40,243 nucleotides of DNA from Desulfotignum sp. (GTDB taxonomy: Bacteria; Desulfobacterota; Desulfobacteria; Desulfobacterales; Desulfobacteraceae), in the NCBI GenBank assembly GCA_011389575.1, contig JAABUB010000024.1, positions 1 to 40,243 on the forward strand, in the 5' to 3' direction. Under the pieces are notes generated by a model. The model made no database searches. It was not told the DNA's origin and worked only from the letters and a program-made list of their open reading frames with translations. A program made the position numbers and the translations under genes. Of this stretch, positions 1 through 40,243 are shown piece after piece; position 1 is the first letter of the stretch; each line of letters opens with the position of its first letter.

Positions 1-70
1 ACTTTCCCCAGACAAAAAAAATCAGGGTGGCTGACAGGATGGCAAACACCAATGCTTGATCTGTTGTCAT
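1..70 (-). CDS. SLC13-type anion permease, N-terminal fragment cut by the window edge
   Basis: An ATG at position 70 opens a frame that leaves the window after 23 codons (MTTDQALVFAILSATLIFFV, then WGK). A short polar start followed by a hydrophobic helix is how SLC13/DASS-type carboxylate or sulfate permeases with TrkA-C domains usually begin; the family call rests on this stretch alone. The start lies 6 bases after the nifS stop, so it is probably the third gene of the nifU-nifS transcript. Substrate cannot be inferred. Confidence 0.5.
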   Translation of the reverse strand, partial: MTTDQALVFAILSATLIFFVWGK

Positions 71-76
71 CGTATC

Positions 77-1249
77 CTATACCATTTTGCCGTCTTTCCA
101 GAAAGGTGACATGGCCCGCAGCGTTTCAATTGCCGGCACCATGGTTTTAACAATATGGTCCATTTCGTCTCTGGTATTGTAATGGGACAGAGAAAACCGG
201 ATGGTGCCATGGGCGGATTTAAACGGCACCTGCATGGCCAGAAGCACATGGGAAGGATCCAGTGACCCGGATGTACAGGCTGATCCGGATGATGCGCAGA
301 TGTTTTCTCTGTCCAGCAGCATGAGGATGGATTCGCCTTCCACAGCGTCAAACCCGATGGACAGGGTGTTGGGAAGCCGGTTTTCCAGTTCGCCGTTGAC
401 AGATGCGGCAGGAATCTTTTCCAAAAGCTGATCCTGGAGATAATCCCGCAGCTGCCGCACCTCTTTGTCTATGACCGGCAGATGTTCAACCGCCAGTGCA
501 CACGCACGTCCCAGTCCGATGATGGAAACCGTGTTTTCCGTGCCGCCCCGCCGGCCCTTTTCCTGGTGGCCGCCGATCAGATAGGGATGAAACTTCAGCC
601 CCTTTTTCACATACAAAACGCCTATCCCCTTGGGGGCATGAATTTTATGGCCGGACAAGGCCAGCATATCAACATTTGCCGCTTTTACATCTATGGGAAT
701 TTTGCCGGCAGCCTGCACCGCATCCGTATGAAACAAAATTCCTTTTTCCGTCACTTTTTTTGCGATCTCAGAAATGGGAAAAATCACACCGGTTTCATTG
801 TTTGCCCACATCAAAGATACGACTGCGGTGTTGTCAGACAACTTGTCATACAGCATGTTTGTATCCAGGTGCCCTTGTTTGTCCACCGGCACAAACACCG
901 CATCATACCCTTTATTATCCCGCAGAAATTTGAACAGATTTAAAATGGCCGGGTGCTCCACAGTGGAGGTGATGATCTGTTTTTTATCAGGATTGGCATT
1001 CAGAGCGGAAAATATGGCGCTGTTGTCGCTTTCCGTGCCGCAGGAGGTAAAAACGATCTCATCCGGATCTGCGTTTATCAGTTGGGCCACCTGCATTCTG
1101 GCCTGTGTGATCTTTTTGCCCACCTGGTCTCCGAATGTATGCATGGAAGACGGATTTCCATAAAACTGCCCGAAATAAGGCACCATCTCTTCAATGACTT
1201 CATCCGCCACTTTTGTGGTGGCATTGTTGTCGGTATAAATCACTTTCAT
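77..1249 (-). CDS. nifS: cysteine desulfurase NifS
   Basis: A PLP enzyme of 390 residues that takes sulfur from cysteine as a persulfide and passes it to the scaffold NifU for Fe-S cluster assembly in the cytoplasm. The N-terminus has the family signature YTDNNATTKV. Lys202 in LSGHKIHAPKGIG is the Schiff-base lysine, and Cys325 in ASSGSACTSGSLDPSHVL is the persulfide cysteine on the long loop of group I (IscS/NifS) enzymes. Length is normal. The ATG is 4 bases downstream of the nifU stop, so the two are co-transcribed and probably coupled. No nitrogenase genes are visible, so it more likely serves general Fe-S assembly, as in many anaerobes that lack a full Isc system. Confidence 0.93.
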   Translation of the reverse strand: MKVIYTDNNATTKVADEVIEEMVPYFGQFYGNPSSMHTFGDQVGKKITQARMQVAQLINADPDEIVFTSCGTESDNSAIFSALNANPDKKQIITSTVEHPAILNLFKFLRDNKGYDAVFVPVDKQGHLDTNMLYDKLSDNTAVVSLMWANNETGVIFPISEIAKKVTEKGILFHTDAVQAAGKIPIDVKAANVDMLALSGHKIHAPKGIGVLYVKKGLKFHPYLIGGHQEKGRRGGTENTVSIIGLGRACALAVEHLPVIDKEVRQLRDYLQDQLLEKIPAASVNGELENRLPNTLSIGFDAVEGESILMLLDRENICASSGSACTSGSLDPSHVLLAMQVPFKSAHGTIRFSLSHYNTRDEMDHIVKTMVPAIETLRAMSPFWKDGKMV

Positions 1250-1253
1250 CAGA

Positions 1254-1817
1254 TTATCCTTTGGCTTTAACAGAGGCGATCACCTCTTCTATCCGGTCCA
1301 GGCACTTGCCGCATCCGCCCCCGGCTTTAAGATAATCGGTCACATCCTCGGTGGTTTCCAGATTATTTTCTTTAACCGCATCGATAATTTCCAGATCTGT
1401 CACTTCAAAACATTCACACACCATTTCTCCTGGTTTTTCAAGGATCTGCACACCTCTGTAATCAGCTATGGCTTTTTTCAAAGCTGCCTTGCCCATGACA
1501 GAACAATGCATTTTTTCTTTGGGCAGCCCCCCCAGATAATCGGCAATATCATCATTGGTGACTTTGGCTGCCTCATCCAGGGTCATGCCTTTGATGATCT
1601 CGGTGAGCGCAGAAGAAGAGGCAACCGCACTGGCACAGCCAAAGGTCATAAAAGATGCATCAATTATCCGTTCGTTTTCATTCACTTTTAAATACAGTTT
1701 CAATGCATCCCCGCAGTTCAGGGAACCGGTTTCTCCGATGGCATTGGCATCTTCGAGTTCACCCACGTTCCTGGGGTGTAAAAAATGCTCTTTTACCTTT
1801 TCTGTATAGTCCCACAT
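1254..1817 (-). CDS. nifU: Fe-S scaffold NifU, IscU domain plus BFD-type [2Fe-2S] domain
   Basis: Scaffold on which NifS-derived sulfur and iron build clusters, 187 residues. Residues 1-125 are the IscU domain with its three ligand cysteines Cys35 (NCGD), Cys61 (FGCAS) and Cys105 (HCSVM). Residues 130-180 are a BFD-like domain with Cys134, Cys136, Cys169 and Cys172, which holds a permanent [2Fe-2S] cluster in Azotobacter NifU. The C-terminal Nfu (CxxC) domain of classical NifU is absent, a short form common in anaerobic Desulfobacterota and Campylobacterota. The start is preceded by GGAG in AAGGAGAAAATAC. First gene of the nifU-nifS-permease transcript. Confidence 0.92.
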
Positions 1818-1948
1818 GTATTTTCTCCTTCCCCATGAAGTCTTTAATAACTAACGCGGGAAACCCGCAAACCAGGTGCCGCGCCTCATTTTCTTGTTTT
1901 TTTTAACAGAAACTGAAGAGTAAGGCACTAATCTGAATGTCATGGCTT

Positions 1949-1976
1949 AAAATACTACAGGGTGGTAGATTGTCAA
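1949..1976 (-). promoter_or_regulatory. sigma70-type promoter of nifUS with a dyad in the spacer
   Basis: On the minus strand TTGACA (1971-1976) is followed after 16 bases by TATTTT (1949-1954). The spacer holds the inverted repeat CTAC-N6-GTAG (1955-1968), where a repressor would block RNA polymerase. Rrf2/IscR-family regulators often control Fe-S operons from such sites, but this motif is not a clear IscR consensus. The leader to the nifU ATG is about 125 bases and contains a small GCGGG/CCCGC hairpin (1856-1868) without a following T-run. Confidence 0.5.
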
Positions 1977-2001
1977 GACCTGTCTGCAGCCCTGCCCAGG
2001 G

Positions 2002-2202
2002 TTACAAAAGAACCGGTATACGCTGGTTGATATGGATATGTTCCAGGGTAATCCCGACGTCCCGGGTGATGATCTCCACCCCTTTGTCCTGTGCATGCAG
2101 CAGTTTTTGTGCATATACTTTATCGATCATGGCAGCAGGCGCAAACCGGACAGCATCCGTGCGCTGGATCTGTTTACCCTGCCAGTATGATTTGAAGATC
2201 CG
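2002..2202 (-). pseudogene. SfsA C-terminal remnant
   Basis: An open frame of 66 codons without a plausible start begins inside the 3' end of the TIGR02757 gene and ends with TAA at 2002. It contains QRTDAVRFAPAAMID, then YAQKLLHAQDKGVEI and INQRIPVLL, which match the last quarter of SfsA (DNA-binding/sugar fermentation stimulation protein: R-D--RF-PA--ID--Y---L--A---GVE pattern). The first three quarters of sfsA are missing. It sits in the +1 frame relative to the upstream gene, so it is not a simple C-terminal extension. Most likely a scar of a deletion that joined the upstream gene to the sfsA tail. Confidence 0.6.
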
Positions 2203-2962
2203 TCATGTCCATGGTACGCTGGATACCGAACCGGGTGAGACAAAAATCATATTTCACCGGATCATGGGGTGCAATCTTTCGAAACCCTTCTGTAATTTCC
2301 AGGCAGGCGGCCCGGTCCGGGCTTTTGCGCCGGGTAAACCCCAGCATCTGTCCTGCTGTATACATATGCCGGTCAAGGGGAATGAGCAGCTTATCTGACT
2401 GGATGTGATCCCATCCGCCCGGATCCACCCGGTCTTTGCGCACCATCCAGCGCAAAAACAGATGGCTGCGCTTGCAGGCGCTGGACTTGGCAGGATCAGC
2501 CAGCAGATGTCCGCAGGCCCCTTCAGGATCCAAATTTTGCACCAGAAACTGCAGGCCCGGCAAAACCGTGGCATCCCCTGGATCAGTGCCGGCCATAAAA
2601 CAGGCCTCCAGAGAGCCATATTCCCGGATGACACGCTGCATACCCAGAATCAGGGCCGTGATATGGGCTTGGGTGGCAAATCTGTAGGTGAACCCTGCCA
2701 GTCCCAGGCGGATCTCTTTTGCCTCAATCTCTGTCACCCGGTCCCGGGGAGCTGGCCCCAGAAAGGTGAGTACCTTTCCTGCCGCCTGCATGATCATTTC
2801 CACCCGGCCGTAAGCCAGGCACGCTGCCACAAGCCCGGCCACCTCCCGGTCTCTGACATCCTTGTAATCATAGAGGAACAACAGGGGATCAGGATTTACA
2901 AAAGATCTGCGGTTATAGATCTCATACACCAGTTCCAGTTTCTGTCTCAATCGGGTCAGCAT
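2174..2962 (-). CDS. TIGR02757 (DUF2400) family protein
   Basis: About 262 residues of the conserved TIGR02757/DUF2400 family, whose function has not been established. Typical features are the N-terminal YEIYNRRSFVNPDPLLFLYD, the middle HLFLRWMVRKDRVDPGGW, and the C-terminal PLDRHMYTAGQMLGFTRRK followed by APHDPVKYDFCLTRFGI; the protein therefore reaches its normal C-terminus. I start it at the second ATG (2962) because GGAG lies 11 bases ahead of it; the ATG at 2983 has no good ribosome-binding site. It is divergent from proC, and its stop overlaps the SfsA remnant. Confidence 0.78.
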   Translation of the reverse strand: MLTRLRQKLELVYEIYNRRSFVNPDPLLFLYDYKDVRDREVAGLVAACLAYGRVEMIMQAAGKVLTFLGPAPRDRVTEIEAKEIRLGLAGFTYRFATQAHITALILGMQRVIREYGSLEACFMAGTDPGDATVLPGLQFLVQNLDPEGACGHLLADPAKSSACKRSHLFLRWMVRKDRVDPGGWDHIQSDKLLIPLDRHMYTAGQMLGFTRRKSPDRAACLEITEGFRKIAPHDPVKYDFCLTRFGIQRTMDMTDLQIILAG

Positions 2963-3050
2963 GAATGTTTTTTCTCCTGCCATAATCTGATACTTTCAGC
3001 CCGTTGAACACACCTGGCGGCAATACTATGCCTGTTCCAGGAATTATGCC

Positions 3051-3080
3051 TTGACTCTTTTTTGCGGATGGACGTAATAT
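3051..3080 (+). promoter_or_regulatory. proC promoter
   Basis: TTGACT (3051-3056), an 18-base spacer and TAATAT (3075-3080) give a fair sigma70-type promoter about 40 bases ahead of the proC start. A good ribosome-binding site AAGGAG (3107-3112) follows. No obvious operator is visible. Confidence 0.5.
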
Positions 3081-3122
3081 AACATCTTTATTTAACAACG
3101 CAAATCAAGGAGTTATATACAT

Positions 3123-3980
3123 ATGCTGCAGGAAAAGAAAATCGGATTCATCGGCAGCGGCAATATGGGAGAAGCCCTGGTCTCCGGCCTTGTGCTTTCC
3201 AAAGCCACCAGGCCGGAAAATATCATCTGCTCGGATATCGACCAGGAACTGCTGGATACCATTAAAGAAAAATACGGGGTGTATACCACCTGCGATAATG
3301 TGGAAGTGGTCCACCAATCAGATATCATCGTCTATGCCACCAAACCCCAGATTCTCGGGATGGTTCTCAAGGAAACCGCACCAGCGCTTGATGATGAAAA
3401 ACTTGTCATCTCCATTGCCGCAGGGGTTCCTCTGGCTGCCATTGCCATCGGCCTGCAGAAAAAACTGCGCCTGATCCGGGCCATGCCCAATATCTGCGCC
3501 TTTGTAAAAGAGAGCGCCACTGCCATTGCCGCAGGCGAATATGTGCGGGAAAATGATGTGGAACAGGCCCGGGCCATATTTAATTCCGTGGGAAAAACGG
3601 TCTTTATCCATGAAAACGTTCTCATGGATGCCTTTACCGGTTTGAGCGGCAGCGGCCCTGCCTATATTTTTACCATCGTGGATGCCATGGCAGATGCCGG
3701 GGTGAAAATGGGGTTGTCCAGAAAAGATGCCCTGTTTTTGTCCACCCAGACAGTTCTGGGCTCTGCCCGGCTGCTCATGGAATCCAAAGAACACCCGGGC
3801 CAGCTCAAAGATCGGGTCGCCTCCCCCGGGGGCACGGCCATTGCCGGCATTCACACCCTGGAACAGGGCGGGTTGCGCACCACCCTTATCAATGCGGTGG
3901 AATCTGCCACCAACCGGTCAAAGGAACTGGGAGAAATGATGGTCAAAGATTTTATCGAAAAAAATAAAAACGGAAAATAA
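3123..3980 (+). CDS. proC: pyrroline-5-carboxylate reductase
   Basis: Final step of proline synthesis: NAD(P)H-dependent reduction of 1-pyrroline-5-carboxylate to proline in the cytoplasm. The 285 residues begin with the Rossmann dinucleotide motif IGFIGSGNMGEAL (residues 6-18). The middle holds RAMPNICAFVKESATAI, and the C-terminal domain shows the family signature GLSGSGPAYIF and SPGGTAIAGIHTLEQGGLR, which line the active site. Length is normal. The ATG is 10 bases after AAGGAG. Monocistronic: it has its own promoter and a strong hairpin directly after the stop. Confidence 0.95.
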   Translation: MLQEKKIGFIGSGNMGEALVSGLVLSKATRPENIICSDIDQELLDTIKEKYGVYTTCDNVEVVHQSDIIVYATKPQILGMVLKETAPALDDEKLVISIAAGVPLAAIAIGLQKKLRLIRAMPNICAFVKESATAIAAGEYVRENDVEQARAIFNSVGKTVFIHENVLMDAFTGLSGSGPAYIFTIVDAMADAGVKMGLSRKDALFLSTQTVLGSARLLMESKEHPGQLKDRVASPGGTAIAGIHTLEQGGLRTTLINAVESATNRSKELGEMMVKDFIEKNKNGK

Positions 3981-3985
3981 ATAAA

Positions 3986-4022
3986 CCGGGAGCTGCATGC
4001 TTTATCTGCATCCAGCTCCCGG
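3986..4022. terminator. hairpin after proC, possibly bidirectional
   Basis: A perfect 10-bp GC-rich stem (CCGGGAGCTG at 3986-3995 with CAGCTCCCGG at 4013-4022) starts 6 bases after the proC stop. There is no clear T-run on either side, so termination is inferred from position. It also lies downstream of the convergent gene ending at 4059. Confidence 0.6.
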
Positions 4023-4058
4023 TATCTGGCAAGGGAACTTTACGGAGGCGGTTATGGG

Positions 4059-4412
4059 TTACACTTCAAGTTCCTTTTGCAGCCAGTCCCGTACATTTCC
4101 TTCCACGGCATACACGCCTTTGTACCTGCCGATGCCCTGCATAAATTCCGTCTCAAGCTGTTTGGGAAGATGAAAATTTCCCAGTTCTTCAGAATCGAAT
4201 CCTTTTCTGCGCACCAGTGTCAGCACAGGGCGATTTTTCCATGTATTGATCACAAAATATACTGTTTCATTGTCATTGTCCCTGGAGTTGTAATAGGACT
4301 GGGACCGCAGGGGCCCCCATTCCAGATGCAGGGCAATGGCTTCTTCAGGGGTCATCTCCCAATCCACTGAATTCAGCAGATTGTAATTCTTTTTTATATC
4401 ACCAAGTCTCAT
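4059..4412 (-). CDS. small conserved protein, possibly DVU0772-like
   Basis: A 117-residue soluble protein without signal peptide or metal motifs. It starts MRLGDIKKNYNLLNSVDWEM and contains TPEEAIALHLEWG, then a beta-strand-rich middle (TVYFVINTWKNRPVLTLVRR) and a basic/acidic C-terminus ending VRDWLQKELEV. The WEMTPEEA start and the LVRR...RDWL arrangement recall the DVU0772-type proteins found mainly in sulfate reducers; this assignment is from memory and uncertain. AGGACATATG precedes the ATG. Stands alone, convergent with proC. Confidence 0.6.
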   Translation of the reverse strand: MRLGDIKKNYNLLNSVDWEMTPEEAIALHLEWGPLRSQSYYNSRDNDNETVYFVINTWKNRPVLTLVRRKGFDSEELGNFHLPKQLETEFMQGIGRYKGVYAVEGNVRDWLQKELEV

Positions 4413-4497
4413 ATGTCCTCCATTTACTGGTTGTCCTTCTTCTTAAGATAAACAATAGCAAATTGCATGCCTGGACAGTGAAGGGAGGGGCAAATTA

Positions 4498-4566
4498 TTT
4501 TACCACAAAGAACACGAAGAGCACGAAGATGACATTTCTTCTTGCTCTTCGTGGTTTTAAAAAAAA
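4498..4566. repeat. imperfect palindrome of the ACCACGAAGAGCACGAAG repeat class
   Basis: TTTTACCACAAAGAACACGAAGAGC on the left is mirrored on the right by GCTCTTCGTGGTTTTA, with a short centre. The core ACCAC(A/G)AAGA-CACGAAG resembles a dispersed intergenic repeat often met in bacterial genomes. Only one copy is in this window. It lies between the small protein gene and the rubrerythrin terminator and overlaps no gene. Confidence 0.45.
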
Positions 4567-4631
4567 TCAATGAAATGTAAGGTCATCCGAATATTAGTCA
4601 CATCTTACTCAGGTCATGATACAAAAATGAT

Positions 4632-4669
4632 TCACTGGAACAGACACATTCTTGTATCTGTTCCAGTGA
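4632..4669 (-). terminator. rho-independent terminator of the redox operon
   Basis: A 13-bp perfect stem (TCACTGGAACAGA at 4632-4644 with TCTGTTCCAGTGA at 4657-4669) lies 8 bases after the rubrerythrin stop. On the minus strand it is followed by ATCATTTTTG, a five-T run. This marks the 3' end of the operon that comes from about 9500. Confidence 0.82.
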
Positions 4670-4676
4670 CAATAAA

Positions 4677-5252
4677 TCAATAATTTTCACACAGCCGTTC
4701 AAACCAGCCGGAGGGCCGGACACAGGCCGGGCATTTGTCAGGAACGGTTTTTCCGGTATGGATATACCCGCAGCCCAGACAGCGCCACCGGATCTGCATC
4801 TCATCTTGAAAAATCCGGTGGGAAGCGATATTTTCCGCCAGGTGCCGGAACAGTTTTTCATGATGATTTTCCGCCACAATAATGGCATCAAAAGTATCTG
4901 CGGCCCGGGCAAACCCTTCCTGCCTGGCAACCTGTGCAAATCCGGCATACATGTCATTGCCCACATAGGCTTCCAGATCTGCGGAAGACAGCAGATTTGC
5001 ATGGGTGTCTTCAATCACCCCGGTGGGAAAGTGCCAGTTTATGGTCAGGTTTCCGCCATTGAAAAATTTGAAAAACCGCAGCGCATGTTCAAATTCCTGG
5101 TCAGCGGTTTCATCAAACAATTTGCCGATCTGGATATATCCTTGGTTTCTGGCCTTATCGGCAAAAAAATTATACCGGGTCCTGGCCTGGGCCTCTGCTG
5201 CAAAGGAGGTATGCAGGTTCACAGCGGTTCTACTTTCCCGGAATTTTCCCAT
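4677..5252 (-). CDS. rbr: rubrerythrin
   Basis: Non-haem diiron peroxidase that removes H2O2 in anaerobes, fed electrons through rubredoxin-type centres. Residues 1-150 form the four-helix ferritin-like domain with FAAEAQARTRYNFFADKA, ETADQEFEHALRFF and a later AENHHEKLF, which supply the Glu/His diiron ligands. Residues 155-191 are the C-terminal rubredoxin-like domain with WRCLGCGY and PDKCPACVRP. About 191 residues, normal length. I prefer the ATG at 5252 over the GTG at 5258 because AAAAGG lies 7 bases before it. Last gene of the stress operon, with a strong terminator after it. Confidence 0.9.
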   Translation of the reverse strand: MGKFRESRTAVNLHTSFAAEAQARTRYNFFADKARNQGYIQIGKLFDETADQEFEHALRFFKFFNGGNLTINWHFPTGVIEDTHANLLSSADLEAYVGNDMYAGFAQVARQEGFARAADTFDAIIVAENHHEKLFRHLAENIASHRIFQDEMQIRWRCLGCGYIHTGKTVPDKCPACVRPSGWFERLCENY

Positions 5253-5288
5253 GTCCACACCTTTTCTGGTTATCTTTTGTTCTGGTAT

Positions 5289-5480
5289 TTATTCTTCAAT
5301 GATGATGGCATCGGCACCGCACTCGGCAGCTGCCTGACGCACCTTGTCCTGGAGATGGTCCGGAATGGGATCAACCTGGATGGTGGATACAAGCTGGTCC
5401 TCATCATACTTGAATACTTCAGGACAAAGCTCGTTGCAGTTTCTGTCACCCATGCACTGATCGGTAATGGTCACTCTCAT
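5289..5480 (-). CDS. single-cluster ferredoxin of the C-x2-D-x2-C type
   Basis: A 63-residue acidic electron carrier. Ligands are Cys9, Cys15, Cys19-Pro and Cys54; the place of the second cysteine is taken by Asp12 (CMGDRNC), as in Pyrococcus furiosus ferredoxin. This predicts a [4Fe-4S] cluster with Asp ligation that can lose one iron to become [3Fe-4S]. The remaining C-terminal helix region has no second cluster. An excellent AGGAGG stands 6 bases ahead of the ATG. Located between the FAD oxidoreductase and rubrerythrin, so it may carry electrons between them (inference). Confidence 0.88.
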   Translation of the reverse strand: MRVTITDQCMGDRNCNELCPEVFKYDEDQLVSTIQVDPIPDHLQDKVRQAAAECGADAIIIEE

Positions 5481-5577
5481 GTGTTCCTCCTAAAAGTTTA
5501 ATGTATATTGCGATGGATCCATGCCGGCTTCTTTTCCAGGACATGGTTTTTTCAAGGCCGGTGTGTACAGCATCAAG

Positions 5578-6711
5578 TTATCCTGCTTTTTCAATGGCCT
5601 GAAATTTTTTCATAAATTTTGTATCAATATAATGCTTAATTGTAAAGGCAAGCCTGCCGTTAAATACGATGTTTTTTTTCTTGAGAACCCCCTTACCGCC
5701 GCCGAGATTGAACACCAGCAGATAGTCTGATCCCGGGTCAAACGGCATCAGTTCTCCGCCTTCCAGGGCAGCCATGAGGTTATGGAGCAAGACCGGGTTC
5801 TGCCGCACTGCATAGACCCCTACTTTGTCCAGCGGCTGATCTTGAAAATAAATGCAGTCACCGCCTCCGAAAATTTTCGGATCTGCCACACTCTGCAGAT
5901 ACTTGTTCACCAGCAGCCCCTTGTCCGGCCCAACAGGCAGGTTGGATTTTTCAAAAATTTCTGAGGGTGTCACCCCTGCTGCCATAAAGGTAAAATCCGT
6001 GTCATACTGTTTTTTGGAATCAAGGGTGATATACGTTCGGGTCACCTTTTGTACCCGTGCATTTTCCAGAATCCGGATCTTTCTTTTTTCCAGAACCGCT
6101 TTTACCCGGTCCCGGATTTTATCAGAAAACCTTCCCATGAAACGGTTTGCACAAAAAATGCGAATTTCCGGCATATGTGTCCCGGTTTTTTTTGCCAGCT
6201 GCCACACATTGCCCGCCACCTCAGCAGAAGACGGCCCGCCCCCCACCACACTGACCCGGGCTTGGCTTTCAGCAAACAGTGCCTGCAGTTTTTCTGAAGC
6301 CTCCATCAATTTTTCAATGGGCTTGACAGGATACACATTGTCCGGTTTTTCTTCCTCTACCGTGCCCACACCGGTCATAGGCACATGGGATCCGGCATTG
6401 CAGGAAACCACATCATAGGAAACCGTGTTCCCGGACAGGGTAAAGACGTTTCTGGTTTCAGGGTCAATATGGGTTACGCGGTCCTTGACAAATCGGCCGC
6501 CCTGGCTTTCCACCACATCCCGGGTGGCAAACCGGATCTGTTCAGGCAGATAGGTTTTTCCCAGCATGCCCGGCCCCATTCCCGAATAATAATGGTATAT
6601 GGACGGGCCGATGACCGTAACGTTGTATCCTTTTTTTACAAATTCTTTGATATTTTCCAGTGTGACCATGTGTGCATGGCCGCCACCCACCAGTACCAGG
6701 TGTTTTTTCAT
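5578..6711 (-). CDS. FAD/NAD(P)-dependent oxidoreductase resembling the SelD-fused (TIGR03169) family
   Basis: A 377-residue two-Rossmann flavoprotein. The N-terminal FAD motif LVLVGGGHAHM is followed by YHYYSGMGPGMLGKTY, the NAD motif VSVVGGGPSSAEVAGN lies near residue 155, and IFGGGDCIYF near residue 300 closes the FAD site. The GGGHAH start and the YSGM-PG motif are typical of the NADH dehydrogenase-like domain fused to selenophosphate synthetase SelD in many bacteria; here it stands alone. The redox cysteine pair of sulfide:quinone reductase is not evident. GGAG is 9 bases ahead of the ATG. Possibly the NAD(P)H input of this operon. Confidence 0.75.
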   Translation of the reverse strand: MKKHLVLVGGGHAHMVTLENIKEFVKKGYNVTVIGPSIYHYYSGMGPGMLGKTYLPEQIRFATRDVVESQGGRFVKDRVTHIDPETRNVFTLSGNTVSYDVVSCNAGSHVPMTGVGTVEEEKPDNVYPVKPIEKLMEASEKLQALFAESQARVSVVGGGPSSAEVAGNVWQLAKKTGTHMPEIRIFCANRFMGRFSDKIRDRVKAVLEKRKIRILENARVQKVTRTYITLDSKKQYDTDFTFMAAGVTPSEIFEKSNLPVGPDKGLLVNKYLQSVADPKIFGGGDCIYFQDQPLDKVGVYAVRQNPVLLHNLMAALEGGELMPFDPGSDYLLVFNLGGGKGVLKKKNIVFNGRLAFTIKHYIDTKFMKKFQAIEKAG

Positions 6712-6751
6712 AAGACACGCTCCAGTTTTTTTTCGGCTGTTTGCCCACAGT

Positions 6752-7582
6752 TCACAGGGTATCCATCAATTTTCCCAACCGTTCCAGATGCTGTTTTTCC
6801 TCATCTGCGATACCATGAACAATGGCTGCGGAATCGGCGTTTTTCATGCGTGCCCCCACCCGCTGATACAGGTCCAGGGCCTGGGCTTCAATGGACATGG
6901 CCAGAGATATCACCTCGGTTTCCACAGACAGATCCGGGTCAAACAGTTCCAGGTACTGGTCGGTGGTCAATCCCCCTTCCCCGGCTGAAGTCTCCACCAT
7001 GGCATCAAACTGTTCCCGTGACACAGCAGCATCAGCCATCCGGGCATAGGCATCAAAAATCGCATCCTGGTGTTTGACCTCAATGGCAGCCAGTTTCTCA
7101 AACAGTTCCAGCACCGCTCTGGTCCGGGCCTTGTCAGCCATATCCAGATAGAACCGGTGCAACCCCTGTTCCAGTGAATAGGCCACCTTGAGAAAGTCCT
7201 GCGGGGATTTACTGCCGTCAAACAGGTCCATGCCGAGTGTCTGGGGCCCCACAGCAGTCTTGCCCTCCCAGGCCTTGATGCCGCCTGATACATTATACAC
7301 CTGTGTGAAACCTTTGCCTGACAGCATCTGGGCAGCCACCCGGCTGCGCCCGCCGACCGCTCAGTAAACCAGGGTGGGTTTGCCCGGATCCAGTTCAGAC
7401 ATCCGGTCTGAAAGTTGCGGCAAAGGTATGAGCACAGCCCCGGGGATGTGGCTTGCCTGATACTCGGAGGGCTGGCGCACATCCAGTATGGTGATATCCT
7501 CAGGCGAATGGTCTGATATCATCTTCCGGGTTTCGTTGTAATCTTTGGATTGTACCGGAGTCAAAAACTGCATCCATTTCAT
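6752..7582 (-). CDS. predicted selenocysteine rhodanese fused to a ferritin-like (rubrerythrin-type) domain
   Basis: Read through an in-frame TGA at 7361-7363, this is one gene of 276 residues. Residues 1-105 are a rhodanese: ITILDVRQPSEYQASHIPGA, then PTLVY-U-AVGGRSRVAAQ, then VYNVSGGIKAWEG. The UGA (residue 74) falls exactly at the catalytic cysteine, so selenocysteine is the simplest reading. Residues 125-276 are a four-helix ferritin-like domain with diiron-type motifs (SLEQGLHRFY, AAIEVKHQD, SIEAQALDLY, ADEEKQHLE). The frame resumes with intact homology directly after the UGA, and a SECIS-like hairpin follows at 9 bases. The ATG overlaps the nitroreductase stop (ATGA). A sulfurtransferase or selenopersulfide peroxidase-like role is possible but unproven. 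Without selenocysteine insertion it would be two broken pieces (7364-7582 and a headless rest). Confidence 0.85.
7330..7351 (-). promoter_or_regulatory. candidate bacterial SECIS element
   Basis: In the mRNA a hairpin starts 9 bases after the UGA: eight base pairs with one bulged C, closed by a GGGU tetraloop. The apical G-G-U falls 21-23 bases after the UGA, close to its place in E. coli fdhF, where SelB recognises a GGU in the loop and a bulged base. It lies wholly inside the coding region, as bacterial SECIS elements do. Confidence 0.68.
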
Positions 7583-9087
7583 GGCATAGTTCCTTTCTTT
7601 TTCACAGGACCTGCCGCCACAGCGTAGAGCAGGACACTGCCGGTTTTCAAGGCCAGAAGTTCTGCTGCTTCTGTGTCATACATGGCACCGACACCACAGC
7701 ACCCCAGATCGAACGCTTCTGCTGCAAGGTAAATACGCTGGCCTGCCCTGCCCGCATGCATCATAACATGCCTGTATCCCCGGGATCCCAATGCCGATTC
7801 CACCGCACCAAGATCCGCCAGAAACAAAAAATTCACAGAAGCCCGGCTGATCCAGGCCTGATCCAGGCAGACCCGGGCCAGCGCATTTGCCAGGCTGCCT
7901 GAGTGCATGCACTCCAATTGGGACCCATTCGGAGATAAGGTGTACAATCCGTCTGCCAGACCTTCCAGGTTCTGACAGATCATTGCCGGCACAAGAAAGT
8001 TTTTTGCTGCTGCACCTGTCTCTTCAGGGATATGGTCGGAGAAAATGCCTGAAAAAATCTGCCTGAAAAAGGCCGCCCACACAGCACCGGGCAGTTCATG
8101 TTTACTAAAATTGCGGCGGGACCGCCTGTTTGTAACTGCATTGCGAAAAGATACCTCAGGACAAAAATCAGATGCCGGCAGGGGTATAATCTCTGAAGGG
8201 CGGTGCTGAAAAACCCGGGGGATTTCATCCGGCACCCGGGATTGCACAACAAAGGACCCTGTCTTGAACGCTTTTTCCAATATCTCATACCGGACAGGGG
8301 CAAATGGTTCCGGCACCGGTCTGACAGGCTGAGACGGTTGTGTATCAGCCCCATCTTCCCGGACATTACCTGAACCCAGAAAAAGGCAAGCCAGAGGAAC
8401 TTCGCAGGAAACATCCAGATCCAGGCCCTTTAGCAGCTGCTGGTCATCAAAATCATACCCTGCCCCGGCACCAATGTCTTCTGCCCTGGCTGCAAGCATC
8501 ACTGATTCAGCCAGATGGCCGGCATCTAAGAGCAGATACCTGAAGGCCCTTTCTCTGTATTTCCAGGCAGAATGATAAAAAACACCTGTGATAACCAGGT
8601 ATGCCCCGGCAGGGGTCGGGGCCGGCAGTATTTTTTTCATGTCCAGGGGCCGGGTGTTGATTTTGCCCAGCAGGCCCTGAACCGTATCACAATAATACAA
8701 CCCTGTCTCAATATCAGGAATATCCGTAACCGAAAGGTACAACTGGCAGGGGTAAAGACCGCCGGCTGAAGGCACGCTGCGAAACAAAATTCCCCGGGAT
8801 CTGTCCGCAAGGGTTACCCCGTAGCACAGGGACAAAATTCTGCAGATCTTTTTGAAATCCACCCGGCTGATATCTGACGGTTCCCGGTCCAGGGCATCAC
8901 AAACAGACAGTTCAGAACCAGCCATATCCCGGACCATCTGTGTCTCATTCAGAAATTCATAACGCTTGAAAGGCTGCGGATATCTGCTGAAATCCAGAGA
9001 ATGGGGAGAAATCCGGTGGCGCACATGGCAGGTTCGGGCATGGTATCGGGTTGCAGAAACAAGCTGGTCTGTGTCAGAATTGTCCAT
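7579..9087 (-). CDS. tandem nitroreductase-fold protein, SagB/ThcOx type
   Basis: About 502 residues containing two nitroreductase-like halves. The start ATRYHARTCHVRHR...YPQPFKRY is the usual opening of SagB-type dehydrogenase-family proteins. The first half contains RSVPSAGGLYPCQLYL and a DAGHLAESVMLAA segment; the second repeats the plan with RSRRNFSK and HAGRAGQRIYLAAEAFDLG. The family binds FMN. No cyclodehydratase or precursor-peptide gene is nearby, so peptide-azoline oxidation is unlikely and a redox role in this operon is more plausible. Start set at ATG 9087, after AGGGG; an ATG at 9111 would add 8 residues but has no ribosome-binding site. Stop overlaps the next start by 4 bases. 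Confidence 0.75.
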   Translation of the reverse strand: MDNSDTDQLVSATRYHARTCHVRHRISPHSLDFSRYPQPFKRYEFLNETQMVRDMAGSELSVCDALDREPSDISRVDFKKICRILSLCYGVTLADRSRGILFRSVPSAGGLYPCQLYLSVTDIPDIETGLYYCDTVQGLLGKINTRPLDMKKILPAPTPAGAYLVITGVFYHSAWKYRERAFRYLLLDAGHLAESVMLAARAEDIGAGAGYDFDDQQLLKGLDLDVSCEVPLACLFLGSGNVREDGADTQPSQPVRPVPEPFAPVRYEILEKAFKTGSFVVQSRVPDEIPRVFQHRPSEIIPLPASDFCPEVSFRNAVTNRRSRRNFSKHELPGAVWAAFFRQIFSGIFSDHIPEETGAAAKNFLVPAMICQNLEGLADGLYTLSPNGSQLECMHSGSLANALARVCLDQAWISRASVNFLFLADLGAVESALGSRGYRHVMMHAGRAGQRIYLAAEAFDLGCCGVGAMYDTEAAELLALKTGSVLLYAVAAGPVKKKGTMP

Positions 9088-9125
9088 CCGGATCTTTACC
9101 CCTCTGTGCATAATTTTGAAAAAAC

Positions 9126-9143
9126 CAGGTGCTGCAGCACCTG
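9126..9143 (-). terminator. hairpin plus T-run between zinc-ribbon and nitroreductase genes
   Basis: A perfect 18-base palindrome (CAGGTGCTGCAGCACCTG) is followed on the minus strand by GTTTTTTC, a good intrinsic terminator. It lies 10 bases after the zinc-ribbon stop and before the nitroreductase start, so it would either end the first transcript or attenuate expression of the downstream five genes. Confidence 0.72.
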
Positions 9144-9153
9144 TACTCAGACC

Positions 9154-9339
9154 TTAATTTTTGTGAGAATGGTCATCTTCCTGAACATCGGCTTCCATGG
9201 TCGTCATGCATTCATGGCATTCCATCTCAATGTTGGGCACATCACCATATCTTTTTTTGAGTTCTTCTTCAGACAGATGGGTGGTACCGCTGCATCCGCA
9301 CTGGGGGCAGGATGTTTTTATCCGGTATTTTTTGCTCAT
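9154..9339 (-). CDS. small zinc-ribbon protein
   Basis: A 61-residue protein with Cys11-x2-Cys14 (SCPQCGCSG) and Cys41-x2-Cys44 (MECHECMTT), the layout of a zinc ribbon or rubredoxin-like knuckle pair; the tail DVQEDDHSHKN is His/Asp-rich. I do not recognise a family. Start chosen at ATG 9339, 6 bases after AAAGGAG; the open frame extends further upstream across the neighbouring gene but that part is not credible. It follows the rubredoxin-like gene by 16 bases and is probably co-transcribed with it. Confidence 0.72.
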   Translation of the reverse strand: MSKKYRIKTSCPQCGCSGTTHLSEEELKKRYGDVPNIEMECHECMTTMEADVQEDDHSHKN

Positions 9340-9355
9340 CTTGTACTCCTTTGCA

Positions 9356-9520
9356 TCAGTCATTTCCTGTGATTCGTGGATCAGATGGTTTTCCTGCACA
9401 ATCGGGCGTATAGCAGGAATTGTCCACAAAAGAACACTCTTTTTTGCAGCTCGGGCATTTTTCCGGCGGGGTATCCGCCTCAAAAGTATATCCGCATTGG
9501 TCACAAATCCAGCTGGTCAT
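9356..9520 (-). CDS. rubredoxin-like protein
   Basis: A 54-residue protein with two CxxC knuckles, Cys6-x2-Cys9 (WICDQCGYTFEA) and Cys22-x2-Cys25 (PPEKCPSCKKEC), as in the small rubredoxin-like domains that end rubrerythrins. Three more cysteines follow (Cys29, Cys36, Cys41), which ordinary rubredoxins lack. It probably binds one iron or zinc and acts as electron carrier to peroxidases such as the rubrerythrin at the end of this run. Start at ATG 9520 because AAAGGAGG lies 5 bases ahead. First gene of the minus-strand stress cluster. Confidence 0.82.
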   Translation of the reverse strand: MTSWICDQCGYTFEADTPPEKCPSCKKECSFVDNSCYTPDCAGKPSDPRITGND

Positions 9521-9648
9521 GGCAGCCTCCTTTGGTTGTTGTGGGTACATTTATTTTGTTTTTTTTTTTATCATCCACAGGTGATAACCAAATATAATCT
9601 GATCAAAAAAACAAAAGCAAAAAAACATAATCAATAGATAATAAAATA

Positions 9649-9664
9649 ATCAAAAAACGTGCCA
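9649..9664 (-). promoter_or_regulatory. sigma54-like element upstream of the rubredoxin-like gene
   Basis: The minus strand reads TGGCACG-N4-TTGAT. This matches the -24 box and the spacing of the sigma54 consensus TGGCACG-N4-TTGCA, but the C of the -12 GC is an A. It lies about 130 bases ahead of the first gene of the stress operon, and the stretch between (9521-9648) is very AT-rich. The mismatch makes this only a candidate. Confidence 0.3.
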
Positions 9665-9856
9665 TGGGCAAATTTTTCCCGGAATTTCCCACATATTCCT
9701 GAAAGATGAGCCAGACAGCGCGCCGGGTCAAGAAGAAAAGCGTTCATCAAAGTGCTTATGCAGGAAACAGAATCTTTTTTTCATATAATACCACAAGTGC
9801 GGCTCCGGGCAAACCCAATTCTTTTGCAGAACAATACCAAACAATGAATTAGACGA

Positions 9857-9900
9857 GCGGTTTGGTAAGAATTGCCCAGGCGGTTTGTTAAGAATTGCAC
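9857..9900 (+). repeat. two 21-base direct repeats upstream of the solenoid gene
   Basis: GCGGTTTGGTAAGAATTGCCC (one base short of it: 9857-9876 shown to its last C at 9877) and GCGGTTTGTTAAGAATTGCAC (9880-9900) differ at two positions and are spaced 23 bases, about two helical turns, as expected for adjacent binding sites of one regulator. They lie 110-155 bases before the solenoid gene. In the rest of 9521-10011 I see AT-rich sequence and one doubtful 48-codon frame (9706-9852), but no convincing gene. Confidence 0.5.
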
Positions 9901-10011
9901 ATTCATATCTTCTGTGATATGGCATGGTCATCAACCAGCAATAAATTGGCATTGCATGCCTGAACATCTGTTCACAGATATTGACCAAATCACCAATAAA
10001 GGAGAAAAATC

Positions 10012-11931
10012 ATGGGACTCAAAGAAGAACTCGAAGAAAAAGCAGAGGAATGTGATGCACCCGAAGAGTACATTGCCGTGGCCAAAGAGATCGTGGACGG
10101 CCTGTCTGACAAGGAATGGGCTGCCGAACTGCTCGAAGAGGGAGCAGAGTGGGCGGAAACCTGGGAAGATGCCGTAACCTATGCCAAGGCCTGCCAGGAT
10201 ATCCTGGGGGACGAAGAAGCAGCTGCGGCCCATCTGGATGCAGGCAAAAACCTGTGCACCTCTGTGGAGGATTTTCTGGGCCTGGGAGCTGCTGCCCTGG
10301 AGATCAACCAGAAAGAGGCTGCCACGGAAATTTACAATGCTGCAGCCACAAAATGCGTTAAAACGTCTGATTTTCTGGAACTGAGCAAAAGTATTTCCAA
10401 GGACCTCAATGATCAGGATCTGGCGGAAAAAACCGTTGAAAAAGCCTTTGAAAAATGCAGTAAACCCCAGGATTTTGTGGAATTTGCCAAGTCGGTTCTG
10501 GACATGTTTGAAGACAAGGACCGTGCCAGGGCGGTGTATACCAAGGCCATGGAAAAAGCATCCACAGCAGATGATTTTGACCTTCTTGCCGCCGGTGCGG
10601 TCAAAGACCTTGAAGACAAGGAACTGGCCCGGAAGATCTATGAAAAAGCCCTGGACTCTCTTACATCGGGTAACGAACTGCTCAAATTTGCAGAAACCGT
10701 CAATGAAAAACTCGATGACAAGGCTTTTGTAAAGTCCATTTACAAAAAGGCGGAATCTGTTTACACCGAATTTCCAGATTACCTGAAACTGGGAAAGGCA
10801 GCATTCGAGGTCACCGGGGATGCCCAATTCGCCTCTGAAATATTCCAGACAGCCGCTGCCACCAATCCTGCCTGCAGCCAGCTGGTGGATCTGGCCCTGG
10901 CCATGGCAAAGGACCTCAAGGATAAGGATGCGGCCATTGCGGTGCTCAAGCAGGCCCAGGGAGCGGTGAAAAGCAATGCTGATTTTATCAAAACCGCCAA
11001 GGCCATCCAGGAGATTGTCACTGATGACAAGGAATGGACAGATGCCATCACCTTTCAGCTGGAAAAACGCGAAGAGTTCAAAGACCTGTATGCAGATTTC
11101 ATCAACAGAGAACAGGAAACCAGAACCTGTGCCACCAAACGGGCACTGGCCCATGAAATTGTTGAAAAAACCGGGGACACCTATTACGGGGCCAAAATTT
11201 ACAGACAGGCCCAGGAACTGACCCGCAACTTCAATGATTTTATCAAGCTGGCATTGTGTATTCATGATGATCTGGAAGATGAAGCATGGGTAAAAGATAT
11301 TTATACCATGCTTCTGGAAAAGTGTGTAAGTCTGAGCCACTACACCGAACTTACCGATGCCATTGCCGCCACCCTCAAGGATGAAGAATGGATCCGCAAT
11401 ATCTATAAGGATATTGAAACAAAAAGCACTGAAAACAGCGATTTTGTGAGAGTGGCTGCCATTGTTGTTAAAAAGCTCAATGACAAAGCCTGGGCCGCGG
11501 ACCTGCTCCAAAAAGCGGAAAACAGCTGCAAAACCATGTATGATTATACCTTTGTGGCAGGGGCGTTTCTCCGGCTGCTGGGGGACCGGGAAAAAGCAGG
11601 CGCCCTGTTTGAGGCAGCAGAAGCCAACTGCACCGACCAAAAATCTTATGCGCAGCTGATAACCCTGGTGCAGGGCCAGACCACTGACACCTCCTTTGTG
11701 AGCCGCATTCTGATTTCAGCCAAACAAAAACTCACCGGGTTCGAAGACATGCTGTTTCTGGCCCAGACCGCCCTGATTCAGCTCCAGGACACAGAGCTGG
11801 CTGCCCAGCTTTACACCCTGGCCGAAGAAAAAGCCAGTGACACCCGCCAGTTGTCCCGCCTGGCAACCAGTCTGGAAAACCGGATGGATGACAGTGCATG
11901 GGCATCCAGGGTATTGCGCAAGATATCCTGA
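10012..11931 (+). CDS. large alpha-solenoid (TPR-like) repeat protein, unknown function
   Basis: A 639-residue acidic protein built almost entirely of about 18 helical-hairpin repeats of 33-36 residues. The unit reads roughly D-[FY]-hh-hA--h---h-D---A--[IL]Y--A, for example DFVEFAKSVLDMFEDKDRA, DFDLLAAGAVKDLEDKELA and DFIKLALCIHDDLEDEAW. A cysteine or serine recurs near the end of many units. There is no signal peptide, membrane helix or catalytic domain, so it is a cytoplasmic scaffold or binding protein. It begins with AAAGGAG 7 bases before the ATG and appears to be transcribed alone. I recognise no named family; TPR and Sel1 are the nearest folds. Confidence 0.85.
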   Translation: MGLKEELEEKAEECDAPEEYIAVAKEIVDGLSDKEWAAELLEEGAEWAETWEDAVTYAKACQDILGDEEAAAAHLDAGKNLCTSVEDFLGLGAAALEINQKEAATEIYNAAATKCVKTSDFLELSKSISKDLNDQDLAEKTVEKAFEKCSKPQDFVEFAKSVLDMFEDKDRARAVYTKAMEKASTADDFDLLAAGAVKDLEDKELARKIYEKALDSLTSGNELLKFAETVNEKLDDKAFVKSIYKKAESVYTEFPDYLKLGKAAFEVTGDAQFASEIFQTAAATNPACSQLVDLALAMAKDLKDKDAAIAVLKQAQGAVKSNADFIKTAKAIQEIVTDDKEWTDAITFQLEKREEFKDLYADFINREQETRTCATKRALAHEIVEKTGDTYYGAKIYRQAQELTRNFNDFIKLALCIHDDLEDEAWVKDIYTMLLEKCVSLSHYTELTDAIAATLKDEEWIRNIYKDIETKSTENSDFVRVAAIVVKKLNDKAWAADLLQKAENSCKTMYDYTFVAGAFLRLLGDREKAGALFEAAEANCTDQKSYAQLITLVQGQTTDTSFVSRILISAKQKLTGFEDMLFLAQTALIQLQDTELAAQLYTLAEEKASDTRQLSRLATSLENRMDDSAWASRVLRKIS

Positions 11932-11992
11932 TTGCAGCAGGATAAAGAAACCGGACCAATGAAACCCCGGCAGATGGGCCCGGTGACAGCCG

Positions 11993-12151
11993 GTGCCCAT
12001 CACAGATATAGACGATCGGACGGCCCTGGCCCTGCTGGTCAACCAGATCGCGGAAGTCAGGGCTGTCAACGATCACTGCATTGCCCGCATCCGGCTTTTT
12101 CTGGCCGAAGGCAGTCTGCTGCAGCGCAGGGGCGTTACTTTACAATATTAA
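11993..12151 (+). pseudogene. short tail-like open frame, possible gene remnant
   Basis: A 52-codon frame (GTG at 11993, TAA at 12149) encodes DDRTALALLVNQIAEVRAV and ARIRLFLAEGSLLQRRGV, which looks like a real helical C-terminus rather than noise. The ribosome-binding site is poor, and a +1 shift of the frame would join it to an upstream ATG at 11959. Its stop overlaps the stop of the convergent gene by 4 bases. I do not recognise the family. It may be another leftover tail, like those at 2002, 18179 and 19711. Confidence 0.3.
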
Positions 12152-12993
12152 GACCCGGTCATGAACATATAAGTAACCACCCCTGCAACCGCCAGCCAGA
12201 TATTGGTGATATTGCTCACCGTGATATTGAGCATGGCTGCCAGGTATTTCCCGCGGCTTAGCAGGGCCAGACAACTTTTAAACTCCGGCCAGCTCGACAA
12301 AGTGGCCAGCACAAAAAATCCGATTACCCCTTTGGGGGCACGGCTTTGTTCAGAGGCAAAGCTTACCACAGGATCAAGAAAATATCCGGAAAAAATCAAC
12401 ACGGCAACCGCTGGAATTATGGACCATCTGGCAATAACAGCATCTTCCATAGATTGTTCAGCCGACTCCGGGGGCCGTTTAATAAACAATATCCCTGTTA
12501 TACCCATCCCTGCCGCCACCCAGTAAATATGGTGCGGAATGGATATGGTATAAAAGGAAACGGCAAGCCCCGCGGTCAGCACAATACATGTCAGGCTGTA
12601 CTGCCAGTTGGTTTTCATGGTTTTGAAAAATACCCGGCATACCAGTGCGGCAGCCATGAGCAGAACCGGGTTCATGAAATTCGATCCCAGGGGGGTGCTT
12701 GCGGCAAACAGCACATCCCCCGCAACCAGGCCGACAATAAGACAGACAAGCTCAGGACCGTTGGTGATGAACCCGGTTATCGTACCCAGCCCTTTAACCT
12801 TTTTGAGCGTCTCTATGATGACCTCTATGGACAATCCGATAAAAATCATCACCAGAACTACCCCGCCGGCTGCAATAAAAGATTTGTTGAAGTCTCCATT
12901 GAACAGCAGAGAACAGGTACAAAAAAATACAACAACCAGAAGCCAGCACAGCATGTCTATCCGGCCTATGGAATTTACCAGAAAATATTTCAC
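12148..12993 (-). CDS. membrane protein with degenerate cation/Ca2+ exchanger (CaCA) repeats
   Basis: About 281 residues with some nine to ten hydrophobic helices and a two-fold plan. The first half carries GFITNGPELVC followed by TPLGSNFMNP; the second half carries LATLSSWPEFKS followed by NITVSNITNI. These line up with the alpha-repeats of Na+/Ca2+ exchanger-type proteins (xSxPE and GSN-x2-N), but the first Ser is changed (NGPE, SWPE) and the second GSN is TVSN, so ion specificity is uncertain. I favour GTG at 12993 as start because AAGGAG lies 4 bases upstream. It has its own promoter. Confidence 0.68.
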   Translation of the reverse strand: MKYFLVNSIGRIDMLCWLLVVVFFCTCSLLFNGDFNKSFIAAGGVVLVMIFIGLSIEVIIETLKKVKGLGTITGFITNGPELVCLIVGLVAGDVLFAASTPLGSNFMNPVLLMAAALVCRVFFKTMKTNWQYSLTCIVLTAGLAVSFYTISIPHHIYWVAAGMGITGILFIKRPPESAEQSMEDAVIARWSIIPAVAVLIFSGYFLDPVVSFASEQSRAPKGVIGFFVLATLSSWPEFKSCLALLSRGKYLAAMLNITVSNITNIWLAVAGVVTYMFMTGS

Positions 12994-13060
12994 TTTTCTC
13001 CTTTTATGGAACATCCTCAATAAGATTGCATGATTTGCCTTTTGATGGGCTTGCTGGCGC

Positions 13061-13089
13061 AGTATAAAAAATCATGCATTATATGGCAA
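13061..13089 (-). promoter_or_regulatory. promoter of the exchanger-like gene
   Basis: On the minus strand TTGCCA (13084-13089), a 17-base spacer and TATACT (13061-13066) form a near-consensus sigma70-type promoter about 70 bases ahead of the GTG start. No operator is evident. Confidence 0.55.
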
Positions 13090-13160
13090 ATACTAAAATG
13101 GAAATGCATATTACAGCCATATGGTTATTGAATAAATCCTGCTGTCAGGATAAGATCTGT

Positions 13161-13257
13161 AATAACACCCATGCCCTGACGTGCGGAACAAAATATGAAA
13201 GCTGTTAGCTTTTAGGTAAGTACTGATGGCTGAGGGCTGACGGCTTTCATATAAACC
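13161..13257. repeat. 97-bp intergenic repeat, copy 1
   Basis: Matches the segment at 25680-25776 at 79 of 97 positions without gaps. The outer parts are nearly identical, for example AATAACACCCATG at one end and GCTGACGGCTTTCATATAAA at the other, while the centre, rich in GTTAGCTTTTAG-type heptamers, varies. A 10-bp inverted repeat ATATGAAAGC/GCTTTCATAT brackets the variable centre. It sits 40 bases ahead of the 1023-residue gene. Small non-autonomous mobile element or REP-like repeat. Confidence 0.72.
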
Positions 13258-13297
13258 GTTTGTTTAATACGCAACACACAAATTTTCAGGAATATTT

Positions 13298-16200
13298 TTG
13301 ACCACATTTGCCGTAAAACCCATATTTTTCGACCAGCGGGACCATGATCTGATCAGAATTGTCAATTCAGTTTATGATGCAGATGCCAGACTGGGATATA
13401 TACGAAAACTATACTATCCTTTTTTCCACCCGCTGGGCATCAAAGAACTGGCTGAATCAAAAGGGCTTCACACAGCCTATGCCATTGTCAACCTGCTGGA
13501 ATCCATGGAGAGGGGTGTCATTGAAAACCGTCTGGCAGCGCTCAAAGCGCTGAAAGATGCGGTGCTGGATACAGCTGACGGCCCCATGCCCAAAAACACG
13601 GCCCGGGTACTTTTACAGATCATGAAGGAACTGGTGCGGGCCAAAGGCAAGGATACCCGCCAGCTGCAGCTGGCCCATACTTTCAGACTGGCTGCATTCG
13701 GCAAACCCAGGGTTATAAGAAAACTGCTCTCCCGCTACCACCTTCTGGAAATGCCTGAAGAATGGAACCAGATTACATTTGACGACCATGTGCATGATGC
13801 CAATACATCCGGAAGAAAATCCCCCACCCATCTGATCATGGATGCATGGATAAAAGGCATCCGCAGGCTGCGGGTGATATATTACCACTATGTTGAACCC
13901 AGGTTTGCTATTGAACTCATTGAAGCGGCAAAAATAATGGAAATTGATTTGCGCATCGGTATTGAATTTAAAGCCAGATACCGGGACCGCTATATTTCAT
14001 TTATCTGGGTTTCCCGGGGTCTTGCTGATGCAGAAGCATTTTTGTGTTTCCTTGCTGAACCCCATGTGGTGAAGTTCATGGAACAGGGACAGGCAGTACT
14101 GCAATTTCAAAAAAAACATGTCCTCTGTCTTTTGAAAACCTTCAATAAAGTACATCTGGATGATATGTGTCAGGATCTGGATATTACAATGCCGGCACTC
14201 AGCCCGGATGAATTTTTGAAGTTTTCATCTCCTGGCCAGCCTTCTGTTCCCCATCTTGCAGAATATATCCACAAAATGGCTGTTCTGGCCATGAAACAAC
14301 GCCTTGATGAACTGCATGAAATCTTCAGCCGGTCAGATGCCGAAAACCAGGAAAAGATCAAAGACCGGATAGAAAAAATGGATTGTTTCAGTGTCAGGGA
14401 TATCCTTGAAACCTATTTACACCCGGAACAGCACCCTGATATTTTTGCACTGTCTGCTGACAATGGCCATTCCGAAATCCCTGAACGATTGAAACTGACC
14501 TATACCCGGTTTCTGGAAACCATTGCGCAGCTCCACTATGATTTTCGCCTCACCCTTAAACTGAACAATCTGCAGCCTGAAGATGTGCTCGAAATTCTGT
14601 ATGATGCAAAGGGACTGGTCACCCGTCTTGAAATCATCAATTTAAAAGATTTTGTTTCCGGAAAAACAGACCATGTCTATTCCATCAATGAGCTGCAAAA
14701 AGCAATTAACGGCGGCAGTGTGTTAAAATTGAAACGGTCGGTCCGTCAGATAATCTCCTGTGTGGAAAAGGCTGACTATCCGGACAGATCAGACCGGCTG
14801 AAAAAACTTTCCAACATCCTTTATGATATCAATGCCCTCAAAAACATGTATGCAGCATATCCCATAAAATCCAGGATCGGAAGCGACTCCACAGGAAAGG
14901 CACACCATGCACACGGCATGGGATTCGGCATTGTGACAACCCTTCCCTTCCGTTCTCAGAAAAATATTGACAATACTGCCGGAGACAGACTGCTGCTTCC
15001 GGCAAACATCAGTGTAAACCAGCGCATGACCGCCTTTTCCCGGGAAAACATGCATCCTTTGTTCACCTGGATACTGGCTGTGTTAAAATGGCTGCCCGGC
15101 CTTGATCAGACCATGTTTGTGAAAAAAAAAGAGTGGGTGTTTGAATCCTTTGTTCTGGACATGAAAAAAAAGGGGAATATCGTTACCCTCGGCGGCATGC
15201 GAAGGCGGATCAAAAATGATATCGGCCTTGATCTTTCCGGCCCCCCAAAAAAAGATATCCGGAAATCATGGAAAAACCTCAACACCAAATTCAAGAACTG
15301 TCTTAAAATTTTCATGGGATTTGTTCCGGCATTTGTCTGTTTTTTTCTTACCAAAGAATGGTGGCTTCTGGCCTGGTTCGGTGCATTCATCTGGTTTGGC
15401 ATTACCGGCTTCAGGGTCATTTTGCAATCGGTTCTCGGCGGCGGAGGCATCAAACGGTCCTCATTGACCAAATGGAACAATTATGTCAGCTGGGACAGAT
15501 TGACCGATGCCCTTTTTTTCACAGGATTTTCCGTACCCCTTCTGGATTATCTGGTTAAAACAGTTTTGCTGGATAACGCCTTTGGTATTAATATCGGTTC
15601 CAGCCCTGTTGCCCTGTATACTGTAATGGCTTTTGCCAACGGCATATACCTGTCAGCCCACAATGCTTTTCGCGGACTTCCCAAAGCCATGGTAACCGGA
15701 AATTTTTTCCGAAGTATTCTTTCCATACCTGTTGCACTGGGTTTTAATGTGGTCATCGGCATCATATTGTCTTTTTTCAATGTTCCGTCCGTTAACACGG
15801 TTTTACAGACATGGGCGGCCATTATTTCCAAAGCAGCTTCAGATACAGTTGCAGGCTTGATAGAAGGCACAGTGGACCGATTCCAGAATCTGAAACTGCG
15901 AAAGCGGGATGTTACCAAGAAGTTTTCAGATCTGTTCGACACATATGCGAAACTGGAAATGCTGTTTCCTGAAACCGAAGAACTCAAAATTCTGGAAAAA
16001 CCGGAAGCGCTTTTTGCCGGCAGAAATGCTGAAGCAAAAGACCTTGCTGTCATGGTCATTATCCATTCTCTGGACCTGTTTTACTTCTGGATGTATCTGC
16101 CAAGAGGAAGAATGACCATTGTGGAGATGGTTTCACAGCTGACCCCTGAAGAAAAGACCATTTTTTTCCAGGCACAAAAAATGCTGGCGCATGAACAGTT

Positions 16201-16369
16201 TATCAGCCGGTTGTTTGTGGACGGCATCCTGGGAAGACATTTTTCCCGGCCATTGTCTTTTTACCTGACCTCGTATCAGAAATATCTCAGATCCATTGAA
16301 AAAATTCATTTTCCCCGTCAGACCAATCACACCATAACCTGCAAAGCGCCCATGTTTCATGATCGTTGA
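13298..16369 (+). CDS. large protein with PHP-like N-terminal region and membrane C-terminal region
   Basis: 1023 residues starting at a TTG with AGGAA 8 bases ahead. Near residue 165 it has FDDHVHDANTSGRKSPTHLI, and 30 residues on VIYYHYVEP and then LRIGIEFKARY; His-x-His, a later His and GIE are the hallmarks of the PHP metal-dependent hydrolase fold. Residues 330-560 are helical and charged. From about residue 665 there are four to five membrane helices (for example IFMGFVPAFVCFFL, GFNVVIGIILSFF), then a soluble tail of about 150 residues. The PHP reading is by motif only. Function unknown; I recognise no named family. Alone between repeat copy 1 and the convergent aminopeptidase gene. Confidence 0.8.
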   Translation: MTTFAVKPIFFDQRDHDLIRIVNSVYDADARLGYIRKLYYPFFHPLGIKELAESKGLHTAYAIVNLLESMERGVIENRLAALKALKDAVLDTADGPMPKNTARVLLQIMKELVRAKGKDTRQLQLAHTFRLAAFGKPRVIRKLLSRYHLLEMPEEWNQITFDDHVHDANTSGRKSPTHLIMDAWIKGIRRLRVIYYHYVEPRFAIELIEAAKIMEIDLRIGIEFKARYRDRYISFIWVSRGLADAEAFLCFLAEPHVVKFMEQGQAVLQFQKKHVLCLLKTFNKVHLDDMCQDLDITMPALSPDEFLKFSSPGQPSVPHLAEYIHKMAVLAMKQRLDELHEIFSRSDAENQEKIKDRIEKMDCFSVRDILETYLHPEQHPDIFALSADNGHSEIPERLKLTYTRFLETIAQLHYDFRLTLKLNNLQPEDVLEILYDAKGLVTRLEIINLKDFVSGKTDHVYSINELQKAINGGSVLKLKRSVRQIISCVEKADYPDRSDRLKKLSNILYDINALKNMYAAYPIKSRIGSDSTGKAHHAHGMGFGIVTTLPFRSQKNIDNTAGDRLLLPANISVNQRMTAFSRENMHPLFTWILAVLKWLPGLDQTMFVKKKEWVFESFVLDMKKKGNIVTLGGMRRRIKNDIGLDLSGPPKKDIRKSWKNLNTKFKNCLKIFMGFVPAFVCFFLTKEWWLLAWFGAFIWFGITGFRVILQSVLGGGGIKRSSLTKWNNYVSWDRLTDALFFTGFSVPLLDYLVKTVLLDNAFGINIGSSPVALYTVMAFANGIYLSAHNAFRGLPKAMVTGNFFRSILSIPVALGFNVVIGIILSFFNVPSVNTVLQTWAAIISKAASDTVAGLIEGTVDRFQNLKLRKRDVTKKFSDLFDTYAKLEMLFPETEELKILEKPEALFAGRNAEAKDLAVMVIIHSLDLFYFWMYLPRGRMTIVEMVSQLTPEEKTIFFQAQKMLAHEQFISRLFVDGILGRHFSRPLSFYLTSYQKYLRSIEKIHFPRQTNHTITCKAPMFHDR

Positions 16370-16390
16370 ATAATGGTTCATGGTTTTTTA

Positions 16391-18169
16391 TCACAGGGGC
16401 GCGGTTTTAATCCTGAGCCAGGATGCTGTTTCAGGCGCCAGATAAGGGGAAAGAAGGTCATACACCTGCTGGTGATACTGGTTCAACCACTGGGTTTCCG
16501 CCCGGGTGAGCAGGCAGGTGTCCAGAAGTTCGCGTTCAAAATGGCACCAGGTAAGGTTTTCAAAGGCCAGAAAAGTACCGAACGGCGTTTTCCGGCCTTC
16601 AGTCACCAGCACCATGTTCTCCAGGCGGATGCCGTATTCTTCCTCCCGGTACACCCCGGGCTCATTGGTCATCAGCATGCCGGGTTCCAGGGCCACATCC
16701 ACGGGATGGGGGCTGATGCGGGCCGGGCCTTCATGGACGCACAGAAAAAATCCCACCCCATGGCCGGTGCCATGGCCGAAATTCATGCCCTGCTGCCATA
16801 AAAACTGCCGGGCCAGGGTGTCGATCTGAAACCCTTTGGTGCCTTCGGGAAAACAGGCTTCTGCCACGGCAATATGCCCTTTGAGCACCAGGGTATAGTC
16901 CTGGATCTGCTGGGAGGTCGGGCTGCCCAGGCAGATGGTACGGGTGATATCGGTTGTTCCGGTCAGGTAATTGCCGCCGGAATCGGTCAAAAACATGCCG
17001 GTGTTCTGAATCTGAACATCGGTTTCTCTGGTGGCACCATAGTGGCACATGGCGGAATGCGGGCCATAAGCCATGATGGGGTCGAAGCTGTTTTCCATAA
17101 AATCGGTCTGCCGGCTGCGCAGGTCAAACAGTTTCTCTGCTGCACTGATTTCCGACACAGCTTCTTTGGCATCCCGGGTGGCCAGCCAGTGCAGAAACTC
17201 GGTGACCGCCACCCCGTCCTTGACAGCGGTATCCCGCAGATGCTGTATCTGCACCGCATTTTTCACCGCTTTGCGCTGTGTTGCAGGACCGGTTTTTTCT
17301 ATGATGCGGCAGGCCGGGTTGACAGCAGAGAACACTGCTGCGGAAACCATGTCCGGATCCAGCAGCACACAGGCATTGTCCGGCAGCTTTTCCAGGGCGG
17401 AGAAGATATCTTTGTATGGTGACAACCGGACACTGTCTGCTGCCAGAGCAGCTGCAAGGTGTTTATCCACCTTGTCCGGATGGATAAACAGCTGGGTATG
17501 ATCCGGGCCCATGAGGGCGAAAGCAATGTTGACCGGATTGTTGGGGGCATCTGATCCCCGCAGGTTAAAAGTCCAGGCAATATCCTCCAGGCCGGTCATG
17601 ACATGCCATTGGGCACCGGCTGCATTCAAGGCATCCCGGATGTTTTGAATCTTTTCTGCCCGGGTCTGCCCGGCAAACCGGGTGGAAAAATCCCGGGCTT
17701 TTGTGGCCGGCATGGGCGGCCGGTTCTGCCAGACCCTGGACACCAAATCCAAATCTGTTCTCAACCGGATCTTTCGTATGTCCCACAGGTCTCTGTATTT
17801 TTTTTCCTGGTTTCTGGAAATCACCTGCCCGTCAATGGCCACCACATCATTTTCAGACAGGTTTTCAAAAATCCAGTCATGAAACTCAGGCACGTCAGGA
17901 TCTCCGGATTTGAACAGCAAAAATGATGACCCCTTGATCTGGGATGCGGCCTGTATCCAATACCGAAAATCCGTCCAGAGAATGGCCTTGTCTGCCGTGA
18001 CCAGAGCAACCCCGGCCGAGCCGGTAAACCCGGTAAGCCAGGCCCTGGCCTGCCAGTGGCCGGTGACATATTCACTCTGGTGGGGATCAGCACTGGGCAC
18101 CACCAGGGCAGCGATCTGTTCGGCTGCCATTATCTGTCTTATGGCTGCCAGTTTTTCAGAAGATTTCAC
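16391..18169 (-). CDS. pepP: Xaa-Pro aminopeptidase (aminopeptidase P, M24B)
   Basis: Cytoplasmic dimetal peptidase that removes an N-terminal residue preceding proline. Of its 592 residues, about 1-310 form two creatinase-like N-terminal domains and 315-592 the pita-bread catalytic domain. The five metal ligands are visible: Asp396 (LTDSGG), Asp407 (GTTDITR), His470 (HGTGHGVG), Glu503 (TNEPGVY) and Glu517 (IRLENMV). The length is that of the long three-domain form found in eukaryotes and many bacteria. Starts with GTG after AGGAAAACACA. No signal peptide. Convergent with the PHP-membrane gene; a chemoreceptor remnant lies just upstream. Confidence 0.92.
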   Translation of the reverse strand: MKSSEKLAAIRQIMAAEQIAALVVPSADPHQSEYVTGHWQARAWLTGFTGSAGVALVTADKAILWTDFRYWIQAASQIKGSSFLLFKSGDPDVPEFHDWIFENLSENDVVAIDGQVISRNQEKKYRDLWDIRKIRLRTDLDLVSRVWQNRPPMPATKARDFSTRFAGQTRAEKIQNIRDALNAAGAQWHVMTGLEDIAWTFNLRGSDAPNNPVNIAFALMGPDHTQLFIHPDKVDKHLAAALAADSVRLSPYKDIFSALEKLPDNACVLLDPDMVSAAVFSAVNPACRIIEKTGPATQRKAVKNAVQIQHLRDTAVKDGVAVTEFLHWLATRDAKEAVSEISAAEKLFDLRSRQTDFMENSFDPIMAYGPHSAMCHYGATRETDVQIQNTGMFLTDSGGNYLTGTTDITRTICLGSPTSQQIQDYTLVLKGHIAVAEACFPEGTKGFQIDTLARQFLWQQGMNFGHGTGHGVGFFLCVHEGPARISPHPVDVALEPGMLMTNEPGVYREEEYGIRLENMVLVTEGRKTPFGTFLAFENLTWCHFERELLDTCLLTRAETQWLNQYHQQVYDLLSPYLAPETASWLRIKTAPL

Positions 18170-18178
18170 TGTGTTTTC

Positions 18179-18301
18179 CTATTCAACCTTGAATTTATGG
18201 ATCAAATCATCCAGTTTTCTGGTCTCGTTCTCCATATTCCGGGTATCCGCATCAATATGGGTACAGTTTTCCGACATCTTTTTGTTTGCCTGGCTGCTCT
18301 T
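18179..18301 (-). pseudogene. chemoreceptor C-terminal remnant
   Basis: Forty codons without a start, ending in TAG ahead of pepP. They read SSQANKKMSENCTHID, then NMENETRKLDDLIHKFKVE, the standard end of a methyl-accepting chemotaxis protein (compare SSQAN-x-MSEN and the L--L---F-V tail of the intact receptor at the right edge of this window). The preceding 18302-18522 shows scattered short frames on the minus strand and no recognisable gene. Probably a deletion scar or decayed gene. Confidence 0.5.
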
Positions 18302-18522
18302 TTATCGGTTTCTTTGTTGTAATCATCCATATGGATTTTCATGATTTTGCCCAAGGCATACACTGTTTACAAATGTTTCTCAATATTTTTGTCACCTTCC
18401 ACCCCCCTCTTTTTAAATTCTGCTGTTTGTTGTATACCCTGTTCAGAAACTGTTACGCCATTATACATTGTACGTTTCATTAAAAAATATTTATGCATAT
18501 ATAAGGAGAACCTACCCCGCTT

Positions 18523-19677
18523 ATGAACCCCTTATTTGATACCGTCATTGACCGCACCAATACCCATTCCATGAAATGGGAAAAATACGAGGGAACCGAT
18601 ATTCTGCCCATGTGGGTGGCGGACATGGATTTCAAGGCACCGCCTTCGGTACTGGCTGCCCTGCAAAAAATCATTACCCATGGTATCCTGGGATACACCC
18701 TGGTTCCCCATGACCTGAACCAGATTGTGGCATCGCGCCTTGTGTCCCTGTACGGCTGGGAAGTGGAAACAGACTGGCTGGTCTGGATTCCCGGCGTGGT
18801 ATCCGGCCTGAACGCGGTCTGCAGGGCTTTTGGCAGCCAGGACCAGGCCATTGTCACCACCACCCCCATCTATCCGCCTTTTTTGTCGGTATCAGAAAAT
18901 TGCGGCAAACCTTTGCACACCCTTCCCATGGTCACAGAAGCAGGACGGAGCACCCTTGATTTTGTGAGACTTGAACAGATGTTTCAAAAAAAACCAGGTG
19001 TGTTTTTGTTCTGCAGTCCCTACAACCCCTGCGGCACCCTGTTCAGTACAGAGGAACTCAACAGGCTGGCAGATCTGTGTGACAAATATGATGTGATTTT
19101 GTGCAGCGATGAAATCCACAGTGACTTTGTTCTGGACCAGCACAACCGGCATATTCCGTCAGCCACGGTTTCAAGGCATGCTGCCGCGCGCACCATCACC
19201 CTGATGGCACCCTCCAAAACCTATAATATTCCGGGACTGGGATGTTCTTTTGCCGTAATTTCAGATCCTGATCTACGCAACCGGTTCAAGGCAGCATGCA
19301 AAGGTATGCTGCCCGGCGTGAACCTCATGGGATTGGCTGCGGCAAAAGCAGCCTATACGTCCTGCGATGACTGGCTGGCACAATTGATCGCCTATCTGCG
19401 GCAAAACAGAGACACGGTGATGGAAAAAGTCAGCCAGATGCCCGGTTGCAGACTCGATCCCATCCAGGCCACCTTTCTGGCATGGATCGATATCACTGAA
19501 ACCGGACTTACAGACCCGGTGGGCTTTTTTGAACAGGCAGGGGTCGGGCTGTCTGACGGCAGATTTTTCGGTGCCCCCGGTTTTGTCCGGCTCAATTTCG
19601 GATGCCCTGCCGTCATCCTGGAAAAAGGACTGCACCGCATGGAAACAGCTTTGAAAAACAGAACAAGACAACCCTGA
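18523..19677 (+). CDS. patB: PatB/MalY-type cystathionine beta-lyase (C-S lyase)
   Basis: PLP enzyme of aminotransferase class I/II fold, 384 residues, that cleaves C-S bonds of cystathionine, cysteine conjugates or cysteine to give a thiol or sulfide, pyruvate and ammonia. Family marks are MKWEKYEGTDILPMWVADMD at the start, YNPCG near 167-171, CSDEIHSDFV near 194-203 and the Schiff-base lysine Lys232 in APSKTYNIPGLG. Length and termini are normal. AAGGAG stands 14 bases before the ATG, longer than ideal. A tryptophanase tail lies just downstream on the same strand. Substrate in vivo unknown. Confidence 0.9.
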   Translation: MNPLFDTVIDRTNTHSMKWEKYEGTDILPMWVADMDFKAPPSVLAALQKIITHGILGYTLVPHDLNQIVASRLVSLYGWEVETDWLVWIPGVVSGLNAVCRAFGSQDQAIVTTTPIYPPFLSVSENCGKPLHTLPMVTEAGRSTLDFVRLEQMFQKKPGVFLFCSPYNPCGTLFSTEELNRLADLCDKYDVILCSDEIHSDFVLDQHNRHIPSATVSRHAAARTITLMAPSKTYNIPGLGCSFAVISDPDLRNRFKAACKGMLPGVNLMGLAAAKAAYTSCDDWLAQLIAYLRQNRDTVMEKVSQMPGCRLDPIQATFLAWIDITETGLTDPVGFFEQAGVGLSDGRFFGAPGFVRLNFGCPAVILEKGLHRMETALKNRTRQP

Positions 19678-19710
19678 CCTGCCGGAGATTGCCAGAGAAC
19701 TTTTTTTCCT

Positions 19711-19947
19711 GTGCCAACAGTGCCACCATGGGCTGTAAAAAACGGCAGGGAAACAGCATCCCCCCTGGAACTGGTGCGCCTGGCATTTCCCAGGCGGGTG
19801 TATACCCAGAGTCCTTTTGATTGTCTCATGGAGGTGATCAAAGAGGTGTGGGAAAACAGGCAGGATATTCCCGGGCATAAGATTATTTACCAGGAATTGT
19901 TTCTGCGCCGCTTCACCTGCCATTTTGAAAAAATTGACAAGACATGA
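19711..19947 (+). pseudogene. tryptophanase / tyrosine phenol-lyase C-terminal remnant
   Basis: A 78-codon frame holds LELVRLAFPRRVYTQS, then IPGHKIIYQELFLRRFTCHF. This is the last 60-70 residues of beta-eliminating lyases of the TnaA/Tpl type (family pattern LELVRL-IPRRVYT-S and RFFTA-F at the end). The other 400 residues, including the PLP lysine, are absent. The frame is the same as that of patB, only separated from it by the patB stop, but no start with a ribosome-binding site precedes it. Deletion scar. Confidence 0.7.
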
Positions 19948-19969
19948 TACAGTGGACATTACTTTTTGC

Positions 19970-19998
19970 TTGACTAAAAACACCCATCTTTTTATAGT
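19970..19998 (+). promoter_or_regulatory. liv operon promoter
   Basis: TTGACT (19970-19975), exactly 17 bases, and TATAGT (19993-19998) make a strong sigma70-type promoter about 60 bases before the livK ribosome-binding site. It starts just beyond the tryptophanase remnant. No clear operator dyad is visible. Confidence 0.7.
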
Positions 19999-20067
19999 TG
20001 CACAATTTACAATGAAAATTGTTGGTGTGGTGTACAAATAAATTAATCCAAACAAAGGGAGTAGAGC

Positions 20068-21186
20068 ATGAAAGCATTTTTCAAGGTAGTAGCAGTTGCG
20101 GTATTCTCCATGGTTGTATTCGCAGCACCCGGCTTTGCAGCCGATACAGTCAAAGTCGCCAATGCCGGTGCACTGAGCGGGGATTTGGCACCCTATGGCA
20201 TTTCCGCCCTCAGGGGGGTTGAAATGGCTGTCGAAGACATCAACGCCAAAGGTGGTATCCTGGGCAAGAAAGTCGAACTGCTGGCGGGCGATGATGTATG
20301 CAAACCGGAAGTCGCTGTCAACGTGGCCACCAAACTGGTATCGGACGGCGCCCAGATGGTTGTGGGCCATGTCTGCTCCGGCGCCACCATCGCTGCCAAC
20401 AAGATATACAAGGATGCCAACATCATCCTTATTTCCAGTTCCGCCACCAATGATGACCTGACCCTGTCCGGAGAACATCCCAATTTTTTCAGAACCATTT
20501 CCAATGACGGAGCCCAGGCCGATTTGATGACCGATTTTGCGAAAAACGAACTCAAAGTAAAAAAAGTGGCCCTGATTCATGACAAGGGCGATTACGGCAA
20601 AGGACAGATGGAACTGGCCAAGGCTGAGTTCGACAAAATGGGCGGTGTTGACATCGTTCTGTTCGAAGGGGTCACCACCGGTGCAATGGATTATACTGCC
20701 ATTGTACAGAAAATCAAACGGTCTGATGCGGAACTCGTCATGTGGGGCGGATACCATTCCGATGCCTCCAAAATCATTCAGATGCTGAAAAAGAAAAGAG
20801 TGGACACCCTTTTCATGGGCGCTGACGGCATCTATGGCGACAACCTGCCCAACCTGGCCGGCAAATATGCGGAAGGTGTCTATGCCACCGGCCCCAACGA
20901 CACCTCTTCCAACCCCATGCATCAAGCGTTGACCAAAGAACACCAGAAAAAATACGGGGAAGATCCCGGCACTTTTTTCATTACCGGTTATACCGCCATG
21001 CAGTCCCTGGCAACTGCCGCAGAAAAAGCGGGTACTGTGGACTATGATGCCATGCGGGCCGCCATGTTCGAAATCACTGTGGACTCTCCCATGGGCCAGA
21101 TCGGATTTGATGAAAAGGGTGATATTGTAGGTGCGGGTTTTTCCGTATACCGGGTGATGGACGGAAAATACCAGCAGGTTAATTAA
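20068..21186 (+). CDS. livK: branched-chain amino-acid-type ABC transporter, periplasmic binding protein
   Basis: Binds substrate in the periplasm and delivers it to LivHM. Residues 1-24 are a signal peptide (MKAFFKVVAVAVFSMVVFAA, cleaved after GFA-A). The mature part is a type I periplasmic binding fold with VKVANAGALSGDLAPYG, the disulfide cysteines of the LivJ/LivK class in GDDVCKPEV and VGHVCSGAT, and SSSATNDDLT in the ligand cleft. Total 372 residues, as in the family. Ribosome-binding site GGGAG. Next to the pad genes, aromatic amino acids are conceivable ligands, but this is inference; leucine-like substrates are the default. Confidence 0.92.
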   Translation: MKAFFKVVAVAVFSMVVFAAPGFAADTVKVANAGALSGDLAPYGISALRGVEMAVEDINAKGGILGKKVELLAGDDVCKPEVAVNVATKLVSDGAQMVVGHVCSGATIAANKIYKDANIILISSSATNDDLTLSGEHPNFFRTISNDGAQADLMTDFAKNELKVKKVALIHDKGDYGKGQMELAKAEFDKMGGVDIVLFEGVTTGAMDYTAIVQKIKRSDAELVMWGGYHSDASKIIQMLKKKRVDTLFMGADGIYGDNLPNLAGKYAEGVYATGPNDTSSNPMHQALTKEHQKKYGEDPGTFFITGYTAMQSLATAAEKAGTVDYDAMRAAMFEITVDSPMGQIGFDEKGDIVGAGFSVYRVMDGKYQQVN

Positions 21187-21204
21187 CGATTCATGCCTTT
21201 AAAA

Positions 21205-21248
21205 AAAAACAGGGGCCAGATCCATGACGGATTTGCGCTCCTGTTTTT
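21205..21248 (+). terminator. intercistronic hairpin between livK and livH
   Basis: AAAAACAGG (21205-21213) pairs with CCTGTTTTT (21240-21248), and an inner ATCC/GGAT stem extends it; the right arm doubles as a T-run. Placed 18 bases after livK, it is likely a partial terminator that keeps the binding protein more abundant than the membrane subunits, as is usual in such operons. Confidence 0.65.
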
Positions 21249-21296
21249 GTCACCAGCGGGCTTGCCTTAAACTAAAGACGTTCAGGATAAATCAAC

Positions 21297-22280
21297 ATGC
21301 GTTGGATTAAGATATCACTGGGTCTGGCTGTCATCGGAATCATCGGTTTTTTTACCGTGCGCGAGCTTCTCATGGACCCCATGTATTTTTTTGAGCTGTT
21401 TCTGGGTGGTTTAACCCGGGGCAGTATTTATGCCCTTATTGCCTTAGGTTATACCATGGTATACGGCATCATTCAGCTGATCAACTTCGCCCATGGAGAA
21501 ATCTACATGATCGGTGCCATGACTGCACTGATCGTTGCCAGCGTGCTGGGGATGTGGGGATGGAACACCGCTGTGATAGCCATCCTGGCGTTTGTGTTTG
21601 CCATTGTATATTCCTGTGCCTACGGATTTACCGTGGAAAAAATTGCTTACAAGCCGCTGCGAAACGCACCCCGGCTGTCTGCGCTGATATCGGCCATCGG
21701 CATGAGCCTGTTTCTCCAGAACTATGTAATGCTGGCCCAGACCCCGGATTATCTGCCTTTCAAGAGCCTGATACCGGATTTCAAATTCTGGGAGCCCTTT
21801 GCCCACATCATCACCTCTGTGGAAATCACCATCATCATTACCACGGTGATCGTCATGATCCTGCTGGGACTGCTCATCAAATTCACCCGTATCGGCAAAG
21901 CCATGCGGGCCACGGCCCAGGACAAGGTCATGGCGGCCCTGCTGGGAATCAATGTCAACAATGTCATTTCCGCCACCTTTGTGGTGGGCTCTGCCACAGC
22001 GGCTATCGGTGGGGTGCTCATTGCCTGCCATGTGGGCCAGATCAATTTCTATATCGGATTTCTGGCCGGTCTCAAAGCCTTTATCGCGGCTGTTTTAGGC
22101 GGTATTGGTTCTATTCCGGGTGCAGTGCTGGGATCACTGGTACTGGGCATTTCCGAAAGCTATTTTACCGGATATTTCTATAGCGAGTACGAAGATGTGT
22201 TTGCCTTTACCATCCTGGTGATCATTCTGATTTTCCGTCCATCCGGTATTCTGGGTAAACACGATACCCAGAAAGTGTAA
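21297..22280 (+). CDS. livH: ABC transporter permease LivH
   Basis: Inner-membrane subunit of the LIV-type importer, 327 residues with about eight helices. Family marks are GLTRGSIYALIALGYTMVYG followed by INFAHGEIYMIGA near residue 50-75, and FLAGLKAFIAAVLGGIGSIP with GAVLGSLVLG near residue 260. The hydrophobic N-terminal extension of about 30 residues is longer than in E. coli LivH. AGGA lies 9 bases before the ATG. The gene is separated from livK by a hairpin and from livM by 25 bases. Confidence 0.92.
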   Translation: MRWIKISLGLAVIGIIGFFTVRELLMDPMYFFELFLGGLTRGSIYALIALGYTMVYGIIQLINFAHGEIYMIGAMTALIVASVLGMWGWNTAVIAILAFVFAIVYSCAYGFTVEKIAYKPLRNAPRLSALISAIGMSLFLQNYVMLAQTPDYLPFKSLIPDFKFWEPFAHIITSVEITIIITTVIVMILLGLLIKFTRIGKAMRATAQDKVMAALLGINVNNVISATFVVGSATAAIGGVLIACHVGQINFYIGFLAGLKAFIAAVLGGIGSIPGAVLGSLVLGISESYFTGYFYSEYEDVFAFTILVIILIFRPSGILGKHDTQKV

Positions 22281-22305
22281 CCGGGAATTTAGGGTATTAT
22301 ATATT

Positions 22306-23532
22306 ATGGCGATTAAAAACCAAATCAAACAATCACTGATCATTGCCTTCTGGTTTATGATACTGACTTTTCCCATCATGGTCATAAAAGTTAACACCAT
22401 CCAGAATACCATCGATTTCAGATGGGCAAACCTGTTATGGGTTGGTATTGTGACATTTTTTGCCTCCATGGTCTGGAACTATTTTTTACGGCGGAACGAA
22501 GCCCAGAAAAAAAAAGAGATTGACGATGACATCCCCCTGATTCACAGACTGCTGCAGAACGACCGGTTCCGCAGGCCCTTTCTGGGAGTGGTGGCAGCCT
22601 TTTTCCTGGCATACCCGTTTGTGTTTCCCATGTACCATACTTCCATCATGATATCGGCCCTGGTCTATGTCATGCTGGGGCTGGGACTCAATATCGTGGT
22701 GGGACTGGCCGGGCTGCTGGATCTGGGATATGTGGCGTTCTATGCGGTGGGGGCCTATGCCTATGCCCTTTTGAACCTGCATTTCGGGCTCAGTTTCTGG
22801 GTGGTGCTGCCCATGTCTGCGCTTCTGGGAACCCTTTTCGGGGTCATGCTCGGCTATCCGGTACTGCGGCTGAGAGGAGACTACCTGGCCATTGTGACCC
22901 TGGGATTCGGGGAGATCATCCGGATTGTACTGGAAAACTGGGATACCTTTTCCAACGGTCCCCGGGGTATTGCAGACATTCCGCCACCCACCTTCTTCGG
23001 GCACTATTTCGACCAGCATGATACCATGATATACATCTATTTTATTGTAACAGGCCTGGTACTCATGACCATTTTCTTTGTCAACCGCCTGGAGAACTCC
23101 AAAATCGGCAGGGCCTGGATCGCGCTGCGGGATGATGAGATCGCCTGCCAGGCCATGGGTATTGACAAGTTTAAAACCAAACTCACCGCCTTTGCTCTGG
23201 GGGCCACCTGGGCTGCCATGGGAGGGGTGGTGTTTGCCGCCAAGACCTCCTATATCAACCCTATGTCCTTTACCATCTGGGAATCCATCACCATTTTGTG
23301 CGTGGTGGTCATCGGGGGCATGGGATCAGCCATAGGCGTCATTGCCGGGGCACTGGTGCTGATCCTTTTACCCGAATACCTGCGGGCTGTATCTGAATAC
23401 CGTATGCTGGTCTTCGGGGCACTCCAGGTAATTGTCATGGTCTTCAAACCGGATGGACTCATCAAGAGTGTCCGCAAAGTGTATACATTTAACGTCCAGG
23501 AAAAAGCGATCCATGAACAAACCCATACTTAG
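22306..23532 (+). CDS. livM: ABC transporter permease LivM
   Basis: Second membrane subunit of the importer, 408 residues. Residues 1-60 form two extra N-terminal helices with a charged linker (RRNEAQKKKEIDDD); the conserved core starts near residue 105 with LGLNIVVGLAGLLDLGYVAF, continues with LRGDYLAIVTLGFGEIIRI and RGIADIPPP, and ends with VVIGGMGSAIGVIAGA. The ribosome-binding site is weak (AGGG 14 bases upstream), which suggests translation depends on livH. Its 3' end overlaps livG by 20 bases. Confidence 0.92.
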   Translation: MAIKNQIKQSLIIAFWFMILTFPIMVIKVNTIQNTIDFRWANLLWVGIVTFFASMVWNYFLRRNEAQKKKEIDDDIPLIHRLLQNDRFRRPFLGVVAAFFLAYPFVFPMYHTSIMISALVYVMLGLGLNIVVGLAGLLDLGYVAFYAVGAYAYALLNLHFGLSFWVVLPMSALLGTLFGVMLGYPVLRLRGDYLAIVTLGFGEIIRIVLENWDTFSNGPRGIADIPPPTFFGHYFDQHDTMIYIYFIVTGLVLMTIFFVNRLENSKIGRAWIALRDDEIACQAMGIDKFKTKLTAFALGATWAAMGGVVFAAKTSYINPMSFTIWESITILCVVVIGGMGSAIGVIAGALVLILLPEYLRAVSEYRMLVFGALQVIVMVFKPDGLIKSVRKVYTFNVQEKAIHEQTHT

Positions 23533-24307
23533 CGTTAAAAATCTCACCATGAACTTCGGGGGTCTCAAAGCCCTTGATGATGTGAGCATCGCCATTGAAA
23601 AAGGGCAGATTGCAGCACTCATCGGTCCAAACGGCGCTGGAAAAACCACGTTTTTCAACTGCATCACCGGTATTTACGAACCCACAAAAGGGGTTGTGGA
23701 AATTACCCCGCCCGGCAAAAACACCCAGAGCCTTCGGGGACTCAAACCCAATTATGTTACGGAACGGGGCATTGCCAGAACCTTTCAGAATATACGGCTG
23801 TTTCACGGCATGACAGTGCTGGAAAATGTGATGATCGGCCGTCACTGCCGGCTGTCTTCGGGCATCATCAAGGCTATGCTGCAGCCCCCCAGCCAGAAGA
23901 ATGAAGAACAAAAAGCCGTTACAGACAGTTATGAAATTCTGGAAAAGATCGGTCTGGCAAAATATGTGAACGACATGGCAGTCAACCTGCCCTATGGGGC
24001 CCAGAGACGTCTGGAGATCGCCAGGGCCCTTGCCACGGATCCTTTTTTACTGCTGCTGGATGAACCTGCCGCCGGCATGAATCCCCAGGAAACAAAGGAG
24101 CTGGATGATCTGATCCTCTGGCTGCGGGATAATGAGAACCTGACCATCCTGCTCATTGAACATGACATGAAACTGGTCATGAGCCTTTCCGACTGGATCC
24201 ATGTGGTGGATTACGGCAAAAAAATTGCCGAAGGCACACCTGAGGATATCAAAGCCAATTCCGATGTTATCAAAGCCTACCTGGGAGAAGACTCAGACGA
24301 TGCTTAA
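23513..24307 (+). CDS. livG: ABC transporter ATPase LivG
   Basis: Cytoplasmic ATP-binding subunit, 264 residues. It carries the Walker A GPNGAGKTT, the Q-loop FQNIRLF, a signature region LPYGAQRRLEIARALAT (the usual LSGGQ replaced by YGAQR, normal for LivG), Walker B LLLLDEPAAGMNP and the H-loop LIEHDM. I take the ATG at 23513 (MNKPILSVKNLTM), 20 bases inside the livM 3' end, because homology starts there and AGG precedes it; the frame is open further upstream but antisense-like. Its end overlaps livF by 8 bases. Confidence 0.94.
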   Translation: MNKPILSVKNLTMNFGGLKALDDVSIAIEKGQIAALIGPNGAGKTTFFNCITGIYEPTKGVVEITPPGKNTQSLRGLKPNYVTERGIARTFQNIRLFHGMTVLENVMIGRHCRLSSGIIKAMLQPPSQKNEEQKAVTDSYEILEKIGLAKYVNDMAVNLPYGAQRRLEIARALATDPFLLLLDEPAAGMNPQETKELDDLILWLRDNENLTILLIEHDMKLVMSLSDWIHVVDYGKKIAEGTPEDIKANSDVIKAYLGEDSDDA

Positions 24308-25007
24308 ACTCACCGACGTACACACCTATTACGGAAATATACATGCCCTCAAGGGAATTGACATTGCAGTGGAAGAAGGAGAGGTCATTTCTCTTATCGG
24401 CGCCAACGGGGCCGGCAAATCCACCACCCTGATGACCACCTGCGGCATCGTGCCGGCCAAAAAAGGCAGTATTGAATTCAACGGGGAAGACATCACCTAT
24501 ATGCCCCCGGATGAGATCGTGAAAAAAGGTATTTGCCAGGTGCCGGAAGGACGAAGGATATTTCCCTACCTCACGGTTGCCGAAAACCTGGATATGGGGG
24601 CGTTTTTGCGTAATGACACGGAAAAGATCAAACAGGATCTGGACTATGTGTATGCGTTGTTCCCCATCCTGGCCAACCGGAAAAACCAGGCCGGAGGCAC
24701 CTTAAGCGGCGGAGAGCAGCAGATGCTGGCCATATCCCGGGCTATCATGTCCCGGCCCAAGGTGCTGCTGCTGGATGAGCCCTCCCTGGGGCTGGCCCCC
24801 ATTGTTGTAAAACAGATTTTCAAGATTATCGGAAAAATCAACCAGGAAAACAAAACCACTATTTTTATTGTGGAGCAGAACGCCAATCTGGCCCTGAAAG
24901 CTGCCCACCGGGGGTATGTCATGGAAACCGGAAAAATAACCATGACAGACACCGGCGCAAATCTGCTCAGCAATGAAGATATTAAAAAGGCCTATCTGGG
25001 GATATAG
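24300..25007 (+). CDS. livF: ABC transporter ATPase LivF
   Basis: Second ATP-binding subunit, 235 residues, from the ATG at 24300 that overlaps the end of livG. It shows Walker A GANGAGKST, Q-loop CQVPEGRRIFPYLT, signature LSGGEQQMLAISRAIM, Walker B LLLDEPSLGLAP and H-loop FIVEQNA, all as in LivF. Last gene of livKHMGF. A small hairpin AGATC-ACA-GATCT followed by T5 (25014-25031) just after the stop could end the operon, although its 5-bp stem is weak; it overlaps the 3' end of the convergent acetyltransferase gene. Confidence 0.94.
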   Translation: MLKLTDVHTYYGNIHALKGIDIAVEEGEVISLIGANGAGKSTTLMTTCGIVPAKKGSIEFNGEDITYMPPDEIVKKGICQVPEGRRIFPYLTVAENLDMGAFLRNDTEKIKQDLDYVYALFPILANRKNQAGGTLSGGEQQMLAISRAIMSRPKVLLLDEPSLGLAPIVVKQIFKIIGKINQENKTTIFIVEQNANLALKAAHRGYVMETGKITMTDTGANLLSNEDIKKAYLGI

Positions 25008-25016
25008 TCTTGCAGA

Positions 25017-25454
25017 TCACAGATCTTTTTTCAGGTTGATAAATTCACTGCGTTTAAATCCGAGTTTCTTGAAAAAGGACAGTACATCAATGGAATCCCA
25101 CATCACCGATGAATAGATGGATTTTACACCTTTTTCCTTGTAAATATCACAGATCCGGTTGGCAAGTTTCAGACCCAGTCCCTGGCCCATATAATCGGGG
25201 TGCACGCCAATGGCCATTATCCATGCACTTTTGCGAATGCCGAATCCTGCATACAGGGTAGTGGAAATCATATACCCCACCACTTTATTATTTACTTCCG
25301 CCACCAAACTGGTTGTACCGTTCCCATCGGAGACATGCTGTTTCACCAGTTTCGAAAAATCAACATTGGCATCTTGCTGGGAAATGGCGGCCCGTATATC
25401 TTCTATTGCCTGGGCATCTTCCAGGCGAATTTCTCTGATGATAAGTTCTTCCAC
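25017..25454 (-). CDS. GNAT family N-acetyltransferase
   Basis: About 145 residues with the acetyl-CoA binding motif A in IGVHPDYMGQGLGLKLANRI (Q-x2-G-x-G) and the C-terminal WDSIDVLSFFKKLGFKRSEF typical of GNAT enzymes. The acceptor (small amine or protein) cannot be told. Start set at GTG 25454 because GGAGGG lies 5 bases upstream; a TTG at 25475 would add 7 residues. Located directly after the DUF2080 gene on the same strand, 13 bases apart, so probably co-transcribed. This reading gives MEELIIREIRLEDAQ as N-terminus, which fits the first strand of the fold. Confidence 0.82.
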   Translation of the reverse strand: MEELIIREIRLEDAQAIEDIRAAISQQDANVDFSKLVKQHVSDGNGTTSLVAEVNNKVVGYMISTTLYAGFGIRKSAWIMAIGVHPDYMGQGLGLKLANRICDIYKEKGVKSIYSSVMWDSIDVLSFFKKLGFKRSEFINLKKDL

Positions 25455-25467
25455 AGAACCCTCCCTG

Positions 25468-25662
25468 TTATTCAACTTTTATGATTTTTACTGTGTGACC
25501 AACCCAGTTGGGCGGAAGGTAAATCCTGCCGCTGTTGCCCGAGGATTTCACCTCTTTTTCAATCATTTCTTCCCCGTATACTTCAAATTTCACCCTGGCC
25601 TGTGGAGCAGACTTTTTGTCTGAAGATTCCAGAATGGTATCTGTTTTACCTTTATCAGCCAT
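25468..25662 (-). CDS. DUF2080 family small protein (often transposon-associated)
   Basis: A 64-residue protein. The C-terminal half VKFEVYGEEMIEKEVKSSGN, followed by SGRIYLPPNWVGHTVKIIKVE, matches the DUF2080 pattern (GNSGR-YLP--W-G--V), an AbrB-like beta-barrel signature seen in proteins annotated as transposon-encoded, mostly in archaea and some bacteria. The first 20 residues are polar and disordered. Start at ATG 25662 with TAGGAC 6 bases ahead. No transposase is visible nearby, but the 97-bp repeat copy 2 begins 17 bases upstream. A role as a small DNA-binding antitoxin-like regulator is conceivable but unproven. Confidence 0.72.
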   Translation of the reverse strand: MADKGKTDTILESSDKKSAPQARVKFEVYGEEMIEKEVKSSGNSGRIYLPPNWVGHTVKIIKVE

Positions 25663-25679
25663 ATATAGTCCTAATTTAG

Positions 25680-25776
25680 AATAACACCCATGTCCTGGCG
25701 GGCACAACAAAATATGAAAGCTTTTAGCTGTTAGGTGTTAGCTTTTAGTTGAAAGCTGACGGCTTTCATATAAACC
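25680..25776. repeat. 97-bp intergenic repeat, copy 2
   Basis: Same length and orientation as the copy at 13161-13257 (79 of 97 positions identical). Its centre contains GCTTTTAGCTGTTAGGTGTTAGCTTTTAG, given here as heptamer-like units GCTTTTA/GTTAG, inside the inverted repeat ATATGAAAGC/GCTTTCATAT. It occupies the promoter region of the DUF2080 gene. The rest of the gap to 25914 is AT-rich with nothing recognisable. Confidence 0.72.
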
Positions 25777-25914
25777 AAAAAAATCTTGTGCCTGCTTTGT
25801 ACGATCATCAATGTATGCGCCATTTCTGTATACATATATCTATTTTATAGCGACATTATATCCTTTGACAGATTTTTTCAACTCCAAAATGTGGAATGCT
25901 GCTTGAAAAACACA

Positions 25915-25949
25915 CAGGCAGGGCAGTCTTCTGAAGACTGCCCTGCCTG
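25915..25949 (-). terminator. rho-independent terminator of the pad operon
   Basis: A perfect 17-bp stem with a one-base nominal centre (25915-25931 with 25933-25949), very GC-rich, followed on the minus strand by TGTGTTTTTC. It stands 31 bases after the padD stop and ends the operon that starts at 33275. Confidence 0.88.
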
Positions 25950-25980
25950 GTAAAGAGGACTTGTAATTAATTTCAAATTA

Positions 25981-26886
25981 TCAAATCAAGGGGTTATACA
26001 CAGCACTTTTCATTATCAGATACCGGATGGCCAAATCTCCTGCACATACCGAAGCCAGGCGCAGAAAGATCAGAAACCCGTTGGTATTGCCCCCCCACAT
26101 GATCAAGGTGAAAACCAGGGGTACCAGAATGGCCAGCACACCCACCCCGATATAGGTGATCCGCTTCAGATCGCCCTCCAGCATTTTCCGGATGGAGGCT
26201 TTGGCAGCCTCGCTGGAGTGCCAGGTCCCCCATGCATACAGAAGGATACACAGAAAATAGATCAGAAAAAAAGTTGCTGCCCAGACTTCCATGCCCGAGG
26301 CAACCGCTGCCTTATCGGACAGGGCAAACATGAACTGCAGCAGCTGGTGACCAACCCAGATCCCTGAAATAATGGACAACGGCAGCACAATAGTGGAATT
26401 CCATGCCGGCAGGGCCCGAATCACGTTCATGGTGGCAAACCCGTGTGAAATGATCAACAGACACAAAACGCCCATAATAAAATTAAATACCATGTTAAAA
26501 CCGCCGGGGGTGATTATCTGCAAGAAACCCAGGACGGCAAAAACGCCGATAATCCAGATTCCCCGTGACAATTCCGAAGTATTGGGCTTCATGATCATAC
26601 GCCAGGCCCGTTTGGGGTTGCCCAGATACAGCATGTGGATCAACCCTCCCAGCACCAGGGTGATGAGCCATCCCAGAACAATCCCGGGCCGGAAACTGTA
26701 GAACAGGGACATGAAATACAGGCCGGCCCCGATCTCGGAAAAAAAGAAGGCCAGCCACAGGAAAATACCTTTGTCATCGATCCACTGCCGCTGTCGGGTG
26801 GGGCTGATCATCCACTCATAGGGCTTGATCCCGGAGCCGTCAGACGGAAACATGGTTTCAACTAAGTCTTGGTGTTTATCGTTCAT
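25981..26886 (-). CDS. padD: phenylacetyl-CoA:acceptor oxidoreductase, NrfD-like membrane subunit
   Basis: A 301-residue integral membrane protein of the NrfD/PsrC/DmsC class with about eight helices, for example GIFLWLAFFFSEIGAGLYF and GWLITLVLGGLIHMLYLGNP. It would anchor the PadBC complex to the inner membrane and pass electrons between it and the quinone pool. The size (about 33 kDa) fits the smallest hydrophobic subunit of the Thauera aromatica enzyme. It follows padB by 17 bases and is the last gene before a strong terminator. Taken alone it could belong to any CISM oxidoreductase; the pad name comes from the operon. Confidence 0.75.
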   Translation of the reverse strand: MNDKHQDLVETMFPSDGSGIKPYEWMISPTRQRQWIDDKGIFLWLAFFFSEIGAGLYFMSLFYSFRPGIVLGWLITLVLGGLIHMLYLGNPKRAWRMIMKPNTSELSRGIWIIGVFAVLGFLQIITPGGFNMVFNFIMGVLCLLIISHGFATMNVIRALPAWNSTIVLPLSIISGIWVGHQLLQFMFALSDKAAVASGMEVWAATFFLIYFLCILLYAWGTWHSSEAAKASIRKMLEGDLKRITYIGVGVLAILVPLVFTLIMWGGNTNGFLIFLRLASVCAGDLAIRYLIMKSAVYNPLI

Positions 26887-26903
26887 GGTGTCACCCTCCT
26901 GTT

Positions 26904-29519
26904 TTAGGCTTTGTATATCTTGACGGCAACCGCGGTTTCCATGTTACCGGCAACCGGGTCGAAATATTTGAGTTTTGACGGCAGCAGCTTGCAGAAATTG
27001 GCCCCCTTGCCCTTGGCAATGGGCCGTCCATCCGCCCACAGGCCGCCCTGGCCGGCGATACCGATCACCTTGGGGCTCTGGGCTTCCATGGTCTTGACAA
27101 TTCCTTTTTCCTTGACCCCGTATTTGTTCTCGATCCAGATAATATCCCCGTCTTTGAATCCTTTTTCCTTTGCCATGGTAGTGTTCAAGGTGATGGTGAA
27201 GGTATAGGGACACATCTGGGAGACTTCATCCACATATGGATTCTGGAAGGTGGTATTGTTGGTGTGCAAAATATCTCTATAGGAGAAAGCCAGCAGGTCA
27301 AACTCATTGTCCAGATCCTTGTGGGATTCCGGCCAGAACCAGCTGGGCAGCGGGGTATACTGATCCATATCCATCTCAAGTTTTTTGTAATCGAAATCGG
27401 TTTCCTCGAAGATCTTTTCCAGGGCCCGCCGGTCATGGATCAGGTATTCCATGTAGACCGGGCATCTGGAGTCGATCTCCCACCGCCAGTAGACATCTTC
27501 GATGGGTTTGTGCCAGGTGGCATACCCCTGTTCTTCGATTTTTTCCTTGTCAGGACCATACACCCATTTGAGAACCCGTTCGCCGATCTGTTTCCAGTCC
27601 AGTACCTCACCGGGCTTGATCTGCAGTTCCGGATCCTCGATTCCGTAATAATCATTGAGCTTGGCGTTGAATTTGTCCAGCACGCCCACCCGGTTGGCCA
27701 CATCAATGTAGACATCCATAAAGAATCTGGATTCACCGATGGGTTTGGCTACCGGTTTCTGCAGGTGTACGTACCAGTCTTCATAAGAGGGGGAACCGGA
27801 AAAGAAAAACGCATCGATCTCGGAAGACCAGCAGTCTTTTTCCAGATAGGAGACATCCGGCAGAATCAGGTCACCGATGGCCTGGTCGGTCTCGTTAACC
27901 CACAAATCCATCTGCACCACAAAACAGTCCTTGAAGTTCTTCACTGCCGTATCCCAGTCAGAATTGCTGATCACAAAATTGGCGGAGATACCGAAGATCA
28001 TCTCCGGTTTGGACTTCATGCCCAGTTTTTCATGAATGTAATCCACCTCTTCCACATAGGGGATATGGGACAGGGTGCAGTGGGTCCACACATCCACACA
28101 TCCCATGTTGGTGGCGGGATAGCTGGGGGCATGAACCGGCCATGGATCGTGGGAGTAGAAAACCGAGGGCACGATCACCCCGTCGGTGCCCACGGAACAG
28201 GTCTGTTCATAATGCCCGCCCGGATAGGCCCGGCGGATGGCCGGCCATCCCAGGGTGCCGCCGGGAACGTCTTCAGCCCCCACCAGCTGGCTCATCAGGT
28301 CAATGGCCGCCACCTGGTGAATCCCGTTCGTATGGCCCTGGGATCCCCTGAAGGTGACCGAAGATACCGGCCGGTAGGGAAAGGTTTTGCCTTCAATGGT
28401 GATGGTGGAGCCGATCTGGGCGTTGTCCACCCAGCCCTTGGCCACTTCCAGGATCTTGGCGGCCGGCACGGTGGATATGTCAGCAGCCCATTCCACAGTA
28501 AACTGTTTCAGGTGTTCCTTGAACGGCACAAAACAGGGACGGACCTTTTCTCCGTTGTATTCGTATTCGCCGTCCAGGGCCAGATCCTCCCAGGCAGCCG
28601 AGGTGTCGTCATATTCTTTCACCTTGCCGTCTCTGGTATCATACACCATCGGTTTGTCGCTTTTTTCATGGCGCAGGTAGGTGCCGTCATCTTTGATCAG
28701 GTACACAAAATTGGTTTTGGCCTTCAGATACAGCTCATCCATCTCTTTTCTGATGTTCACGATGTAATTGGCAATGGCAAGCCCCACAGCCGTATCCGTG
28801 CCCGGCAGGATGGCCAGCCACTCCGTGGCCTTGCCCCCGGCAAAGTTGCCCATGGGATCAAACACGATTTCTTTGATGCCCCGGCGGATAGCATCTGCCC
28901 GCAGCCTTGCATTGGTCATGGCAGAGTGTCCGGAACCGGTGCCCTTGCTGGAGCCCCATTTCAACACATATTTGGTGTACCGCCAGTCCGGCGCAATGGA
29001 CCAGGCCCCGTGAATCAGGCCCCCCAGCATGTGGCAGGCGTTGCCGCAGTGCAGGCTGCCCCCGCCGATAATGAAGTTGCCGTTGTTTTTAACCCCGTAA
29101 GCCTGGGCATAAAAATAGGGATGGTTGTGGGGACCGTCGGATGCCCGCATGGTCTGGTTGGTAAACAGGATTTTGTTGGGATCATCCTCCATGATTTTTT
29201 TCATCTTGGTGGAAATGATATCCAGGGCCTCATCCCATTCAATCTCTTTCCATTTGGGGTCCACGCCGATCCCTTTTTCCGGATTGGTTCTGAGCAGGGG
29301 TTTTTTAATGCGGTTGGGGTCATGGTAGTACATCAGACCTGCCGCGCCTTTGCCGCACAGACCGGCACCGGTGCCGCCCATGGTGGATTCCTTGATGCCC
29401 TCGATTTTTACCGGCACCCCGTTCACCACCCGGACCTTTGCACCACAGCCGCAATAGCATACGCCACAGGTGGTATTTACCCATTTGTCTTCCCAAATTT
29501 CATCTGTCTTATAGGTCAT
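26904..29519 (-). CDS. padB: phenylacetyl-CoA:acceptor oxidoreductase, molybdopterin catalytic subunit
   Basis: Predicted to oxidise phenylacetyl-CoA at the alpha carbon to phenylglyoxylate (as CoA ester or free acid) in anaerobic phenylalanine/phenylacetate breakdown. The 871 residues of DMSO-reductase type start with a [4Fe-4S] motif Cys18-x2-Cys21-x3-Cys25 ... Cys55 (TTCGVCYCGCG, AGLCGKG), then GGGSLHCGNACHMLG (Cys158/Cys162, one a likely Mo ligand) and molybdopterin-binding segments such as WGSSKGTGSGHSA. There is no Tat signal, so it acts in the cytoplasm, as a CoA substrate demands; exported polysulfide/thiosulfate reductases have one. The 97 kDa size fits PadB. The neighbouring phenylglyoxylate oxidoreductase genes support the call. 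Confidence 0.78.
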   Translation of the reverse strand: MTYKTDEIWEDKWVNTTCGVCYCGCGAKVRVVNGVPVKIEGIKESTMGGTGAGLCGKGAAGLMYYHDPNRIKKPLLRTNPEKGIGVDPKWKEIEWDEALDIISTKMKKIMEDDPNKILFTNQTMRASDGPHNHPYFYAQAYGVKNNGNFIIGGGSLHCGNACHMLGGLIHGAWSIAPDWRYTKYVLKWGSSKGTGSGHSAMTNARLRADAIRRGIKEIVFDPMGNFAGGKATEWLAILPGTDTAVGLAIANYIVNIRKEMDELYLKAKTNFVYLIKDDGTYLRHEKSDKPMVYDTRDGKVKEYDDTSAAWEDLALDGEYEYNGEKVRPCFVPFKEHLKQFTVEWAADISTVPAAKILEVAKGWVDNAQIGSTITIEGKTFPYRPVSSVTFRGSQGHTNGIHQVAAIDLMSQLVGAEDVPGGTLGWPAIRRAYPGGHYEQTCSVGTDGVIVPSVFYSHDPWPVHAPSYPATNMGCVDVWTHCTLSHIPYVEEVDYIHEKLGMKSKPEMIFGISANFVISNSDWDTAVKNFKDCFVVQMDLWVNETDQAIGDLILPDVSYLEKDCWSSEIDAFFFSGSPSYEDWYVHLQKPVAKPIGESRFFMDVYIDVANRVGVLDKFNAKLNDYYGIEDPELQIKPGEVLDWKQIGERVLKWVYGPDKEKIEEQGYATWHKPIEDVYWRWEIDSRCPVYMEYLIHDRRALEKIFEETDFDYKKLEMDMDQYTPLPSWFWPESHKDLDNEFDLLAFSYRDILHTNNTTFQNPYVDEVSQMCPYTFTITLNTTMAKEKGFKDGDIIWIENKYGVKEKGIVKTMEAQSPKVIGIAGQGGLWADGRPIAKGKGANFCKLLPSKLKYFDPVAGNMETAVAVKIYKA

Positions 29520-29531
29520 AACGCCTCCTGT

Positions 29532-30188
29532 TTAATCAATGTAATAAACGGCCGGTTCCGTGCCGAATTCTTTTCTGAGCTGTTTGCCTTTTTTCTCCAT
29601 GATCATCCGGTTGATCTCACTGTTGGGATCATCCAGGTCTCCGAAGACCCGGGCGTTCACCGGACAGATATTGACGCAGGCGGGGGTGGCATCTTCATCT
29701 TTCCCCGGGGTCAGGCCTTTTTTCATACCGTCTTCCAGCCGTTCCGTACAAAAATTGCACTTGACCACGGTACCCAGCTTAAATGGGTAGAGTTTTTCCC
29801 CGATAATTTCCATCTCGGTTTTGCCCTGGCCGGGAAAGTATTCCCGCTCTTTCACTTTTTCGTCATAATAGGTTCTCTGCTGGTATGGGCACGATACCAT
29901 ACAGGCCCGGCACCCCACACATTTTTCATCATCAATGGCCACAATCCCGTCTTCTCTGACATAAGTGGCGCCGGTGGGACAGGCTTCCACACAGGCGGCA
30001 TCGGAACAGTGGTTGCACAGAATCGGATATATCAGCTTGGAAGAAGTGGGAAATTTTCCGCTTTCTCCGATCAGTACCCGGTTAAAGAATACACCGGGAG
30101 GCAGAAAATGCTCTTCCTTGCATGCAATGGTGCATCCCCAGCAGGCAATACACCGCTTTACGTCGATTACCATTCCCCATCTAGGCAT
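29532..30188 (-). CDS. padC: phenylacetyl-CoA:acceptor oxidoreductase, four-cluster iron-sulfur subunit
   Basis: An electron-transfer subunit of 218 residues of the DmsB/PhsB type. Four cysteine groups are visible: CIACWGCTIAC (13-23), CNHCSDAACVEACP, CVGCRACMVSCP and CNFC with CVNICP near residues 160-190, enough for four [4Fe-4S] clusters that wire PadB to PadD. No signal peptide, in line with a cytoplasm-facing complex. AAGGAG lies 6 bases before the ATG, and padB follows after 12 bases. The 56-base gap to padE upstream has no terminator, so it remains in the pad transcript. Confidence 0.8.
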   Translation of the reverse strand: MPRWGMVIDVKRCIACWGCTIACKEEHFLPPGVFFNRVLIGESGKFPTSSKLIYPILCNHCSDAACVEACPTGATYVREDGIVAIDDEKCVGCRACMVSCPYQQRTYYDEKVKEREYFPGQGKTEMEIIGEKLYPFKLGTVVKCNFCTERLEDGMKKGLTPGKDEDATPACVNICPVNARVFGDLDDPNSEINRMIMEKKGKQLRKEFGTEPAVYYID

Positions 30189-30243
30189 AACAGCTCCTTC
30201 TTATCTTATTACGTTATCCTTATATTGACCCTGGTACAATGCA

Positions 30244-30795
30244 CTATAGATCAATCATCTGCACTTGTTCAAACCCTCTTTGCGCACAGATTTCATTGGC
30301 TGCCAGTTTTTTACCGGAAAAATAATCTGCCAGGGCCTCCACCACGGGTGCGATGTCCAGCAGCCCGGACATTTTTGCAAACGCCCCCACCACAACCGTA
30401 TTGGGGATGGGCAGCCCGATTTCTTCCATGGCAATGCCGTTGGCATCAACCACTGCCAGTTTTCTCAAATTTTCATGGCGGACATCGTCGGTATTTTTTT
30501 TGTCGTTGAGCAGCATCATGCCGCCGGGCAGCAGTCCGGCAAACACATTGGCCGCTTTTTTCTGGGACGGGTCCAGCACCACCAGAATGTTGGGATTGTA
30601 AATCTGGGTCTTTTCCCGCACCGGTTTGTCTGAAAACCGGCCGAATGCCGTCACCGGTGCCCCCCGGCGCTCAAATCCGAACATGGGAAAGCTGGCGCCG
30701 TACTGCCCGGTTCTGGCAAATGCATTGGCCAGAATCTTGGAGGTGGTCACCACCCCCTGTCCTCCCCTGCCATGAAATCTGACTTCACTCATCAT
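30244..30795 (-). CDS. padE: phenylglyoxylate:acceptor oxidoreductase, gamma subunit
   Basis: 183 residues of the pyruvate/ketoisovalerate:ferredoxin oxidoreductase gamma family. The N-terminus VRFHGRGGQGVVTTSKILAN is diagnostic, followed by GASFPMFGFERRGAPVTAF and NILVVLDPS. It binds the CoA side of the active site in this enzyme class. The size fits the 24 kDa PadE subunit of Azoarcus evansii. Start at the first of two tandem ATGs (30795), 7 bases after AAGGAG; it overlaps the padI stop. Substrate specificity is inferred from operon context with padBCD. Confidence 0.82.
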   Translation of the reverse strand: MMSEVRFHGRGGQGVVTTSKILANAFARTGQYGASFPMFGFERRGAPVTAFGRFSDKPVREKTQIYNPNILVVLDPSQKKAANVFAGLLPGGMMLLNDKKNTDDVRHENLRKLAVVDANGIAMEEIGLPIPNTVVVGAFAKMSGLLDIAPVVEALADYFSGKKLAANEICAQRGFEQVQMIDL

Positions 30796-31766
30796 GATGC
30801 TTCTCCTTGGTCTTTTGCAGATACCGGCAGTTGACATTCCGCTTCCAGAACACTCAGCCCGCCCAGCAGGCAGTATTCATACTCCACATCATCCTGAAGA
30901 ATTTTAATATCCGCCTCTGTCATGTGGTTGAATTTTTTCATCAGCTCCGTATAGGTACTCACAGGCTTGGGTTTCTTAACGGTTTTGGTCATGCGGATCC
31001 TGCCGTTTTCCGCTTCCCACAGAGGAAAGTAATTGGTCTTCACTGCCCGCCGGCAGATTTCAATGGTATTGGCCGGATCAGCTCCCCATCCTGTGGGACA
31101 GGGGGCGAACACATGGAGAAAACAAAATCCCCGCTCCTTGGCCTCTTTGGCCTTGAGCAGTTTTCTGGCCAAGTCCTCCAGGTCACTGAGGGTGGCAGTG
31201 GCGGTATAGGGAATCTTATTCATGGCCATTTTAAGCCCCAGATTCATGCGCCGCAGATTTTTGCCCTTGTGGACCGACCCGTAGGGTGTGGTGGTGGTGG
31301 TGGCACCAAAAGGGGTGGTACCGCTTTTCTGGATACCGGTGTTCATATACCCTTCATTGTCATAACAGATATAAATAAAGGGTTCGTTCCGTTCCGCAGC
31401 CCCGGACAGGTTGCCGAAACCGATGTCATTGGCAGTGCCGTCCCCGTTGAAACACACCACCGTGTTATCGATGCCGGCCTTGCGGTAATACCGCGCAAGA
31501 CCTGTGGCATTGGCTGCAGCACCGGTCATGAGAGTGCCGAAATAGGACAGGGTATGCCAGGACTGGTTGTTTTGTCCCAGCAGTACAGGTGCGGAGCAGG
31601 ACGGGGTACCGGTGATAACGATATCATTTCCCAGCACCCGGGGGATAAAGCGCAGCAGCAGCTCCAGGCCGCAACCCGGACAGAATGCCACCCCCTTTGA
31701 AAACGGATCATCATGCTTGAGATAATCCAGTACTTTGGTCAGTCGGGCTTGTTTTTTTTCCGCCAT
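30792..31766 (-). CDS. padI: phenylglyoxylate:acceptor oxidoreductase, beta (TPP) subunit
   Basis: Thiamine diphosphate-binding subunit of 324 residues, which decarboxylates the 2-oxo acid. The TPP motif GDGTANDIGFGNLS begins at residue 108 and closes with NEGYMNTG at 137-144. Cys29, Cys32 (FCPGCGLE), Cys57 (PSCSAP) and Cys223 (APCPTGWG) are the expected ligands of the proximal [4Fe-4S] cluster. Size agrees with the 34 kDa PadI. ATG 31766 is preceded by AAGGGGGG and lies 1 base after the padG stop. The reaction proposed is phenylglyoxylate plus CoA to benzoyl-CoA plus CO2, with electrons to ferredoxin. Confidence 0.83.
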   Translation of the reverse strand: MAEKKQARLTKVLDYLKHDDPFSKGVAFCPGCGLELLLRFIPRVLGNDIVITGTPSCSAPVLLGQNNQSWHTLSYFGTLMTGAAANATGLARYYRKAGIDNTVVCFNGDGTANDIGFGNLSGAAERNEPFIYICYDNEGYMNTGIQKSGTTPFGATTTTTPYGSVHKGKNLRRMNLGLKMAMNKIPYTATATLSDLEDLARKLLKAKEAKERGFCFLHVFAPCPTGWGADPANTIEICRRAVKTNYFPLWEAENGRIRMTKTVKKPKPVSTYTELMKKFNHMTEADIKILQDDVEYEYCLLGGLSVLEAECQLPVSAKDQGEAS

Positions 31767-31767
31767 G

Positions 31768-32991
31768 TTATTTTCCCCCCTTTGTATTGGCATCCGGATA
31801 AGATACCCAGGTGACCTCGGGCACATCTTTGCCGTCAGCCAGATCACGGGTCATCTGGATCATCTTTTCCACATTGGTTTTGGTGATATCGGTGTTGGCG
31901 ATACCATCGATAAAGCTGACCAGTTGTGCACCATCCAGCCGGGTTTCAAAAGCTTTGAGCTCCGTATAAATGGGACCACCGTCAAAACCGAATGCAAGGC
32001 TTCTGTCCACCACGCCCACGGCTTTTTTGCCCTTAAGGGCCGCCACCAGGGCCTGGTGGGGAAAGGGTCTGTACATGCGCATCTTTACCAGACCGATGCG
32101 CACCCCTTTTTCCCGCTGGTCATCAATCACCGATTTGATGGTGCCGCACATGGAGCCGGAACCGAGCAGCACAATGTCTGCATCATCACACCGGTATTCT
32201 TCCACCTGCCCGCCATAGGACCTGCCGAAAATACTTGCAAATTCTTTGTCTATTTCTTCGAACTTGGCTTTGGACCGTTCCATGGCGGTCACATGTTTGT
32301 GGCGCAGTTCCATATAGCCCCCCAGGATACCGTGGGAACCCACCCCAAGTTTCTGGCCCGGGGTCAGCACGGTGCGTCTGGGCTGGTCTTTGAGCACCGA
32401 CAAAAACCGGTCCACGGTTTCCTGCTCCGGAATATCCACGCCTTCGGACAGATAGGACAAAAAGAACCCGTCATAATGAACCATGACCGGCAGCTGGATA
32501 TCATAATCCTCGGCCAGACGGTAAGACTGGAGCACCAGGTCCAGCACCTCCTGGCAGTCTTCGGCAATCAGAAAAATCCAGCCGGCGTCCCGGGTGGAAA
32601 TCATGTCCTGCTGTCCCGAAGAAACAGCTATAATACCAGGTGTTTCTCTGTTCACATTGACCATGACCACAGGAGCTCTGGCACCGGCCACAGCCAGCAC
32701 CGCATCATACATGAACACCAGACCCCAGGAGGATGAGGCGGTAAACACCCGTCCCCCGGCCAGGGAGGCTGCCATGACCGCATTCATGGCCGAGTTCTCC
32801 CCTTCCACGGTGATCAGTTCGCAGTCCATTTCTCCGGATGCATGGAAGGTGGAAATCTGTTCAATAACTTCGGTCTGAGGAGTGATGGGATAGGCAGCCA
32901 CCACATCGGGCCGGGCCAGTTTGGCAGCAATGGCAGCAGCAGCATTTCCGGTGATAACCTTGATCCGTGATGGTGTTGTGGTGGTATTCAT
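31768..32991 (-). CDS. padG: phenylglyoxylate:acceptor oxidoreductase, alpha subunit
   Basis: 407 residues of the 2-oxoacid:acceptor oxidoreductase alpha family. It shows VVAAYPITPQTEVIEQIS and ITVEGENSAMNAVMAASLAG near the start, and SSWGLVFMYDAVLAVAGARA and the domain II/III part ADIVLLGSGSMCGTIKSVID later. It completes the TPP site with PadI. The size is near the 48 kDa PadG of Azoarcus. I take the ATG at 32991 (MNTTTTPSRIKVI) because GGGGAG lies 8 bases ahead; the frame extends 16 codons upstream into padF. The start overlaps the padF stop as ATGA, so the two are translationally coupled. Confidence 0.84.
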   Translation of the reverse strand: MNTTTTPSRIKVITGNAAAAIAAKLARPDVVAAYPITPQTEVIEQISTFHASGEMDCELITVEGENSAMNAVMAASLAGGRVFTASSSWGLVFMYDAVLAVAGARAPVVMVNVNRETPGIIAVSSGQQDMISTRDAGWIFLIAEDCQEVLDLVLQSYRLAEDYDIQLPVMVHYDGFFLSYLSEGVDIPEQETVDRFLSVLKDQPRRTVLTPGQKLGVGSHGILGGYMELRHKHVTAMERSKAKFEEIDKEFASIFGRSYGGQVEEYRCDDADIVLLGSGSMCGTIKSVIDDQREKGVRIGLVKMRMYRPFPHQALVAALKGKKAVGVVDRSLAFGFDGGPIYTELKAFETRLDGAQLVSFIDGIANTDITKTNVEKMIQMTRDLADGKDVPEVTWVSYPDANTKGGK

Positions 32992-33275
32992 GATACAAAC
33001 TCCCCTTCTGAAATCATGGTAATGGCCCCCTTGGGGCATTCCTTTGCACAGATGCCGCAGCCTTTGCAGAAATCCAGGTTTGCTTCAAAATGTGTATCTG
33101 ATTGCATTTCCATGACCTGGATGGGGCAGTAAATGGCGCAGAACCCGCAGAAAATGCATTTTTCTTTGTCTACCACCGGCCGTTTGGTCCGCCAGTCACC
33201 GGTGTCGGTGCACATCAAAGGATCGCCGGCATCCGACCATGGCCCCTCATGTTTGAAATAGTGATTTGATGACAT
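32988..33275 (-). CDS. padF: phenylglyoxylate:acceptor oxidoreductase, delta (2x[4Fe-4S]) subunit
   Basis: A 95-residue ferredoxin-type subunit. Two full cluster motifs are present: Cys40-x2-Cys43-x2-Cys46-x3-Cys50-Pro and Cys70-x2-Cys73-x2-Cys76-x3-Cys80-Pro. The 38-residue N-terminal arm (SSNHYFKHEGPWSDAGDP) is typical of PorD-like delta subunits. It carries electrons from the TPP site to an external ferredoxin. Size fits PadF (11.5 kDa). It is the first gene of the operon, with GGGAGG before the ATG. No FAD subunit like PadH is found anywhere in the operon. Confidence 0.83.
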   Translation of the reverse strand: MSSNHYFKHEGPWSDAGDPLMCTDTGDWRTKRPVVDKEKCIFCGFCAIYCPIQVMEMQSDTHFEANLDFCKGCGICAKECPKGAITMISEGEFVS

Positions 33276-33345
33276 GTATCCCTCCCCTTTTTGCGAATAA
33301 AATGACCCTGAATATACTGCTTTATCGTATCTATTTCATAGCCAT

Positions 33346-33375
33346 AAAATAGCGGTAGTTCGATTGCATTGTCAA
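33346..33375 (-). promoter_or_regulatory. pad operon promoter
   Basis: The minus strand has TTGACA (33370-33375), an 18-base spacer and TATTTT (33346-33351), about 70 bases before the padF ATG. It is the nearest good sigma70-type promoter to the operon. A palindrome lies about 85-120 bases further upstream. Confidence 0.6.
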
Positions 33376-33457
33376 GCAAAAAATTGTGGTGGTATAAAAA
33401 TTTTCTTGAAATTGGACAATAAGAAATAGGACTTACCCCGATAAACCCGGTTATTAG

Positions 33458-33495
33458 ATTTTCTATTTAGTTGATTAGTCAACTAAATAGAAAAT
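33458..33495. promoter_or_regulatory. 38-bp palindrome upstream of the pad operon, candidate operator
   Basis: Two perfectly complementary 17-base arms (33458-33474 and 33479-33495; core TTTAGTTGA...TCAACTAAA) flank the tetranucleotide TTAG. It is very AT-rich and no T-run follows on the minus strand, so an operator is more likely than a terminator. On the minus strand TTGACT inside it is followed after 18 bases by TCTAAT, a possible second promoter that a bound protein would cover. MarR- or TetR-type regulators use such sites; none is encoded in the window. Confidence 0.5.
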
Positions 33496-33550
33496 GCAAA
33501 GCCCGGCGCCTGTTTTCTGTGAATGGATGTAAAAATATCTGAAAAGACAT

Positions 33551-33580
33551 GGGGAGCAGCACCTGGAAAAACCACTCCCC
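33551..33580. terminator. hairpin downstream of the sirohaem reductase gene
   Basis: GGGGAG (33551-33556) pairs with CTCCCC (33575-33580), with an inner TGG/CCA. It lies 20 bases after the stop at 33600. The clearer T-run (GTTTTT) is on the plus strand; on the minus strand only TCTTTTC follows, so it may be inefficient in the gene's direction. Confidence 0.45.
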
Positions 33581-33599
33581 GTTTTTGGTCATACCTGCT

Positions 33600-34253
33600 C
33601 TATATGAATTTTCTGAACGGCTCCAGCCCGGTACGTTCAATCATTTTTCCCAGACGTTCCCCAGCTTTTGCCTCATTTTTGTAGCAGGTGATCACATTTG
33701 CCACCGCAGCCATCACCTGGTCATCATCCAGGCCGGTGACCAGTTCTTTGCCTATCCTGGGCACCATGCCCACATTTCCGCCGATGGTAATGGTCCAGCC
33801 TTCGGCAGATCCGATCAGCCCGACATCCCGGACCCAGGATTCGGCACAGCTGAGTTTACATCCGGATACTGCCATCTTGAATTTTCCGGGCAGTTTTGCT
33901 GCATGATACTGTTCATCCAGCTTCATGCCGATACCCAGCGCATCCTGTTTTCCCAGTTTGCAGAAAGTGGTTCCCGGACAGGTGCGGATACTTCTGACAC
34001 AAAGCCCGACTGCAGCCCCCTTGTCCATCCCCAGATCTTCCCACACCGCATCGATATCCGCTTCTTTCAGTCCCACAATGGCCACACGGGCGGCACCGGT
34101 AATCTTTATGGCTTTGGCATTGTATTTTTCCGATACATCCGCGATCCTGCGCAGCAGATCCGGGGTTACGATCCCGCAGGGAATGTGGGGGGCAATGGCG
34201 TAGGTTTCATTGTCATTTTGGGGGATAGCCCCTTTTTCTCCAAGTTTCAACAT
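33600..34253 (-). CDS. assimilatory-type (small) sulfite/nitrite reductase-like sirohaem protein
   Basis: 217 residues, nearly the length of the low-spin assimilatory-type sulfite reductase of Desulfovibrio vulgaris. The coupled sirohaem-[4Fe-4S] ligands are Cys92-x5-Cys98 (TCPGTTFCK) and Cys132-x3-Cys136 (SGCKLSCAES). It contains only one sulfite-reductase repeat, not the two of dissimilatory DsrA/B. The reaction would be six-electron reduction of sulfite or nitrite; its physiological role in sulfate reducers is unsettled. Start at ATG 34253 because AGGAG lies 7 bases ahead; the open frame upstream is not supported. Divergent from the small gene at 34410; TTGACA-17-TAAGTT (34292-34320) is its likely promoter. 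Confidence 0.85.
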   Translation of the reverse strand: MLKLGEKGAIPQNDNETYAIAPHIPCGIVTPDLLRRIADVSEKYNAKAIKITGAARVAIVGLKEADIDAVWEDLGMDKGAAVGLCVRSIRTCPGTTFCKLGKQDALGIGMKLDEQYHAAKLPGKFKMAVSGCKLSCAESWVRDVGLIGSAEGWTITIGGNVGMVPRIGKELVTGLDDDQVMAAVANVITCYKNEAKAGERLGKMIERTGLEPFRKFI

Positions 34254-34409
34254 AATTTTCTCCTGATGCTTTCTGGTTGTATTTTCAGATAAACTTAGAG
34301 ACCGCACAAGATTTTGTCAAGTCTGCAGGTGATAACTGCTTGTATAAACCAAATCCGTTGTTATTGTATTTGTTACAACCAACTGAAACCTGATTAAAGG
34401 AGGCAATCC

Positions 34410-34658
34410 ATGAACAAAAACGAGCTGTGCGATAAAATCAGATCCCTGTATCCTGAAATAGGAGAATGCGGTATTGATGTGAATGTGGATTATGATGATG
34501 CAAATGACCGCTGGACAGTGTATCTGAAAAAAGACAAAAAAGAGCTCAAAACCTTTCTTGAGCCCGGCGATGCCGACCTGTGCATAAAAGGAAAGCAATG
34601 CGTGAGCCTGGGCATTGAAATCAACCAGCTGAAAGACAGCATCGACAGAATGCCGTGA
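34410..34658 (+). CDS. small conserved-looking protein of unknown function
   Basis: An 82-residue acidic soluble protein: MNKNELCDKIRSLYPEIGEC, then a beta-rich DVNVDYDDANDRWTVYLKKD and FLEPGDADLCIKGKQCVSLG. It has four cysteines (7, 20, 58 and 64) not in a classical cluster spacing. An excellent AAAGGAGG precedes the ATG, which supports a real gene. Divergent from the sirohaem reductase with 156 bases between them, so it may be regulated together with it. I do not recognise a family; similarity to small proteins near sulfite reductases in other sulfate reducers is only an impression. Confidence 0.72.
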   Translation: MNKNELCDKIRSLYPEIGECGIDVNVDYDDANDRWTVYLKKDKKELKTFLEPGDADLCIKGKQCVSLGIEINQLKDSIDRMP

Positions 34659-34693
34659 CAGTGCACCCCTGCAGATAAACCTGAAACCCCTTT

Positions 34694-36136
34694 TTACGGA
34701 GACATTGTCTCACGCTTTTGGATCGTATATTCCACCTGGACCCTGCCTTTTTTCTGATCTTCAAGTCTTATGGTTGTCGGATGCAGGGCAATCTGGGCAG
34801 TCATACTGCCGGAAGCTGTAATACCATCCAGAAACAGGGGTTCTGTAAACAGGGTTTCCATATTTTTGAGAACCTGATGGGGGCCGATGACGCTGATCTT
34901 TGCCGGTGATGTTATTGCCCGGGTCATGATCAGGTCCGGGGAAAGCCGGCCGGTCCAGGAAGGCTGAACGGAAAGCTCCCTTTTGACCGGTACATCAACA
35001 AGCACCTCGATCAAAGAAGGCTCGATATCTTTGACCACAATGCCCGGAGGCAGCGCAACATCGTTGCGGCTGACAGCCAGTTTGTTGATGCCCGGCACAG
35101 TATTGGTCAGGTTCAGTTTGACAGTGATCCGGTCAGGCTGCAGAGATCTGATCAAGGGCCTGGAACCACTGAGCAGAAGCTTGACATTGCTTGCTGTAGA
35201 GGAAAATATTTCCATATTCTGGTCTGATTTGATAAATTCCACCGGAATATCATGGGTGGCAAGGGTTTCCATTCCCCTGGAAAAACTGAGCCACAGCCCG
35301 GTTACACAGATCAGACAGATGGCTGCGGCAGCGGCAAGTTCCCGGGTGTGCTTTTTTACACCTTTAGCAGAAGTATCATCCCCGGCATGTTTGAAGAGCA
35401 GTTTTTCAAGGACTGTGCTGTCATTAATATCATATACACGGTTGTCCTTGACCAGGGTGATTTTGCCGCGTTCTTCTGAAACCACAATTACCAGGGCATC
35501 GGTTTGTTCGGTCAAACCAATGGCTGCCCTGTGGCGTGTACCAAAATAAGAGGGCAGATCTGTACGCTTTGAAAGGGGCAGGATCACACCGACATCCGTG
35601 ATCCTGTCTCCTTGAATAACAGCCGCACCGTCATGGACCGGATTGTCTTCCCAGAAAATGCTGACCAGCATCTCTTTAGAAAGTTTCCCCTGCCAGACGA
35701 TCCCCTTTTGCACAACACTTTCCAGCTCCCTGTTCAGGGGAAGAACGATCAATGCCCCGATTTTTTTTCTTGCCAGTTCATAAACGCTTTCAACAATGAT
35801 ACCCACAGGGGTTTTGCGCTGATACCGCGGGATACCCCAGAAAAATGATTTCAAATCTCTGGTCTGAAGCACGGAGGATATTTCATTGCGGAACACAATA
35901 ATAATAACCAGGGCAGCACCGGCAATAACCCCCTGCATGGCCCAGCTGGTGACAACCAGTCCCATGGAAACAGCCACCTGCCTGAGAACCCACAAGACCC
36001 CCATGGCAAAAAGAACCCGCAGTACATTGGTTCCCCGGAAAAGTACGTAAAGCCTGAACAGGATGTAACTGTTCAATGCTATATCAAAAAACCCCTGCCA
36101 CCCGATACCGAAAAAGTGATAAAAAGACTGTCCCAT
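34694..36136 (-). CDS. cdaA: diadenylate cyclase CdaA fused to a CdaR/YbbR-like region
   Basis: 480 residues. Residues 10-85 hold three membrane helices, 95-235 are the DisA_N diadenylate cyclase domain with DGA (169-171, NPVHDGAAVI) and RHR (201-203, GTRHRAAIGLTE), the catalytic pair that condenses two ATP to c-di-AMP. A fourth helix (AAAAAICLICVTGLWLSFS, about 265-285) leads into two YbbR-like repeats (DIPVEFI..., VLVDVPVKRELSV...) outside the membrane. In Firmicutes CdaA and its regulator CdaR are separate adjacent genes; here they form one chain. The start lies 6 bases after the DUF2914 stop. Role: c-di-AMP signalling in cell-wall and osmotic control. Confidence 0.87.
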   Translation of the reverse strand: MGQSFYHFFGIGWQGFFDIALNSYILFRLYVLFRGTNVLRVLFAMGVLWVLRQVAVSMGLVVTSWAMQGVIAGAALVIIIVFRNEISSVLQTRDLKSFFWGIPRYQRKTPVGIIVESVYELARKKIGALIVLPLNRELESVVQKGIVWQGKLSKEMLVSIFWEDNPVHDGAAVIQGDRITDVGVILPLSKRTDLPSYFGTRHRAAIGLTEQTDALVIVVSEERGKITLVKDNRVYDINDSTVLEKLLFKHAGDDTSAKGVKKHTRELAAAAAICLICVTGLWLSFSRGMETLATHDIPVEFIKSDQNMEIFSSTASNVKLLLSGSRPLIRSLQPDRITVKLNLTNTVPGINKLAVSRNDVALPPGIVVKDIEPSLIEVLVDVPVKRELSVQPSWTGRLSPDLIMTRAITSPAKISVIGPHQVLKNMETLFTEPLFLDGITASGSMTAQIALHPTTIRLEDQKKGRVQVEYTIQKRETMSP

Positions 36137-36142
36137 GGGCGG

Positions 36143-36601
36143 TCAGTCAACAATACTGAATCTAAGGGTTTTCATCAGATTTTCCTGACCGTCAACAACC
36201 TCAACCCGCCAGGGTCCTTTATCAGCATCCCTGAGCTGCATGCTGCTGAAAGAAGACCATTTGGGAGGATTGAGCACCAGTTTTGCATTGGATATCAAAC
36301 GGTCCTGCCTGTACCACCGGTGATATACTATGGTTTCTCTGGGCACCGGATCAAAAGCGGTAAAACAAAATACCCTGCCCAGGGAAATCGAAAAAACCAC
36401 AGCCTGGTTCACGGGTTTGAACCTTTCAATGGCTTCACACATTACTGCCTGGACCAGCACCGGCTGAAGCAGCACAGTTTGTTCTTTTGAAAGCGGGTTT
36501 TCTGACAGCGGATTCTGGGCCCGGGCAGGGGGGGGGGTAGAAAATAATGCTGCAGACAAAAACAGCAGCATAAAGATCAACCTGAAAGAAAATGGTTTCA
36601 T
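36143..36601 (-). CDS. exported DUF2914 protein
   Basis: 152 residues with a signal peptide (MKPFSFRLIFMLLFLSAALF, cleavage near ARA-Q). The mature part follows the DUF2914 pattern: VMCEAIERFKPVNQAVVFS, RVFCFTAFDP, IVYHRWYRQ, a WSSFSS segment and GPWRVEVVD. Function of the domain is unknown; it is probably an extracytoplasmic beta-sandwich. A run of ten C's on the coding strand (36528-36537) encodes the Pro-rich region at the cleavage site, so strand slippage could shut the gene on and off. Upstream of and coupled to the cdaA-ybbR gene. Confidence 0.78.
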   Translation of the reverse strand: MKPFSFRLIFMLLFLSAALFSTPPPARAQNPLSENPLSKEQTVLLQPVLVQAVMCEAIERFKPVNQAVVFSISLGRVFCFTAFDPVPRETIVYHRWYRQDRLISNAKLVLNPPKWSSFSSMQLRDADKGPWRVEVVDGQENLMKTLRFSIVD

Positions 36602-36783
36602 GTCCGTGATGATACCTGCAGATCAGCTTTTTTTCAAGACTGAATCTTTTTATGTATCTCTGGCAGGCTGAAGAAATCATCACAAATCTGTCAGTTCCGT
36701 AAAAGATATTCCCAACTCTGATAAATTTTTGGTAATATCTTTTCTGCACATATACAAAAACCATTTTGCACAAAGGTCTGCCC

Positions 36784-37785
36784 ATGAAACCACGCGTTAT
36801 CATACTTGCCACCGGCGGCACCATAGCGGGAATCAGCCATGCACCTGCACAGGCCGGATATGCCTCCGGACAGGTAACCATCCGGCAGATGATCCAGTCG
36901 GTCCCGGATCTGGATCATCTGGCGGGGGTTACAGGAGAACAGATCAGCAACGTGGGGTCCCAGGACATGTCTTTTGACATCCTGATGGATTTGACCTGCC
37001 GCATCAACGAACTGCTGGGCCAAAAGGATATCCACGGCATTGTGGTGACCCATGGCACCGACACCATGGAAGAAACCGCATTTTTTTTAAACCTCACCGT
37101 GAACAGCCCCAAGCCGGTGGTGGTGACAGGGGCCATGCGGCCTGCCAACGCCATTTCTGCTGACGGTCCTTTGAACCTTTTCAATTCAGTGGCAGTGGCA
37201 GCTGATCCTGATGCACAGGAACGGGGGGTACTGGTGGTCATGAACGACAGGATACACGGGGCACATTCTTTGACCAAAACCAACACCACATCTGTGGAAA
37301 CCTTTCTGTCCCCGGTGAACGGCCTGGTGGGCACTGTGAATTACGGTAAAACCGTGTATTTCAGATTTCCATTCCGGCGCCACACCTTTTTGAGCCGGTT
37401 TTCGGATCTGTTCTGCACCAAAAGCCGGGTGATGCTGCCCAGAGTGGATATTGTGTATGCCTGCATCGATATGCCGCCGGATCTCCTTGATTGTTGTGTG
37501 GCTGGCGGGGCTGAGGGGATCGCCATTGCCGGAGACGGCAACGGCAACATGAACCAGGCCACCATAAAAAAAGCGGCACATATGGCCGGCCGGGGTATTT
37601 TCATTGTCAGAAGCTCCCGGGTGCCCACCGGCACTGTGGGCAGAAATGTTGAGGTAAATGATGATGCCTGCGGATTCATTGCTTCAGATGAACTCAACCC
37701 TGCCAAGGCCCGGATTCTGCTCATGCTGGCCTTGGCGGAAAAAGTCGATCACAAAGCGGTGCAGCAGCTGTTTTACACCTATTAG
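36784..37785 (+). CDS. ansA: L-asparaginase, cytoplasmic type
   Basis: Hydrolyses asparagine to aspartate and ammonia. Its 333 residues carry both active-site motifs: ILATGGTIAGIS (catalytic Thr near residue 12-14) and VVTHGTDTMEETAFF (Thr-Asp of the second triad, near 90-100), then TGAMRPANAISADG. There is no signal peptide, so the enzyme acts in the cytoplasm, although the sequence pattern is close to type II enzymes. Start at ATG 36784 with AAAGG ahead; a TTG at 36766 would add 6 residues. Its stop overlaps the convergent amidase stop by 4 bases (TTAG). Gene symbol is approximate. Confidence 0.88.
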   Translation: MKPRVIILATGGTIAGISHAPAQAGYASGQVTIRQMIQSVPDLDHLAGVTGEQISNVGSQDMSFDILMDLTCRINELLGQKDIHGIVVTHGTDTMEETAFFLNLTVNSPKPVVVTGAMRPANAISADGPLNLFNSVAVAADPDAQERGVLVVMNDRIHGAHSLTKTNTTSVETFLSPVNGLVGTVNYGKTVYFRFPFRRHTFLSRFSDLFCTKSRVMLPRVDIVYACIDMPPDLLDCCVAGGAEGIAIAGDGNGNMNQATIKKAAHMAGRGIFIVRSSRVPTGTVGRNVEVNDDACGFIASDELNPAKARILLMLALAEKVDHKAVQQLFYTY

Positions 37786-39095
37786 CCGATATCATCCAGG
37801 GGCAGGTAAACCCTTGTGCCTTCGGGCAGATTGGAAAAATCTGTTATGGTATTTCCGGTTTTGACATGGCCCGGCGGCAGAAAATATACTGTATCAGGAT
37901 CCTTGTATTTTTGGCCGGCAATGCCATAGGCGGTCATGGCATCAGTGATGAGAAACGGCCCTTGATATCCTATGATCAACTGTGTTTTTTGGGGCAGATC
38001 ATCCCAGTCCGGAATGCGGGAACCCGAATAAATCATGCCGGAAGGCAGAAAATAAATGGTGGAATCAAAGCGGTAGGCAGGACCTGCATGGGACCAGGCG
38101 GTCATGCGGTCGGTGATGACCTTTACCGGGGTTTGGGAAATCTGTATATGGTCTTTTTCGATTTTCTGGTCAAGCAGGACCTTTGTGTTGACGGGCAGCA
38201 GGTGCCACCCGATGGTATCTTTTATCTGATTTCCTGCCAGAATGCGGCCGTTGGGAAGTACATAGGCTGTTGTGCGGCTGTCATAATCCTCCCCTGCTAT
38301 GGACCAGGCGGAATTATTCTTTGAAATGAGGTTGGATACCGGTGCGGTGGCCGCCACTTTGGCAACTGCCGGCTGTTTGCCGTAAAACAGCTTCGCCAGA
38401 TACGGGTCGGGCAGCAGCCGTTCGGTCCTGACATCCGGATCAAAATCCAGGGTAGGCCCCAGCCCGGCTCTGGATCTGTCAAAATTCTTGGCACAGCGTT
38501 TTCTGCCCCTGTGATCCTTTGGAAACCAGGGATTGGGCCTGCCAAAGGCTATCTGGCTGTGGGTGAGCACGGCAGTATCATCCAGATGGTAAACACTTTG
38601 CAGGATATCAATGAGCATGGCAGCGGACCGGTACTGCTGCTCTGTCAAAGGAGCGGAGTGATATCCCACAAGTTCGATGCCGATGGAAACAGATGACACA
38701 TCCTGTTTCCCCTGCCACATGGAAAGTCCGGCATGGTCGGCCCGGTACTGTTTGTCCATGATCCGGTAGGTGTGCCCGCTTCTGGCAATCACGTAGTGGG
38801 CATGTCCCCCGGGTGTTCTGTGGCCGCTTTTAAACTGTTTTCCTTTGGAAACCACCCGCAGCGTGGTGGACAGTCCCAGTTCCGAGGTGTGAACAATGAT
38901 ATACCGGGTTTCGGTGCGCCGGATCTTTTTAAACTTTTTGTTCAGCCTGTTTCTGTGGTCTATGATGGCATTTTGAAACTGCTGATAATCAGAACGGCTG
39001 TATGCAGAACAGGCACCGGTTACAAAAAGACCCGTTACAAAAATCACAAGCGCCCACACCGGGATCAGCCATGCATATCCTGTGTTTTGTTTCAT
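37782..39095 (-). CDS. N-acetylmuramoyl-L-alanine amidase (Amidase_2), probable lipoprotein with three-fold C-terminal repeat
   Basis: 437 residues. A hydrophobic N-terminus (VWALVIFVTGLFVTGAC) ends in a lipobox-like TGAC, so it is probably anchored as a lipoprotein in the envelope. Residues 60-215 are a zinc amidase of the AmpD/PGRP type, with IIVHTSELG, HAHYVIARSGHTYRI, SIGIELVGYH and LTHSQIAFGRPNPWFPKDH, cutting the amide between muramic acid and the stem peptide. Residues 265-437 hold three repeats of 55-60 residues (AWSIAG-x-Y, AWSHAGPAY, AYGIAGQKY, each followed by YxLPxGxIxxG). The role of the repeats is unknown. The ATG at 39095 overlaps the chemoreceptor stop, so both genes are co-transcribed. 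Confidence 0.85.
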   Translation of the reverse strand: MKQNTGYAWLIPVWALVIFVTGLFVTGACSAYSRSDYQQFQNAIIDHRNRLNKKFKKIRRTETRYIIVHTSELGLSTTLRVVSKGKQFKSGHRTPGGHAHYVIARSGHTYRIMDKQYRADHAGLSMWQGKQDVSSVSIGIELVGYHSAPLTEQQYRSAAMLIDILQSVYHLDDTAVLTHSQIAFGRPNPWFPKDHRGRKRCAKNFDRSRAGLGPTLDFDPDVRTERLLPDPYLAKLFYGKQPAVAKVAATAPVSNLISKNNSAWSIAGEDYDSRTTAYVLPNGRILAGNQIKDTIGWHLLPVNTKVLLDQKIEKDHIQISQTPVKVITDRMTAWSHAGPAYRFDSTIYFLPSGMIYSGSRIPDWDDLPQKTQLIIGYQGPFLITDAMTAYGIAGQKYKDPDTVYFLPPGHVKTGNTITDFSNLPEGTRVYLPLDDIG

Positions 39096-40243
39096 CACAC
39101 CTTAAACTGTCCCACCATCTCCCCGAGCCGGGCCGCCAGTTTGGCCAGATCTTCAGAACTTTCATTCACCTGGGTGCTGCGGTCTGCCATATCAGCAGCT
39201 GACTGGTGGACATCCGTGATATCTTTTGTAATTTCATCGGCCACAGCAGAACTCTGGCCCACATTCTGGTTGACCTCTTCAATACCTGAGGAAGCCTGAC
39301 CGATATTGCGTGCAATCTCACCGGTGGCAGCAGATTGTTCTTCCACAGCCGTGGCAATGGTGGCCACGATCTCATTGACTTCCCGGATCACCTGGGAGAT
39401 GTCATTGATACCGGTCATGGTGCTGTCAGAGCTTTCCTGGATATGGTCAATTTTTGACTTGATATCCATGGATGCTTCCGAGGTCTGCTTGGCCAGTTCC
39501 TTGATCTCATTGGCTACCACGGCAAACCCTTTGCCCGCCTCCCCGGCCCTGGCCGCCTCAATTGTTGCATTCAAAGACAACAGGTTGACCTGCTCGGAAA
39601 TCTCGGTAATGGTTTCCACCACCTTGCCGATGGACTGGGCTGCCTGGCTCAGCTGCTGCATTTTTTCTCTGGAATCGCCTGCCTTTTCCACGGCATTGTC
39701 TGAAATGGACCTGGCTTTTTCCGCATTCTGTGCAATTTCGCTGATGGTGGCATTCATCTCATCAGCTGCAGTCGCCACTGTGTTGAGGTTGGTACTGGAT
39801 TCTTCCATGGCTGCGGAAACCGAGGTCATATTGGCGGTCATCTCTTCTGCAGCCGCTGCCACGGTACTGGCTTTTTCCGAGGTATTTTCCGCCCCGGCGG
39901 TCATCTGTTCTGAAATCGAGGACAGCTGTGTGGCTGAGGAAGAAAGGGTATCCACGCCCTGGGAGATATCGGTGATCATGGTCTGGAGCTTTTCCATAAA
40001 TGTGTTGACCGCTTTTGATAAAATTCCTACCTCGTCCTGGCTGGTCACTGCCAGACGTTTGGTGAGATCGCCTTCACCTGTGGAAATATCTTTCAATCCC
40101 GAGACCGCAGCGTTGACGGGCCTGGTTATGGTTCTTGCAGCAAATGCCAGACATATGCCCACCACCACCATGGCGATCAGGCCCACAATTACATTATACA
40201 GGGTCATTTGCCTGACATCAGCCATGAACTCCGACTGGTCCTG
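39095..40243 (-). CDS. methyl-accepting chemotaxis protein, C-terminal part (cut by window edge)
   Basis: 382 codons, open at the right edge, so the sensor domain lies outside. Visible parts are a membrane helix ([19 protein letters not shown]), a HAMP domain ([17 protein letters not shown]...EGDLTKRL...DEVG), and a long signalling coiled coil with methylation-type AAAEEM segments and the hairpin tip [20 protein letters not shown] followed by [15 protein letters not shown], which docks CheA/CheW. It ends ...MVGQFKV without a CheR-tethering pentapeptide. The ligand cannot be inferred. Stop overlaps the start of the amidase gene by 1-3 bases. Confidence 0.92.

Follow-up and report, generated by a model that had tools for sequence, protein, structure and literature searches.

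In rhodaneses, sulfane sulfur is borne on the catalytic residue, and in rubrerythrins peroxide is reduced at a diiron site. Rhodanese domains fused to a redox enzyme, as in the protein described here, are known from the persulfide dioxygenase-rhodanese fusion 5ve3, from CoADR-RHD (3ict) and from the NADH-dependent persulfide reductase 3nt6. We take their second domains to be metallo-beta-lactamase-type dioxygenases or flavin disulfide reductases and all three to use cysteine, unlike the protein described here. Rubrerythrin, nigerythrin and ferriperoxin have no rhodanese or selenocysteine (Sec) domain. Ferriperoxin is a rubredoxin-less relative of rubrerythrin, whose peroxidase activity depends on an NADPH-dependent reductase (PMC3317640). 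In the [FeFe] hydrogenase-rubrerythrin chimera CperHydR, H2-dependent H2O2 reduction at the diiron site was reported from experiment (PMC11926857); as in the protein described here, a rubrerythrin-type diiron site is fused to another electron-donating domain, but the donor is a hydrogenase with Fe-S clusters instead of a Sec rhodanese.

Sec-containing rhodaneses had been predicted before, as the preliminary description of our locus noted: a 2026 review distinguishes forms 1-5, of which forms 2 and 4 have a UxxG motif (PMC13188914), and earlier predicted entries appear in PMC9312934, PMC2398784 and PMC1088965. The review also gives the motifs CxU and UxxxxU for the rhodanese selenoproteins NF041203 and NF045694 (PMC13188914). 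The words ferritin and rubrerythrin do not occur in the main texts of PMC13188914, PMC9312934, PMC1794560, PMC2398784, PMC5029168 and PMC8318568, and the titles and abstract openings of open-licence papers describe no fusion of a rhodanese with a rubrerythrin or ferritin-like domain, in agreement with the earlier impression that such a fusion is little described. Judged by its predicted domains, the novelty of our protein would thus lie in the diiron fusion, which is undescribed in the open papers searched, and not in the Sec rhodanese, a known kind of predicted selenoprotein. Members of the family may already be listed in supplementary tables, namely Table S3 of the Desulfobacterium autotrophicum paper, which reports 31 Sec proteins, and Supplementary Table 6 of PMC8318568. 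The latter paper lists a Sec protein with a 'rhodanese-like domain' from a Desulfobacula-like genome, which is possibly the orthologue that we found at locus L031. The bin of L031 is named CORE_19_RING_Bin_00001, and PMC8318568 describes a Core 19 mat sample.

The gene lies on the minus strand at positions 6752-7582 of the window (the whole 40,243-nt stretch of Desulfotignum sp. DNA that was analysed). Read from 7582 to 6752, it forms one frame of 276 residues, terminated by a TGA stop (6752-6754), and the TGA at 7361-7363, corresponding to residue 74, is its sole internal stop; the two adjacent frames are therefore joined through this single codon without any indel, as had been proposed. With the TGA read as U, Pfam places a rhodanese domain at residues 18-107 (7262-7531; PF00581, E 7.5e-22), which is also recovered by fold matches, and a rubrerythrin-like diiron domain at residues 129-273 (6764-7198; PF02915, E 7.5e-15), so that the ferritin-like domain suspected on the same chain is indeed there. 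The sequence Tyr-U-Ala-Val-Gly-Gly-Arg-Ser corresponds to the catalytic loop of rhodaneses, with U replacing Cys, and in a profile alignment the solved rhodanese 6mxv has a Cys in the column matching the TGA, which places the UGA at the catalytic cysteine, where the preliminary description had put it. Under the standard code the gene is read as two separate ORFs, and no NCBIfam model (June 2026) matched the read-through protein at its cut-off; such a gene is easily missed. NF041203 (rhodanese_LYCAU) scored 40.4 bits (cut-off 115) and NF045694 (TsoB, a rhodanese/DsbD-like selenoprotein) 21.2 bits (cut-off 805): both are rhodanese selenoproteins like the window protein, but it falls far below their cut-offs, and their names contain no diiron domain. 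Forms 2 and 4 of the review, compared here by description, share with the window protein the rhodanese fold and UxxG (in our case U-A-V-G), but the descriptions mention neither ferritin nor rubrerythrin (PMC13188914). No PDB entry spanning both domains appeared among the profile and Foldseek matches, in lists that are dominated by one domain each and are no proof of absence.

Open stretches joined by a TGA are common by chance: we counted 23 of the same kind in the 40-kb window, requiring at least 60 codons before the TGA and at least 100 after it. The proof was therefore sought in relatives. In named genomes a pattern scan recovered 34 loci, most of them from Desulfotignum, Desulfobacula, Desulfospira, Desulforhopalus and other Desulfobacterales-type genomes; 27 of them were aligned with the window (alignment A1). 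Searching 389 genomes of the order revealed at least 150 places, and among the matches listed 90 had one in-frame TGA and 60 had none. Site 74 was read in 110 of these at least 150 places: it was TGA where one TGA was listed and Cys where none was. Some match was found in 361 of the 389 genomes, many of the matches being far weaker and likely rhodanese-only. In total, 144 loci (with the window counted twice, further duplicates and a pair of matches confined to the rhodanese) had TGA (101), TGC (29) or TGT (14) at site 74. A profile search of 395 genomes from the phylum yielded 98 genomes that matched with E no higher than 1e-40, and the 45 loci read from this search had TGA (19), TGC (20) or TGT (6). 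TAA, TAG or a residue other than Cys was not found at site 74 in either set, and the orthologues with U or C at this position that the preliminary description had called for thus exist in number. Among the carriers are L039, from the cultured Desulfospira joergensenii DSM 10085, and L081, a natural Cys form. Elsewhere in the 45 phylum loci we noted a TAG at position 243 of L191 (a Cys gene), a TAA at position 4 of L193 and stops beyond position 265, near the gene end, in L192, L196, L200 and L202. Outside the phylum, the pattern scan of named genomes, which finds close relatives, returned two matches (L046 and L047), both of the rhodanese part only.

Of the 144 loci, 117 remained as unique full-length genes, 77 with TGA and 40 with Cys at site 74. 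Those set aside were L040, whose start is missing from its contig, the frameshifted L044, L045, which is cut by a contig end, the rhodanese-only L046 and L047, and 22 identical genes; L048, in which only the ferritin half matched, was excluded from site-74 scoring. In all 117 genes U or C at position 74 is accompanied by G77, R79 and S80, that is, by the complete CxxGxRS loop of rhodaneses. The occurrence of the same gene in many relatives, with either Sec or Cys at this site, speaks for a real selenium enzyme and not for a broken gene. From these comparisons it is nearly certain that the gene encodes a selenoprotein in which a Sec rhodanese is fused to a rubrerythrin-like diiron domain.

In the second domain the expected diiron ligands E138, E168, H171, E232, E262 and H265 are invariant in all 117 unique full-length genes, and the PF02915 match, the fold match and this ligand conservation together assign the domain to the rubrerythrin/ferritin-like proteins, with a predicted four-helix fold and carboxylate and histidine ligands. 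The C-terminal rubredoxin-like Fe(Cys)4 domain of canonical rubrerythrin is absent from the window protein according to Pfam, and a direct comparison of the ferritin half with the window's own rubrerythrin by hhalign gave only a weak match (probability 7%). The window protein has no cysteine besides site 74, and the same is true of 94 of the 117 proteins, which together with the missing rubredoxin domain means that these have no internal resolving cysteine. Residue 202 (6977-6979) is an extra Glu within an E-G-G motif between the two helix pairs that is invariant in 117 of 117 proteins; it may serve as an additional ligand or as a gate.

The coding sequence is under purifying selection on both sides of the UGA, as estimated from same-genus comparisons: dN/dS was 0.11-0.24 before the UGA and 0.14-0.29 after it in five of six comparisons, the sixth being skipped because of a length difference. 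A check for selA, selB, selC and selD, suggested with the original observation, found all four in the draft genome (83% complete), where the three protein genes and tRNA-Sec (76.9 bits) are over their cut-offs. Since SelD (G000:C105:9046-9969) contains one in-frame TGA, the selenophosphate synthetase of this genome is probably a selenoprotein itself. Among the other carriers, tRNA-Sec was detected in 31 of 40 genomes with the Sec form and 36 of 38 with the Cys form, with G278 counted as Sec and G319 as Cys, though both hold both forms. A second search of the eleven misses yielded a tRNA match barely above the cut-off (about 50 bits) in three genomes and SelB over its cut-off in eight; the three tRNA matches are doubtful, because the laxer setting also flagged two previously negative control genomes. 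Nine of the misses were Sec-form genomes; among them, neither tRNA-Sec nor SelB passed the cut-off in G278 and G075, and G266 yielded a weak tRNA match only. These three genomes are incomplete drafts (81-89%).

Downstream of the UGA, at 7332-7347 on the minus strand (16 to 31 nt after its first base), lies a putative bacterial SECIS hairpin core with a 6-bp stem and a GGGU loop. Its assignment is based on synonymous codons specific to the Sec genes, the strongest evidence, and on the stem. At Ala 83 the codon is GCT in 52 of 57 non-redundant Sec genes versus 7 of 35 Cys genes (Fisher p 2.8e-12, kinship not corrected for). The T of this codon forms a pair with the A of the codon for Ser 80, and the pair is present in 71/77 Sec and 9/40 Cys genes of the unique full-length set. 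Hairpins that fit a general stem rule (6 bp or more in the stem, 3-7 nt in the loop and a G at one of the first two loop bases) occur in 55 of 77 Sec versus 6 of 40 Cys genes, where synonymous recoding predicts means of 2.4 and 1.2, respectively. In the added phylum set, from which L161 and L163 were excluded as their genomes were already in the first set, the corresponding numbers were 17/17 Sec versus 3/26 Cys genes, with predicted means of 0.6 and 0.8; the value of 17/17 is not a blind result, because the general stem rule was set after shifted stems had been noticed in six of these Sec genes. The pair that had been fixed beforehand was present in the other eleven of the 17 Sec genes and in 3/26 Cys genes (Fisher p 0.0006). 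When the hairpin pair was examined on the tree by a strict test of independent pairs, significance was not reached (median p 0.22), and 5 of 94 Sec genes (L116, L122, L129, L135 and L136) fail a 5-bp stem rule. Compared with synonymous recoding, the fixed helix reached z 23.0 in Sec and z 8.6 in Cys genes; since the Cys genes, too, exceed recoding, the coding sequence common to both forms accounts for some of the pairing. Energy alone does not reveal the SECIS: mean MFE differed little between Sec (-16.8) and Cys genes (-15.7), and the fold energy of the window stretch alone was not unusual (z -0.93). Rfam gave no match in the window at the gathering threshold, and at E up to 10 the 131 bases around the UGA gave four chance-level matches, none of them SECIS.

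To follow the exchange of Sec and Cys, we left site 74 out of a quick tree and mapped both forms on it. The label requires at least 15 changes, or at least 8 if only well-supported branches are considered, while shuffled labels require about 34, with none of the 500 shuffles reaching a value as low as that observed. As read from this tree, Sec and Cys have been exchanged repeatedly, in one direction or the other. Most of the Cys-form genomes tested keep tRNA-Sec, so the change between Sec and Cys is not simply the result of lost selenium use.

The best-conserved neighbour of the gene encodes a FAD/NAD(P)H oxidoreductase (5578-6711, minus strand), which was recognized by its family match and in the window starts 40 nt after the Sec gene. 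Of the 117 loci, 84 have it on the strand of the gene itself (60 Sec, 24 Cys). When loci with enough flanking sequence are considered, it accompanies 59 of the 72 Sec genes and 25 of the 39 Cys genes. In 79 of the 83 loci with a near-full-length copy it is located downstream, no more than 60 nt from the stop in 68 of these 79, and in four (L135, L136, L155 and L157) upstream. Among the 45 phylum loci, most of them stretches shorter than 4 kb, it was found near 13. Of the solved structures, NDH-2-type NADH dehydrogenases are closest to it in sequence. Sulfide:quinone oxidoreductases have at least two conserved catalytic cysteines. In the oxidoreductase C286 (GGGDC motif) is the sole invariant Cys among 84 sequences, and since it thus lacks the cysteine set of sulfide:quinone oxidoreductases, we rejected this assignment.

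The next commonest neighbour is a SagB-type dehydrogenase (7579-9111, minus strand; TIGR03605, 150.9 bits, cut-off 78.4), which adjoins the gene in 21 of the 117 loci, exclusively Sec ones, that belong mostly to the genus of the window and near relatives. In the window its stop reaches 4 nt into the start of the Sec gene. Beyond the FAD oxidoreductase, in the same direction, follow a small ferredoxin (5289-5480, minus strand; PF13370) and a rubrerythrin (4677-5258, minus strand; NF045767, 219.8 bits, cut-off 200). Neither is widely conserved: in loci with enough flank, the ferredoxin is present at 7/44 Sec and 0/37 Cys genes and the rubrerythrin at 6/40 and 1/36, respectively. A small protein without a Pfam or NCBIfam match is encoded upstream (9154-9504, minus strand) and recurs on the same strand in 9/40 Sec and 0/38 Cys loci with enough flank.

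How might the two domains work together? SelB and tRNA-Sec almost certainly decode UGA 74, helped by the putative hairpin 16 nt downstream. A small-molecule persulfide or a peroxide would supply the selenol with sulfane sulfur or with an oxidising equivalent, giving Sec-S-SH or Sec-OH as the intermediate. The diiron site would then reduce peroxide, or low oxygen, with electrons or persulfide from the Sec domain, and the FAD oxidoreductase encoded next to it would restore the reduced state. Such an enzyme could protect sulfate reducers near oxygen and clear reactive sulfane sulfur. We favour this coupling of peroxide or oxygen reduction to a Sec persulfide or selenol because in Foldseek the best rhodanese matches of the N-terminal half include the persulfide enzymes 5ve3, 3ict and 3nt6, and because CperHydR and ferriperoxin provide two precedents. 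The invariant diiron ligands, the lack of an internal resolving cysteine in most members and the frequent FAD oxidoreductase also speak for it. The persulfide chemistry coupled to peroxide that the preliminary description had suggested is compatible with these observations; the hairpin, the repeated changes between Sec and Cys and the strong conservation of the oxidoreductase go beyond that description. Weighed against the mechanism are that part of the family lacks the oxidoreductase in the sequence examined, and that its likeness to a SelD-fused domain also fits selenium delivery. Taken as a whole, identity and mechanism together, the assignment as a Sec rhodanese-diiron persulfide/peroxide enzyme has in our estimate somewhat less than an even chance of being right. 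The more specific version, in which Sec-S-SH on the rhodanese is the direct electron or sulfur donor to the peroxide- or oxygen-reducing diiron site and the FAD reductase serves as a back-up, is a more tentative proposal that we consider rather doubtful in its details.

The same Foldseek matches can be read in another way. The presence of the persulfide dioxygenase-rhodanese fusion 5ve3 among the top ones, along with reports of Rho-PDO fusions in Desulfobulbales (PMC13047784), would be consistent with persulfide oxidation or plain sulfurtransfer, the diiron site oxidising the Sec persulfide with oxygen to sulfite without any peroxidase role, which would make the protein a diiron analogue of those fusions. 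We regard this as unlikely, though it is a main rival of the favoured mechanism: the second domain is rubrerythrin-like and does not have the metallo-beta-lactamase fold of the persulfide dioxygenase-rhodanese fusions, and a reductase partner would better suit a reductive cycle, as in the favoured peroxide-reducing mechanism.

The oxidoreductase itself raises the question of selenium delivery, as its best family is TIGR03169 (Nterm_to_SelD, the oxidoreductase domain at the N-terminus of Ndh-SelD fusions), which it matches over the whole model with 252.4 bits. Ndh-SelD fusions have been described (PMC2398784), and rhodanese-bound perselenide as a selenium donor is cited in PMC10298544; accordingly, the rhodanese could carry a perselenide and, with the oxidoreductase, pass reduced selenium to SelD. 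The score, though, is below the curated cut-off of 310, and the protein is not fused to SelD; by its sequence it is a relative of TIGR03169 and not a curated member. In addition, selD was not found among the frequent neighbours (28 largest clusters, judged by eye), and delivery would leave the fully conserved diiron site unexplained. We therefore consider this function, the other main rival, improbable. Still less probable, to the point of being very unlikely, is the supply of iron and sulfur for Fe-S assembly, with the rhodanese giving sulfur and the ferritin-like domain giving or buffering iron: nifS and nifU are indeed encoded at 77-1817 in the window, but about 5 kb from the Sec gene, and the link does not recur, a NifU match being found at L038 only of the 117 loci, many of which are stretches too short to show one, and no NifS/NifU cluster being seen among the 28 largest neighbour clusters read by eye. 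Finally, a pseudogene, an error in the sequencing or a UGA read through as an ordinary amino acid is hardly credible: the 23 chance TGA junctions in the window and the incomplete draft (83%) would allow for it, but the TGA at the same site in 77 unique full-length genes and otherwise Cys, dN/dS of about 0.1-0.3 on both sides of the UGA, the Sec machinery in the genome and the Sec-specific hairpin all contradict it.

The protein joins three redox chemistries, those of a selenol, of sulfane sulfur and of a diiron site, on one chain, in a family that recurs among sulfate reducers around the genus of the window. Since 94 of 117 members have no second cysteine, the selenium chemistry would be clean to study, and the at least 8 to 15 changes between Sec and Cys, with tRNA-Sec kept in 36 of 38 Cys-form genomes, make the family a good system for asking what is gained by selenium over sulfur. 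If Sec-S-SH is indeed the donor to the diiron site, sulfur metabolism would drive protection from oxygen, and the repeated swaps of Sec and Cys in cells that mostly keep the Sec machinery would constitute a natural experiment.

Two further observations concern single genomes. G278 (C575, C519) and G319 (C80, C224) each have one TGA copy and one stop-free copy of the gene, so that Sec and Cys forms may coexist in a single organism, as far as the draft bins are clean. G189 has, on a contig other than that of the main SelB, a second SelB (295.9 bits) that is preceded at 29 nt by a weak tRNA-Sec match of 50.6 bits (G189:C148:23176-25192), and G070, G013 and G127 have a second tRNA-Sec match of 54.7-57.6 bits beside one at about 75 bits. 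These matches may represent a second, divergent pair for Sec-type decoding.
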